Shown here in pieces: positions 1 to 51,669 of a DNA stretch of 51,669 nt. This DNA is from a bacterium. GTDB taxonomy: Bacteria > Vulcanimicrobiota > Vulcanimicrobiia > Vulcanimicrobiales > Vulcanimicrobiaceae. Under the pieces are notes generated by a model. The model was not told the DNA's origin, searched no databases, and was given only the letters and a program-made list of their open reading frames with translations. The stretch spans positions 169,445 through 221,113 of the forward strand of contig JAJZED010000003.1 of the NCBI GenBank assembly GCA_021805775.1, in the 5' to 3' direction. Every line of letters begins with the position of its first letter. Within the stretch, counting starts at the first letter, position 1. The position numbers and the translations under genes were made by a program.

Positions 1-5
1 CGCCG

Positions 6-264
6 TCACCCCGAGTAGATCGCGAAGCGATCGTATCGAGGGGCGATCCGTTGTGTCACCCCGAGTAGATCGCGAAGCGATCGTATCGAGGGGCGAACCG
101 CGCTCGCTTAAGCGCTCGTCGGGTGCACCGCGGCGCCGTCGCGCGCTGTTGCCACCCCGAGTACGCTTCGCCGTCACCCCGAGTAGATCGCGAAGCGATC
201 GTATCGAGGGGCGATCCGTTGTGTCACCCCGAGTAGATCGCGAAGCGATCGTATCGAGGGGCGG
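6..264. repeat. Four copies of a 41-bp hairpin repeat in a 168-bp duplication
   Basis: Near-identical 41-bp units lie at 6-46, 56-96, 174-214 and 224-264. Each begins TCACCCCGAGTA, has a perfect 6-bp stem (GATCGC, loop GAA, GCGATC) and ends GTATCGAGGGGCG. The spacer between units 1 and 2 matches that between units 3 and 4, and the sequence from 1 resumes at 169, so a two-unit block was duplicated. A partial unit lies at 151-170. No credible gene covers 1-300. The repeat resembles REP-type intergenic palindromes, and the same family returns at 27953-27993 and 28253-28293. Confidence 0.9.
101..130. repeat. 30-bp companion repeat shared with the second repeat region
   Basis: This 30-bp sequence, with core GCTTAAGCGCTCGTCGGG, recurs at 28092-28121 with one mismatch. 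It lies between the two duplicated hairpin blocks here and between the two 23-bp arrays there, so it travels with the hairpin family. Function unknown. Confidence 0.8.
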
Positions 265-304
265 GCTGCCCTCGCTGAGGTGGCTGACATGGCGGCACCG
301 CGGG

Positions 305-320
305 TGTTTCACGAGAAACA
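305..320. promoter_or_regulatory. parS: parS centromere site 1
   Basis: TGTTTCACGAGAAACA matches the conserved bacterial parS palindrome (TGTTTCACGTGAAACA) at 15 of 16 positions. It lies just upstream of cca, about 1.5 kb from parA. ParB-CTP clamps load at parS and spread, and SMC is recruited there. The match and its neighbourhood make this a strong call. Confidence 0.88.
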
Positions 321-362
321 ATCCTCGCGATGTACTCGTCGGGGGCGCCGCTGCAGGGTAGA

Positions 363-1766
363 ATGAAGTCGATGCCGCTGCACCCTATAGATCGGCTGCT
401 CGCCGACGTGCTTCCGCCCGGGACGCTTTTTTCTGTTGGCGGGCGGGTCCGCGATGAACTGCGCCTCGGTGCCTCCGCCGAACCGAAGGATTTCGATTAC
501 GTCGTCACCGGCCTTTCGTTCGCGCAGATCGGAGAGCGACTCAAGGGCTTGGGGCGGATCGATCTCGTCGGCGAGAGTTTTGCGGTCCTCAAGCTGACGC
601 TGCATGGGCAGAGCGTGGATATCGCGCCCCCGCGCCGCGAGCGCTCGACCGGAGTGGGGCATCGAGCCTTCAATATCGAGAGCGGAGCCGACGTCAGCCT
701 CGAGGAGGATCTCGGGCGCCGAGATTTCCGTATGAATGCCGTCGCGCGGGCGCTTCCCGGTGGATCGCTCGTCGATCCGTTCGGTGGGGCCGCCGATATT
801 GCGGCTCGGTGCATCGATATCATCGCGCCGGCGGCCTTTCGCGAGGATCCTCTGCGAATGCTACGGGCAGCGCAGTTCGCTGCCCGCTTCGACTTCTCGG
901 TCAGCGATGCGACGCGGGGCGCGATGCGCGAGGCGGCCCCCCTTTCCGCCACGATCTCCGGCGAACGCGTCATGGACGAGCTGCAAAAGCTCCTCGTGCT
1001 CTCCAAAAAGCCCTCGGTGGGGTTGCGCCTGCTCGAAGAGGCGGGCGTCTTGGCGGTCCTTTTCCCCGAGATCCTCGAGGGGCGCGGCGTCGAGCAGAAT
1101 GAGTGGCATGCGTATGATGTACTCGACCATACCTATGCGACGCTCGACGCTGCGCCGCAAGGTGAGCTCGTGCTCCGACTCGCCGCGCTCTTGCACGATG
1201 TGGGGAAGCCGCGTACGAAAGCGGGGCCGCACTTCTATCAGCACGAGCAGGTCGGCGCCGCTATCGCGCGAGCGCTCCTCCAGCGTTTTCGCTTCTCCGG
1301 CGAGGTCATCGACGAGGTCGAGGCGCTAGTACGCAACCACATGTATGTTGCCGACCCCAACCTCAGCGACCCCGCGCTCCGGCGCTTCATCCGACGCGTG
1401 GGGGCCGGGCGTCTCGAGCGGCAATTCGCGCTCCGCGACGCAGATATCGTTGGTTCGGGGCTTCCGAAGCGCGACGACTCCAACGAGCGCTTCGAGGCGC
1501 GGGTGCGGGCGGAGCTCGCGCGGAAGCCGCCCCTCGGGATCCACGATTTAGCGATCGGTGGCGACGACGTTCTCGCGGCAATGCAGGCTCGGGGGCTTGT
1601 CAACGCGTCGTTTCGAGGTGATAAGAGAGTGGGGGCGGCGCTCGCGCTGCTTCTCGAGAAGGTTACCGAGCAACCCGGGCAAAACGAGCGAGACTCGCTC
1701 CTCGCGTTGCTTGAGGAGTATCTTGCATCGGCGGAACCCGAGTACGGCACCGAACGTTTCACGTGA
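363..1766 (+). CDS. cca: CCA tRNA nucleotidyltransferase / poly(A) polymerase family protein with HD domain
   Basis: A class II nucleotidyltransferase of 467 aa that adds or repairs the 3' CCA of tRNA. The N-terminus has the fold signature GGRVRD (about residue 26) followed by the metal-binding [14 protein letters not shown], the counterpart of the family RRDF-x-NA motif, follows the head domain. An HD phosphohydrolase domain lies near residue 276 (LLHDVGKPR), as in E. coli-type Cca. Start: ATG at 363 has a weak AGGG ahead. ATG at 372 is the alternative and lies 7 nt after a TAGAAT -10-like hexamer. The stop codon lies inside the second parS site. CCA-adding versus poly(A) activity cannot be decided from sequence alone. 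Confidence 0.88.
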
Positions 1767-1770
1767 AACA
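1755..1770. promoter_or_regulatory. parS: parS centromere site 2, overlapping the cca stop codon
   Basis: CGTTTCACGTGAAACA matches the parS consensus at 15 of 16 positions; only the first base differs. The TGA stop of cca (1764-1766) is part of the palindrome, and the parA ribosome-binding site starts 4 bp after it. ParB bound here could also affect parAB expression, but that is inference. Confidence 0.93.
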
Positions 1771-1785
1771 TTTAAGGAGATTCCC

Positions 1786-2559
1786 CTGACTCGTATCATC
1801 GCGTTGGTCAATCAGAAAGGCGGCGTCGGCAAATCGACGACCGCCGTCAATCTCGGTGCGGCACTCGCGTTGGAGGGGCAGCGCGTGCTCGTCATCGATT
1901 GCGACCCGCAAGGAAATACCACCACCGGGTTCGGCATCGAGAAAAACAAACTGCGCGCCGACACGTACAGCGTGTTGCTCGGCGATACGCGCATCGACGA
2001 CGCATTAGTCCCCACCGACGTCGCGCAACTCGAGTTGCTTCCGGCCACGCTCAACCTCGCCGGTGCAGAGATCGAACTCGTCTCCGCGCTTTCGCGTGAA
2101 ACGCGTTTGCGCGCCGCGCTGCAGCCGATTGCCTCGCGCTACGACTACGTACTCATCGATTGCCCGCCGTCGCTCGGCCTGCTGACGATCAACGCACTCA
2201 CCGCTGCCGAGGAGATCGTCATTCCGGTGCAGGCGGAGTTCTACGCGCTCGAAGGATTGACGCAATTAACCGCCGTCGTTCATAAAGTCCGCGAAGCGCT
2301 CAATCCGAATTTACACGTCAGCGGCGTTCTCGTCACGATGTTCGACGGGCGCACGCGATTGGCGAGCGAAGTGATCGACGAGCTGGAAAAATACTTTCCG
2401 CAACAAATGTATAAAACGCAGATACCGCGGAATATTCGCTTGAGCGAGGCGCCTTCGTACGGGCAGCCGGCGATTCTTTTCGATATTAAAAGCCGCGGCG
2501 CGCAAGCCTATATCGCACTCGCTCAAGAGATCGGCGTGCGCGCCAAGGCGGGCGCATGA
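1786..2559 (+). CDS. parA: Chromosome-partitioning ATPase ParA
   Basis: A 257-aa ParA/Soj-type P-loop ATPase that binds the nucleoid and moves ParB-parS complexes. The deviant Walker A motif KGGVGKST is at residues 11-18, followed by the conserved DCDPQGN and IDCPPSLG. The start is unusual. No ATG, GTG or TTG sits at the right place for the conserved N-terminus, while AAGGAG at 1774-1779 is well spaced for CTG at 1786, giving (M)[16 protein letters not shown] at 1804 would leave only four residues before the P-loop. The stop overlaps the parB ATG, so the two are translationally coupled. Confidence 0.95.
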
Positions 2560-3446
2560 GCGCGCCCAAGCGCGGCCTCGGCCGCGGGCTCACCGCCTTG
2601 CTCGGCGATGCCGGGGTCGCGCCGACGCCCGTGCGCCCGAGCTCCGCGGCAACGGAGATCTCCGGTGACGTCGTGCGCGAGATTCCACTCGACCGCGTCT
2701 CGCCGAACGCAGCGCAGCCGCGGAAGCATTTCGATGGCGATGCGCTCGCAGAATTAGCGTCGTCGATCGAACAATACGGCGTGCTCGTCCCGATCATCGT
2801 GCGTTCGCGCGGCGACCGCTTCGAAATAATCGCCGGCGAACGGCGCTGGAGGGCGAGTGCGATCGCCAAAAAAAGCGGCATTCCGGCAATCGTGCGCGCG
2901 AGCAACGATGTTGAATCGATCGAAGTCGCCATCGTCGAGAATTTGCAACGAGAAGATCTCAACCCGCTGGAGGAGGCGTACGGCTTCGCGCACCTCATCG
3001 ACGAATATTCGTTCACGCAAGAGCAACTCGCCGTTCGAATCGGCAAGAGCCGCCCCGCGATCGCTAACGCGCTGCGATTGTTGACGCTCGACGACGAAAT
3101 AAAAGCGATGCTCGTCGAGCGCCGCATTACCGCCGGACACGCGCGCGCGCTGCTTGCCGTTCCGCCGACCAAACGTCGTGCGCTGGCGCGACGCGTTGCC
3201 GAGGAGCAGCTCTCGGTTCGCGCGATCGAAGAGCTCGTGCGCGAGAGCGTCGCCCCCACATCGCGGCGCAGCGAGCGCCCGGCGCACGAACTCGGCGCCG
3301 ACGAGCGCGCGTTCGTCGACGGATTGCAACGTCGATTCGGAACCGCCGCACGCATCGTGCGGGCGGGGAAAGGGGGGCGCATCGAACTGCGCTTCACCGA
3401 CGAAGAGGAACTCGTGCGGCTCGGCGACTTACTGCTGGACGCATAG
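2556..3446 (+). CDS. parB: Chromosome-partitioning protein ParB
   Basis: A 296-aa ParB/Spo0J-family CTPase clamp that binds parS. The N-terminus carries KRGLGRGL, the short ParA-stimulating stretch common in ParB. The CTP-binding domain contains GERRWRA (about residues 94-100) and [10 protein letters not shown] (about 129-138), followed by a helix-turn-helix DNA-binding region and a C-terminal dimerisation domain rich in acidic and hydrophobic residues. Its start overlaps the parA stop (ATGA). Two matching parS sites lie upstream, so the whole segregation module is local. Confidence 0.96.
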
Positions 3447-3456
3447 GACTCTCTGC

Positions 3457-3666
3457 ATGAACTCCGGTCCCGGGCCGCTCTTTCCATTTACGCGCGCGCT
3501 CTCGCTGGCGATGGGCGCGGTTCTCTGCTTCGGTTTTCTCGTGCCGCTTGCGCTCCAACGCGGCCAGCGCGTACTCGCGTTCGCAGTGATCGGCGTGTTC
3601 GTCCTCTACGTAGCGGCGAACGTCGTTCTCTGGCTCCGCTTGCGTCCGACCAAAAACAAGCAATGA
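3457..3666 (+). CDS. Small two-helix membrane protein of unknown function
   Basis: A 69-aa protein with two predicted membrane helices (about residues 15-33 and 42-62) and a basic tail ending KNKQ. It starts 10 bp after parB stops, and its TGA overlaps the thiE ATG (ATGA), so it is co-translated with its neighbours. The layout resembles AtpI-like small membrane proteins, but I see no defining motif and assign no function. Confidence 0.7.
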   Translation: MNSGPGPLFPFTRALSLAMGAVLCFGFLVPLALQRGQRVLAFAVIGVFVLYVAANVVLWLRLRPTKNKQ

Positions 3667-4295
3667 ATCGTGCCGATGCGCGCGCGTTGCTGCGCGGTCC
3701 GTATGCGATCGTCAACGATGCTCCCAATGCCGAGCGCATCGTCGATGCGGCGCTTACCGCCGGAATTCGCATCGTACAATTTCGCGCCAAACACGGAATC
3801 GATCCGTTACGATTGCGTGCCTTCTGCGAGCGCGCGCACGCGCGCGGCGCGCTTGCGATCGGCAACGATGACTGGCGGGCGGCGCGGGCGGCGGGCTGCG
3901 ACGGCGTCCACCTGGGACCGGGCGACGAGGGCTTCGAGGAGCCGACGCGGGTGCGTGCGATTTGGCCCGAGGCGATTCTCGGCCTATCGATCGGCCTTCC
4001 CGACGAAGCCCGTGCGGTCGATGCGCGGGCCGTCGACTACCTCGGCGTCGGCGCGGTCTTTGCGACCGCCAGCAAGCCCGACGCGGGCGATCCGATCGGC
4101 CTCGACGGCCTGCGGGCGGTCGCGCGCGCGACCGCGCTGCCGATCTGCGCGATCGGCGGCATCACTCCCGACCGGCTGGCGCGCGTGCGCGCGAGCGGTG
4201 CGGTGATGGCGGCGACGATCGCTGCGCTCGCCGAGGCCGCCGACCCCGCCGATGCGGCGCGCCGCTATGTCGCCGCATGGGAGGCGGCAGCGTGA
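3663..4295 (+). CDS. thiE: Thiamine-phosphate synthase
   Basis: A 210-aa TIM-barrel enzyme that joins HMP pyrophosphate and thiazole phosphate to make thiamine phosphate. Visible family features are the N-terminal YAIV strand, VQFRAK (the QxRxK motif), the ND pair in AIGNDDW, DGVHLGPGDE (usually GVHLGQ-D), a KPDAGDPIGLDGL loop in place of the usual TxTK-rich loop, and AIGGI near the C-terminus. It overlaps the upstream membrane-protein gene and the following thiD-like gene by 4 bp each. No TPP riboswitch was recognised, as expected for an internal operon gene. Confidence 0.85.
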   Translation: MNRADARALLRGPYAIVNDAPNAERIVDAALTAGIRIVQFRAKHGIDPLRLRAFCERAHARGALAIGNDDWRAARAAGCDGVHLGPGDEGFEEPTRVRAIWPEAILGLSIGLPDEARAVDARAVDYLGVGAVFATASKPDAGDPIGLDGLRAVARATALPICAIGGITPDRLARVRASGAVMAATIAALAEAADPADAARRYVAAWEAAA

Positions 4296-5035
4296 GAGCG
4301 GTCCTGAGCATCGGTACGACGCATCCGTGGAACATCGCGGGGCTCGGGCTCGATATTCAGCTCGGCACGCATACCGGCAACGACGTCTTCACCGTCGTGG
4401 CAGCGGTCAGCGCGCAGAACGGCGAGGGCGTTCGCGCGCTTCACGCCGTCGATCTTGCGACCGTGCGCGAACAACTCGGCTGCGTGCCGTGGCCGCAGAT
4501 CGCGGCTATCCGCGTCGGCGCGCTCCCCAGCGCCGAGCACGTTGCGCTCGTTGCCGAGCAGATTGCGGCGCACGCACGGCTCTACGCGGTCGTCGATCCG
4601 GTCCTCGCCGCCTCGCCGGGCGGAGCGCTCGTCTCGGCGGGAACGCTCGAAGCGCTGCGCGAGCGATTGCTGCGGCTCGATAACGTCATCGTGACGCCGA
4701 ATCTCGCCGAGGCCGGCGCGCTGCTCGGGCGTCGCTCGATCGAACGCGCCGAGATGGACGAAGCGGCGCGTTCGCTACTCGCCCTCGGTGTATGTGCGGT
4801 GGTCCTGACCGGCGGGCACCTTGAGGGCGACCCACGCGACGTGCTCGTCGAGCGGGCTCGCGATCGCATTCGCTCGGAATCGCTCATCGCGTCGCGCATA
4901 CCCGGAAAACATCGCGGTACGGGTTGCACGTTTGCATTCGGTATGGCCGCCGCGCTCGCCGACGGCTCCTCCATCGGCGATGCGCTCCGTTCGGCGCGTG
5001 CGTTGGTGCGCGGCCGTCTCGGCGAGGCGGTATAA
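4292..5035 (+). CDS. thiD: ThiD-like hydroxymethylpyrimidine (phosphate) kinase
   Basis: A 247-aa ribokinase-fold protein starting at GTG 4292, overlapping the thiE stop. It shows the ThiD landmarks SAQNGEGV, VDPVLAAS, TPNLAEA and the C-terminal anion hole GKHRGTGCTFA. The usual N-terminal substrate loop (AGSDSSGGAGIQAD) is replaced by GTTHPWNIAGLGLDIQ, so substrate contacts differ from textbook ThiD. Pairing with thiE supports a role in thiamine pyrimidine phosphorylation. A related kinase specificity is possible. Confidence 0.75.
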   Translation: MRAVLSIGTTHPWNIAGLGLDIQLGTHTGNDVFTVVAAVSAQNGEGVRALHAVDLATVREQLGCVPWPQIAAIRVGALPSAEHVALVAEQIAAHARLYAVVDPVLAASPGGALVSAGTLEALRERLLRLDNVIVTPNLAEAGALLGRRSIERAEMDEAARSLLALGVCAVVLTGGHLEGDPRDVLVERARDRIRSESLIASRIPGKHRGTGCTFAFGMAAALADGSSIGDALRSARALVRGRLGEAV

Positions 5036-5039
5036 CGCA

Positions 5040-5069
5040 TTGACGTTTGTAACGGCGGCAAGGTAGAAA
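5040..5069 (+). promoter_or_regulatory. Predicted sigma70-type promoter of trpS (possibly leaderless)
   Basis: TTGACG at 5040-5045 and TAGAAA at 5064-5069 are separated by 18 bp. The predicted transcription start falls at or next to the trpS ATG (5076), so the transcript may lack a leader. The -10 match is modest. Confidence 0.45.
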
Positions 5070-5075
5070 CCAAAG

Positions 5076-6074
5076 ATGACGATCGTAAAAAAACCGCGCG
5101 TGATGTCGGGCATGCGCCCGACGGGCGGGCTCCATCTCGGTCATCTCGTCGGCGTGCTGACGCAGTGGCGCGATTTTTGCGATAGTGCCGAAGCGTTCTT
5201 TGAAATCGCCGATCTGCACGCATATACCACCGGCTTCGAGGATCCGCAGAGCATTCGTAACGCGCGCAACGAGATGGTTGCCGTGTGGCTTGCGGCAGGC
5301 GTCGACCCGAAGAAGGCGACGATTTTTTTACAGAGCGCGGTGCCGGAGATCTCCGAGTTGCACGTTCTGCTCTCGATGGTGACGCCGGTCTCGTGGCTCG
5401 AACGGGTGCCGACCTATAAAGGGCAGATCGAAGCGCTCGGCGCCGAGATCGCGACGTACGGGTTTCTCGGTTACCCGTTGCTGCAGCTCAGCGATATCGC
5501 CGTGGTGCGCGGCGAACGCGTTCCGGTCGGGCGCGATCAAGTCGCGCATCTCGAATTCGGTCGCGAAGTCGTTCGCCGCTTCAACCATCTCTACGGCGAA
5601 GGCTCCGAGGTGCTCGTCGAACCGCAACCGACGCTCTCGGAATTCCCCGAAGTGCCGGGAACCGATGGGCGCAAAATGAGCAAGAGCTACGACAACGCGA
5701 TCCTCATCGCCGACGATGAAGCAACGACGACGCAGCGCATCCGCACGATGTTTACCGATCCTCTAAAATTGCGCAAAGGCGACCCCGGTCGTCCCGAGGT
5801 CTGTCCGGTCTTCGCGCTGTGGAAGTTGGTGCCCGAAGCCGCACTCGAACGGATCGCAAGCGAATGTCGCAGCGGGGCCCTCGGTTGCGCCGTCGACAAA
5901 GCGGCGTTCGCAGAAGCACTCAACGCCCATCTCGCGCCGGTGCGCGAACGATATCGAGTGTTTCGCAGCGATCCGGGCGAAGTGGAACGGATCGTCGCCG
6001 AAGGAACCGCGCGTACGCGCGCCCTCGCCGGCGAAGTAATCGCCGACGTGAAACGGGCGATGAAGCTGCTCTAG
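5076..6074 (+). CDS. trpS: Tryptophan--tRNA ligase
   Basis: A 332-aa class I aminoacyl-tRNA synthetase that charges tRNA-Trp. The HIGH-type motif appears as GGLHLGHLVG (about residues 18-27) and the KMSKS motif as GRKMSKSYDN (about 199-208), both with the spacing and length typical of bacterial TrpRS. It follows the thiD-like gene by 40 bp and probably has its own promoter. It converges on a membrane-protein gene 6 bp downstream, with no obvious terminator between them. Confidence 0.96.
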   Translation: MTIVKKPRVMSGMRPTGGLHLGHLVGVLTQWRDFCDSAEAFFEIADLHAYTTGFEDPQSIRNARNEMVAVWLAAGVDPKKATIFLQSAVPEISELHVLLSMVTPVSWLERVPTYKGQIEALGAEIATYGFLGYPLLQLSDIAVVRGERVPVGRDQVAHLEFGREVVRRFNHLYGEGSEVLVEPQPTLSEFPEVPGTDGRKMSKSYDNAILIADDEATTTQRIRTMFTDPLKLRKGDPGRPEVCPVFALWKLVPEAALERIASECRSGALGCAVDKAAFAEALNAHLAPVRERYRVFRSDPGEVERIVAEGTARTRALAGEVIADVKRAMKLL

Positions 6075-6080
6075 TTCCGC

Positions 6081-6371
6081 TTATTCGGCGTACGAACGAT
6101 CCCAGAGCCAGCGGCGCGCTTTTTGCGGCTCGTTGCGAACGCGGGAGTATACGTAGGCGACGATTGCGAGCGCAATAAACAGGAACGTGGCAATGAAATC
6201 GCCGGTTCGCAGAGGGCCGGGCATCTGGAACGCCGAGAGCCTCGCAAGGGCGAGATCGGCGAGCGCGAGTGCAAAGAGAATCCACGTCGCTCGTAAGAAC
6301 GGAGCGCTCCTCTCGGTACGCATGGCTAAGGCGATCCACGCGATCGATATGAGCGCCTGAATAAAAATCAC
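6081..6371 (-). CDS. Small membrane protein of unknown function (downstream)
   Basis: A 96-aa protein with about three hydrophobic helices and a basic, tryptophan-containing C-terminus (RRWLWDRSYAE). It starts at GTG 6371, overlapping the stop of the upstream small membrane protein, so the two are translationally coupled. Family not recognised. Confidence 0.6.
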   Translation of the reverse strand: MIFIQALISIAWIALAMRTERSAPFLRATWILFALALADLALARLSAFQMPGPLRTGDFIATFLFIALAIVAYVYSRVRNEPQKARRWLWDRSYAE

Positions 6372-6676
6372 GGGTTTCCACCACCATTACTACCGCTACT
6401 ACCGCGAGCCCATGGGTAGCGGTCGAGCCGCTGGGACTCGCGACGCAGGAGCGAGATCGCTTCGAAGACGAGTGCGGGACTTATCTCGACGAGCTTCCAT
6501 ATCCATCCGTGCGGTAATCTGCGATCGACGACGAAAACGCCGTGCGCGAGTGCAAACACGACGAGCCAGAGCAACGCAAGACGGAGCATCCACTGCGAGG
6601 AGGTCGTTCGTATCGCAAACGAGAGCAGCGCTCCGGCAATGGCGATTTCGACGATATTGACGGAGCCGGAAAACAC
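6368..6676 (-). CDS. Small membrane protein of unknown function (upstream)
   Basis: A 102-aa protein with three predicted membrane helices in the first 75 residues and a hydrophilic tail rich in Gly, Ser and Asn. The start is GTG at 6676, only 5 bp after the aminotransferase stop, so it is probably in that operon. It overlaps the next gene by 4 bp. Family not recognised. Confidence 0.6.
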   Translation of the reverse strand: MFSGSVNIVEIAIAGALLSFAIRTTSSQWMLRLALLWLVVFALAHGVFVVDRRLPHGWIWKLVEISPALVFEAISLLRRESQRLDRYPWARGSSGSNGGGNP

Positions 6677-6681
6677 GCGGA

Positions 6682-7878
6682 TTACGCTTTGAAGCCGGGC
6701 AGCGTTGCTTCGATCTGCGCGAGCGCGTAATCGATATCTTCGAGCGATGCAGCGTAGCTAAAACGGAGATAGCCTTCGCCGGCTTTTCCGAACGCAGCTC
6801 CGCCGGTGAGCGCAACGCCTGCATTTTCGAGCAGATAGGTTGCGAGCTTACGGTCGTCGTGCGTGATCTGCTGCACGTTGGCAAACGCGTAGAACGCGCC
6901 TTCGGGCATCTTGCACGAGAAACCGGGAATCTCGTTGAGCCCGGCGACGATCTTGTCGCGTCGCTTGCGAAACATCTCGTTCATCTCGCGAACGGGCCCT
7001 TCGGGGCCGGTGAGCGCCGCGATGCCCGCCATCTGCACGAACGTCGTCACGCAACTAAAGGTGTTGTTATTAAAGAGCGTCGTCGCGTTGATAATTTTTT
7101 CGGGACCGACGGCGTAACCGAGGCGCCATCCGGTCATCGCGTAGGCCTTCGAAAATCCGTCGAGGATAACGGTGCGCTCGCGCATTCCCGGAAGCGTCGC
7201 AATCGAAAGATACGGCGTATCGAGATAAAAATTGCGCGAATAGATCTCGTCGGCGATGACGAGAATGTCGTGACGAATCGCGATTTCGGCGATGCGCTCC
7301 AAATCGCTGCGCGTCAACACGCCACCGGTCGGGTTGTGCGGTGAATTGATCAGCAGCACTTTCGTGTTATCGCTCGCTCGCCGTTCGAGTTCGTCGAGAT
7401 CCATGCGCCAGTTGCGCGATTCCTGAAGCGGAATCGCAACGACCTTCGCTTCGAGGTAACTCGCCGCCGAAGCGTATGCGGGGTACGCCGGGTCGAAATA
7501 CATGAATTCATCGCCCGGGTCGAGCAACGCCGAGAGCAAGTTCCAAACGATCGGTTTGAGGCCGGGGCCGACGGTGACGTTTGCGGGCGTGTAAGCCGGA
7601 GTGAGTCCGCGAAAACGCGAGACGAAATCGGCGATACATTCGCGCAATTCCATAACGCCTGCCGAGGGCGAATAATGCGTGTAGCCGGCGCCCATCGCTT
7701 CGGTAGCGGCGCGTTTGATATGTTCGGGCGTGTCGAAGTCGGGTTCGCCGATCTCCATGTGGACGACGCGCTTTCCGGTCGCTTCGATCTCGCGCGCTCG
7801 CGCGAGGACCTGAAATGCATTTTCGGCGCCGAGGCGGCCGAGCGCTTTGGCGGTGCGCTGTTCTTTTGAGGCAATCAT
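6682..7878 (-). CDS. Pyridoxal-phosphate-dependent class I aminotransferase
   Basis: A 398-aa fold-type I aminotransferase of the aspartate aminotransferase subgroup. Visible features are EIGEPDFDTP near the N-terminus, NSPHNPTGG (PLP and carboxylate contacts), ADEIYS (Asp and Tyr at the cofactor) and DGFSKAYAMTGWR with the PLP lysine. The ATG at 7878 is chosen because the protein then begins like family members, and AAAGGA lies about 11 nt upstream. The frame stays open for another 58 codons, but that stretch would overlap the divergent gene. The exact amino donor and acceptor cannot be told from sequence. Confidence 0.88.
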   Translation of the reverse strand: MIASKEQRTAKALGRLGAENAFQVLARAREIEATGKRVVHMEIGEPDFDTPEHIKRAATEAMGAGYTHYSPSAGVMELRECIADFVSRFRGLTPAYTPANVTVGPGLKPIVWNLLSALLDPGDEFMYFDPAYPAYASAASYLEAKVVAIPLQESRNWRMDLDELERRASDNTKVLLINSPHNPTGGVLTRSDLERIAEIAIRHDILVIADEIYSRNFYLDTPYLSIATLPGMRERTVILDGFSKAYAMTGWRLGYAVGPEKIINATTLFNNNTFSCVTTFVQMAGIAALTGPEGPVREMNEMFRKRRDKIVAGLNEIPGFSCKMPEGAFYAFANVQQITHDDRKLATYLLENAGVALTGGAAFGKAGEGYLRFSYAASLEDIDYALAQIEATLPGFKA

Positions 7879-7921
7879 CGTAAACGGAGATCCTTTCTGC
7901 ACGGCGAAGCTACGCGGCGTC

Positions 7922-10900
7922 ATGCGCACCCTCGCGGAAATCTTCGCTCCGGGATCGCCGACGTTACCCGAGGGGCTTCGAACGCTCGACGTTTCGCCCG
8001 AACGTGAGTTGGAACCTGGGATGACGGTGCGCGCGGCCTTCACTTTTACCAACCACGGCGGCGCCCCGGCGACCGGGGTGCGCGTGCGTTTGAACCTCCC
8101 CGAAGGGCTCCTCTATCTCGTCGGTTCCGGGACGCTCGATGGGGCGCTCCTCGACGACGAGCAAGGAAACTCGCCGCTGCTCGCCCGCGCCGGCGCCCCG
8201 ATCGGCGATGTCGCGCCCGGACAGCGCCGCCGCATCGAACTCTGCTATAGCGTTGCGGGAGCGATCGAAAACGGAAGCACCGTCGAAATTCAGGCCGCGG
8301 TCGCCAGCCTCGAACTCGAGCCGGTCGGCTCGAACGTCGTTCGCCTGATCGCGCGCAGCAAGCCCAACCTACGCAACGCCGGCACGATCGCGAGCATCGA
8401 GGCGCGTGGTGCCGCGGTCCCGGGAGGGGAGGCCCTCGTTACGGTCTGCGTCCATAATGCCGGTGCATCGAGCGCGCACGACGTCGTCGCACTCGCTCCC
8501 ATTCCGGAAAATACGCAATACGTGCCGGGCTCGGTTCGCGTGGACGGCCACGAACTTGAAGGCGAGCGAGCTCTTGCCTTCGACCGCCTCTACGCGCCGG
8601 TCATCTCGCGATCGTTGGCCTCCGGAGCGACTGCGACGCTGCAATACCGCGTTCGGATCGAGAGACCGCTGCCCGACGGCACCACGATTCGTTTTCAAAC
8701 GCGCGTGGCGTCGCAGGAAAGCGCGGTTTTCGAACTTCCCGAAAGCGCGCTCACGCTCGCGTCAACGCCCGATTTCTCCGGCGAGCATAACGCGATGCTC
8801 GTCGAGCCGTCGTCGGGCGAGATTCTTCCCGGCCAACGCGTGCGCGTCTCGATCTCGCTGCAGAACGATGGTAGCGCTCGTGCCGAACGCGTCGACCTCG
8901 CTCTCTCCGCAGATGCCGGATTGACGGTCGTTCGCGGTAGCGTGCACCTTGACGGCGTACCGGTGCGCGACCGGAAGCGGGAGAATCTCCGCGTGGAGAT
9001 CGGTGCGCTCGATGCCGGTGAGTCGGCGCAGCTGACGGTCGATTTTGTGCTCGCCTCACCGCAAGCGAACGGGAGCGAACTTGGCCTCGGTGCGCGCGTT
9101 TCGTGGTCGCCTTCCGCTGCGATCGGCGAACGCTATTTCGAACGGCGATTTACCGTCGTTTCGCGCCCGCGTTTCGTCCCGCGCCGAAATCGACTCAAGA
9201 GAATCGGTTCGGGTTCGGTCCATCCGGGCGATCGTATCGGAGCGGAGCTCTCGCTTGCGAATACGGGCTCGGCCGCGGCACACGACGCCGCGCTGACGTT
9301 CGCTCGTGATATCGAGTTGGAGTCGCTCGAAATATTCGAAGACGATACAAGGCTCGCGCTCTCCGATGGCCGGGTAGAGCTCGGCACGCTCGATGCCTTT
9401 ACCGAACGTATTTTTCGTCTGCAAGCGCAGGTGCGCAGCCCGTTGCCGGATCGCACGAACCTCTCGCTTCGCGCCGCCCTCACAACACAAGAACTTGGGG
9501 AGCAATCGCTCGGCGAGATCGTATCGATCGTCGATTCGCACGCATCGTTCACCACCGAACGCTCGCGGCTCGATCGTCGCGAGAGCGAGCCGCTTCGTCC
9601 GAATCGCGTTACCGAAGTCGCGCTCTTTCTCGAAAACGTCGGAACCGATACGGCGCGGAACGTTCGCGTTCGGCTCTTTCTCGCGCCGGAGGCGCGGATC
9701 GAAAGCGTCGAAGGCGCAAAACGTACGAATTCCGCGTTGGACGTCGGTGAAATTCCCGCCGGAGCGAGCGTTGAGGTACTCGTCGGCATCCGTTTGCTGC
9801 GAAATCTCGCGCGCGAATTTCCACTCGCACTCGAGGCGGTCGTCTCCGCAGATGAAATGATTCCGCTACAACTCGAACGTTTCGTTATCGAAACGACAGC
9901 GGAGCCCGATTTTTCCGGCGCCGCTTTGAAAAGCGTACCGAGCGGGAGTATCGAGGCCGGCGAGGGCATCGATTGGACGCTCCGGCTGCGCAACGTCGGC
10001 GACGGCACCGCGCGCCGCGTCGAAGTGGCGATAGAGCAACCGTCGACGCTCATTTACGTTCCGAATTCAACCGCCGTCAACGGCATACCCGTGCGCGATT
10101 TCGGCGCAAAAGCGCCCTTTGCCGCCGAACGCGGCATCGTCTTTACTGCCGTCGAACCGGGGGTTGAAGCCGTCGTTTCTTGGCGCGATATCGCGCACAA
10201 TCAGTTGCAGCTCGGCGAGCGTATCGTGCGTAAGGCGCGCATCGCCTACGACGGCGAGCGAAGCAACGAGGCGGTCTCCGACGAGTTGCAGGTTCGTTCG
10301 ACGCCGTTACTCGCAGGTTCGATCGCCGGGCTCCCCTTCGGGCTCGACGGCGTCGTCGGAGGCCCGTTCGAGGGGCAGCCGGCAACGAACGATTCGCGGC
10401 ACGAGGAGTTGCCGGCGGCGCGACCGGTCGCTGCGAACGGTGAAGCAAACGGTGAAGCAAACGGTGAAGCAAACGGCACTCCAACGGCGACGGGCCTGCG
10501 GATCGGCACGCTGCTCTCGTTGAGCCCGGAGCGTCTTCTGCAGATCGAACGACAACTCGGCGAAATTCGTCCGGGCCGCATCGTCGGCCACCTCTTCGCT
10601 CTGCGCGCTTTGCTTCCCGACAGCATCGGTTCCTCGCCGCTTCCGACGCTCGGTCGGCTCCGCGATATGCTTCGCGAGTCGTTCGACCGGCTCTTTATCA
10701 AACTCCGCATCGCGCATTATGCGATGCTCGAGCGCGAACTCGAAACACCGACGCTGCGCCAGGCGATCGAAGCTGCGCTCGCCGACGCCGCCCTAGCACA
10801 TGGCGAGCCGCCGCTGCCGGCGGGGAGCGCCGCAACGTTGCGCGGGCACGTTGGCGGATCGGAATTACGCGCGCTGTTGGAGCGTATGCCGGAGGCGCCG

Positions 10901-11119
10901 CCGGCGAGTGCGTTGCCGTGGTGCGCCCTCGCGCACCTGCTTCCCGACGACAGCGTCGCTGCCGCACGCTATCGCAGCGCACTCTGCGCGACGCTCGGAG
11001 ATCTCGTCTCGCTCGAACCCGCAGATTTCCTCGACCGGCTGACGCGAAGCTCGGACGAGCGGCTCGACGCCGCCCTTGCGAGCCTGCGCGAGAGCCTTGC
11101 GAGCCTGCAGACGCGATGA
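7922..11119 (+). CDS. Large multi-domain DUF11-like repeat protein without a signal peptide
   Basis: A 1065-aa protein made of about six beta-sandwich repeats of DUF11/CARDB type up to about residue 830. Recurring themes are a VxPGxxV(R)(V/A)xxxxxNxGxAxA opening, a VPGSVxVDG-like middle and a xLxxGxxAxLxxxxxV close. A 12-bp tandem repeat encodes an NGEA-type linker near residue 840. Residues about 860-1060 form a helical domain that also ends the next protein (GHLFALRALLPD here, RHLIAVRRLLPE there). DUF11 proteins are usually exported, yet no signal peptide or anchor is visible after the start at 7922. The stop overlaps the next start (ATGA), implying a complex. Function unknown. Confidence 0.8.
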   Translation: MRTLAEIFAPGSPTLPEGLRTLDVSPERELEPGMTVRAAFTFTNHGGAPATGVRVRLNLPEGLLYLVGSGTLDGALLDDEQGNSPLLARAGAPIGDVAPGQRRRIELCYSVAGAIENGSTVEIQAAVASLELEPVGSNVVRLIARSKPNLRNAGTIASIEARGAAVPGGEALVTVCVHNAGASSAHDVVALAPIPENTQYVPGSVRVDGHELEGERALAFDRLYAPVISRSLASGATATLQYRVRIERPLPDGTTIRFQTRVASQESAVFELPESALTLASTPDFSGEHNAMLVEPSSGEILPGQRVRVSISLQNDGSARAERVDLALSADAGLTVVRGSVHLDGVPVRDRKRENLRVEIGALDAGESAQLTVDFVLASPQANGSELGLGARVSWSPSAAIGERYFERRFTVVSRPRFVPRRNRLKRIGSGSVHPGDRIGAELSLANTGSAAAHDAALTFARDIELESLEIFEDDTRLALSDGRVELGTLDAFTERIFRLQAQVRSPLPDRTNLSLRAALTTQELGEQSLGEIVSIVDSHASFTTERSRLDRRESEPLRPNRVTEVALFLENVGTDTARNVRVRLFLAPEARIESVEGAKRTNSALDVGEIPAGASVEVLVGIRLLRNLAREFPLALEAVVSADEMIPLQLERFVIETTAEPDFSGAALKSVPSGSIEAGEGIDWTLRLRNVGDGTARRVEVAIEQPSTLIYVPNSTAVNGIPVRDFGAKAPFAAERGIVFTAVEPGVEAVVSWRDIAHNQLQLGERIVRKARIAYDGERSNEAVSDELQVRSTPLLAGSIAGLPFGLDGVVGGPFEGQPATNDSRHEELPAARPVAANGEANGEANGEANGTPTATGLRIGTLLSLSPERLLQIERQLGEIRPGRIVGHLFALRALLPDSIGSSPLPTLGRLRDMLRESFDRLFIKLRIAHYAMLERELETPTLRQAIEAALADAALAHGEPPLPAGSAATLRGHVGGSELRALLERMPEAPPASALPWCALAHLLPDDSVAAARYRSALCATLGDLVSLEPADFLDRLTRSSDERLDAALASLRESLASLQTR
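10436..10476 (+). repeat. 12-bp in-frame tandem repeat in a linker
   Basis: Three perfect copies of AACGGTGAAGCA (10436-10447, 10448-10459, 10460-10471) plus AACGG encode a repeated Asn-Gly-Glu-Ala linker between the beta repeats and the helical C-terminal domain. The period is a multiple of three, so slippage would change linker length but keep the frame. Confidence 0.95.
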
Positions 11120-12297
11120 ATATTGCGCTCGTGGTTACTGCACTCTTCGTTATCGGCGCGCTGGTTATCGTTCTCGCGCGATTCTTGCCGAGGAGCGAAC
11201 GGGTCGAACGTGCAGAGCGCGCGGCTCCGCTTCCGCCTTCGGAGCAAACGCCGCCCCTATCGAGCGTCGTCGAACCGCTTTGGGGGGAACGCGAGGAGGC
11301 CGAGTTTTCGCAGCTTCCCGAAGCGGCGCGTTGCGATTTGTTGTTCTCGATCGAAGAGCGGGACGACGACCGGGGCGCTGCCTTGCTGGCCCACGCATTG
11401 ACCGACCGAAGCGAAGTCGTTGCGACCGCCGCCGCCCACGCGTTAATAACGCGCGGTCAGCGCGATACGGTCGAACGCTATCTCGCCACGTGCGATGACG
11501 AACGAAAGCGTTCGATGGCGCGCACGCTGCGCGCGCTCTTTCCCGATCTCGCGGTTGAAGAACCGCACGAGCGGCGGCTCGAAGCGCTATCGACCCCGGT
11601 GCGCGTCGACGGCGGAATCCTCCGGCCGCGCGGAGCGCAGGCGACGCTCGTTCTCGATCTCGCACATCTCCGTCTTCACGAAGAACTGCGTGCGATCGAA
11701 CGAGCGGACAGCGGCGGCATGCTGCGCCATCTCATCGCGGTCCGGCGCTTGTTGCCGGAGAGAGCGGTTGGAGCGGCTCCGGCGCTCGATTCGGCATTGC
11801 GCGCTGCGCGCGACGCAATGAACGCGCCGATCTCGCGCCTGGTGATGACGCTCAATCGCCCGCGCCCGGTCGTTTCGAGTAAAGATATCGAAGACGGCGC
11901 AGGGCGACTTGCGTTACGTTCGTTGCTCGACGTACTTCTCGCGACGCCCGGTGACGCGGAGATGCCGGTAGCGACCGGCGAGATGCGGCTCCTCGCCGGC
12001 ATCGTCGATCTCGACGATCTCGCCAAAGCGCGCGCCCGACTTGAAAACGAACCGATAGGCGCCGCGCTTCCGTGGGTTATCAACGTGCAATTGCTCCCGA
12101 CCGTGCTACTCGTTCGTGGCGAGGAACGCGATATTCTTTCGCAGTATCGCGCGCGCGCGGCCGAGAACCTTGCGGTACTCTGCGAGCTTCCCGTCGCGGA
12201 ATTTCACCGCGTCATTGCGACGCATAGCGATCGCGTTCTCGATACGCTACTCGACGACGCTCTTGCGGAATTGGGCAAGCTCGATGTGGAGGCCTAG
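11116..12297 (+). CDS. Membrane-anchored HEAT-like protein sharing a domain with the DUF11 protein
   Basis: A 393-aa protein with one N-terminal membrane helix (about residues 3-24) followed by basic residues (RFLPRSER). By the positive-inside rule this places the rest in the cytoplasm. A Pro/Glu-rich linker leads to helical repeats resembling HEAT (about 70-150), then a C-terminal domain (about 180-385) that parallels the end of the preceding protein: IER...HLIAVRRLLPE, then ALPW, then an LLP, then YRARAAENLAVLCELP. It is coupled to that gene by a 4-bp overlap and converges on mrdA, sharing a CTAG with its stop. No known family recognised. Confidence 0.78.
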   Translation: MNIALVVTALFVIGALVIVLARFLPRSERVERAERAAPLPPSEQTPPLSSVVEPLWGEREEAEFSQLPEAARCDLLFSIEERDDDRGAALLAHALTDRSEVVATAAAHALITRGQRDTVERYLATCDDERKRSMARTLRALFPDLAVEEPHERRLEALSTPVRVDGGILRPRGAQATLVLDLAHLRLHEELRAIERADSGGMLRHLIAVRRLLPERAVGAAPALDSALRAARDAMNAPISRLVMTLNRPRPVVSSKDIEDGAGRLALRSLLDVLLATPGDAEMPVATGEMRLLAGIVDLDDLAKARARLENEPIGAALPWVINVQLLPTVLLVRGEERDILSQYRARAAENLAVLCELPVAEFHRVIATHSDRVLDTLLDDALAELGKLDVEA

Positions 12298-14150
12298 ACC
12301 TTCAAGCGGAAATAGCGAATCATAATTTTTCGTGCGATCGGGGCGGCGACGTTCGCACCATATCCGCCGCTGCGGTCGACGTAGACGGCGATGACCAGCT
12401 TTGGATGTTTGAGCGGTGCCCAACAAACGAACCACGTCGTATTCGGTCCGTTTCCACCGTCGGTTTCTACCGTTCCCGTCTTTCCGGCAAACGGAAAGCC
12501 GGGTATCGCGAGCCCGTAGGCGGTGCCGACCGCGGAGGTAACCTGCGCCATTCCGGCTCTGACCGCAGCGAGGGATTTCTGCGTTACCGGAACGTGGCGA
12601 ATAATCACCGGAGGAAATACTTTAATCGTTCGGCCGTCGGGGCTGAGAATGCGCGTGACGATGTGCGGCCGATAGAGCGTACCTCCGTTGACGACCGCAG
12701 ATGCGATGTTGGCGATCTGTAACGGCGTCGCTTGCATAGCGCCTTGCCCGATACCGAGAAAACAGGCGTCGCTCGGCTCTTGCGGCAGGCCGTAATGTTT
12801 CATCATCCAGGCGTTGGTCGGCCAATTTCCCTTATTCTCGCCGGGAAGATCGATGCCGGTGCGCGCATCGAGGCCGTATAGCAGCGCGAATTTTCGCAGG
12901 CGCTTGAGGCCGAGCCCCATCGAGAGACGGTAGAAATACCCGTCCGACGATGCCGCGAGCGCCGGCACGAAACTCGTGTATCCGAGCCCGCCCGAAACGA
13001 TATCGCGCGCTATGTAACCGTCACAGTTCCACGCACCGTTGTCGTAGACGATCTGATTGCGGCGAATGACGCCGACGGTAATCGCCGCCGAACCGGTAAC
13101 CATTTTGAAGGTCGAGCCGGTCGGCGTCGCAGCGGCGATGGCGCGATTGAAGAGCGGTTGCGCTGGGTCGGTGAGATAAAACGAAATTTTCCTCGATCGG
13201 TCGAGCGCAAAATCGTTGGGATTGTAGTTGGGGTAGCTCGACATCGCGAGAATGCGGCCGGTCCACGGATCCTCCACGACCACCGCGCCGGAGACCGATT
13301 CACCGCGCTGCACGCGCGCGACGCCGTGGGCGAGCGCGCTCTCGACGATGCGCTGCAAGCGCAGGCTCACCGCGAGCTCGAGCGTGTCGCCGGGCACCGG
13401 CGCCTTGTCGGGCAAGCGGTCGCCGGCGACGACGTTTCCGGCGGCGTCGACAACCACGCGCTGCCCGCCGGGGCGGCCGCGCAGATAGCGATCGTATTCG
13501 TATTCCAAGCCGTCTTTGCCGACGATTGCATTCGGCGAATACCCGTATGGGCGCAAGCGCTTGTATTCCGAAGCGGTGATGAGGCCGACGTATCCGAGCA
13601 TCAGGGAGCCGACGTTGTTATACGGATAGTCGCGTATTGCCTGAACCTCGATATCGACGCCGGGAAGATCTGCGAGGAGCTCCGAGAGGCGAGCGACATC
13701 GGCAACGGAGAGATTGCGCGCGAGCACGACCGGCCCGTAGGGTTCGTAGGTTTGCACCTCCGCGAAATTGCGGTAGTTGACGCCGTTATGGTGATAGAGC
13801 CGATCTTCGAGTTTCGCCGCCGGAAGGTGGATGGTTGCGGCGACGCTCCGCAACTCGCGATGAAGATGCTTGACGAGCGACGGCACCAGCGCGACCACAA
13901 ACGACGGCCGGCTGCGAACCATCACTTTCCCGTGGCGGTCGACAATGAGGCCGCGTGGTGCGGCGACACGAATGAGGCGAATTTGGTTTGCTTCTGCCTG
14001 CGCGCGGTACTCCGCTCCGTGGACGATCTGCACGTCGATGAGTCGCCCCAACAAGACCGCGAAAATCAGGGCTGCAAAAGCCACGAAGCCGGCGAGCCTG
14101 CGTGCCGGGCGTTCGAAGCGCTGGCGCAGCCAAATTCCGGTGTCTTTCAT
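12294..14150 (-). CDS. mrdA: Penicillin-binding protein 2 (peptidoglycan transpeptidase of the Rod complex)
   Basis: A 618-aa class B PBP that cross-links peptidoglycan during cell elongation. It has a cytoplasmic start, one membrane helix (about residues 20-40), a dimerisation/pedestal domain with the PRGLIVDR motif, and a transpeptidase domain with catalytic STFK (near residue 345), SSD (near 401; PBP2s often have SxD rather than SxN) and KTGT (near 557). It is last in the mreC-mreD-mrdA run, and its start overlaps the mreD stop (ATGA). mreB and rodA, usual partners, are not in this window. Confidence 0.95.
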   Translation of the reverse strand: MKDTGIWLRQRFERPARRLAGFVAFAALIFAVLLGRLIDVQIVHGAEYRAQAEANQIRLIRVAAPRGLIVDRHGKVMVRSRPSFVVALVPSLVKHLHRELRSVAATIHLPAAKLEDRLYHHNGVNYRNFAEVQTYEPYGPVVLARNLSVADVARLSELLADLPGVDIEVQAIRDYPYNNVGSLMLGYVGLITASEYKRLRPYGYSPNAIVGKDGLEYEYDRYLRGRPGGQRVVVDAAGNVVAGDRLPDKAPVPGDTLELAVSLRLQRIVESALAHGVARVQRGESVSGAVVVEDPWTGRILAMSSYPNYNPNDFALDRSRKISFYLTDPAQPLFNRAIAAATPTGSTFKMVTGSAAITVGVIRRNQIVYDNGAWNCDGYIARDIVSGGLGYTSFVPALAASSDGYFYRLSMGLGLKRLRKFALLYGLDARTGIDLPGENKGNWPTNAWMMKHYGLPQEPSDACFLGIGQGAMQATPLQIANIASAVVNGGTLYRPHIVTRILSPDGRTIKVFPPVIIRHVPVTQKSLAAVRAGMAQVTSAVGTAYGLAIPGFPFAGKTGTVETDGGNGPNTTWFVCWAPLKHPKLVIAVYVDRSGGYGANVAAPIARKIMIRYFRLKV

Positions 14151-14689
14151 AGATTATCGCGATGGCGGGCGCGGTACCACCATGCAAAGATTCCCAAGCA
14201 AATTGCGTCGAGAATCGACTGTCGTACGGCATCGTGAAAATGGAGGCCGCTCCAGGCAAACGGAGAGCCGGCGATCTGCATCGCCGCCCAGAAGACGGCA
14301 TTACGAATAAAGGTGCCGACGAAGGCGAGTGCGGCATAGAGCAACGGCGAGTCGCTAAAAAAACGTTGTGAGAGCAATGCGGTGAGAACCGCGGCGGCGA
14401 GCGTTGCGAGCATCCACGAGCCGCCCGTCGTTCCGGAGAGCAGATCTTCGCAGAGGCCGGCGACCAGACCGAGCATTGCGGCACGCTGCGGCCCTAAGCG
14501 TACCGAAAACCAAATCACGACGAGGAGCACCGCGCTCGGCGGAATATCCGCCCACGTAAGCCGCGATAGCAGCGTTCCCTGCGCGAGCAATGCGAGCGCC
14601 AACGCAAGCGCGACGTGCCACCACACGGGGTATCGGTAGGGAGTCGCGGGCTCCCTACCGTGCAACGACGAGGAGTCTATCCAAGGCAT
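14147..14689 (-). CDS. mreD: Rod shape-determining protein MreD
   Basis: A 180-aa integral membrane protein of the Rod elongation complex, with five to six hydrophobic helices. Its place between mreC and mrdA is diagnostic. The ATG at 14689 gives a 35-bp overlap with mreC. A GTG at 14626 would give a shorter N-terminus starting just before the first helix, so the exact start is uncertain. GLVAGLCEDLLSG matches the conserved MreD loop (G-x-x-x-G-x-x-x-D). Confidence 0.85.
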   Translation of the reverse strand: MPWIDSSSLHGREPATPYRYPVWWHVALALALALLAQGTLLSRLTWADIPPSAVLLVVIWFSVRLGPQRAAMLGLVAGLCEDLLSGTTGGSWMLATLAAAVLTALLSQRFFSDSPLLYAALAFVGTFIRNAVFWAAMQIAGSPFAWSGLHFHDAVRQSILDAICLGIFAWWYRARHRDNL

Positions 14690-15455
14690 TCAAGCGTACC
14701 GATGGCTGCAAGATAGCGGTCTGATAGAGGCTGGAATCGTTGCGGTCGATCTTAACGATTCGTCCGATGGGAATGCCGGCACGGAACGTGCGCCCGTTTC
14801 CGGTGACGACGATCTCTCCGAGGTGGAGCGGAGCGTCGAGCGTCACGTAATCGAGACGGATGCTTTGGAGATTGCCGCGAGCGATTCCCCACCAGCGCCC
14901 CTTACGAACGATCGCCGGAATGCGGCTCGAAAAATCCGTTGCCAGGACGACCGTCGCATCGAGCGGCGTCACTTGCGTAACGTGGCCGACGACGCCGCCT
15001 GGCGCGAGCACCCCGTCATCGCGACGAACGCCGGCGAGCGAACCGCGATCGATGGTAATGCTGCGCGTCGCCCCCTCCGGAGGGAAGCCGATGACGCGCG
15101 CTTCGATACCGCGCGGGTTGTTTTCGCGCAGTCGGCGGATGCCGGCGATCGCCAGCGCGTCGGCGAGCTCTTGGTGAAGCCGTGCATTCCGTTCGAGCAG
15201 TGCTTGGTTCGCGGCGACGAGCGCAGCGTTTCGCGCGCTCAACGAGGGGAACGAGAGGACGGCGGTCGCACCGCCGCCGACGGCGTTGCCGACCGATGCG
15301 ACGAGGTTCTCCCCTCCGGCGATAAGGTACGAGGCGGCGACGGCGATGGGGCTCGGTTCGCCGCTTCGCTGCGCGCGTACCTGAACGATGGCGAGCAGCG
15401 CTGCCGCGATGACGATCGCAAGGAGAACGAGCAGTTTTCGCTCGTCAGTGCGCAT
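14655..15455 (-). CDS. mreC: Rod shape-determining protein MreC
   Basis: A 266-aa bitopic protein that regulates PBP2 in the Rod complex. It has an N-terminal membrane helix (about residues 7-26), a short coiled coil (about 70-110, with SARNAALVAANQALLERN), then the beta-rich MreC domain ending near residue 262. GVVGHVTQVTPLDATV matches the conserved MreC GxVGxV motif. Its start overlaps the 3' end of maf by 11 bp and its end overlaps mreD. Confidence 0.92.
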   Translation of the reverse strand: MRTDERKLLVLLAIVIAAALLAIVQVRAQRSGEPSPIAVAASYLIAGGENLVASVGNAVGGGATAVLSFPSLSARNAALVAANQALLERNARLHQELADALAIAGIRRLRENNPRGIEARVIGFPPEGATRSITIDRGSLAGVRRDDGVLAPGGVVGHVTQVTPLDATVVLATDFSSRIPAIVRKGRWWGIARGNLQSIRLDYVTLDAPLHLGEIVVTGNGRTFRAGIPIGRIVKIDRNDSSLYQTAILQPSVRLNALDRLLVVAR

Positions 15456-16053
15456 TTGCCGGCTTCGTGGATTCGGGGCGATATCCGCGTGCGCGAAGCG
15501 TGCGCACGACGCGACCGAGGGGTAGCCCCATGACGGTATAAAAATCGCCGACGATCCCGTCGACTAATGCCGCGGCGCGCCCTTGAATGCCGTATCCACC
15601 CGCTTTATCGAATGGTTCGCCGCTCGCGACGTACTCCGCGATTTCATCCCGCCCGATTTCGTGGAAGCGCACGCGCGTCGTTTCGCAAAATTCGACGGTT
15701 GGTTCGTCATCGGGGAAAGCGATCGCCACAGCGGTATGAACGAGGTGTTCGCGGCCGGAGAGCGAGGCGAGCATCGCGCACGCTTCATCGGCATCGCGGG
15801 GTTTATTGAGCGCGCTCCCGTCGCGGTCGACGACGGTGTCGGCGGCAAGCGTCGGGCGATTGAAATTCGTGCCGAGCCGCGCGATAACGTCGCGAAGTTT
15901 CTCGCGCGCATGGCGCTGCGCGAGTTCGCGCGGGGTGAGCGCGGGGTTATCGGGCTCGCCGTACTCGCTTGGAATCACCTCGACGTGCAATCCGAGCGAC
16001 TGCAATAATTCCAGGCGGCGCGGCGAGGCGCTGGCAAGATAGATGCGGTTCAT
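15445..16053 (-). CDS. maf: Maf-family nucleoside triphosphate pyrophosphatase
   Basis: A 202-aa house-cleaning pyrophosphatase that hydrolyses non-canonical or m5U/UTP-type nucleotides. It begins with the family signature LASASPRRLELL and contains AADTVV with the catalytic Asp, the NKPRDADEA motif and GGYGIQG. ATG 16053 is chosen because it puts SASPRR near the N-terminus and overlaps the nadD stop (ATGA); upstream codons would run into nadD. Maf often sits beside mreBCD, as here. Confidence 0.93.
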   Translation of the reverse strand: MNRIYLASASPRRLELLQSLGLHVEVIPSEYGEPDNPALTPRELAQRHAREKLRDVIARLGTNFNRPTLAADTVVDRDGSALNKPRDADEACAMLASLSGREHLVHTAVAIAFPDDEPTVEFCETTRVRFHEIGRDEIAEYVASGEPFDKAGGYGIQGRAAALVDGIVGDFYTVMGLPLGRVVRTLRARGYRPESTKPANAH

Positions 16054-16664
16054 CGTTCGCATTCGGGCTGCCCGTAGAGGCGATGGGTGCGAATATACTG
16101 CCAAACCGCCTCGGGAACGAGATAGCGAATGCTGCGCCCTTGCGCGAGTAGGGTGCGAATCAACGTCGCCGATTCGGGAAGCGCGGGAAGATTGAGCGTG
16201 CCGACGCGTTGGCGCAGGCTCGTCGGAAGGGCGGCGATGACGCGAGCGAGCGCATCGTCGGGAACGCCGGCGCGCGGCGCGATGACGAAACGTTCGAGGC
16301 TGCCGAGTACCTCATCGAGCCGCACCCAATTCGAATTGACGAGCGAGTCGGCACCGATGAGAAACGTAAACGATGCGTCGGGATAGCGCGCGCGCAACCG
16401 CGGCAGAAGATCGGCGGTATAGCCGGTCGCCTCGGGAAGCAGATCGCTATCGTCGAGCGCGAAGCCGCGATTGGTGGCGATCGATCCTAAGATCATCGCG
16501 CAGCGATGTTGGGCATCGGCGATAGCGCCGGTTCGATAGTGCTGGTGCCGAGTGGGAAGAAAGAGTACGCGGTCGAGCCCTTCGCTCAGTCGCGCCGATT
16601 CCGCAACGAAGAGATGCGCGTTATGGATGGGGTCGAAGGTGCCGCCGAAGATGCCGAGTTTCAT
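16050..16664 (-). CDS. nadD: Nicotinate-nucleotide adenylyltransferase
   Basis: A 204-aa enzyme that converts nicotinate mononucleotide to deamido-NAD. It has the nucleotidyltransferase motif GGTFDPIHNAHL (the HxGH-type site appears as HNAH) and the C-terminal SxTxIR-like motif SATLIRTLLAQGRSIRYLVP. Both ends overlap neighbours by 4 bp (obgE upstream, maf downstream). The obgE-nadD order is common in bacteria. rsfS, which often follows nadD, is absent. Confidence 0.95.
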   Translation of the reverse strand: MKLGIFGGTFDPIHNAHLFVAESARLSEGLDRVLFLPTRHQHYRTGAIADAQHRCAMILGSIATNRGFALDDSDLLPEATGYTADLLPRLRARYPDASFTFLIGADSLVNSNWVRLDEVLGSLERFVIAPRAGVPDDALARVIAALPTSLRQRVGTLNLPALPESATLIRTLLAQGRSIRYLVPEAVWQYIRTHRLYGQPECER

Positions 16665-17926
16665 GAATAGGTGAATTCGTACGTCCCGATCCGCACGCTA
16701 TCGCCTTCGCGGACTCCACGCGCCTGAAGCTCTTTTTCCACGCCCATCTTCACCAGCGCGCGCTCGAATCGCGCGAGCGCTTCCTCGGAATCAAAATTCG
16801 TTCGTTCGGCAAGCTGCTCGACGCGTTCGCCCGTCACCACGAAGGTTCCGTCGTCATCGCGGGCGATGGTAAAGGTCTCGCGCGTGGGCAACGCGATTTG
16901 CGCTGGCGATATATCGATCGCGGCCGGCGGCGGAGCGAGCGAGAGCGCGCGCCACATCGCAGCGAGTAATTCCGGAATGCCCTGGTGAGTCGCCGCGCTG
17001 ATACCCAAGGTCTGCGGATCCCGCTCGCGCAACTCGGCGAAGCGTTCGCGCGCATCGGGAAGATCGAGCTTGCTGACCACGACGATCGTCGGCTTCTCCG
17101 GTAGCGCGGGGTTCCAGGCGCGGAGCTCCGCTTCAATCGTCGCACGATCGCTCGCCATCTCTTCGAGCGATTTTGCGCCGTCGAGAAGATGTACGAGCAC
17201 GCGCGTGCGCTCGACGTGCCGTAAGAAACGGTCGCCGAGCCCGGCGCCTTCATGAGCCCCTTCGATGAGGCCGGGGACATCGACGGCGACAAACGATCGC
17301 TCGTCGTCGAGGCGCACGACGCCGAGTTGCGGTTCGATCGTGGTAAACGGATAATCGGCGATCTTCGGGCGTGCCGCGGTGATCACCGAAAGCAAAGTCG
17401 ATTTGCCGGCGTTCGGTACGCCGACGATGCCGATGTCGGCAAGCAGTTTCAGCTCGAGACGAACGATGCAATCTTCACCCGCCTCACCGCGAATCGCGTA
17501 ATCGGGCGCCTGTCGCGCAGCGGTCGCGAAGTGCTGATTTCCCAGGCCGCCTTTCCCACCGCGCGCGACGAGCACGCGTTGACCGGGTTGGGCGAGATCG
17601 GCGAGCAATGCCTCGCTCTGCGTTTCGCTGCTCTTGTAGACGAGCGTGCCGACGGGCACCGGAATGACGAGATCGTCGCCGGCGCGCCCCGATTTATTCG
17701 AGGTGCCGCCCGCCTTGCCCGATTCGGCGGCGAACTTCCGCTTAAAGCGAAATTCGACCAGCGTGTTCAGTTCGGGCTCGGCGAGGAGATAGAGGCTGCC
17801 GCCATGGCCGCCGTCGCCGCCGGCGGGGCCGCCCTTCGGGACGTATTTTTCGCGGCGCCATGCAACGATGCCGTCCCCGCCGCGGCCGGCGGAGATTTCG
17901 ATCGTGGCTTCATCGATAAATTGCAC
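16661..17926 (-). CDS. obgE: Obg-family GTPase (ribosome assembly)
   Basis: A 421-aa Obg GTPase that acts in late 50S assembly and stress control. It has an N-terminal glycine-rich Obg fold (about residues 1-158, with GGxGGxG motifs), a G domain with GVPNAGKST (about residue 168), DVPGLIEGA, the NKxD-type motif as SKLD, and a C-terminal OCT domain (about 345-421) as in Firmicutes and Actinobacteria. It follows rpmA, a conserved pairing, but a perfect palindrome separates them and may reduce read-through. Confidence 0.96.
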   Translation of the reverse strand: MQFIDEATIEISAGRGGDGIVAWRREKYVPKGGPAGGDGGHGGSLYLLAEPELNTLVEFRFKRKFAAESGKAGGTSNKSGRAGDDLVIPVPVGTLVYKSSETQSEALLADLAQPGQRVLVARGGKGGLGNQHFATAARQAPDYAIRGEAGEDCIVRLELKLLADIGIVGVPNAGKSTLLSVITAARPKIADYPFTTIEPQLGVVRLDDERSFVAVDVPGLIEGAHEGAGLGDRFLRHVERTRVLVHLLDGAKSLEEMASDRATIEAELRAWNPALPEKPTIVVVSKLDLPDARERFAELRERDPQTLGISAATHQGIPELLAAMWRALSLAPPPAAIDISPAQIALPTRETFTIARDDDGTFVVTGERVEQLAERTNFDSEEALARFERALVKMGVEKELQARGVREGDSVRIGTYEFTYS

Positions 17927-17972
17927 TTAAGGTCGGTCTATTCCGCAGGCGGATGAGGGAGCCTTGAAAGAG

Positions 17973-18002
17973 CGACGGGGTGCCGCATGCGGCACCCCGT
18001 CG
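17973..18002. terminator. Perfect 30-bp palindrome between rpmA and obgE
   Basis: The sequence reads identically on both strands (CGACGGGGTGCCGCA and its complement), giving a 13-bp stem with a 4-nt loop. On the coding strand it is followed by CTCTTTC rather than a long U-run. It is more likely a partial attenuator or RNA-processing hairpin that lowers obgE relative to rpmA than a full terminator. Confidence 0.6.
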
Positions 18003-18028
18003 AAGAAGCGAGCGTTCCCGCCCCGCCG

Positions 18029-18310
18029 TTACGCGGAGAGCGGTTTGATATCGACGTGCTGCTTGTTCCGGCGCGTCGCGAACTGCACCGTTCCCTCGGT
18101 CAGGGCGAAGAGGGTGTGGTCGCGGCCGATGCCGACGTTCTCACCGGGGTAGAATTTCGTACCGCGTTGGCGGACGATAATATTTCCCGCGAGCACGTGC
18201 TGGCCGCCGAAACGCTTGACGCCGAGGCGCTGCGAATTGGAGTCCCGGCCGTTGCGGGTAGAGCCGGCGCCCTTCTTGGACGCGAAAAGCTGCAGATCGA
18301 ATACGAACAT
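18029..18310 (-). CDS. rpmA: 50S ribosomal protein L27 with cleavable N-terminal leader
   Basis: A 93-aa bL27 protein near the peptidyl-transferase centre. Its N-terminus, [16 protein letters not shown], has the Firmicutes-type leader ending LQLFA before the functional SKKG tail. In Staphylococcus this leader is removed by the protease Prp at the same point. A longer frame starts at 18331, but 18310 gives the family start, and a strong promoter would put the transcript start just before it. rplU and prp, often adjacent, are not here. Confidence 0.95.
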
Positions 18311-18319
18311 AGCCGCAAG

Positions 18320-18348
18320 AGTATACCGCAAGCGGGGCTCGGGGTCAA
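18320..18348 (-). promoter_or_regulatory. Predicted sigma70-type promoter of rpmA
   Basis: On the minus strand TTGACC (18348-18343) and TATACT (18325-18320) are separated by 17 bp, a near-consensus promoter. The -10 box ends 9 nt before the rpmA ATG, and no Shine-Dalgarno is visible in that gap. The rpmA operon transcript is probably leaderless or nearly so. Confidence 0.7.
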
Positions 18349-18407
18349 ATGGCGCGCCGGGCGTTTTGGGGGCCGAGCGGCCGCTGCCGGCCCCTGCCCG
18401 GTCTTGT

Positions 18408-18437
18408 CGCGAGCGAACGACCGGACGTTCGCTCGCG
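18408..18437 (+). promoter_or_regulatory. Inverted repeat upstream of the first cupredoxin gene
   Basis: Perfect 12-bp arms (CGCGAGCGAACG at 18408-18419 and its complement at 18426-18437) flank a 6-nt loop. It sits 62 bp before the cupredoxin ATG in the divergent rpmA/cupredoxin interval and could be an operator or an RNA hairpin. Confidence 0.5.
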
Positions 18438-18446
18438 TTCTATCGG

Positions 18447-18458
18447 GGAGGCGCCTCC
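18447..18458 (+). promoter_or_regulatory. 12-bp perfect palindrome in the cupredoxin leader
   Basis: GGAGGCGCCTCC lies 41 bp before the cupredoxin start, just after the larger inverted repeat. A protein-binding site is possible. No known consensus is recognised. Confidence 0.35.
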
Positions 18459-18499
18459 GAGGCGTCGAAGGAGCCATCGAAAGGAGTCTATCCACACCC

Positions 18500-18928
18500 A
18501 TGCCAGTCAAGCCAAAATATATGGCGGCTGCCGCAGCTTTGCTTGTCGGCACGCTCGCATTTTCGCTCCACGCGGGGGCGGCCCCGGTGCCGAATGCCGG
18601 GCAGAAGGGCTCTTCTGCCGATCGCGTCGCCGTCGCGCAAGCCAAGGCGGCCCGGACGATCGAGCTCAAGGCCTACCGCTACTCGTTCGAACCCGAGACG
18701 ATTACCGTCCACGAAGGCGAACCGGTCACGTTGCGGCTCACCAGCAAGGACGTCACCCATGGGATCGCCGATGCCGATCTCGGTATTCCCAACACCGTCA
18801 TTTTCAAAGGCAAAACCAGCACCGTGACCTTCACGCCGAAAAAACTCGGTACGTTCAAAGTGCACTGCTCGGTTTTCTGCGGCGTCGGCCACGGCAACAT
18901 GATGTTGACCGTCAAAGTCATTAAATAA
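18500..18928 (+). CDS. Exported CuA-type cupredoxin
   Basis: A 142-aa protein with a Sec signal peptide (basic start, hydrophobic stretch about residues 8-22, then AGA) and a cupredoxin domain. The ligand set is that of cytochrome oxidase subunit II CuA sites: a His in VTHGIAD, then CSVFCGVGHGNM (Cys-x3-Cys-x3-His-x2-Met). It lacks the membrane helices of a true COX2, so it is probably a periplasmic electron carrier. AAAGGAG lies at 18480-18486, rather far from the ATG. A close paralogue lies at 20190-20576 beyond the Cyc2-like gene, suggesting one electron-transfer module. Confidence 0.85.
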   Translation: MPVKPKYMAAAAALLVGTLAFSLHAGAAPVPNAGQKGSSADRVAVAQAKAARTIELKAYRYSFEPETITVHEGEPVTLRLTSKDVTHGIADADLGIPNTVIFKGKTSTVTFTPKKLGTFKVHCSVFCGVGHGNMMLTVKVIK

Positions 18929-18953
18929 GAACGAGCACCGTTCGTCGGTTAGG

Positions 18954-18993
18954 AAAAAGAGCGGGCCCCCGTATTTCGGGAGCCCGCTCTTTT
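18954..18993. terminator. Bidirectional rho-independent terminator
   Basis: A perfect 12-bp stem (AAAAGAGCGGGC at 18955-18966, GCCCGCTCTTTT at 18982-18993), extended by C/G pairs inside, has A-rich and T-rich flanks on both strands. It sits between the convergent cupredoxin and cytochrome-porin genes and should stop transcription from either side. Confidence 0.88.
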
Positions 18994-19017
18994 CTCGCGA
19001 CGCTTACCGTGGAGATC

Positions 19018-20193
19018 TTAGTGGTTCTTCCACCACGGCCCGCCCCAGAGCAGCTGATAGCTCCAGACCGGCGTGCCGCCGACCGTCATGGCATCTTCGA
19101 CCGTGAACACGACGTTCGGTTGGATGTTGACGGCGAGATCGCCGATGTAGTAGTTGTTGACGCCGCCCATTCCGTCGTTCGTGGTGTCGTAGCGCAGGTC
19201 GAGATTCGCTTTCGGCAGCACGTTGTAGATTGCTTCGAGCGAATACGCATGGCTCTGCGACGAGACCGCCGGCGAAATATCTTGCGGGTTATTGTCGTTC
19301 CCTTGGAGATCGACGCCGAGCAACATATATTTCGGCCCGGTGTAGGCGACGAGGCCGCCGTAGCGTGAGTAGGTATCCTTCGCTCCGGAAGGTAGCGGCG
19401 TCGTGCCGCCTTCGAAGGCGAGGCCGCCCGACCAACGGGTCTCCGGCCACATATACATCAGCGAACCGACGACCGCTTGCCCGACCGCACCGGCGGCCGA
19501 ATTATCGGTGTCGTTGTCGTAGGCTGTTTCCAGCGGGCCTTCGTTCGTCATGTAGGCGACGTTGCCGATGAGTCCTTTCGAACCGATCTGCGTGTAGGAT
19601 GCGCCCCAGCGATTATCGCCGACGCCGACGCCGTTATTGCCGACGCCGAGCGCGGCGAACGAGTAGCCCGAGAGCGAGAGATTCATCGCCACCCACGGTG
19701 CAAAGAAGGGGGTCGGGAACATGCCGACCTGGAGACTTCCGTTGCCGTGGCTGAGGCCGTTATAGGCGATCCAGCCTTGATCGATCGAAGCCGCCGGCAT
19801 GCTGCCTTCGACGATCGGCACCGAGGCGTAGTAGGTGAAATCTTTTCCGAGATAACCTGCGCTGAGCAGATCGATGACGCCGACCATGACTTTGTTGCCG
19901 AAGGTGGGATCGGCGACGCTCGATTTATTGAGCGTAAACTCCAGCGCGACGGGTAGGTGTTTGTTGTTCTCCATCTGCGCGTGCGCGTCGAGGACGCGCG
20001 CGAAGTTCGTCGCCAGCACGTAGCGGCCGGTGGCGTTGAGATTGGGAACGGAGGTATGGCACATCTGGCAGCTGACGCCGCCCTGTGCATTAGCGAAGAG
20101 CGGGATGGCGCTCGCCGGACGCGCCGAACCGAGGATGGCAAACGCCATCCCCAGTGCGACGATCAGTCCGCTGCGACCGATTTTGGCGTTCAT
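19018..20193 (-). CDS. Cyc2-like fused monoheme cytochrome-porin
   Basis: A 391-aa exported protein. A signal peptide (to about residue 29, ASA) is followed by one heme-binding motif, SCQMCH (about residue 43), in the context PLFANAQGG...CHTSVPNLNATGR. This resembles the N-terminus of Cyc2 outer-membrane iron oxidases (FAxxTGxxCxxCHxxxPxLNxxGR). The remaining 330 residues have alternating polar/aromatic strands and Gly/Asn/Asp-rich turns ending in WWKNH, as in a porin barrel, and the length fits Cyc2. It is coupled to a CuA cupredoxin upstream (ATGA), supporting electron transfer. Whether the donor is Fe(II) or another source cannot be seen. Confidence 0.68.
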   Translation of the reverse strand: MNAKIGRSGLIVALGMAFAILGSARPASAIPLFANAQGGVSCQMCHTSVPNLNATGRYVLATNFARVLDAHAQMENNKHLPVALEFTLNKSSVADPTFGNKVMVGVIDLLSAGYLGKDFTYYASVPIVEGSMPAASIDQGWIAYNGLSHGNGSLQVGMFPTPFFAPWVAMNLSLSGYSFAALGVGNNGVGVGDNRWGASYTQIGSKGLIGNVAYMTNEGPLETAYDNDTDNSAAGAVGQAVVGSLMYMWPETRWSGGLAFEGGTTPLPSGAKDTYSRYGGLVAYTGPKYMLLGVDLQGNDNNPQDISPAVSSQSHAYSLEAIYNVLPKANLDLRYDTTNDGMGGVNNYYIGDLAVNIQPNVVFTVEDAMTVGGTPVWSYQLLWGGPWWKNH

Positions 20194-20576
20194 TGTTTTA
20201 CTATCACCGTTAGCTTCATGTTTGCGTGATTGAGGCCGCAGAAAATCGCGCAGGGGAGAACGTAGGTGCCGGCTTTGGTCGGGGTCACGGCGACGTTCAC
20301 TACCTTGCCCGGTTGAATGCGGGTGAGCGGGATGTGGAGCCGATTAGAAACGAGGCCGTGCACTCCTCCTGACGAGGTCAGGTGCAGGGTGGTCGTTTTA
20401 CCGACGTGCATCACGATCGTGCTGGGAGTGAATTTGCCATCCGAGCTGGCAACGATGTTGGTCGTCCCTGCGGCGGCGACTGCGTTGGTAACGCCGGCGG
20501 CGCCGGCGGGGCGGGCCCCCGCACCGAGTGCGATGAGGGCAAGGGTTGCGATAAAGGTGGTAAGCGTGCGTTTCAT
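20190..20576 (-). CDS. Exported CuA-type cupredoxin (second paralogue)
   Basis: A 128-aa protein with a signal peptide (MKRTLTTFIATLALIALGAG) and a cupredoxin domain with His in GGVHGL and CAIFCGLNHANM, the full Cys/Cys/His/Met CuA set. It is clearly paralogous to the cupredoxin at 18500. The start at 20576 has a strong AGGAGGA Shine-Dalgarno 4 nt upstream. Its stop overlaps the start of the cytochrome-porin gene, so the two are made together. Likely role: periplasmic electron carrier. Confidence 0.86.
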   Translation of the reverse strand: MKRTLTTFIATLALIALGAGARPAGAAGVTNAVAAAGTTNIVASSDGKFTPSTIVMHVGKTTTLHLTSSGGVHGLVSNRLHIPLTRIQPGKVVNVAVTPTKAGTYVLPCAIFCGLNHANMKLTVIVKQ

Positions 20577-20678
20577 GAGTTCCTCCTGTGGATCGAATGG
20601 TACGCGCCGCATACGAAGACGCGATGAGCCCTCGGGGAACAGGTTGGGAAGAAGTGGAGAACCGGAGAGGGGTCGACG

Positions 20679-21950
20679 ATGGGGCGACCGTACCTACCAA
20701 CCGCTTTGGAGAAAAAACGAGTGGTGGTCACCGGGCTCGGGGCCGTGACGCCGTTAGGGAATACCCGAGATGAATTCTGGCGACGACTGATCGCCGGCGA
20801 TTCGGGCGTTGGCCCGATCACGGCGTTCGACGCGAGCGCCTTCACCACGCGCATCGCCGCCGAGGTTCGCGATTTCGATAGCGACGCTCTACTCGGGCGC
20901 AAGGAAGCGCGGCGCATGGATCGCTTCACGCAGTTCGCGATGGTCGCAGCGAACGAAGCGATCGCCGACGCCGCCCTACCGAACGACGAGGCGATGAAAG
21001 AACGCATCGGCGCGGTGATGGGGAGCGGCATCGGCGGCATCATTACCTTCTGGCTCGAATCGGAGAAATCGGCGGTCGCCGGAACCTGGTCGCGCTGCTC
21101 GCCTTTCTTCATTCCGATGTTGATGGCGAACGCGGCCCCGGCGCAAATTTCGATGCAACACGGCTTCCGCGGCCCAATCTTCTCGGTCGCGAGTGCCTGT
21201 GCTAGTGCGAACGACGCGATGGCGATCGCCTTCCGCAACGTCGCGAACGGCGAGGCGATTGCCGTGGTAACCGGCGGCAGCGAGGCGGCCGTCTCGCCGC
21301 TGGCGATCGGCGGTTTCTGTTCGATGAAAGCGATGTCGACGCGAAACGACGAGCCGACGAAGGCCTCGCGCCCATTCGATAAGGAACGCGACGGCTTCGT
21401 GCTCGGCGAAGGCTCCGGCGTGCTGGTCTTCGAGGAATACGAACATGCGCGGGCGCGCGACGCGCGGATCTATTGCGAGGTGTTGGGCTATGGCGAATCC
21501 GCCGATGCCTACAATATCGTCGCCGTCGATCCCGATGGTCGCGGCGTGAAACTCGCGTTAGAACGAGCGCTCGCGCAATCGGGAATCGCTCGCGACGAAG
21601 TCGATTATATCAACGCACACGGCACGTCGACGCCGATCGGTGACCCGGCGGAATCGAAAGCGATCGAAGAGACGTTCGGCGAACGCGCCGCCAAGATCGC
21701 GGTGAGCTCCACGAAATCGATGCACGGCCACGCGCTCGGCGCCGCCGGCGGTATCGAAGGGGTCGCCACCGTGCTCGCCGTCGCTAACGACCTCGTGCCC
21801 CCGACGGTGAATTACGAGTTCCCCGACCCCGAGTGTCGGCTCGATTACGTTCCCAACGTCGCACGGAAAATGACGGTGAACGTCGCGTTCTCCAATTCGT
21901 TCGGCTTTGGCGGCCATAACAGCGTGTTGGTCTTCGGCAAAGTACGGTAG
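20679..21950 (+). CDS. fabF: Beta-ketoacyl-ACP synthase II
   Basis: A 423-aa thiolase-fold condensing enzyme that elongates acyl-ACP in fatty-acid synthesis. The catalytic triad is visible: Cys in SACASAND, His in NAHGTSTP and His in KSMHGHALGAAGG (usually SMTGH). ATG 20679 follows a purine-rich GGAGAGG. It is first of a fabF-rnc-smc run, a conserved order. acpP and fabD, often adjacent, are not in the window. Confidence 0.94.
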   Translation: MGRPYLPTALEKKRVVVTGLGAVTPLGNTRDEFWRRLIAGDSGVGPITAFDASAFTTRIAAEVRDFDSDALLGRKEARRMDRFTQFAMVAANEAIADAALPNDEAMKERIGAVMGSGIGGIITFWLESEKSAVAGTWSRCSPFFIPMLMANAAPAQISMQHGFRGPIFSVASACASANDAMAIAFRNVANGEAIAVVTGGSEAAVSPLAIGGFCSMKAMSTRNDEPTKASRPFDKERDGFVLGEGSGVLVFEEYEHARARDARIYCEVLGYGESADAYNIVAVDPDGRGVKLALERALAQSGIARDEVDYINAHGTSTPIGDPAESKAIEETFGERAAKIAVSSTKSMHGHALGAAGGIEGVATVLAVANDLVPPTVNYEFPDPECRLDYVPNVARKMTVNVAFSNSFGFGGHNSVLVFGKVR

Positions 21951-21956
21951 CTAACG

Positions 21957-22673
21957 ATGGCCGGTGAGGCGCGGCGCCGCCGCGTGCGCGCATGGTTACG
22001 CCTGGCGGGAATTCGCAGCGCCGGGGAGATCGGGCACATCGAACTCGCGTTACGGCACGGCTCCTTCGCGCGCGAGCATGGCGGCGAAAGCAACGAGCGA
22101 CTGGAGTTTCTCGGCGACTCGGTGCTCGGATTTATCGTTGCGACCTGGCTATACGAAATGTTTCCGACCTTGACCGAAGGCGAATTGACGCTACGAAAGG
22201 CACGTATCGTGAAAGATGAGGCGCTCGCCGTCACTGCGGCGCGCCTCGGTTTCGACGATGCAATCGAGTTGGGCATCGGAATGCGCAATTCCGGCGGAAC
22301 CGAGAATGCGTCGATCCTTGCGAATACCTTCGAAGCGTTCGTCGCCGCGCTCTACCTTCAATTCGGCGTCGAGGCCGCGCGAAAATTCGTGCTCGAGCAA
22401 CACGTCGCTCGGGTCGATCTCGATCCGCTCGCACTCGTCGACCCGAAGACCCGCCTGCAACAATACACGCAGGCACATGCCCTCGGATTGCCCTCGTACG
22501 ACGACCGCGGCGAGGGGACGCCGCAGCGCCCCGCTTTTACCTCGACGGTCGTTATCGACGGGCGCCCCCTGGGAAGTGGGAGCGGCGCGTCGAAACGAGC
22601 GGCCCAGCAGGCGGCTGCGATAGCCGCGCTACGCACGCTTGAAAGCGCTTCGGGCGCGCAAGGAATCTCGTGA
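21957..22673 (+). CDS. rnc: Ribonuclease III
   Basis: A 238-aa double-strand-specific RNase for rRNA and mRNA processing. It has the signature NERLEFLGDSVLG in the catalytic domain, the second acidic cluster at NTFEAFVAALY, and a C-terminal dsRNA-binding domain (about residues 160-230) with GSGSGASKRAAQQAAA. It starts 6 bp after fabF and overlaps smc by 4 bp. Confidence 0.96.
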   Translation: MAGEARRRRVRAWLRLAGIRSAGEIGHIELALRHGSFAREHGGESNERLEFLGDSVLGFIVATWLYEMFPTLTEGELTLRKARIVKDEALAVTAARLGFDDAIELGIGMRNSGGTENASILANTFEAFVAALYLQFGVEAARKFVLEQHVARVDLDPLALVDPKTRLQQYTQAHALGLPSYDDRGEGTPQRPAFTSTVVIDGRPLGSGSGASKRAAQQAAAIAALRTLESASGAQGIS

Positions 22674-25600
22674 AACTCAGGAAGATCAAGGCGTTCGGCT
22701 TCAAGACGTTTGCCGATGCAATAACGCTCGATTTTGCGGGCGGCATTACCGGCATCGTCGGGCCGAACGGATCGGGAAAATCGAATATCGTCGATGCCTT
22801 TCGTTGGGTATTGGGCGAGACCAGCACGCGCAGCCTTCGTTCCGACAAACTCGAAGGCGTCATTTTTGCCGGCACGGATAAACGGAAGCCGCTCGGCCTT
22901 GCCGAGGTCTCGCTGACGTTCGATAATACCGACGGCCGCCTGGCAACGGATTTTCGCGAAGTCGAAATCACGCGCCGCACCTACCGTGCGGGCGAGAGCG
23001 AGTATTTCATCAACCGCTCGCAGGTGCGCCTGCGCGACATCCACGATCTCTTAATGGGCACGGGGCTCGGGCCGGGTTCGTATTCGATCGTTTCGCAAGG
23101 ACAGATCGATGCGATCCTCACCAGCAAACCCGCAGAGCGGCGCGCGCTCTTTGAAGAGACGGCAGGTATCAATAAATTCCTCGCTCGTAAAAACGAGTCG
23201 CTGCGCCAGCTTGAAAAAACCGAACAGAACGCGATCCGCATCAACGATCTGATCGCCGAGATCGAAAAACGAATTCCCGAACTCGAGACGCAAGTGCGGC
23301 GCGCGAAGCGTTACCGCAAAGTACAAGCGCGGGTCCGCGACCTGGAGATCCTCTCCTATCTGCGCGCGAGTGCCTCGCGCCGCGAAGAGCGGACGCACCT
23401 CGCCGATGAGAGCGCGCGCATCGAAGAGCGTCGCGGTAACGCAGCGGCGAGCGCCGCGAGCCTCGGGGGGCTTTTCTCGGAGGTGCGGAACCGGCTCTAT
23501 CAGGCCGATCTCGCACTAGAAGATCTGCGTGCAAACGCGCAAGAGCGCCGAGCCGAGCTCGCGCGGGTCGAAGCCGATTATGCCGCCGCACTCGCGCGCC
23601 GCGAGGCGCTCGAAGCGCAGGATACGCAGACCTCGGCCGATGTCGAACGCGTCGCCCGCGAGCGCGAAGAGCTCGGAGCGACGATCGAACGCCTCGAGGC
23701 CGAGATCGAGCCGTTGGTTATCGAACTCGAGGCTGCGCGCGAACGCGAACTCGCCGCGCAGGCGACGCTCGCGCAGGCGCGGGCGCAGCTCGACGCGATC
23801 TTCACGCGCTTACGCGAGGTCGAAGCCGACGTCGCACGCGAAGCGACGGCGCGGGCGGAACGCCGAGCTCAGGGCGAGAGTTTGCGCGGCGAGATCGCGC
23901 GACTTGAAGGCGAGATCGCCGACGATGCCGCACGGCTCGGCGGGCTCGAACATTCGGTCACCGAGAGCACGCATCGATACGCGCAACACGAAAGCGCGCT
24001 CGCACACGCCGAAGAACAGCAGCGCGATGCCCGAAGCGCCGTGGAGAGCGCGCAAGCAGTCAACGCGCAGGCGCAGAGCGCCGCGGCGACCGCGACGGCA
24101 TCGTTGCGCGAATATGCCGGTGAGGTGAAAGCCGCCGAATCGCGGCTGCACACCATCGAGGAGCTCGAAAATTCGCTGGAAGGGCACGTGCCCGGGACGC
24201 GCGCGGTGATGGAAGCCAAGCAGCGCGGTGAACTCGGCGGCATCGAGGGGATCGTCAGCAACCTCATTACGACCGACGAAAAATACGCACGCGCGATGGA
24301 TATCGCGTTCGGCGCGCGCCTCTCAAATATCGTTACCACAAGTTCCGAAGATGCCGAGCGCGGCATTGAGTTTCTCAATGCGCGCGAGGCAGGGCGCGCC
24401 ACGTTCTTGCCGCTCGACACGCTCTCGGCCCGCGATGCCAGGACGATGACCCCGGAATTGAGCGCGATTCCCGGTGTGATCGATTTCGCGCATCGCCTCG
24501 TCCGTACCGACGCGCGTTACGAAGGCGTCGTTCGTTTTCTCGTCGGCAACGTGTTGGTCGTCGACACGCTGCAGACCGGCATTCATTTGGTGCGCGAACG
24601 CAAACTGCGCGAAACGATCGTCACGCTCGGCGGCGAGCAAATTACCGGCGGTGGGGCGATCACCGGCGGACGCTTTCAACGCGAACGTTCGTTACTTTCG
24701 CGGCGGGTTGCGGCACAAACTTTACGCGGGCAGCTCGACGCGATGCATGCAACCTTGCGACGCCTCGAGGCCGAAGCGAGCGCCTGCGCGGAGCGCATCA
24801 CCAGTACTGCGCGCGCGCTCGACGAAGCACGCGAAGCTTCCAATGCTTGCGACGTGCATGTGACCGAATTGCGCGGTGAACTCGCCGCGCTCGGGGCGAC
24901 GCTCGAACGCACGAATGCCGAGGTCGGCGCGGTACGCGCGCATATCGACGAGCGGCGGGGTGCGTTGGCGGTCGCTCGCGAACGGGCGCTCGCGCTTGGC
25001 GACGAGACGACGTCGCGCGCGAGCGGCGACGAAGAGCGCGAACGCCTCGAGGCGGAGCTCGCGCAAGCTCGCGCCGGCATCGCTCGCTGCGAAGAGCAAC
25101 AGCGCGAGGCGACGCAGATAGCGGCCGCGTTGCGCGAAAGGAATGCGGCGTTGCACGCCGAGCGGGACGCCGCAGCGGCGCGCTTGGGGATGCTCGACCA
25201 GAACCAAGAACGCGCGCGCGACGCACGGGAGCGCATGCTCGCCGAGATCGGCACGCTCGCCGACGAAACGCGGCGGCTGCACGCCCATGCCGAAGGCCTG
25301 CGCGGCGGCGTTACCGAGATCGACACGCGGCTCGAAAACGCGCGCCGCGAACGCGAGCAACTCGGCGCGCGCCAAGCTCAACTCGAGGGCGAGCTCAAAC
25401 AAGCGGAGTTCGAAGAACGCGAGGCTTCGCACGAAGGCGAGCGCGTGCGCACGCGCCTTGCCGAGATCGATGCGGAGTTGGGGATGCTCGTCGCACAGTT
25501 CGCCCAGAACCCCGCGGGCGACGACGAGTGCGCCGATGTCGCCTCGCGCTACGCAGATCAGGGCGATGAAGTCGTCGAGGATTTACCGCGGCTGCGCGAC

Positions 25601-26233
25601 GAGCTCGCGCGATTGAGCGCGAACGTGAATCTCAACGCCGAAACGGAGAGCGAAGAGCTCGGCGCTCGCGATCGAGAGTTGCGTAAACAGCTCGAAGATG
25701 TCATGAACGCGCGCGAAACGCTTCTCGAATCGATTCGCGAGATCGAAAAGCAAACGCAGGTTCGTTTCAACGAAACCTTCGACAAGGTTGCCGAGGCGTT
25801 TACCGAGAGCTTCGACCGGCTCTTCCCCGGCGGGCAAGCGAAGATGTGGCAAACCAATCCCGAGAATATCTCCGAAACCGGGATCGAGATCTCCGCGCAG
25901 CCGCCCGGTAAGAAGGCGATGCCGCTCGCCGCTCTCTCCGGAGGCGAACGCGCGATGGTTGCGGCGGCGCTGATTTTTGCGCTCATTAAGGTGAAGCCGT
26001 CGCCGTTTTATCTGCTCGATGAAATCGATGCCGCGCTCGACGATGCAAACGTCGAGCGGCTCTCGCACATGGTGCGCGATTTACAGGGTGATTCGCAGAT
26101 GATCGTCGTCACGCACAACCGCAAGACGATGGAGATCGCCGATCGCCTCTACGGAGTCTCGATGTCGGAGCCGGGCGTCAGTTCGATTATCTCCGCAGAG
26201 CTCAGCCCCGATCCGGAGCTCGCACTTGCCTGA
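22670..26233 (+). CDS. smc: Chromosome segregation/condensation protein SMC
   Basis: An 1187-aa SMC ATPase that extrudes DNA loops and is loaded at ParB-parS. Domains in order: head with Walker A GPNGSGKSN (about residues 32-40), coiled coil, hinge (about 500-670, with GGEQITGGGAITGG), return coiled coil, and second head with the LSGGERAM signature (about 1088) and Walker B FYLLDEIDAALDD. It starts at GTG overlapping the rnc stop. Partners ScpA and ScpB are not here, but parAB and two parS sites lie about 20 kb away. Confidence 0.97.
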   Translation: MKLRKIKAFGFKTFADAITLDFAGGITGIVGPNGSGKSNIVDAFRWVLGETSTRSLRSDKLEGVIFAGTDKRKPLGLAEVSLTFDNTDGRLATDFREVEITRRTYRAGESEYFINRSQVRLRDIHDLLMGTGLGPGSYSIVSQGQIDAILTSKPAERRALFEETAGINKFLARKNESLRQLEKTEQNAIRINDLIAEIEKRIPELETQVRRAKRYRKVQARVRDLEILSYLRASASRREERTHLADESARIEERRGNAAASAASLGGLFSEVRNRLYQADLALEDLRANAQERRAELARVEADYAAALARREALEAQDTQTSADVERVAREREELGATIERLEAEIEPLVIELEAARERELAAQATLAQARAQLDAIFTRLREVEADVAREATARAERRAQGESLRGEIARLEGEIADDAARLGGLEHSVTESTHRYAQHESALAHAEEQQRDARSAVESAQAVNAQAQSAAATATASLREYAGEVKAAESRLHTIEELENSLEGHVPGTRAVMEAKQRGELGGIEGIVSNLITTDEKYARAMDIAFGARLSNIVTTSSEDAERGIEFLNAREAGRATFLPLDTLSARDARTMTPELSAIPGVIDFAHRLVRTDARYEGVVRFLVGNVLVVDTLQTGIHLVRERKLRETIVTLGGEQITGGGAITGGRFQRERSLLSRRVAAQTLRGQLDAMHATLRRLEAEASACAERITSTARALDEAREASNACDVHVTELRGELAALGATLERTNAEVGAVRAHIDERRGALAVARERALALGDETTSRASGDEERERLEAELAQARAGIARCEEQQREATQIAAALRERNAALHAERDAAAARLGMLDQNQERARDARERMLAEIGTLADETRRLHAHAEGLRGGVTEIDTRLENARREREQLGARQAQLEGELKQAEFEEREASHEGERVRTRLAEIDAELGMLVAQFAQNPAGDDECADVASRYADQGDEVVEDLPRLRDELARLSANVNLNAETESEELGARDRELRKQLEDVMNARETLLESIREIEKQTQVRFNETFDKVAEAFTESFDRLFPGGQAKMWQTNPENISETGIEISAQPPGKKAMPLAALSGGERAMVAAALIFALIKVKPSPFYLLDEIDAALDDANVERLSHMVRDLQGDSQMIVVTHNRKTMEIADRLYGVSMSEPGVSSIISAELSPDPELALA

Positions 26234-27800
26234 GCGCTCGCGCGAAGCCGCTCTTTTTTCCGTCTCCGATAAGCGCGGCGTCGAGCGGGTGGCGCTCGCG
26301 CTACACGCGCGCGGCGTCACGATTTATGCAACCGGCGGAACGCGAAGCTACCTCGTCGATCGCGGCGTTCCCGCGCTCGACGTCGAGGCGCTCACCGGCT
26401 TCCCCGCGCTCTTCGGCGGGCGCGTCAAAACCTTGCACCCGAAGGTCTTCGGCGCGATTCTCTACGATCGAGCGGCCGAGGAGCATCGCGCGCAGATCGA
26501 GCAGTACGCGATGCCGAGCATCGTCACCGTGGTGGTCAACCTCTATCCGTTCGAGGCAACGGTGGCGCGCGAAGGCACGACGCTGGAAGAAGCGATCGAA
26601 CAGATCGATATCGGCGGCGTCGCGCTCTTGCGTGCCGCGGCGAAGAATGCGGCGCACGTCGCGGTGCTCACCGACCCCGAACAGTACCCAAGCTACCTTG
26701 CCGCGCTCGAAAGCGGAGCGGTTCCCGACGGATTGCGGAGACGGCTCGCCGTCGCGGCATTCGAACGGACCGCGTCGTACGATATTGCGATCGCGCACTA
26801 CTTGGCTACGAAGGGCGAACTGCTGCCCTCCGATCTTCCCGGCGCGCTAACGCTCGCGTTGCCGCTCGCGCAACGCTTGCGCTACGGCACAAATCCGCAG
26901 GAGCGCGCGGCGTTTTATCTCGAGCGCGAAGATCGTCTTCCCGAGCAGCTGCACGGAAAGGCGCTCTCGTATAATAATTTGCTCGACCTCGATGCCACCT
27001 TACGTCTGCTCTCGCGCGTAGCGCTCGGGGCCGAATACGGGAGCGAGCGCGAACGCTTCGTTCGCGCTGCGGTCGTAAAGCATACGGTTCCGTGCGGTGT
27101 CGCGCAGCGATCGACCGTAGGAAAAGCGGTGCGCGATGCAATCGCCGCCGATTCGGTCTCGGCGTACGGCGGCGTTGTGGCGACCGATGCGCGGCTCGAT
27201 GCCGCAGCGGCACGCGCGCTCGCCGAAGTCTTTCTCGAAATCGTCGCCGCCCCCGAGTACGACGACGAAGCACTCGAGATTCTCAAGAAAAAGAAAAACC
27301 TTCGCATCATGCGCTTTGCGCCGACGCTTCCCGACGAACTCGCCGCGGAGCTGCGCGTGCGTTCGGCGCTCGGCGGCGTCCTCGCCGAAGAGAACGATCC
27401 CGCCGCCGAACCCGAACGGTGGAGCGTGGTCAGTAAGCGCGCGCCCGACGATCGGGAGTGGCACGACCTCGCCTTCGCCTGGGATATCGTGCGACACGTG
27501 AAGAGTAACGGCATCGTCATCGTCAAGGGCGGCACGACGCGCGGCATTTGCGCGGGACAGACCAACCGCGTGAGCGCCGTGCAGATCGCCGCCCATCGCG
27601 CAGGGGAGCTCGCCGTCGGCGGCTCCTGTGCAAGCGACGGATTCTTCCCGTTCGCCGACGGTCTCGAAGCCGCAATTGCCGCGGGCGTAACGGCGGTCAT
27701 CGCACCGGGGGGAAGCGTTCGCGACGCGGAGGTTATCGCCGCGGCAGACCGCGCCGGCATCGCGTTGGTTTTTTCCAGCTACCGATATTTCTTGCACTAA
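26226..27800 (+). CDS. purH: Bifunctional AICAR formyltransferase / IMP cyclohydrolase
   Basis: A 524-aa enzyme for the last two steps of purine synthesis. The N-terminal MGS-like cyclohydrolase domain begins ALFSVSDKRGVE and has YATGGT. The AICAR transformylase domain has RYGTNPQERAAFY and the catalytic Lys-His in VKHTVPCGVA (commonly KHxNPCG). TTG 26226 is the likely start; it gives the standard N-terminus and an 8-bp overlap with smc. Transcription runs into the repeat region downstream. Confidence 0.95.
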   Translation: MPERSREAALFSVSDKRGVERVALALHARGVTIYATGGTRSYLVDRGVPALDVEALTGFPALFGGRVKTLHPKVFGAILYDRAAEEHRAQIEQYAMPSIVTVVVNLYPFEATVAREGTTLEEAIEQIDIGGVALLRAAAKNAAHVAVLTDPEQYPSYLAALESGAVPDGLRRRLAVAAFERTASYDIAIAHYLATKGELLPSDLPGALTLALPLAQRLRYGTNPQERAAFYLEREDRLPEQLHGKALSYNNLLDLDATLRLLSRVALGAEYGSERERFVRAAVVKHTVPCGVAQRSTVGKAVRDAIAADSVSAYGGVVATDARLDAAAARALAEVFLEIVAAPEYDDEALEILKKKKNLRIMRFAPTLPDELAAELRVRSALGGVLAEENDPAAEPERWSVVSKRAPDDREWHDLAFAWDIVRHVKSNGIVIVKGGTTRGICAGQTNRVSAVQIAAHRAGELAVGGSCASDGFFPFADGLEAAIAAGVTAVIAPGGSVRDAEVIAAADRAGIALVFSSYRYFLH

Positions 27801-27814
27801 CCGGGGCGTTCGCC

Positions 27815-27993
27815 GCCACCCCGAGTAGCTTGCGCGTGTCATCCCGAGTAGATTGCTCGTCTCGCAGCGCGTAGCTTGCGCGTGTCGCCACGCGTAGATT
27901 GCTCGTCTCGCAGCGCGTAGCTTGCGCGTGTCGCCACGCGTAGATTGCTCGTGTCACCCCGAGTAGATTGCGAAGCAATCGTATCGAGGGGCG
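27815..27993. repeat. Array of six 23-bp units capped by a 41-bp hairpin repeat (array A)
   Basis: Six contiguous 23-bp units (27815, 27838, 27861, 27884, 27907 and 27930) share the core YGAGTAGMTTGC or GCGTAGMTTGC. Two variants alternate, ending GCTTGCGCGT or GATTGCTCGT. The array ends with a full hairpin unit at 27953-27993, whose stem is GATTGC-GAA-GCAATC. A short duplication of GTATCGAGGGGCG follows. Compared with the left-edge copies, the stem has changed on both sides and kept its pairing. No gene is seen. Confidence 0.9.
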
Positions 27994-28015
27994 TATCGAG
28001 GGGCGCGTCGTAGCA

Positions 28016-28139
28016 GAGCACGAACGATTCAACGCTGCACCGCTCCTCGCTAGACGCTCGCGGCTCGGACAAGCAATGTCAGGGTCCTCGCCGCTCGCTT
28101 AAGCGCTCGTCGGGCGCACCGCTTGAATCGTTCGCGCTC
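28016..28139. repeat. 17-bp inverted repeat around a 90-bp segment
   Basis: The arms at 28016-28032 and 28123-28139 are inverted copies with one mismatch; the inner 12 bp (CGAACGATTCAA) are perfect. The enclosed segment contains the 30-bp companion repeat. It lies midway between the two hairpin-capped arrays. It could be a mobile repeat cassette or a large hairpin. Confidence 0.6.
28092..28121. repeat. Second copy of the 30-bp companion repeat
   Basis: It matches 101-130 at 29 of 30 positions. Both copies sit within a few hundred bases of hairpin repeats, showing that the two repeat regions share more than the hairpin. Confidence 0.8.
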
Positions 28140-28160
28140 GGGATTTGCGCAGCATCCCGT

Positions 28161-28293
28161 GTCGCCACGCGTAGGTTGCTCGTGTCGCCACGCGTAGATT
28201 GCTCGTGTCGCCACGCGTAGATTGCTCGTGTCACCCCGAGTAGATTGCTCGTGTCACCCCGAGTAGATTGCGAAGCAATCGTATCGAGGGGCG
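28161..28293. repeat. Array of four 23-bp units capped by a 41-bp hairpin repeat (array B)
   Basis: Units at 28161, 28184, 28207 and 28230 are near identical (GTCGCCACGCGTAGATTGCT and GTCACCCCGAGTAGATTGCT types) and are followed by a full hairpin unit at 28253-28293. The order and orientation match array A: half-units first, hairpin cap last. The array ends 4 bp before the stop of the HNH gene. Together with array A this explains the 496-bp gap between purH and the HNH gene. Confidence 0.9.
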
Positions 28294-28296
28294 ACG

Positions 28297-29241
28297 CTAT
28301 TTCTTAAACACTTCTTCGTAGTGGCGTTCGAGATTTTCGACGCTCGGAAGCGCGTGTGCCGCTAACGGAGCTCGTACTTCACGTTCGCTCATTTCGTAAT
28401 AAATTTTGCCGTTGCTGAAATCTTCGCGTAGACGGGGGCTTACGACGAAGCGGCGATCCGGGCGAATCGAGACATACCCCTTGTCGAAGAGCCGGTGGAT
28501 ATCGGAACGCAATGCGATGCCGTTTGAAAGCTCGTGCCGGACGCGCTCGGCAAACGGCACGATATGCGCGGCATCGAGAACGGGGATCGTCCGCTCCCCC
28601 GAAACGGCGCAGCGCCGCTCGTACGCGTCGAGGACGAGCGCGCGAAACGTCCCCTGCCCCTGGCGCGGAAGATAGAGGGCGCTCTGCTTCGCGCGCCCTC
28701 CGAACGGAGCGCGCACCTCGGGGCTTACCGCCGGCGGCGGCAATGCGGCTCCGAGCCGCGCGCAGACTTGCTTCCACACACGCGCCCCTTCGCCGGAGTT
28801 CATGTCGTAATACATTCCCGACTGAATGTGCGAATTCCAATCGCGCGGCGGATCGATCCACGCCGAACGTTCGAAAAACGTCGGTTCGTCGAGAAAAATA
28901 CAACCGATTTCGTAGCTTTCGTCGACAGCGCGATGCGCGTACCCAGCGGTGAGATTCAGAAGTCGATCGATCCTCGCCACGCCGTTTTTTTCGCCGAAAA
29001 ACTCCCAAGCGTCGCGAATGCTGTAGCGCGCGGAGCGCTCGAAGAAACCCACCCCAACGATAGCCTGCAGCGGCGCCTTTAACTTGAACAAAAAGGGCGC
29101 GCCGGGGCGCGCGTTGAGCGAGCCTCCACCGGGTTTCCAGAAATTTACTTCGTCGAGAGCGGGACGGCGCGAAAGAAACTCAAACCAGTCTTGGTCGGTT
29201 AGACCGATATAGAGGTCGCGTTGCGCCGGAGGGCTCTCCAC
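28297..29241 (-). CDS. HNH endonuclease with an N-terminal recognition-like domain
   Basis: A 314-aa protein starting at GTG 29241. The C-terminal third is an HNH nuclease of the HNH_2 type: YERRCAVSGE, then DAAHIVPF, NGIALRSDIHRLFDKGY, with the conserved His and Asn-containing core. The N-terminal 150 residues (DLYIGLTDQDW, then FLFKLKAP and GVGFF) recall PUA/EVE-like folds that read modified bases in some HNH restriction enzymes. This supports a modification-dependent restriction role only tentatively. No methyltransferase is nearby. It converges on the repeat arrays. Confidence 0.75.
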   Translation of the reverse strand: MESPPAQRDLYIGLTDQDWFEFLSRRPALDEVNFWKPGGGSLNARPGAPFLFKLKAPLQAIVGVGFFERSARYSIRDAWEFFGEKNGVARIDRLLNLTAGYAHRAVDESYEIGCIFLDEPTFFERSAWIDPPRDWNSHIQSGMYYDMNSGEGARVWKQVCARLGAALPPPAVSPEVRAPFGGRAKQSALYLPRQGQGTFRALVLDAYERRCAVSGERTIPVLDAAHIVPFAERVRHELSNGIALRSDIHRLFDKGYVSIRPDRRFVVSPRLREDFSNGKIYYEMSEREVRAPLAAHALPSVENLERHYEEVFKK

Positions 29242-29303
29242 GCCGGTTACGTACGGGGCCCTCGCCGGAAACCATTCAAAGCGACCGTTGGGAGAAAATA
29301 GCG

Positions 29304-29705
29304 ATGCCTCGATTCCTCCACACCTCCATATTCGTCAACGATATGAACGAATCGATTGCGTTTTATACCGAACAACTCGGCATGAAGCTGCTCGACGGAC
29401 CATTCCATTACCCCGGAAATGCCGATATGGCGTTTGTCGGGAACGATTGGAATGCGTACATCGAGTTGGTCTTCGATCTCGAAGATCATCCGCCGTATCA
29501 ACTCGGCAATCGCTACGAGCACCTCGCGCTCGCAGTTGAAGGGGAGCTTGCCCCATACGTTGCAAAGCTTCGCGAGCGCGGCGTCAAGGTGCTCAAAGAC
29601 GTCTACAAGTCGCCCGGCGGAACGCGCGCGATTGCTTTCATCGAAGACCCGAACGGGATTCCGATCGAGCTGCTCGAGCCGCGGCGCGCCAAGACGCTCG
29701 GGTAG
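29304..29705 (+). CDS. gloA: Lactoylglutathione lyase-like VOC-family protein (glyoxalase I)
   Basis: A 133-aa vicinal-oxygen-chelate protein with two beta-alpha-beta-beta-beta modules. Metal ligands fit glyoxalase I: His in RFLHTSIFV, Glu in YIELVF, His in YEHLAL and Glu in IPIELLE, with the typical FIEDPNG motif. It would detoxify methylglyoxal as a thiol hemithioacetal. The ATG at 29304 has a GGGAG about 9 nt upstream. VOC proteins vary in substrate, so the exact reaction is probable rather than certain. Confidence 0.82.
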   Translation: MPRFLHTSIFVNDMNESIAFYTEQLGMKLLDGPFHYPGNADMAFVGNDWNAYIELVFDLEDHPPYQLGNRYEHLALAVEGELAPYVAKLRERGVKVLKDVYKSPGGTRAIAFIEDPNGIPIELLEPRRAKTLG

Positions 29706-29763
29706 CGCGCCGCCGAGCGCCCAGGCATGAATCGGAGCGGCTCGTTGCGAAACCGCCCACCCG

Positions 29764-31035
29764 ATGCCCAGCCCGATCCTCGCTCCCCGCGGCACCTACG
29801 ATCTGTTGCCGCCGGCCTCAACGCTTCGCGCCGGCCTCGAAGCGCGAATGCGCGATGTTGCGACGAGCTTTGGCTACGGCGAGATTCGCACGCCGATCTT
29901 CGAGGCGACCGAACTCTTCGAACGTGGCGTCGGCGAGGGCACCGATATCGTCGAGAAAGAGATGTATACGTTCGTCGATAAGGGCGAACGTCGCATGACG
30001 TTACGGCCCGAGTTTACCGCACCCGTCGTGCGCGCCGCCCTCGAGCACAAACTCTTTGCCGCCGGCCCGCAGCGCTTTTTTTACCTCGGGCCGATCTTCC
30101 GTTACGAGCGCCCGCAGAAGGGCCGCTATCGACAGCCGCATCAATTCGGTGTGGAATGCTACGGTTATTCCGAACCCGAAGCCGATGTTGAAGTCATCGC
30201 GCTTGCGTGGCAAATCGTACGCTCGCATAAAATAGCCGATGCGCGTTTACAACTCAATAGTATCGGTGACGTTGCGTGCCGCGATCGTTATCGCGAAGCG
30301 TTGCTTTCGTTTTTGCGTCCGTTGGCGCCGACGCTCTCTGAAGATTCGCAACGTCGCTTAGAGCGCAATCCTCTGCGCGTCCTCGACAGTAAAGATCCGC
30401 GCGACGGCGAGGCGGTGAAGAACGCGCCGCGCATGCTCGAACATCTTTGCGATCCGTGCCGCGAGCACTTCGGTGCGGTGCGCGCTCTCCTCGACGCGCT
30501 TGCTATTCCATACGATGTGAATCCACAGATCGTCCGCGGGCTGGACTACTACACGCGCACGGTCTTCGAGATCGTCTCGAATTCCTTGGGTGCGCAGAGC
30601 ACGGTCTGCGGCGGCGGGCGCTACGACAACCTCGTCGCGTCGCTCGGTGGCCCCAGCGTGCCGGCGGTTGGGTTTGCGATGGGAATCGAACGCTTCGAGA
30701 TGATCCTCTCGGCGGCGGGCGCCGCGCCCGAGGCGATGCGCCGCGGCGTTCAGGCAATCGCCCTTGGCGCACAGGCGCGAGCGCGGCTTCTGCCGATCGC
30801 GCTCCGCCTGCGAGAACGGGGGACGGCAGTCTTTATGGACTTCTCCGACCGAAAAATCCCGGCCCAGTTTAAGCTTGCCGAGCGCAACGCCGCGCGCGCG
30901 GGGCTCATCCTCGGAAGCGACGAACTGGAAAAGGGAGAGCTGGTGGTGCGCGATCTCGTGGAGCGCAGTGAAGTGCGCGTCGCAATCGACGACATCGAGG
31001 GAATTACAACCGCTCTGCAACGAATGGGAGTGTAA
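29764..31035 (+). CDS. hisS: Histidine--tRNA ligase
   Basis: A 423-aa class II aminoacyl-tRNA synthetase. It has PRGTYDLLP at the start, motif 2 in RYERPQKGRYRQPHQFG, the histidine-specific LDYYTRTVFE and GGGRYDNL, and an anticodon-binding domain (about residues 330-420). The length is typical. Its stop TAA shares one base with the ATG of the biotin-carrier gene. Confidence 0.96.
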   Translation: MPSPILAPRGTYDLLPPASTLRAGLEARMRDVATSFGYGEIRTPIFEATELFERGVGEGTDIVEKEMYTFVDKGERRMTLRPEFTAPVVRAALEHKLFAAGPQRFFYLGPIFRYERPQKGRYRQPHQFGVECYGYSEPEADVEVIALAWQIVRSHKIADARLQLNSIGDVACRDRYREALLSFLRPLAPTLSEDSQRRLERNPLRVLDSKDPRDGEAVKNAPRMLEHLCDPCREHFGAVRALLDALAIPYDVNPQIVRGLDYYTRTVFEIVSNSLGAQSTVCGGGRYDNLVASLGGPSVPAVGFAMGIERFEMILSAAGAAPEAMRRGVQAIALGAQARARLLPIALRLRERGTAVFMDFSDRKIPAQFKLAERNAARAGLILGSDELEKGELVVRDLVERSEVRVAIDDIEGITTALQRMGV

Positions 31036-31478
31036 TGGAGCAAGATTTCGAAGCGATAGAACGACTTATCGCGGTGATGGAGCAACACGATCTCGACCGC
31101 ATGAAAGTGCGCGTTGGAGAGACGCTCTACGAACTCGTCCGTCGCGAGGCAGCCGCGCCGGTGGTGACGCAGATCGGCCACGTACCGGCACCGGTGATGG
31201 AGGGTTCCGGGCCCGCGCCGGTCGCCGGACCGCCTAAGAACGTTAAGCGCGTGAGCGCGCCGCTAACCGGGGTTTTTTATCGCTCGTCCTCCCCCGATTC
31301 CGCCGCTTTCGTGAACGAAGGGCAGCGCGTGGAGCTCGGCGACGTCCTCTGCATTCTCGAAGCGATGAAATTGTTTAACGAAATTCAAAGCGAGTTCGCC
31401 GGAACGATCGTCCGCATTATCCCGCAAAACGGCGAGCTGGTTTCGCAGGGCGAGGATCTCTTTTGGATCGAGCCGTGA
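31035..31478 (+). CDS. accB: Biotin carboxyl carrier protein of acetyl-CoA carboxylase
   Basis: A 147-aa BCCP with a charged helical N-terminus, a Pro/Ala-rich linker (about residues 45-75) and a biotinyl domain. The biotinylated lysine is Lys112 in ILEAMKLFNEI. accC, which normally follows, is absent; gmhA follows instead, overlapping by 4 bp from its GTG. BCCP of another biotin enzyme cannot be excluded. Confidence 0.92.
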   Translation: MEQDFEAIERLIAVMEQHDLDRMKVRVGETLYELVRREAAAPVVTQIGHVPAPVMEGSGPAPVAGPPKNVKRVSAPLTGVFYRSSSPDSAAFVNEGQRVELGDVLCILEAMKLFNEIQSEFAGTIVRIIPQNGELVSQGEDLFWIEP

Positions 31479-32074
31479 GCGAGCTTCCCGCGACGCACGG
31501 CCGACGCGATTATTCCGAACTGATCGCCGAACGACAAGGCTTGCTCGATTCGCCGCATTATCGCGCTCAAGTCGAAGCGATCGCCGAGGCGATGGTCGTT
31601 GCGTTGCGGGCCGGCAACAAAATATTATGGTGCGGGAATGGCGGCAGCGCCGCCGAGGCGCAGCACATGGCCGCCGAACTCTCGGGGCGCTTTCTGCGCG
31701 AACGCCCCGGTTATTATAGCGAAGCGCTCTCTGTAAATTCGTCGACGCTCACGTGTATCGGAAACGACTACGGATACGACGTCGTTTTCTCGCGCCAGGT
31801 CGAAGCGTTCGCTCGGCCGGGCGACGTTGTAATCGGGATGACGACCAGCGGAAGTTCGCGGAATATCGTTCTCGCTTTGGAAGCGGCGAAGCGCAAAGGC
31901 GCCGTCGCGATCGCCTTTACCGGAAACGGCGGCGGCGAGAGCGCGCGCGTCGCCGACCTCGCGCTTGTCGGCCCCGACGGGTATGCCGCACTCGTGCAAG
32001 AGGTGCACCAGGTGATGGCGCACATTCTCTGCGATCTTGTAGAGCAACGAATGATGTTCGGTGACGCACCGTGA
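31475..32074 (+). CDS. gmhA: Phosphoheptose isomerase (sedoheptulose-7-phosphate isomerase)
   Basis: A 199-aa SIS-domain enzyme that makes D-glycero-D-manno-heptose 7-phosphate, the first step to LPS heptose. GmhA features are CGNGGSAAEAQHMAAELSGR, TTSGSSRN (phosphate loop) and the C-terminal HQVMAHILCDLVE. The GTG at 31475 overlaps the accB stop. The frame is open a few codons further up but without a better start. It is first in an LPS heptose/core cluster. Confidence 0.93.
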   Translation: MSELPATHGRRDYSELIAERQGLLDSPHYRAQVEAIAEAMVVALRAGNKILWCGNGGSAAEAQHMAAELSGRFLRERPGYYSEALSVNSSTLTCIGNDYGYDVVFSRQVEAFARPGDVVIGMTTSGSSRNIVLALEAAKRKGAVAIAFTGNGGGESARVADLALVGPDGYAALVQEVHQVMAHILCDLVEQRMMFGDAP

Positions 32075-33054
32075 GCGCGTCGCTCGCCGTGCCCGATGCG
32101 CGCACGTTTTTTGACAAAATGGCGGGGAAACGCATTCTCGTCGTCGGCGATCTTATGCTCGACGAATGGATTTGGGGACGCGTCGAACGGATCTCTCCGG
32201 AGGCGCCGGTGCCGGTGGTCGCGGTCCACGACCATTCATTCACCCTCGGCGGAGCGGGGAATGTGGCGCACAATCTCCGCGTCCTCGGCGCGGAGGTTTC
32301 GTGTATCGGCGTGGTCGGCGACGACGCCTTCGGCAATGAAGTTCGTGCGATGCTTCGAGCGCAGAACATCGATGCCGAGGGCGTCATTTCGGTCGACGAC
32401 CGCCCCACAACGCGGAAGACACGCGTCGTCGCGCAGCATCAACAAGTCGTGCGGGCGGATTGGGAGTCGGTCGAACCGCTGCGCCCGGCCGACGCCGCAC
32501 GCATTGCTGCGATCGTTGCCGATGCGGCGAAGCGTGCCGATGCGGTTATCGTGAGCGACTATGCGAAAGGCTTGCTCTCGCGAGAGATCGTCGAAGCTGC
32601 GAACCTCTGTCCGCTCGTTCTCGGCGATCCGAAACCCCAGCATGCGGCATTTTTTTCCGGAGTGACCTGCGTCGCTCCGAACCTGAGCGAAGCGGCGGCG
32701 GCATCGGGGGTTGCGATTCGGGATGAAGCTTCGTTGGAGCGCGTCGGTAAAATATTACTCGAGCGTTTCGGCTGCCGATACGTCGTCATCACGCGCGGCG
32801 AAAACGGAATGTCGCTCTTTGGCCGCGACGGAGAGCGATTGACGATTCCCTCGGTAGCGCGAACGGTCTTCGATGTCAGCGGCGCGGGCGACACCGTGGT
32901 CTCGGTTCTCGCACTGGCTCTCGCCGTCGGCGCTTCGATCGACCGCGCCATGCAGCTCGCAAATTATGCCGCCGGAGCGGTGGTAGAAAAACTCGGTACG
33001 GCCACGGCGAGCGCGCAAGAAATTTTGGAGTTACTCGAACATGCCGACGCCTGA
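32071..33054 (+). CDS. hldA: D-glycero-beta-D-manno-heptose-7-phosphate kinase
   Basis: A 327-aa PfkB-family kinase that phosphorylates heptose 7-phosphate at C1. It has GRVERISPEAPVPVV, GGAGNVAHNL, and the C-terminal DVSGAGDTVVSVL anion hole. In E. coli this is the first half of HldE; here kinase and adenylyltransferase are separate genes overlapping by 14 bp. GTG start overlaps the gmhA stop. Confidence 0.93.
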   Translation: MSASLAVPDARTFFDKMAGKRILVVGDLMLDEWIWGRVERISPEAPVPVVAVHDHSFTLGGAGNVAHNLRVLGAEVSCIGVVGDDAFGNEVRAMLRAQNIDAEGVISVDDRPTTRKTRVVAQHQQVVRADWESVEPLRPADAARIAAIVADAAKRADAVIVSDYAKGLLSREIVEAANLCPLVLGDPKPQHAAFFSGVTCVAPNLSEAAAASGVAIRDEASLERVGKILLERFGCRYVVITRGENGMSLFGRDGERLTIPSVARTVFDVSGAGDTVVSVLALALAVGASIDRAMQLANYAAGAVVEKLGTATASAQEILELLEHADA

Positions 33055-33547
33055 TTTTTTGTTCGGGCGCGTGCTGGAAATGCACGACGCCGTTGCCTAT
33101 CGCCACATGCTTGGAGCGCGCGACAAGCGCGTCGTTTTTACCAACGGTTGCTTCGATATTCTCCACGTGGGGCATGCGGAATACCTCGCCTGGGCGCGCG
33201 CGCAAGGCGACGCGCTCATCGTCGGGCTCAACAGCGACCCTTCGGTGCGCGAGCTCAAAGGCGCGCCGCGCCCGTTCGTGGCCTTCGAAGAACGCGCCCG
33301 GTTGCTCTGCGCGCTGCGAAGCGTCGATGTAGTCATCGGTTTTTCGGAGCGAACGCCGGAGGCGCTCCTGGAACAGCTCCGCCCCGATATCCACGTGAAG
33401 AGCGCTCAATATCGCGTTGAGGATCTCCCGGAGGCGCGTATCGTTACGGCATACGGCGGCGAAGTTCGGCTCGCTCCGCATCGCGAGGGCTCGAGCACGA
33501 CCGATATCGTCGAACGAGTTCGCGCGCAATTTACGTCGAGGGGCTAG
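33041..33547 (+). CDS. hldC: D-glycero-beta-D-manno-heptose 1-phosphate adenylyltransferase
   Basis: A 168-aa nucleotidyltransferase that makes ADP-heptose. It has the FTNGCFDILHVGHAEYL signature with the HxGH site and the C-terminal STTDIVERV. Equivalent to the second half of HldE. gmhB, the bisphosphate phosphatase between the two steps, is not in this window. Confidence 0.93.
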   Translation: MPTPDFLFGRVLEMHDAVAYRHMLGARDKRVVFTNGCFDILHVGHAEYLAWARAQGDALIVGLNSDPSVRELKGAPRPFVAFEERARLLCALRSVDVVIGFSERTPEALLEQLRPDIHVKSAQYRVEDLPEARIVTAYGGEVRLAPHREGSSTTDIVERVRAQFTSRG

Positions 33548-33549
33548 CG

Positions 33550-34773
33550 TTGCGCCTTGCGCTAACGGTGAATGGCCCCGGTGAAACTGCGGGCTGGGCA
33601 CGTCCGCTCGCAAACGCCCTGTACCGGCGCGAACCCAAGATCGAGATCTATGCATTTCTCGTCCCCGACGATTTCGCGACCGGCTACGAAGCGCCGATGC
33701 TGCGCGCGCTCTTCCCGCAGGCGCACGTCTTCGAACCTTCGCAATATCTCGCGCTTGCGCTCGGTCGCTCGTTAGAAGGAGCTCCGGATCGCGTGGACGG
33801 CGTCCTCTATCTCGGCGGCGATCTCATGCACGCAGCGCGGCTGCAATCGCGGCTTCGCGGAAAAGCTTTCGCATATAAATTTTCGCGAGCTCGCTACGCG
33901 CGCGGGCTCGCTCGCGCGTTCGCCGTCGACGATGCAAACGTCGATCAATTAAAAGCCTGGGGTGTTCCATCGGATCGGATCGATCGCGTCGGCAACCTTG
34001 CCATCGACGGTGCGATCGAGCAGGCAAAGGAGCCGCTTCCCTCGTGGTTCGAACGTGGCGGCCTAACCATTCTTCCCGGTTCGCGTCCATATGAAGTCGA
34101 ACATATGATTCCGTTTTTCTTCACCGCGGCACTGCGAATGCGGGCCGAGCGGCCATCGCTGCCGATCTCCTTCGGCATATCGCCGTTTACTTCACTCGAA
34201 GCCGTGCAAAAAGCCATCGAGGCGGGTGGAGATCCGCGCGTCTGGTCCAAAAAAGGTCGCCTCGTTCGCGAAGGCGAGCGAACGTGGATCGCCGATGCGA
34301 GCGGCGAGCGGCGATTTCCCGTCGTGCGCGAGAGCCTCGCCGCTGCCGCGGCCGGCGGCCTTGCGTTGACGCTACCCGGAACCAAGTGTATCGAGCTTGC
34401 GGCGCTTGGGGTGCCGACGATTGCGATAACGCCGCTCAACGCAGCGGAGCTGATCGCTATTAACGGTCCGCTAACCTACCTCAACCGTATTCCGTGGCTC
34501 GGCGCGACGCTGAAGCGTGCGGTTGCGGTAAAAATCTCAAAGCGTTTTCGTTTTCACACGCAACCGAATATCGATGCCGGCGAGGAACTCGTACGCGAGT
34601 TGCACGGCACGTTGACGCCGGGTCGCGTCGCCCGCGCCGTGCTGGCCACATACGACGACGAAGCGTGGCGGGAGCGCGTCGCGCTCCGGATGAAAGGGCT
34701 TTACTCGGGCCATGCGGGTGCCGCGCAACGTTTGGCGGAATCTCTCATCGCCATGCTTCGGGAACAAGAATAA
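33550..34773 (+). CDS. LpxB-like lipid-A-disaccharide synthase family glycosyltransferase
   Basis: A 407-aa GT-B protein from TTG 33550. It resembles LpxB: an N-terminal GPGETAGW loop in place of the LpxB GEASGD, ILPGSRPYEVEHMIPFF (LpxB LPGSR-xE), and the GTKCIELAALGVPTI nucleotide-sugar loop. The N-terminal loop is divergent, so it may be an LpxB-related enzyme rather than canonical LpxB. Its place between heptose synthesis and core glycosyltransferases supports an LPS role. Other lpx genes are absent here. Confidence 0.72.
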   Translation: MRLALTVNGPGETAGWARPLANALYRREPKIEIYAFLVPDDFATGYEAPMLRALFPQAHVFEPSQYLALALGRSLEGAPDRVDGVLYLGGDLMHAARLQSRLRGKAFAYKFSRARYARGLARAFAVDDANVDQLKAWGVPSDRIDRVGNLAIDGAIEQAKEPLPSWFERGGLTILPGSRPYEVEHMIPFFFTAALRMRAERPSLPISFGISPFTSLEAVQKAIEAGGDPRVWSKKGRLVREGERTWIADASGERRFPVVRESLAAAAAGGLALTLPGTKCIELAALGVPTIAITPLNAAELIAINGPLTYLNRIPWLGATLKRAVAVKISKRFRFHTQPNIDAGEELVRELHGTLTPGRVARAVLATYDDEAWRERVALRMKGLYSGHAGAAQRLAESLIAMLREQE

Positions 34774-34775
34774 CC

Positions 34776-35648
34776 GTGCGGCTCTCGGTCGTCATTGCAA
34801 CGAAAGATCGCGCGAGCTACCTCGAACGCGCCTTGGCCTCGCTTGCATTGCAGCAAGCGGCGCCGAGTTTTGAAGCGATCGTCGTCGATAACGGTTCGAC
34901 GGACGCGACGCGCGCGCTTGTCGAGGGTTTGGCGCAGAGCAGCAACTACCCCATACGATACGTATTCGAGGCGGAGCCGAACCGAGGAAAGGCTCGTAAC
35001 CGCGGAGTGGAGATCGCGAGCGGGTTCATCGTCCTCTTTTGCGACGACGATGTCGTTTTACCGGAGGGCTTTCTTGCTGCCCACGAAGCCGCGCATGACG
35101 CCCCGGGCCTGGTCGTGAACGGTGCGATCGTCAACGTGCCCGGCTACGACCATCGCCCGAAACCGTCGCTAGCCAATTACTCCGGCGCTTTTCTCTGCAC
35201 GTGCAACGTTTCGATTCCGAAAGCGGCGATCGAAGCAGTGGGTGGGTTCGACGAGTCGTTTCACCTCTACGGTTGGGAAGATACCGAACTCGGCGTTCGC
35301 TTGCGCGAGAGCGGCCTACGAAGGAAATTTTCCTGGGACGCATTTCTCTGGCATATTAAAAAGCCGAGCGACGAAACGCTCGAGGTGCTCGCCCGAAAGG
35401 CCGTGGAGAAAGCCCGCATGGCACATCGCTTTCTTGGGAAAAGCCCGTCTTCGCGCGTAATAGCCGCGACGGGTGCGCACCCGCTGAATATGCTGCGCGC
35501 GAAGTATCTGCTTCCCGATGCGTTGCTTGCTTTTTACGCCGGCGTTGCCAGCGACGAACGGGCGAACCCGGCGCTACGGTCCATCGCAAAATCACAATTT
35601 TTGGATGGAATCTACGCACGCGAATTGTTCCGCGCTTCGGAAAAATGA
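34776..35648 (+). CDS. Family 2 glycosyltransferase (GT2), first of three
   Basis: A 290-aa GT-A enzyme beginning at GTG 34776, 2 bp after the LpxB-like gene. It has LSVVIATKDRASYL, VVDNGSTD, the DxD-type FCDDDVVLP, and the C-terminal GGFDESFHLYGWEDTELGVRL motif. Likely adds a sugar to LPS core or O-antigen. The acceptor cannot be told. The following GT9 gene overlaps it by 4 bp. Confidence 0.85.
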   Translation: MRLSVVIATKDRASYLERALASLALQQAAPSFEAIVVDNGSTDATRALVEGLAQSSNYPIRYVFEAEPNRGKARNRGVEIASGFIVLFCDDDVVLPEGFLAAHEAAHDAPGLVVNGAIVNVPGYDHRPKPSLANYSGAFLCTCNVSIPKAAIEAVGGFDESFHLYGWEDTELGVRLRESGLRRKFSWDAFLWHIKKPSDETLEVLARKAVEKARMAHRFLGKSPSSRVIAATGAHPLNMLRAKYLLPDALLAFYAGVASDERANPALRSIAKSQFLDGIYARELFRASEK

Positions 35649-36667
35649 ACCGCGCACTTCTATATTGCGCGGGCGGCGGCATCGGTGATTCACTCATTGC
35701 AACCGTCGTTGCACGAGCGCTCCGCACTCGGTACGAGAGCGTCGACGCGTTCACCCTGCCCGGGCACCGCTCCACGCTCGAGCTCGTGCCGGAGCTCGAA
35801 GGCGTCTTCGTCGACGAGGGCGAGCCGGTCGATCGCCTCGCCGCCGCACTGCGCGAGCGCAATTATGCTGCTTGCGTCGTCACCTGGGCGACGCCGCGTG
35901 CCGCCGCGGCCGTTCGCGCCGCGCAAATTCCCATTCGCGTCGGCCAAGCGCGCCGTCTCTACTCGCGCTCGTTCACGCAGCGCGTCGTGGTTCGGAGCGA
36001 ACGCGGCGACGTCACTTCGCATTGGTCGGATATTTTGCTCGATTATGCGCGCGCGATCGGTTGCGATGCCGCCGGCGCACGCCCGCGCATCGTTCCACGA
36101 GAAGAAGACGAGCGAGCGGCTCGGGCATTGAGCGCCGAGTTCGAACTCGGAAACGCCGGCTATCTCGTTCTCCACCCCAGCAATGCCGTCGCGACGCAAC
36201 GTGCGCTCTGGCCGACAAGCGGATGGGCGCGCACGGTGCGAGCGCTACGCGAGCGCTTCGGGCTTCCCGTTTTGCTGAGCGGCGCCGATTCCGACCGCGA
36301 TATCGTCGCGCGGATCGTCGGCGAGAGCAACGACGCGAAGGTGCTTTCGATCGCCGGGCGGGCCTCCATCGGTACGTTCGCCGCCCTTTCGCGCGAAGCG
36401 CGCGCATTTGTCGGCATCACGACCGGGTCGATGCACGTAGCGGCCGCCGCCGGGGCGCGGATCGTCGGGATCTTTCCGTTTCAGAGCGATTTCCCGGAAC
36501 GCTGGGCACCGCTCTGCGATCGCCGCGCGATCGTGCGCTCGGCTTTCCCGTGCCACTCGGGCGACCGCAAGGAGACCTGCGTGGATTACGCCTGTATTAC
36601 GGGGCTCGACACTCCGCGAATTCTTGCCGCGCTCGAGGGGCTGCTCGAAGCGGCGGGGCCCGGCTAA
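35645..36667 (+). CDS. Family 9 glycosyltransferase (heptosyltransferase-like), first of two
   Basis: A 340-aa GT-B protein of the ADP-heptose:LPS heptosyltransferase family. It has GGGIGDSLIATVVARAL at the start, LVLHPSN, the middle WARTVRAL, and FVGITTGSMHVAAAAGA, the nucleotide-sugar loop usually GxDTGxxH. It fits the ADP-heptose genes upstream. The donor may be a heptose or another sugar. Confidence 0.85.
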   Translation: MNRALLYCAGGGIGDSLIATVVARALRTRYESVDAFTLPGHRSTLELVPELEGVFVDEGEPVDRLAAALRERNYAACVVTWATPRAAAAVRAAQIPIRVGQARRLYSRSFTQRVVVRSERGDVTSHWSDILLDYARAIGCDAAGARPRIVPREEDERAARALSAEFELGNAGYLVLHPSNAVATQRALWPTSGWARTVRALRERFGLPVLLSGADSDRDIVARIVGESNDAKVLSIAGRASIGTFAALSREARAFVGITTGSMHVAAAAGARIVGIFPFQSDFPERWAPLCDRRAIVRSAFPCHSGDRKETCVDYACITGLDTPRILAALEGLLEAAGPG

Positions 36668-36705
36668 GAGCGGAGGCGACCATCGGCGTCGAAGTGCACG
36701 TGACG

Positions 36706-37614
36706 ATGCGCGCGACCATTCAACTCTGTACCTACAATCGTGCCGCGCTCCTCGAGCGCGTCCTCGATGCATGCTTCGAGCAGACGGCGCCGGAGGATTC
36801 CTACGAAGTCGTTCTGGTGAACGACGGCTCCACGGACGACACCGCGGCCGTCATCGCTCGCGCACGCTCGCGCGCGACCTGCGCCTTTACCGTCATCGAC
36901 CAGCAAAATGCCGGGCTCGCGCGCGGAAGAAATGTAGGAATCGCTCGCGCGACGGGCGAGCGGATCATCTTCATCGACGACGACGTTTTACCGTTGCCGA
37001 CGTTCGTCGCGGAGCACTTGCGCTCGCACGGCCGCGCACCGACCGCAATCGTCCGCGGTGGTGCGATCAACGTCGAAAACTTCGACGATCTTCCGCCGCC
37101 GATTTGGAGTTGGAAAAACTATAGCGGTAACTTCTTCTGGACGACCAATGTCTCGGTGCCGACTGCGACGATTCGAGAGATCGGCGGCTTCAATGAGTCG
37201 TTCGCCGAATACGGTTGGGAGGATATCGACGTCGGGCTTCGGCTGCGCTTTGCCGACGTGCGCGCCGTCTTTAACCCGCGCGCGCTTGCCTATCATTTTA
37301 AACCGCAGCCGCGTAGCGGGGACGTTGAAAAAATGGAGCGACAAGCACGCGCGCAAGCGCGCACGGCGGTCACGCTCTCGGCATTGCACCCGCACTGGCG
37401 GACCTATCTCGCAACCGGCGAGAACCCCGTTCAGCGAGCCATTCACGCGGCGTTGCGCGCGATCGGCGTGCAGGAACGTCTGCGTCGGCGCGTCGCAGCG
37501 ATGGCGGGCGACCGTCCGCTCGACGCCGCAGAGATGCGGGCCGTGAGACGAATGCTCGCCGGCGCGTATTTCGAAGAGCTCGAACGCGCGATTCAAAAAC
37601 GCGACGCCTCGTGA
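36706..37614 (+). CDS. Family 2 glycosyltransferase (GT2), second of three
   Basis: A 302-aa GT-A protein with IQLCTYNRAALLERVL, LVNDGSTDDT, FIDDDVLP and FNESFAEYGWEDIDVGLRL. The start is uncertain: ATG 36706 is taken, with GTG at 36700 or 36694 possible after GGAGG at 36672. The 38-bp gap before it is among the few in this cluster. Its C-terminal end (after residue 220) differs from the other two GT2s. Acceptor unknown. Confidence 0.82.
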   Translation: MRATIQLCTYNRAALLERVLDACFEQTAPEDSYEVVLVNDGSTDDTAAVIARARSRATCAFTVIDQQNAGLARGRNVGIARATGERIIFIDDDVLPLPTFVAEHLRSHGRAPTAIVRGGAINVENFDDLPPPIWSWKNYSGNFFWTTNVSVPTATIREIGGFNESFAEYGWEDIDVGLRLRFADVRAVFNPRALAYHFKPQPRSGDVEKMERQARAQARTAVTLSALHPHWRTYLATGENPVQRAIHAALRAIGVQERLRRRVAAMAGDRPLDAAEMRAVRRMLAGAYFEELERAIQKRDAS

Positions 37615-38591
37615 AAATCGTCCTTTCGCGAACCGATCGCATCGGCGATCTCCTGCTCTCGACGCCGGCGATAACGACGGTTCGTCGATCGTTTCCAAAC
37701 GCACATATCGCGTTGGTGACCAGTGCCTACAATCGCGTCGTGGTCGAGCGCAATACCGATATCGACGAGTTGGTCTCGCTGCCGCGCGCTATCCGTCCGG
37801 AGCGCTTCGGCGCGCAATTTCGTAACGTCGATCTCGCTATCGCACTCGCTCCGCGCTCCGAGGATCTGCGCATCGTCGGTGCGACGCGCGCGCCCGTTCG
37901 CGTCGGCTACACCTACGCGCGCCGCTATCTCGCGCGCCTGACCTCTCGCCTGTTCGTCAATCGTATGGCGATCTCCGAAGCGGATCCCGATCTCTGCGAG
38001 CGCGATCCGCATCGCATCGTACGCCACGAAGTCGACCAACTGCTCGATCTGGTCGCACTTGGGGGAGCGCGCGAACGCTGCGCCGATCTGCGCCTCGATC
38101 TTCGCGACGAAGATCGCGCGGCAGTTGCCGGGCTTCCGGATCGTCCGATCGTTCTTCATCTCGCGCCGCGCTGGTTCCATAGCGGCAGTACGCTTGCATC
38201 GACGGTGGAGCTCGCGCGCCGCTTGGCCGGGCTCGGGCGCCCGCTGGCAATTACGGCGAACGCCGAAATCGGGAGCGCCGTCGAGGCGTTCGCCGGAGTC
38301 GGCGCCGCTGAGGTGCTGCGCGATCTGTCGTTCTTCCACTGGGCCGCTGTCTTCGAGCGCGCGTGCTGCGTGATCACCGTCGATACCGGTGCGACTCATG
38401 TCGCAAGCGCGGTGCGCAGGCCCACGCTCGTGGCCTTCGAAAACCGCTACTTCCGATTGGCCTCACAGGAGTGGGCCCCCTATCGGGTTCCCAGCCGCAG
38501 TTTGCGAAAACCCCAAAGCGACGACGAAGCCTCCCTCGCGCACTTTCGCGACGAGGTCGTCGACGGTGTCGCGGATTTAATAAATGCTTGA
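37611..38591 (+). CDS. Family 9 glycosyltransferase (heptosyltransferase-like), second of two
   Basis: A 326-aa GT-B protein starting at GTG 37611, overlapping the previous stop. It has IVLSRTDRIGDLLLSTPAIT (the heptosyltransferase start RxDxxGDxxxxxP), LHLAPRW and VITVDTGATHVASAV, the canonical GxDTGxxH-like nucleotide-binding loop. Probably a heptosyltransferase for LPS inner core. Confidence 0.88.
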   Translation: MKIVLSRTDRIGDLLLSTPAITTVRRSFPNAHIALVTSAYNRVVVERNTDIDELVSLPRAIRPERFGAQFRNVDLAIALAPRSEDLRIVGATRAPVRVGYTYARRYLARLTSRLFVNRMAISEADPDLCERDPHRIVRHEVDQLLDLVALGGARERCADLRLDLRDEDRAAVAGLPDRPIVLHLAPRWFHSGSTLASTVELARRLAGLGRPLAITANAEIGSAVEAFAGVGAAEVLRDLSFFHWAAVFERACCVITVDTGATHVASAVRRPTLVAFENRYFRLASQEWAPYRVPSRSLRKPQSDDEASLAHFRDEVVDGVADLINA

Positions 38592-39489
38592 TTGTTCCGT
38601 CGTTATTCCCACCTACAACCGCCTCGACATGTTGCGCCACGTCGTGCCGACGCTTTTGGCGCAGACGGTCGATTCCTCGCGTTACGAATTGTTGATCTGC
38701 GATTCGCAATCGACCGACGGCACCGCCGAGTATCTCGCAGAGGTTGCGCGGAGTGCGCCGAACGTCCGCCATCTACCTGGTGGATATAGCGGCCGCGCGC
38801 AGGCGCGCAATGCCGGGATCGCCGCAGCAACCGGAGCGCTCGTGCTCTTTAACGATGCCGATATTCTCGCCTCGCCTGATCTCATTGCCGTTCATCTCGA
38901 ACGGCACGCGCGCGAGCGACGAATCGCCGTTGTCGGGTGGGAAGTGCAGGTGCGCGATCTCGACGACTATGCGCTCAAACGCGATCGTGCGGATCTGCGC
39001 GGGCATCTCCATCCGCCGGGGCGCAAGCGCCTATCGTGGCTCTATTTTCTCACCGGTAATGCCTCGGTGCCGGCGGAGGATTTGCGAGCGGTCGGCGGAT
39101 TCGATGAATCGTTCACGGGCTACGGCCACGAAGATCTCGAGCTCGGGTATCGTCTCGAACGCTCCGGCGTGCGGATCTGTTACGAACCGCGCGCGGTGAG
39201 CTATCATTGCCAGGACGTTCCCCATGAAGACCAAAAGGGGAAGATGATGCTCGCCGGTCGCTCGACCGTTCGCTTTTATCGCAAACATCCCGATCTCGCC
39301 GTTCGCTTGCAATTGGGAATGACGCCCATCTCCCTCGGGTTGCATTCGCTGCTCGGACGTATGCCCGGATTACTTCGAGCGCTCGACGAACGTGCGAATC
39401 GTTCGAAGCTCGCGCGCGATATCGTGCAGCAATATCACTACGTATCGGGCATCAAAGATGCCCTCGCCCAACCAGAGGAGCGCCCATGA
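38584..39489 (+). CDS. Family 2 glycosyltransferase (GT2), third of three
   Basis: A 301-aa GT-A enzyme with CSVVIPTYNRLDMLRHV, CDSQSTDGT, LFNDADILA and FDESFTGYGHEDLELGYRL. It overlaps the GT9 gene by 8 bp and aspS by 4 bp. The three GT2 genes look like paralogues interleaved with two GT9 genes. Confidence 0.85.
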   Translation: MLDCSVVIPTYNRLDMLRHVVPTLLAQTVDSSRYELLICDSQSTDGTAEYLAEVARSAPNVRHLPGGYSGRAQARNAGIAAATGALVLFNDADILASPDLIAVHLERHARERRIAVVGWEVQVRDLDDYALKRDRADLRGHLHPPGRKRLSWLYFLTGNASVPAEDLRAVGGFDESFTGYGHEDLELGYRLERSGVRICYEPRAVSYHCQDVPHEDQKGKMMLAGRSTVRFYRKHPDLAVRLQLGMTPISLGLHSLLGRMPGLLRALDERANRSKLARDIVQQYHYVSGIKDALAQPEERP

Positions 39490-41264
39490 CTGCGACGCCG
39501 GAACGTTTTTCTTGCGGAGCGTTGCGTGCCGATGCAATCGGACGCACCGTCGAGCTCTTCGGCTGGGTCAATCGCCGACGCGATCACGGGGGGCTCATCT
39601 TCATCGATCTTCGCGATCGCGACGGCATCACGCAGATCGTCTTCAACCCGGAACACCCGAGCTTTCCACTCGCCGAAAAACTGCGCAGCGAGGATGTCGT
39701 GCGCGTCCTCGGCGCGGTTCGAGCGCGCCCGGATGGAACCGAAAACGCCAAGCTGGCGACCGGCGCCGTCGAGGTGGGCATCGAGCAACTCGACGTGCTC
39801 AATCGCTCGGAGGTGCCGCCGTTCCAGGTGAATGCCGATGATGACGTCGACGAAAGTTTGCGTCTGGAGTACCGGTATCTCGACCTGCGGCGCCCGCGCA
39901 TGCAGCGCAACCTGCGCCTGCGCCACCGCATCGTGAAAGCGTTTCGCGATTACTTCGACGAGCGCGATTTCGTCGAGATCGAAACGCCGATGTTCATCAA
40001 GAGTACGCCGGAAGGCGCTCGCGACTACCTCGTTCCCAGTCGCATGCATCCGGGAACCTTCTATGCGTTACCGCAATCGCCGCAACTCCTCAAGCAGATC
40101 TGCATGATTTCCGGGTTCGGCCGCTACATGCAGATCGCACGTTGCATGCGCGATGAAGATCTGCGCGCGGATCGACAGCCGGAGTTTACCCAACTCGACG
40201 TCGAACTTTCGTTCGTCACGCAAGAAGAAGTCATGCAAATGATGGAGGGCGCGGTCGGTTACGCTTGGCGAAGCGTCCTCGGTATCGAATTGTCGGCGTT
40301 TCCGCGGCTCACGCACGCGGAATCCCTGCGACGCTTCGGCAGCGACAAGCCCGACATGCGCTTTGGGCTCGAACTCGTCGATGTCGGTGCGCGTTTTGCC
40401 GAGAGCGAATTCGTGGTGTTCCGCGGAGCGCTCGATGCCGGCGGAGCGGTGCTCGCACTGCGCTACCCCGGCGGCGCCTCGCTCTCGCGTCGCGATTTCG
40501 ATGCGCTCACGGAGAGCGCGAAGCTCTTTGGGGCGAAGGGCATGGTGTGGATCGCCTATGGAGCCGACGGAGTAAAATCTTCGGCGCAGCGCTTCCTCGA
40601 CGAAGCGACGCTCGCAGGGCTCCGCGCGGATACGGAAACGCAGAGCGGTGACGCGTTGCTGCTCTTCGCCGATGCGCGCGAGGCGGTCTTTTCGATTGCG
40701 GGTAAAATGCGGCTCGAGGTCGGGCAACGTTGCGGCCTGCGCGATCCGGCGAAATTCGCGTTTTGCTGGGTCACCGAGTTCCCGTATCTGGAGATGGACG
40801 AAGAGAGCGGAAAGCCGGTTCCGGCGCATCATCCGTTTAGCGCGCCGCTGCCGGGGCAATGGGATCTCATCGATAGCGATCCGCTCGCGATGCGCGCGCA
40901 GCACTACGATATGGTGCTCAACGGTTTCGAACTCGGTTCCGGCTCGATCCGCATCCACGACGAGGCTTTGCAGAAGCGCATATTTACGATGCTCGGCATG
41001 AGCGAGGAAGAGATCGAGGATCGCTTCGGCTTCTTCGTGCGTGCGTTACGTTTTGGCGCGCCGCCGCACGGCGGCATGGCGCTCGGAATCGATCGCATCG
41101 TCATGCTTGCCTGCGGCGAGGAGAACTTGCGCCAGGTGATTGCGTTCCCGAAGAACCAGGTCGGTCGCGACGTAATGATGGATGCGCCCTCGCCGGTTCC
41201 GGAGCGGCTTTTGCGCGATCTTTACCTTCGCAGCGTGGCGCCCGGCCCCGAGAGCGCCCGATAA
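39486..41264 (+). CDS. aspS: Aspartate--tRNA ligase, probably non-discriminating (Asp/Asn)
   Basis: A 592-aa bacterial-type class II AspRS with an N-terminal OB anticodon domain (GWVNRRRDHGGLIFIDLRD), motif 2 around RCMRDEDLRADRQPEFTQLD, a GAD insertion domain (about residues 290-420) and motif 3 APPHGGMALGIDRIVM. In Pseudomonas aeruginosa a His in the RRDHGG loop, where E. coli has Leu, marks an enzyme that also mischarges tRNA-Asn. The same His is present here, so GatCAB would be needed. The ATG overlaps the preceding stop. Confidence 0.94.
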   Translation: MTATPERFSCGALRADAIGRTVELFGWVNRRRDHGGLIFIDLRDRDGITQIVFNPEHPSFPLAEKLRSEDVVRVLGAVRARPDGTENAKLATGAVEVGIEQLDVLNRSEVPPFQVNADDDVDESLRLEYRYLDLRRPRMQRNLRLRHRIVKAFRDYFDERDFVEIETPMFIKSTPEGARDYLVPSRMHPGTFYALPQSPQLLKQICMISGFGRYMQIARCMRDEDLRADRQPEFTQLDVELSFVTQEEVMQMMEGAVGYAWRSVLGIELSAFPRLTHAESLRRFGSDKPDMRFGLELVDVGARFAESEFVVFRGALDAGGAVLALRYPGGASLSRRDFDALTESAKLFGAKGMVWIAYGADGVKSSAQRFLDEATLAGLRADTETQSGDALLLFADAREAVFSIAGKMRLEVGQRCGLRDPAKFAFCWVTEFPYLEMDEESGKPVPAHHPFSAPLPGQWDLIDSDPLAMRAQHYDMVLNGFELGSGSIRIHDEALQKRIFTMLGMSEEEIEDRFGFFVRALRFGAPPHGGMALGIDRIVMLACGEENLRQVIAFPKNQVGRDVMMDAPSPVPERLLRDLYLRSVAPGPESAR

Positions 41265-41272
41265 CTGGGAAG

Positions 41273-41659
41273 GTGAGCGCCTCAATCGTTCGCAGCGTCA
41301 TTCTCGGGCTCGTCCTCATCGCGGCGGCTGCCCTGCTTCATCGCGCCCTCACGCGCCCTGCGGTCGCTGCGGCCGGGCTATCCTGCGCTACGCGCGTCGT
41401 GCACCTGCCCGGAGGTGTCGTCTTCCGCATTCTCTTTGCGAAGAACGGCTCGGTGCAGCAATACGTGCTCGTAAGCAGCGACAAGAACCCCGAACTGGTG
41501 AACGACCGCAAGAAATTTATCGAACGCCAGTTTGGTCCCGAGGCGGTCAACGCGCCCCCGCTGCACGTAATCGCGTTTAAGCCCTCACCGGGGGGCGGAG
41601 GTTTGCTGATCCCCGACAAAGCGGTCGACTCATGCGGCCGCACCCTCACCTTCCAATAG
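41273..41659 (+). CDS. Small exported or membrane-anchored protein of unknown function
   Basis: A 128-aa protein starting at GTG 41273 with an N-terminal hydrophobic helix (about residues 5-24) that could anchor it or be a signal peptide. Two cysteines (GLSCATR near 37 and DSCGRT near 121) could form a disulfide in the periplasm. It overlaps the following lipoprotein-like gene by 28 bp. Both share a short Cys-bearing, beta-rich layout and may be relatives. Family not recognised. Confidence 0.6.
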   Translation: MSASIVRSVILGLVLIAAAALLHRALTRPAVAAAGLSCATRVVHLPGGVVFRILFAKNGSVQQYVLVSSDKNPELVNDRKKFIERQFGPEAVNAPPLHVIAFKPSPGGGGLLIPDKAVDSCGRTLTFQ

Positions 41660-42048
41660 CGCTCATCGCGTTCTCCGGAGCGCTCATCGTGCTCTCCGGC
41701 GCCTTCGTTGGCTGCTCGAGGCAGGGGGAGCAGGCCGCCACGCACGCCGATCGTTCGCCGAGACCACTCGCGACGATCGCACCGTTGCAATCGTGTGAGA
41801 CGCGCGAGCTCCGTTACGACGGAAGCGAAGTCGTGTTGGTGGCGAACGTCGACCGCTCGTTGGCTTCGCTGACCGTCGTCGCATCGCGGAGCGACGCGGC
41901 GCGCAAGCGCGCGGTCGCCGAAATCGAAGCGCAACTCGGCGCGCCGCACCCCGATACGCGCATCGAACAGCGCCCGTGGAAAGATGGGCTCGTCGAACTC
42001 ACCGATCCGTGCGGTCGGCTCGTCACTCCTTCGCCCGAACCGACGTAA
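41632..42048 (+). CDS. Small lipoprotein-like exported protein of unknown function
   Basis: A 138-aa protein with an N-terminal hydrophobic stretch ending in FVGC at about residue 28, a non-ideal lipobox. Later cysteines (QSCETR, DPCGRL) parallel those of the preceding protein, hinting at duplication. It overlaps the preceding gene by 28 bp and its 3' end overlaps the convergent paiB by 26 bp. Function unknown. Confidence 0.58.
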   Translation: MRPHPHLPIALIAFSGALIVLSGAFVGCSRQGEQAATHADRSPRPLATIAPLQSCETRELRYDGSEVVLVANVDRSLASLTVVASRSDAARKRAVAEIEAQLGAPHPDTRIEQRPWKDGLVELTDPCGRLVTPSPEPT

Positions 42049-42676
42049 CGCTCTCGCGCCGTTCGTACGCGCGCTCCATCTCCGCAGCGCAGGTGCGGTC
42101 GAGCGGCGATGCGCTCTCTTTCAACCCGGCGATCGCGGCCGCGGCATCGCGATCGGTTCTGTTTTGACTCAACTTGGCTTTGCCTTCGATCCGTTCGACG
42201 GTAAATTCGAAGGCCGTGATGCCGCGTATTTGATTTTCCACATACGCGCGATCGAGCCGCGCAAACTCCCACGGAGCGGCGAACGCCGCCTCGAAATGTG
42301 CGGTGAGAGCCGCGAGCACCGCGTGTGGATCCGCGGCTTCACGAAGATGCCCGCGTGCGTGGACGGCGCTGTAGTTCCAGGTCGGCACCTGCGGATACGG
42401 AGGTTCGTACCACGACGGCGAGATGTACGCGTGTGCGCCGGTAAAGACCGCAAGCGCGGGAGCCCCGTCGTGAATCGCCGCGCACTGCGGATTCGCACGC
42501 GCGATGTGGCCGAGGAGTGTGAGGCCGTTCTTGCTGCGATGCGCGAGCATCGGCAGGTGCGTTGCTGCCGGAAAAGTATCGAGGGCGCCGGTGACGAGCA
42601 GGCCGAAAGGATAGTGCCGAATCAGGCGATCGATCTCGCTCTCATCGTCGACGGCGAAAGCCGGTGGAAGATACAT
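42023..42676 (-). CDS. paiB: FMN-binding PaiB-family protein
   Basis: A 217-aa split-barrel FMN-binding protein of the PaiB family, named from a Bacillus subtilis negative regulator. Family motifs are FGLLVTGA, ATHLPML, LLGHIARANPQC, AVFTGAHAYISPSWYEPP and VPTWNYSAVHARG. The ATG is at 42676 with AAGGAG just upstream. Regulatory versus enzymatic role in this lineage is unknown. It is divergent to the MFS gene. Confidence 0.88.
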   Translation of the reverse strand: MYLPPAFAVDDESEIDRLIRHYPFGLLVTGALDTFPAATHLPMLAHRSKNGLTLLGHIARANPQCAAIHDGAPALAVFTGAHAYISPSWYEPPYPQVPTWNYSAVHARGHLREAADPHAVLAALTAHFEAAFAAPWEFARLDRAYVENQIRGITAFEFTVERIEGKAKLSQNRTDRDAAAAIAGLKESASPLDRTCAAEMERAYERRESVTSVRAKE

Positions 42677-42776
42677 CGCGTTACTCCTTCATGCGGGTAG
42701 AAAAATCGGCGGCATCTCCCAATTGCAACGTGCGTTGGTACGTACCTGAAACCCGATGCCCGGGTTCCCCGGTCTT

Positions 42777-43991
42777 ATGGGCGTGAGTAGCGAAGCACTT
42801 CCTTTTCCCATCGCCGAGGCGGGCATTGACCGGCGGGGGATCTCGCTGCTCTCGATCGCGCATATCGTCAACGATGCGAACCAGTCGGCGATCCCCGCGA
42901 TGATTCCGTGGCTGATCGGCCATCGCGGTCTCAATCTTGCAACGGCCGCGACGCTCGTCCTCGCGATGAATCTCTCCTCTTCGGTCGTGCAACCTTTCTT
43001 CGGCCACTGGTCCGACCGGCGCTCGATGCCGTGGATCATTCCCGCCGCGCTCGTGCTTGCCTGTACCGGAACCGCCGCGGTCGGGCTCGCACATTCGCTG
43101 CCGATGATGTGGTTGGCGGCACTGATCGCCGGAATCGGCACCGCGGCCTTTCATCCCGAGAGTTCGCGCTTTGCAAATTTCTTTGCCGGTGCGAAACGCG
43201 CGACCGGCGTCAGCATCTTCACGCTCGGCGGCTATCTCGGCTTTGCGGTTGGGCCGATCGTCACCACGCCGTTGATTTTACATTTTGGGCTTGAGGGAAC
43301 GGCGTTTCTTGCGATTCCCGGAGTGCTGCTGGCAACGATCCTCCTCTTCTCGCAGCGGCATTTTCATGCGACGCGCGCGCGAGCGAATCGCGCCGTCAAT
43401 GCGCGTCCGAACATGCCCGACGATTGGCGCGCGTTCGGCGCGCTCGTCGCGGTCGTCGTTCTTCGTTCGACAACGTTTTTTGCGGGCGTCACTTTCCTTC
43501 CGATCTTCGCCATCTCGGTCGCGCACGTAAGTAAGACCGGAGGCAGCATCGTGTTAGCGGCGATGCTCTTAGTCGGCTCGCTCGGTACGATGTGGGGCGG
43601 GCGCCTCGCCGATCGTTTCGGTCGCCGACGCATTATTGCAATTTCGATGGTGGGAACGCTCGTCGGTGCGGCCGCACTCGCGTGGGTCGGCACCTTCGCG
43701 CCGTCGATGAGCTACGTCGTTCTCGCCGCTTCGTTCTTCGGTCTCTCGGTCGGCCTCTCGGCGGGCGTGATCGTCGTGCTCGGGCAAGAGTATCTTCCCA
43801 ATCGCCTCGGCGTTGCATCGGGGGTGACGCTCGGGCTCGCCGTTACCATCGGCGGGCTCGCGCAACCGCTCTTCGGCGCGATCGGCGATCGCTTCGGCAG
43901 CGTGCCGATCTTCGAGAGCGTTGCCATCTTCGCTCTGCTCGCACTCGCGGGAACGATATTCCTACCGCGGAAAAAGCTTCAGGCGACCTAG
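42777..43991 (+). CDS. MFS transporter, fosmidomycin-resistance (Fsr)-like
   Basis: A 404-aa protein (411 aa if ATG 42756 is used) with twelve predicted helices. It resembles Fsr/YfnC-type exporters: HIVNDANQSAIPAMIPWL near the start, GHWSDRRSMPW (loop 2-3), GIGTAAFHPESSRFAN and GGYLGFAVGP. The central loop (about residues 195-220) is basic, and the second half has GRLADRFGRR. Substrate cannot be told from sequence. The stop is 5 bp from that of convergent trmL. Confidence 0.83.
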   Translation: MGVSSEALPFPIAEAGIDRRGISLLSIAHIVNDANQSAIPAMIPWLIGHRGLNLATAATLVLAMNLSSSVVQPFFGHWSDRRSMPWIIPAALVLACTGTAAVGLAHSLPMMWLAALIAGIGTAAFHPESSRFANFFAGAKRATGVSIFTLGGYLGFAVGPIVTTPLILHFGLEGTAFLAIPGVLLATILLFSQRHFHATRARANRAVNARPNMPDDWRAFGALVAVVVLRSTTFFAGVTFLPIFAISVAHVSKTGGSIVLAAMLLVGSLGTMWGGRLADRFGRRRIIAISMVGTLVGAAALAWVGTFAPSMSYVVLAASFFGLSVGLSAGVIVVLGQEYLPNRLGVASGVTLGLAVTIGGLAQPLFGAIGDRFGSVPIFESVAIFALLALAGTIFLPRKKLQAT

Positions 43992-43996
43992 AGCGC

Positions 43997-44521
43997 TCAG
44001 AGCAAATTCGGAAAGTCGAGCCGCTGTAGCGCGGCGAACGTCACGATGCCGACCGCGGTGGAGAGATTGATGCTACGCACCGACTGCTCGCGCATGGGAA
44101 TCCGAAGCGTTCGTTCGGAGAAGCGGTCGAGTACGGCTTGCGGCAACCCCTTGGTCTCGCGCCCGAATACCAATGCGTCGCCGTACGCGAACGGTGCGGT
44201 ATCGTAGCGCATGCGCGCGCGCGTTGAGAGCAGCCACATGCGCCGTGCGATCGGCGTCTGTAAAAAAGCGTCGAGGTCGCGATGAACGACGACGTGCAGA
44301 CGCTCCCAATAATCGAGTCCGGCGCGTTTGAGCGATCGATCGTCGATGGCAAAGCCGAGCGGCTCGACGAGGTGCAGCGCAGCGCCGGTCGCAGCGCAGA
44401 GCCGCGCGACGTTCCCGGTATTCGGTGGAATCTCGGGCTCGACGAGGACGATATGCAGCGGCACCTCGGGGAGCTCGGCGATCTCGACGAGGCGATCGGG
44501 GGGTTGCGCGGCTTCGCTCAT
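43997..44521 (-). CDS. trmL: tRNA (cytidine(34)-2'-O)-methyltransferase
   Basis: A 174-aa SPOUT-family (trefoil-knot) methyltransferase that modifies the wobble base of certain tRNA-Leu. It has VLVEPEIPPNTGNVARLCAA, LVFGRETKGLP and IPMREQSVRSINLSTAVGIV. It is the last gene of the minus-strand operon; its ATG overlaps the upstream stop. The 20-residue N-terminal extension could start later. Confidence 0.93.
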   Translation of the reverse strand: MSEAAQPPDRLVEIAELPEVPLHIVLVEPEIPPNTGNVARLCAATGAALHLVEPLGFAIDDRSLKRAGLDYWERLHVVVHRDLDAFLQTPIARRMWLLSTRARMRYDTAPFAYGDALVFGRETKGLPQAVLDRFSERTLRIPMREQSVRSINLSTAVGIVTFAALQRLDFPNLL

Positions 44522-45405
44522 GCGAGGATATCGGCGAAGGCGATGCCGACCGGTGCGAGGATGTAGGCGATGCCGCCATGGCGTTGCCAACAACGTTCGA
44601 GTGCCCGGCGTGGATAGATGCTGCGGATGCGCGGTGCCGCCGGATCGTTCATCACGCAATCGCCGTTCGAGGTGAAGCCGCAAAGCACCGCGAGATGTCC
44701 GGCGGAGCGTGGCAGCGGCGCACCTGGAAGCTCGCCTTCCTCCCACGCATAGGAGAGCACGAGCGGAAGATTGCGTTCGATAAAACGTTCGGCGATATCG
44801 AGCGAGCCGACATAGGCGAGCGCCGCGCGAAGGCTCTGCGTGCCGGCATACGCGACGTTGAGCGACCAGTTTCCATAGCCGCCGTAAATTTCGTCGAAGA
44901 CTCCCGCAGCGACATCTTCGATGCGCGCGTCGATGCCGTGGAAGCGCAGAAGCATCGTCAGCGAAGCCGGGCTGCACCAGCCGTTCTCGCCCTCGACGAC
45001 GTATTGCGATTGCAGGGGAACGTCGTGGATACGCGCGCCCCCCGCATAGGGAAGCGAGGGCGGCGGTTCGCTCGGCGTTGCCAGAGCAAGGCTCTGCAGG
45101 CAGTCGACATCGGTTCGCACCACGACGGCATCGAAAGGTACCTCGCTGCGGATGATATCGGTCAGCACGCTGACGCCGAGCAAATTACAGGGAAACGAGC
45201 GTCGCGCTTGCGGCGACCATCGCGCGAACGGAAGCCACGGGCTGATGCTCGCCGCCCCGCTTCGCAACGAAAACGCGATCTCGCCGCTCTCCGCAAAGCT
45301 GTTCCACGAAAGCAATGCCTCGCGCGCCGGCGCACAGCGCAGCGTCGTGACCGCCGAAGTGTTTGTTACGAGTGTGAAGCCGACGGCACGACCTCCCATT
45401 GCCAT
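44518..45405 (-). CDS. C39-like cysteine peptidase family protein
   Basis: A 295-aa protein whose C-terminal half (about residues 125-290) matches the C39-like peptidase fold. The Cys is in VEGENGWCSPASLTMLL, the His in SAGHLAVLCGF and the acidic residue in CVMNDPAAP. There is no obvious signal peptide with the ATG at 45405 (45399 is also possible), so it may act in the cytoplasm. It overlaps the binding-protein gene by 40 bp. A peptide or murein substrate is suggested by its neighbours, but this is inference. Confidence 0.72.
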   Translation of the reverse strand: MAMGGRAVGFTLVTNTSAVTTLRCAPAREALLSWNSFAESGEIAFSLRSGAASISPWLPFARWSPQARRSFPCNLLGVSVLTDIIRSEVPFDAVVVRTDVDCLQSLALATPSEPPPSLPYAGGARIHDVPLQSQYVVEGENGWCSPASLTMLLRFHGIDARIEDVAAGVFDEIYGGYGNWSLNVAYAGTQSLRAALAYVGSLDIAERFIERNLPLVLSYAWEEGELPGAPLPRSAGHLAVLCGFTSNGDCVMNDPAAPRIRSIYPRRALERCWQRHGGIAYILAPVGIAFADILA

Positions 45406-46979
45406 GCATTCCAAGAATCGCCGATAAACGAGGCCGGAATATAACCGCGCACGCGGTCGTCGATCGCGGTCGTCGAACGCTCCCAATAGACGAAGACCAT
45501 CGGCACGAGTTGGTGGATGCGTTCCTCCTCGCGCTGATAGAGCTTCTTGCGCAGCGCTCGGTTGAAGGTTGTCGCTGCGGCCTCCGAGGTGGCGTCGACG
45601 ATAGGGTCGCGCAACCAATTCGTATTCGCGCCGTTCGGCGGAATGAAGGCGCTATTCCACGAGCCGCTGTTGTCGGGATCGGGGCCGTTGGTATCGATGC
45701 TCCACTCCATATCGTAATGCCCGCTATAGATCGGTCCGTTCTGCGCGAAGAGAAAGCTCGGCGGGTAATTGCGAATCCGCAGATCGATGCCGAGCCGACG
45801 CAGCATCGCCTGCATCACGACCTCCGCACGTTCGTTCGACTGACGATTGCTGCCGCTGATAATCGTGAGAACGAGCCGCTTGCCGGCGCGCGTGCGAATG
45901 CCGCCGGCGGTTCGCCGCCAGCCTGCGGCTCGCAACAGTGCGGCCGCGTGGAGCGGAGCGTAGGGGTAGGGCGCGATCTTCGGCGCGGCCCACGATTCGG
46001 GGAAAATATCGGAGACCGCGGGGAGATCGACGCCATGATAGATGGTGTCGCGCAGGCGCTTCCAATCGATCCCTTCGGCGATAGCGAGCCGGACACGCAC
46101 GTCGCGCAAAATCGGGCGGCTGCAATTAAAACCGAGGTGTCGCCAATTCGCGAGCAACGTGTGCACGACGTGGATGCCGGAGATCGATGCAAGTTCGGGA
46201 ATCTGCGTCTCGCCGACGGAGGGATCGATGTCGATTTCGTGGGTTCGCAATGCGTCGAGCATCGAGTTCGCGTTCGGAATGACGACCCAGCGCACGCGCG
46301 CGAGCTTTGGTTTCCCGCGAAAGTACCTCGGATTTGCAGCGAAGGTCAGCGAGGCGCCGTGATGCCAATCTTCGAGGATATACGGCCCGCTCGAGAGCGG
46401 CGCATTGTTGAACGAGGCGCGGTTGAGGCTCGGCAGTTTTGCGAGAAGATGTGCGGGAAGCGGCGGATAGCCCGAACCGCCGATCGCGAGCACGCCGAGA
46501 AATGCCGCCATCGGATGCTTGAGGCGAATGACGATGGTGTGGCGCGTCGGCGCGCTCGCCGAAGCGATATCGTCCCATCCATAGCGCGTTTTCACGTTAT
46601 TGCGCGGATTGAAGACGGCGTGATAGGTGAACATCCAGTCGCGGGCGTCGAGCGGAGCGCCGTCGGCCCAGCGCACGCCGTGGCGCAGATGAAGCGTGAT
46701 AACTTTTCCGTTAGCGCTGATGCCGCCATTTTGCAGCGTCGGCACCTGCGTGGCGAGATCGGGAATGTAATTACCGCGCGCGTCGTATCGCAAGAGATAG
46801 CTGTAGAGCATTCCATCGGCCAGGTCGCTCGCTGCCGCTTCGCCGAAGAGGGGATTGAGATTATCGGGCTCGTCGGGCTCGCCGAGGCGCAGCGTATGCG
46901 GTGGGGGCACGTTTGCGGCGCATCCCGCAAATCCACATGCGAGCAACGCGATGCACGCGGCGGCGAAAAACGGCTTCAT
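45366..46979 (-). CDS. Family 5 peptide-binding lipoprotein of an ABC transporter
   Basis: A 537-aa SBP_bac_5 protein with a lipobox (GFAGC, Cys at about residue 20) and family signatures: RLGEPDEPDNLNPLF, LHLRHGVRWADGAPLDARDW near 100-120, and PLSSGPYILEDW. It would deliver oligopeptides, perhaps murein peptides as MppA does. No permease or ATPase gene is in the window. It overlaps the DUF1611 gene upstream by 4 bp and the peptidase gene downstream. Confidence 0.9.
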   Translation of the reverse strand: MKPFFAAACIALLACGFAGCAANVPPPHTLRLGEPDEPDNLNPLFGEAAASDLADGMLYSYLLRYDARGNYIPDLATQVPTLQNGGISANGKVITLHLRHGVRWADGAPLDARDWMFTYHAVFNPRNNVKTRYGWDDIASASAPTRHTIVIRLKHPMAAFLGVLAIGGSGYPPLPAHLLAKLPSLNRASFNNAPLSSGPYILEDWHHGASLTFAANPRYFRGKPKLARVRWVVIPNANSMLDALRTHEIDIDPSVGETQIPELASISGIHVVHTLLANWRHLGFNCSRPILRDVRVRLAIAEGIDWKRLRDTIYHGVDLPAVSDIFPESWAAPKIAPYPYAPLHAAALLRAAGWRRTAGGIRTRAGKRLVLTIISGSNRQSNERAEVVMQAMLRRLGIDLRIRNYPPSFLFAQNGPIYSGHYDMEWSIDTNGPDPDNSGSWNSAFIPPNGANTNWLRDPIVDATSEAAATTFNRALRKKLYQREEERIHQLVPMVFVYWERSTTAIDDRVRGYIPASFIGDSWNAWQWEVVPSASHS

Positions 46980-48031
46980 ACGCTGCGTACCTCGCGCTTC
47001 CCAAGCGCTCCGGCGATCTCGGCATAGAATGCGTCGGCGCCGAAGCGAACGAGATCGTCGGCCGGCAGTTGTGTCTCGGTGCGCGCTCGCGCGATCTCCG
47101 CCCGTGCTGCATTTTCGTCGAGCCCGCGCGTATTGAGCGCGATGCCGATGACGTTCGCCGGCTTTACCGAGGCAAGTAGCGCTTCATGCAGGCGGATCGA
47201 TTCGCGATAGGGGAGCGTCGGCGTCGCGTATGCGTTGATCTTCGTTCGGTGCGGCATGCAGACGAGGACGAGTGCATCGGGTGCGCACCCGTAGAGCAGC
47301 GCGAGCGTTACCGGCGCGTACGCAGGGTGATTGATCGCACCCTGGCCCTCGACGACGATAGCATCGGGCTGTTGCTCCGCCGCTTCGAGCACGAGGCGTT
47401 CGCATGCGCCCGCAGTAAAATCGGCGATCGTTCGGTCGACGGCGATTCCCCAGCCCGCAATCGCGATGCCGGTCTGTCCGGTCGGCACGAAGTTCCATCG
47501 CCGCTGCGCGCGCCGCGCTGCGGCACAGAGTTCGAGCGAGACGGTCATCTTTCCGACGTTACAATCGTTGCCGACGGTCAACAGGATCGGCGCGGCAATC
47601 GCATAGGCCGCACCGCTGAAGACCGGTGTCGCAGGAACCGCGCGGAGATCGTAGAGGCGGACGCCGCGTTTTCTTGCCGCGCTTGCGATCTCTTCATCCT
47701 CGGCGAGCATGCTGTGGAGCCCGCTGACGATATCGAGCCCGGCCGCGATCGCTTCCAGCACGCCGACGCGGAGATCGCCGAGCGCGCCGCCGATCGGGGC
47801 GGTGCCCACGAGCAGCGCGCTCGGTGCGAACGCCAGCGCTTCGTGCAGCGATGCAACGACGGGGGCGTCGCAGCGCGCGAGATGCGGAACGAGCTCGCAG
47901 ACCCGTTTCCCGGCGCAACTCGGATCGATAACGGCGACGACGGGATCGCTGCCGTAGGCGATGACGCCATGCGCGGTTTTCGCACTCTGGACGAAAGCAT
48001 TCGGGGCGAGAACGACGTAGCGGCGGATCAC
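46976..48031 (-). CDS. DUF1611 (DgcN-like) P-loop protein
   Basis: A 351-aa protein starting at GTG 48031. Its N-terminal half is Rossmann-like (AYGSDPVVAVIDPSCAGK), and its C-terminal half carries the P-loop ILLTVGNDCNVGKMTVSLEL and VEGQGAINHPAY. In marine bacteria the DUF1611 protein DgcN N-acetylates D-glutamate and works with DgcA, an enolase-superfamily protein. Its upstream neighbour here is an epimerase of that superfamily, coupled by a 4-bp overlap. Assignment as D-Glu N-acetyltransferase is plausible, not proven. Confidence 0.78.
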   Translation of the reverse strand: MIRRYVVLAPNAFVQSAKTAHGVIAYGSDPVVAVIDPSCAGKRVCELVPHLARCDAPVVASLHEALAFAPSALLVGTAPIGGALGDLRVGVLEAIAAGLDIVSGLHSMLAEDEEIASAARKRGVRLYDLRAVPATPVFSGAAYAIAAPILLTVGNDCNVGKMTVSLELCAAARRAQRRWNFVPTGQTGIAIAGWGIAVDRTIADFTAGACERLVLEAAEQQPDAIVVEGQGAINHPAYAPVTLALLYGCAPDALVLVCMPHRTKINAYATPTLPYRESIRLHEALLASVKPANVIGIALNTRGLDENAARAEIARARTETQLPADDLVRFGADAFYAEIAGALGKREVRSV

Positions 48032-49044
48032 GACATGAGGGTTTCGCGGACGCCGAGGCCGGGCCCGCCGGGGAGCACGAGCTTTCCGCCTTCGTAGGCG
48101 AGCCCGACGAACGGGTCGCCGTGCGTGAGGAACGGGCCGTCGATATCCGCCCAATCGACGAGCGGACTGATCTGCGCGGCGGCGGTCGCGAGAATCGCGC
48201 TCTCCACCATGCACCCGAGCATAACTTTCAAACCGAGCGCGCGGGCGGTATGAATCATCGCGAGTGCGCCGCGCAGCCCACCGCACTTGACGAGCTTAAC
48301 GTTGATCCCGGCAACGCAACCGGCGAGTCGCGGCAGGTCGGCTGCATCGCGGGAATCTTCATCGGTGACGATGGGAATCGCGCTGCGTGCGGAGATCGCG
48401 CGTAATCCCGCCGGGTTGCCCGCGGGAATCGGCTGTTCGCAGAACTCGATATCGAAGCGCGCGAGTTCGGCGAGCATGAGGATCGCTTCGTCGACATCCC
48501 AACCTTCGTTGGCATCGATCCGAATCGTTCCGGTGTAACGCGAGCGGATCGCTTCGATCGTTGCAACCTGTTCGTGCAGCGCTCCGAGCCCGAGTTTAAT
48601 TTTCAGAATCGGGCAATCGCGGACTTCTTCAACTTTTCGTAACGTGCTCTCCGGGTCGGCGATGCCGATGGTGAACGAGGTCGTCGGCGCGTTACGGGGA
48701 TCGAGGCCGAAATATTCGTAGAGCGGCAGCCCGGTCGCCTTACCGATCCAGTCGTGCAACGCGATATCGAGCGCGCAGCGCGCCGCGGGCGGAATCGTCG
48801 CCGGCAACAGCGTCTCCAGACGGTAGGGCGACGCGGCGTCGGCGCGGTACGCGGCAAAAAACGCGAGGATCGATTCTACCGATTCGCCGTACCGAGCGAT
48901 CGGCGCGCTCTCGCCGAGCGCCTCAATACCGTCGCAGGACATGCGCAGCAACGCCGAGCGCGCAACCGACGATTCCCCGCGGGTGATTTTGAAGGGATGC
49001 TTCAGCGGGATTCGGAGCTCGCTCGCTGCAAAGGTGGCGTTCAT
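48028..49044 (-). CDS. Dipeptide epimerase / DgcA-like enolase-superfamily enzyme
   Basis: A 338-aa muconate-lactonising-group enzyme. Visible active-site motifs are KIKLG (catalytic KxK), IDANEGW and EQP (metal ligands), TDEDSRD (third ligand) and NVKLVKCGG (second catalytic Lys). L-Ala-D/L-Glu epimerases share this layout. The DUF1611 neighbour raises the option of a DgcA-type role on N-acetyl-D-glutamate. The ATG (49044) overlaps the divergent photolyase ATG by 2 bp. First gene of the coupled five-gene operon. Confidence 0.85.
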   Translation of the reverse strand: MNATFAASELRIPLKHPFKITRGESSVARSALLRMSCDGIEALGESAPIARYGESVESILAFFAAYRADAASPYRLETLLPATIPPAARCALDIALHDWIGKATGLPLYEYFGLDPRNAPTTSFTIGIADPESTLRKVEEVRDCPILKIKLGLGALHEQVATIEAIRSRYTGTIRIDANEGWDVDEAILMLAELARFDIEFCEQPIPAGNPAGLRAISARSAIPIVTDEDSRDAADLPRLAGCVAGINVKLVKCGGLRGALAMIHTARALGLKVMLGCMVESAILATAAAQISPLVDWADIDGPFLTHGDPFVGLAYEGGKLVLPGGPGLGVRETLMS

Positions 49045-50521
49045 GTCGCGAGCCTTCCGCCCCGCCGGGCGCACTCCTCGGCGCAGCATCCTCTGGCTGC
49101 GTCGCGACCTGCGTTTGCGCGATAACGTCGCGCTCGCCGAGGCGGCGCGCGCGAGCGACGAGGTCGCGCTCGCCTTCGTTCTCGACCCGATTCTCTTACG
49201 CGGCGAGCGCATGGGGGCACCGTTGGTGCAAGCGTTTTTCTCGGCGCTTGCATCGTTACGCGCGGAATTGCGCGAACGCGGCAGCGAGCTCGCGCTGCTC
49301 GAAGGTGACTTTGCCGAGCAACTCACGGCGTTCGCGCGGCGGATCAGCGCCGACGCGATCTATTACAACGAAGATTACGAACCCGATGCCCGCGAGCGCG
49401 ACGAACGCGTGCGTGCGGCGCTCGAAGCGAGCGGCATCGCGGTACGCGCATCGTTGGATCACGTCTATTTCGGCGCCGAGGAGGTACGCACCGAGAGCGG
49501 GGCGCCGTATAAGGTCTTCACGCCCTATAAACGCCGTTGGCTCGACCAGCACGCATTGGCGCCGCGCCTGCCGGTGCAATCGAATCGCGCGAGCGCGCAG
49601 AAATTACTCGCGCGCACCGAGATCGGGGCGACGCGCGCGCTTCCCGAACCCGAAGAGTATGGATTTGCATCCTCGGCGGCCTTCCCGACCTGCGGCGAAG
49701 CGAGCGCGCGAGCGCGCCTCGATCGCTTTCTCGCCGAAGGTGGCGCAAGCGACGCCTATGCGGTGCGGCGCGATCTGCCGGCGCTCGATGGAACCTCGCG
49801 GCTCTCGCCGGATCTACGCGCCGGAACGATCGGCATCCGCACCTGCGTCGCGCGCGCACGTGCGGCAATGGAGGGAGCGAGCCTGCAACGGCGCACGAGC
49901 CTCGAAGTGTGGCTCTCGGAGCTGATCTGGCGCGATTTCTACCAACAGATTCTGCGCAACTTTCCGCACGTCGCACGCGCTCCGTTCGTGGCCGAGACGG
50001 CGGCGATTGCTTGGCGCGACGATGAAGCGGCGTTTCGCGCGTGGTGCGAGGGACGCACCGGCTATCCGATCGTCGACGCGGCGATGCGGCAACTCAACAC
50101 GACGGGATGGATGCACAATCGTTTGCGGATGGTCGTGGCATCGTTTCTCACGAAGGATCTGTTGCTGAACTGGCAGTGGGGAGAGCGTTACTTCGAACGG
50201 CATCTCGCCGATGCCGACCTCGCACAGAATAACGGCGGCTGGCAGTGGGCGGCATCGACCGGAACCGACGCCGCACCGTATTTCCGCATCTTCAACCCGG
50301 TGCTGCAGGGGCAGCGCTTCGACCCGGAGGGCGCGTTCGTGCGCGAGATGCTGCCGGCACTACGCATGGTGCCGACGAAATATGTGCACGCGCCCTGGCA
50401 GATGCCGCCGCAGGTGCAGCGCGAATCGGGATGTAGTATCGGCGAGCAGTATCCTGCGCCGATCGTCGACCGCACGTTGACGAAGGCTCGCGTGCTGGCT
50501 GCGTTTTCGAGCATCGCGTAG
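49043..50521 (+). CDS. phr: Deoxyribodipyrimidine photo-lyase (class I CPD-type)
   Basis: A 492-aa photolyase/cryptochrome-family enzyme. The N-terminal antenna domain begins SILWLRRDLRLRDNVAL. The FAD domain has the GRTGYPIVDAAMRQL and NTTGWMHNRLRM motifs, LLLNWQWGERYF, and NNGGWQWAASTGTDAAPYFR, which contains the electron-transfer tryptophans. It repairs UV-induced pyrimidine dimers with light. ATG 49043 is used; GTG 49034 is a possible alternative. Divergent to the epimerase gene. Confidence 0.95.
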   Translation: MSRAFRPAGRTPRRSILWLRRDLRLRDNVALAEAARASDEVALAFVLDPILLRGERMGAPLVQAFFSALASLRAELRERGSELALLEGDFAEQLTAFARRISADAIYYNEDYEPDARERDERVRAALEASGIAVRASLDHVYFGAEEVRTESGAPYKVFTPYKRRWLDQHALAPRLPVQSNRASAQKLLARTEIGATRALPEPEEYGFASSAAFPTCGEASARARLDRFLAEGGASDAYAVRRDLPALDGTSRLSPDLRAGTIGIRTCVARARAAMEGASLQRRTSLEVWLSELIWRDFYQQILRNFPHVARAPFVAETAAIAWRDDEAAFRAWCEGRTGYPIVDAAMRQLNTTGWMHNRLRMVVASFLTKDLLLNWQWGERYFERHLADADLAQNNGGWQWAASTGTDAAPYFRIFNPVLQGQRFDPEGAFVREMLPALRMVPTKYVHAPWQMPPQVQRESGCSIGEQYPAPIVDRTLTKARVLAAFSSIA

Positions 50522-50619
50522 CGTCACGAGCGCCGCAAAAAAGCCATTTGTAAAGCAGGGGTTAAGGGGGGGGGTGAATGGGGCGCCTTACTACCCCTTG
50601 CATCCTTCTCGGAGGTTCC

Positions 50620-51084
50620 ATGTTGTCGTCCCCACGCATCACGGTTATCGGCGCGGCGATCCTGCTGTGTTTCTGCACTACTTTAGCGCTCGCAACGCCG
50701 CCCGTACGCGTGCTGCCGAACCGTATCACTCTGAAATACCTGCTAATGGACGCCCAGAGACGAACGCTTCACGAGGAACTCACCGGGAACGGACAAATGC
50801 CTGTCCCACGTTTTCCGCATAGTCCTCGGCGCATAAGCGCTAAGCGAATAATCCGCCGCCCGGTGCTTCTGGACTTCCGGCCGGTTCGATATCAAGCCCC
50901 GGGTGGGGTCGTTAACGCAATCGAAGTTTCAGTGCTTGGAAGTACGCGGGTTGCCGGAGCGATTATAACGTCGGTGTATTCGTACACGTACGACCGCTTA
51001 ACCGGTGCATTGCTCGCCATGGATGTTTCCCTTGCGCCGGCGACTTTGGCACGCGCGCACAATATGGCGTCGAGCGGAATCTGA
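50620..51084 (+). CDS. Exported protein of unknown function
   Basis: A 154-aa protein with a Sec signal peptide (hydrophobic about residues 8-22, cleavage near ALA). ATG 50620 follows GGAGG by 4 nt and gives the better signal sequence than the ATG at 50578. The 98 bp upstream, after phr, hold a 9-G run (near 50567-50575). The sequence is visibly less GC-rich than the core genes, suggesting recent acquisition. It is followed 1 bp later by the lipoprotein gene. No family recognised. Confidence 0.6.
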   Translation: MLSSPRITVIGAAILLCFCTTLALATPPVRVLPNRITLKYLLMDAQRRTLHEELTGNGQMPVPRFPHSPRRISAKRIIRRPVLLDFRPVRYQAPGGVVNAIEVSVLGSTRVAGAIITSVYSYTYDRLTGALLAMDVSLAPATLARAHNMASSGI

Positions 51085-51085
51085 G

Positions 51086-51595
51086 ATGAAGTTGCTTGCT
51101 GTGATGACGACCGCCCTCGTGTTAACTGCGTGTGGCGCGATACAATCGATCATTGGTGACGTGCCCACACCTTCGGGGCCGGTTGCCGGGTCCTTCGCAT
51201 CATTCGGAGTCGACAACTATCCAGACTGCTATGATTCTCAAGGAAACAATCAGTCGGTTCCCGCTCAATCCCAGGGTGCGGCGACCGTTGGTTATACTCT
51301 GGACAACTTGGGATGGTCTGACATAAGCCTCCTGACAGATCCACTGGGGGAGGCGCCTGTGGCGGGGCCGGGCTACCAAAAGGTTTCCGCACAAAGCTTT
51401 CTTGATGCGGCGCATAGTGGAGCGAGCATCATATTTTTTATGGGGCATGGCGATACTGGCGACGTCGCATTTTCAGATGCTTGCTCGAATTCAGCGCCAG
51501 CGAACTATTCGTATTGGGGGGTTGGATCGTCGGACGGTACCATGAAGCTGGCTCGCTTCCGTGGAGGGTTTTTGATTGGACATCATGCGGCCTGA
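51086..51595 (+). CDS. Lipoprotein, 3' end replaced by an IS3-family insertion
   Basis: An open frame of 169 aa with a clear lipobox (LVLTACG, Cys at about residue 16). Residues up to about 152 look native; from about 51543 the frame runs into the end of an insertion sequence, so the C-terminus (ARFRGGFLIGHHAA) is foreign. The native part has a Gly-Trp-hydrophobic helix, then ASIIFFMGHGDTGDVAFSDAC. The FxGHG strand recalls the catalytic His of caspase-like, gingipain or CHAT peptidases; the Cys strand would lie in the lost part. Function tentative. Composition is less GC-rich than the rest of the window. Confidence 0.55.
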   Translation: MKLLAVMTTALVLTACGAIQSIIGDVPTPSGPVAGSFASFGVDNYPDCYDSQGNNQSVPAQSQGAATVGYTLDNLGWSDISLLTDPLGEAPVAGPGYQKVSAQSFLDAAHSGASIIFFMGHGDTGDVAFSDACSNSAPANYSYWGVGSSDGTMKLARFRGGFLIGHHAA

Positions 51596-51669
51596 GCCTC
51601 TCGCCGTTCGAACTCCATAGGTGAGATATTTCCGAGCGCCGTGTGTCGGCGCCGTGGGTTGTACCATCC
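51543..51669 (-). mobile_element. End of an IS3-family insertion sequence
   Basis: The right end of the window is the transposase 3' end of an IS3-family element. The terminal inverted repeat probably lies between 51543 and 51582 (candidate starts TGAAGC at 51543 or TGGCTC at 51549). Its other end is beyond the window, so target-site duplication cannot be checked. Confidence 0.8.
51583..51669 (-). CDS. IS3-family transposase OrfB, C-terminal fragment
   Basis: The last 28 codons on the minus strand read WYNPRRRHTALGNISPMEFE and then RREAQAA before a TGA. The YNxxRxHxxLGxxSPxEFE pattern is the conserved end of IS3-family OrfB (DDE/rve integrase domain). The gene continues past the right edge. 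Confidence 0.9.
   Translation of the reverse strand, partial: GWYNPRRRHTALGNISPMEFERREAQAA

Follow-up and report, generated by a model that had tools for sequence, protein, structure and literature searches.

Outside Acidithiobacillus, little is known of the proteins that partner cytochrome-porins in the periplasm, and CuA is a cofactor met chiefly within oxidases and nitrous oxide reductase. Cyc2 proteins bear a published signature, with AXPXFAR[QK][TY] about 5 aa before CxxCH and PXL about 4 aa after it, and for neutrophilic Cyc2 much of the downhill electron chain is not known (Keffer paper, PMC8406198). In the system described here, gene order, gene overlap and one natural fusion indicate that the partner of a cytochrome-porin is a CuA protein. 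The window, meaning the whole stretch of 51,669 nucleotides that was analysed (C12:169445-221113), belongs to a 2.59 Mb genome (96% complete) of an uncultured bacterium whose genus is known from acid mine drainage. Its relatives carry the public-record names of Ca. Eremiobacterota MAGs (class Eremiobacteria), and the genome with the orthologous locus L008 is MAG 15, which comes from acid mine drainage at Cabin Branch (PMC8357290).

Three genes make up the locus (Table 1), which lies among housekeeping genes, with obgE and rpmA on one side and fabF, rnc and smc on the other. They encode a 391-aa cytochrome-porin with a single heme and two cupredoxins, each of which has a signal peptide and every CuA ligand. 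The original prediction had drawn the bounds of the locus exactly, from the ATG of cupredoxin A at 18500 on the plus strand to the start of cupredoxin B at 20576 on the minus strand. It had also described one CuA cupredoxin as coupled to the porin and a second as lying across a terminator, and both descriptions are borne out: the stop codon of cupredoxin B and the ATG of the porin overlap by 4 nt (ATGA, 20190-20193), and cupredoxin A is convergent, with an intergenic region (18929-19017) whose fold energy is -41.4 kcal/mol (z -4.21). An AGGAGG-type ribosome-binding site precedes the start of cupredoxin B. Genome contigs were searched with a one-sequence query, and the matches came from the same genus only; the three genes are kept in seven genus-level loci, and the gene order around them is the same in other such loci. 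This retention, and dN/dS values across these loci of 0.04-0.10 (porin), 0.04-0.22 (cupredoxin B) and about 0.2 (cupredoxin A), show that the three genes are not chance ORFs; purifying selection acts on the porin and on cupredoxin B, and is looser on cupredoxin A.

Table 1. Features of the CuA-cytochrome-porin locus, in positions of the window.
Feature	Position	Strand	Basis
Cupredoxin A, 142-aa exported CuA-type cupredoxin, convergent with porin operon	18500..18928	+	Pfam, PDB match, tree
CuA ligand motif of cupredoxin A, C-SVF-CGVG-H-GN-M	18866..18901	+	read directly
Shared (bidirectional) terminator between cupredoxin A and porin, long stem-loop with A/T runs either side	18952..18993	.	
Single-heme cytochrome-porin (Cyc2-like), 391 aa: signal peptide, N-terminal cytochrome domain, presumed beta-barrel remainder	19018..20193	-	
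Heme attachment motif CQMCH, residues 42-46, within AIPLFANAQGGVSCQMCHTSVPNL	20056..20070	-	read directly
Cupredoxin B, 128-aa exported CuA-type cupredoxin, first gene of operon, before porin	20190..20576	-	Pfam, PDB, model
CuA ligand motif of cupredoxin B, C-AIF-CGLN-H-AN-M	20217..20252	-	read directly

The identification of two soluble CuA-type cupredoxins is upheld by their Pfam families, full ligand motif and matches to the CuA domain of Thermus ba3 oxidase. Both proteins score above the Pfam cut-offs for PF13473 (Cupredoxin_1) and PF00116 (COX2), with E values of 3e-11 and 8e-7 respectively for cupredoxin A, and both contain H-x35-CxxxCGxxHxxM, which supplies all first-sphere CuA side chains. 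The best PDB match of cupredoxin A is the Thermus ba3 CuA domain (2lln/2cua, E about 1.5e-14), as is the best PDB sequence match of cupredoxin B. The AlphaFold2 model of cupredoxin B lies mostly above pLDDT 90 for residues 37-128, and its top Foldseek match is ba3 subunit II (2qpe_B, E 6e-10, rmsd 1.3); a cupredoxin fold like that of COX subunit II is thus indicated for B by model and Foldseek, and for A by sequence. In a tree of CuA proteins for which ligand spacing was an entry requirement, the soluble proteins form a single clade separate from oxidase subunits (100/95), cupredoxin B makes up its own genus-level branch, and cupredoxin A clusters with the cupredoxin linked to the porin in the sister genome G035 (99/87). 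The two cupredoxins are unequal partners: B is coupled to the porin and strongly conserved, with a CuA motif identical across six aligned genus orthologues, and A evolves faster, with one loss of the Met ligand. This replacement by Leu (CGVGHGNL) is found in one species, the relative G001 (L053/L006; L006:5441-5869).

As had been claimed, the 391-aa ORF has a signal peptide and a single CxxCH, which stands in SAIPLFANAQGGVSCQMCHTSVPNLNATGRYV and of which C42, C45 and H46 are invariant in the homologue alignment. Searches of Pfam, NCBIfam and PDB sequences with the porin returned no relative. Homologues were found in 52 of the 60 same-class relatives searched and in 0/5 genomes from other classes, and in a second, even draw over the phylum strong matches came from 27 genomes, all of the same class, with 0/32 outside it. 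The host genome has two paralogues, on contigs C4 and C23, the former with a C-terminal cytochrome c domain; among paralogues more widely a cytochrome c domain takes the place of CuA, as a separate protein in one family and fused in others. In the C23 paralogue (L049:6832-10134) the cytochrome c domain follows a Met/His-rich linker, and a multicopper oxidase gene comes next. The sister porin clade to which this paralogue belongs is followed by a multicopper oxidase (L049, L061, L062, L064-L066, L072-L075, L079, L084 and L100), and most of its members have an extra C-terminal cytochrome c domain, encoded by a separate gene in L064 and L065; this clade is possibly a metal-oxidising or copper-linked conduit.

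In its relation to Cyc2, the window porin has the signal peptide, the single N-terminal CxxCH and, at 391 aa, the length (at least 365 aa) of that family. Its full heme context, AIPLFANAQ...CQMCHTSVPNL, includes PXL (CHTSVPNL) and keeps the A, P, F and A of the upstream signature, with R-[QK]-[TY] absent; some paralogues come nearer, such as AIPIFAREY in L122. As a reference set we used six distinct plasmid-borne Cyc2-motif proteins (from Methylocystis, Caballeronia, Paraburkholderia, Polymorphobacter, Ideonella and Acidithiobacillus). Profile-profile comparison (hhalign) aligned the cytochrome domains of the porins with those of the Cyc2-motif proteins over 42 columns (E 4e-14), whereas generic cytochrome c domains, taken from the same genomes, aligned over only 10-14 columns at about 1e-4. 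An HMM of the six proteins, serving as a surrogate for the FeGenie models, matched only cytochrome-porins among all ORFs of the fetched loci, through the cytochrome domain in the related proteins listed, and scored the window porin at 24.6 bits (E 7e-5 at Z=100000). In the reverse direction, a search of 72,556 plasmids with one CuA-linked porin matched only Cyc2-motif proteins, again over the cytochrome domain. Given the profile-profile match, the HMM matches and the reverse search, the N-terminal cytochrome domain is, as judged by sequence comparison, homologous to that of Cyc2. Between the barrel parts, profile-profile comparison detected no sequence homology. The AlphaFold2 model of the porin, built on an alignment of seven near-identical sequences, has a pLDDT of 25, and a crude amphipathicity count gave 12 strand-like segments against 17 in the Cyc2-motif references, a form of counting too weak to settle barrel size (16 strands in Cyc2); a barrel-like remainder is plausible. 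The predicted Cyc2-like identity is supported for the cytochrome domain, and strict Cyc2 membership is not supported: with a signature half present, a presumed barrel lacking sequence homology and a low-confidence porin model, we label the protein Cyc2-like rather than Cyc2.

It is against this evidence that a true Cyc2 iron oxidase, in which the heme would oxidise Fe(II) and the CuA protein would stand in for rusticyanin, has to be weighed. The hhalign match of the cytochrome domain favours it, and the rus operon likewise joins a cytochrome-porin, a copper protein and an oxidase (PMC10654088). It is also favoured by the acid-mine MAG 15, which the available part of its description lists, on the basis of BLAST and a tree, as encoding a Cyc2-like protein (PMC8357290). 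That genome has two cytochrome-porins, to either of which the published credit may refer, and in the same part of the source no copper partner is mentioned for the Cyc2-like protein. We note that this part of the source is inconsistent, since its text describes MAGs 14 and 15 as without Fe(II) oxidation genes, whereas a table and later text give MAG 15 Cyc2. Iron oxidation by the window porin nevertheless seems unlikely to us, as its signature is incomplete, its presumed barrel is without detectable sequence homology to Cyc2-motif proteins, RuBisCO was not found in the host genome and numerous paralogues are without oxidase links; the potentials of CuA and ba3 are, moreover, low for Fe(II) at low pH.

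The pairing of CuA and porin extends well beyond the genus. Our survey covered the surroundings of 79 cytochrome-porins from class Eremiobacteria, of which 33 are directly adjoined by a CuA gene on the same strand, the two genes most often overlapping by 4 nt; these 33 come from 30 genomes in three families. A heme-copper oxidase lies within 4 kb of 16/33 CuA-paired porins, compared with 0/46 of the others. In seven genomes of family f3 (L076, L077, L078, L086, L089, L105 and L106) the order coxII-coxI-CuA-porin runs along one strand, and in other genomes the oxidase pair and the CuA-porin pair are divergent; response regulator, histidine kinase and universal stress protein genes are recurring neighbours. 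In one genome (L091) the two partners are naturally fused into a single polypeptide of 513 aa, with the CuA domain at the C-terminus of the cytochrome-porin. On the porin tree the CuA label changes 5 times, against 25 in shuffles. CuA as the partner of the cytochrome-porin is supported as a class-wide link, with one fusion and often beside a ba3 oxidase. Chance co-location was considered and rejected, 33/79 porins with a CuA neighbour comparing with only five CuA-type genes in the host genome. Tandem CuA-porin-CuA-porin arrays occur at L091:3676-7271 and L093:3618-6832, the first L091 porin also having a fused CuA domain. Separately, L088:1110-2588 and L090:3676-5154 have near-identical porin and CuA regions in two families (G013 and G044), reflecting either recent transfer or a misbinned contig.

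The link to a copper oxidase would also suit a role in copper handling, in which the porin would admit copper, the heme would reduce Cu(II) and a CuA-like chaperone would load the CuA site of ba3. Such a role has a precedent in PmoD, a CuA-forming protein tied to copper (PMC6189053), and the sister porins that adjoin multicopper oxidases bear Met/His-rich linkers. However, the CuA ligand set is kept in all sequences but one, where a chaperone needs part of it only, the host genome already has two Sco proteins, and copper uptake needs no heme; we consider this role distinctly unlikely, more so than iron oxidation. Outward flow, with the CuA protein feeding the porin so that periplasmic electrons are discharged to extracellular acceptors, has to be weighed too, as the gene anatomy fixes no direction of electron flow. 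Repeated co-location with O2-reducing ba3 oxidases, which are the natural end of an inward chain, speaks against it, as does the lack of a recurring periplasmic reductase among the neighbours, and we give outward flow very little credence.

It had been proposed that the genome might hold an oxidase lacking its own CuA subunit. A search of the host genome gave none, because each of its three COX1 genes has an adjacent CuA subunit II. The COX1 on contig C7 is Thermus ba3-like (E about 1e-118) and, together with its subunit II, of ba3 type; it is followed by a response regulator and a histidine kinase (L052:5351-6894). The CuA-porin pair is unlinked to an oxidase in the host genome, whereas in the sister genome G035 it is divergent from the same oxidase-regulator-kinase cluster. 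The C7 oxidase is the best candidate for the terminus of the chain in the host, and the regulator and kinase beside it, which recur by the CuA-porin pair in relatives, are candidates for a regulator of the module. Cytochrome b is present in addition to the Sco proteins.

Taken with the gene anatomy, the conserved operon, the natural fusion, the ba3 kinship and the cytochrome domain homology, all of which are established computationally, the reading that we favour and hold to be reasonably probable is a two-gene electron conduit from outer membrane to periplasm, made up of cupredoxin B and the cytochrome-porin, with cupredoxin A as an accessory second cupredoxin, feeding a ba3 oxidase. In this conduit the presumed porin would hold one c-type heme in its N-terminal Cyc2-like cytochrome domain at the periplasmic mouth, where the heme would take an electron from a donor arriving through the pore. 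The heme would pass it to the soluble periplasmic CuA protein from the same operon, and from there it would reach the CuA site of a heme-copper oxidase of ba3 type, whose genes lie on C7 here and beside the pair in many relatives and which would reduce O2 at the end of the chain. The barrel topology, direct heme-to-CuA and CuA-to-CuA transfer and the inward direction are what we infer from genomic data. The low-confidence porin model, the incomplete signature and the distance of the pair from the oxidase genes in the host genome count against this reading. Candidate donors are perhaps Fe(II), possibly organically complexed, humic hydroquinones or other cells. CuA centres usually lie near +250 mV, far below free Fe(II) at mine-drainage pH, and free acidophilic Fe(II) oxidation is therefore a poor fit; the chain is better suited to donors whose potential lies under about +250 mV, for instance reduced humics or Fe(II) in complexes, than to free Fe(II) near pH 3. 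For Mariprofundus Cyc2 the potential is 208 mV. RuBisCO was not found in the host genome, which therefore gives no sign of RuBisCO-based autotrophy fuelled by such a donor. More tentatively, the same steps could constitute a class-wide respiratory route, in which external electrons would pass from porin heme to soluble CuA to the CuA of ba3, with neither cytochrome c nor a type 1 copper carrier between.

These data suggest a novel wiring by which electrons from a putative external source would be drawn into the cell, and they yield a testable chain, from the outside to O2, for a class that is uncultured and occurs in acid mine drainage. They also urge caution, as cytochrome-porin matches in such genomes need not signify Fe(II) oxidation. 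In the open-access literature we found no report of a CuA partner for a cytochrome-porin, nor of a module of Cyc2 with cupredoxin and ba3 or of Eremiobacterota with extracellular electron transfer; this absence is weak evidence, because open-access papers only were covered.

Among described systems, the rus operon of Acidithiobacillus ferrooxidans (cyc2-cyc1-cup-coxBACD-rus) resembles the Eremiobacteria module in co-encoding a cytochrome-porin, a periplasmic copper protein and a terminal oxidase. It differs in having rusticyanin-type copper proteins and an aa3 oxidase, in contrast to the CuA-type carrier and ba3-like oxidase of the module, and in having Cyc1, whereas no Cyc1-like cytochrome c is among the recurring neighbours of the module. 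Subunit II of Thermus ba3, whose CuA domain is the top match in sequence and fold and has the same ligand motif, has Gln/Glu between the two Cys residues where the window cupredoxins have Ile/Val; the latter are also soluble, exported and anchorless, and fall in their separate clade. PmoD/AmoD likewise forms CuA as a copper protein that belongs to neither an oxidase nor nitrous oxide reductase, but the CuA site of PmoD spans a homodimer and has different ligands, and the protein retains a membrane helix (PMC6189053). Cyc2 itself (Acidithiobacillus, Mariprofundus, and Cyt572 of Leptospirillum) shares with the window porin a signal peptide, one N-terminal CxxCH, a porin-length remainder, AxPxFA before and PxL after the heme motif and a detectably homologous cytochrome domain, and is unlike it in R[QK][TY] and in a barrel unalignable by sequence. 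The plasmid-borne Cyc2 homologues collected here mostly adjoin a c-type cytochrome gene, whereas the partner of the window porin is a CuA cupredoxin.
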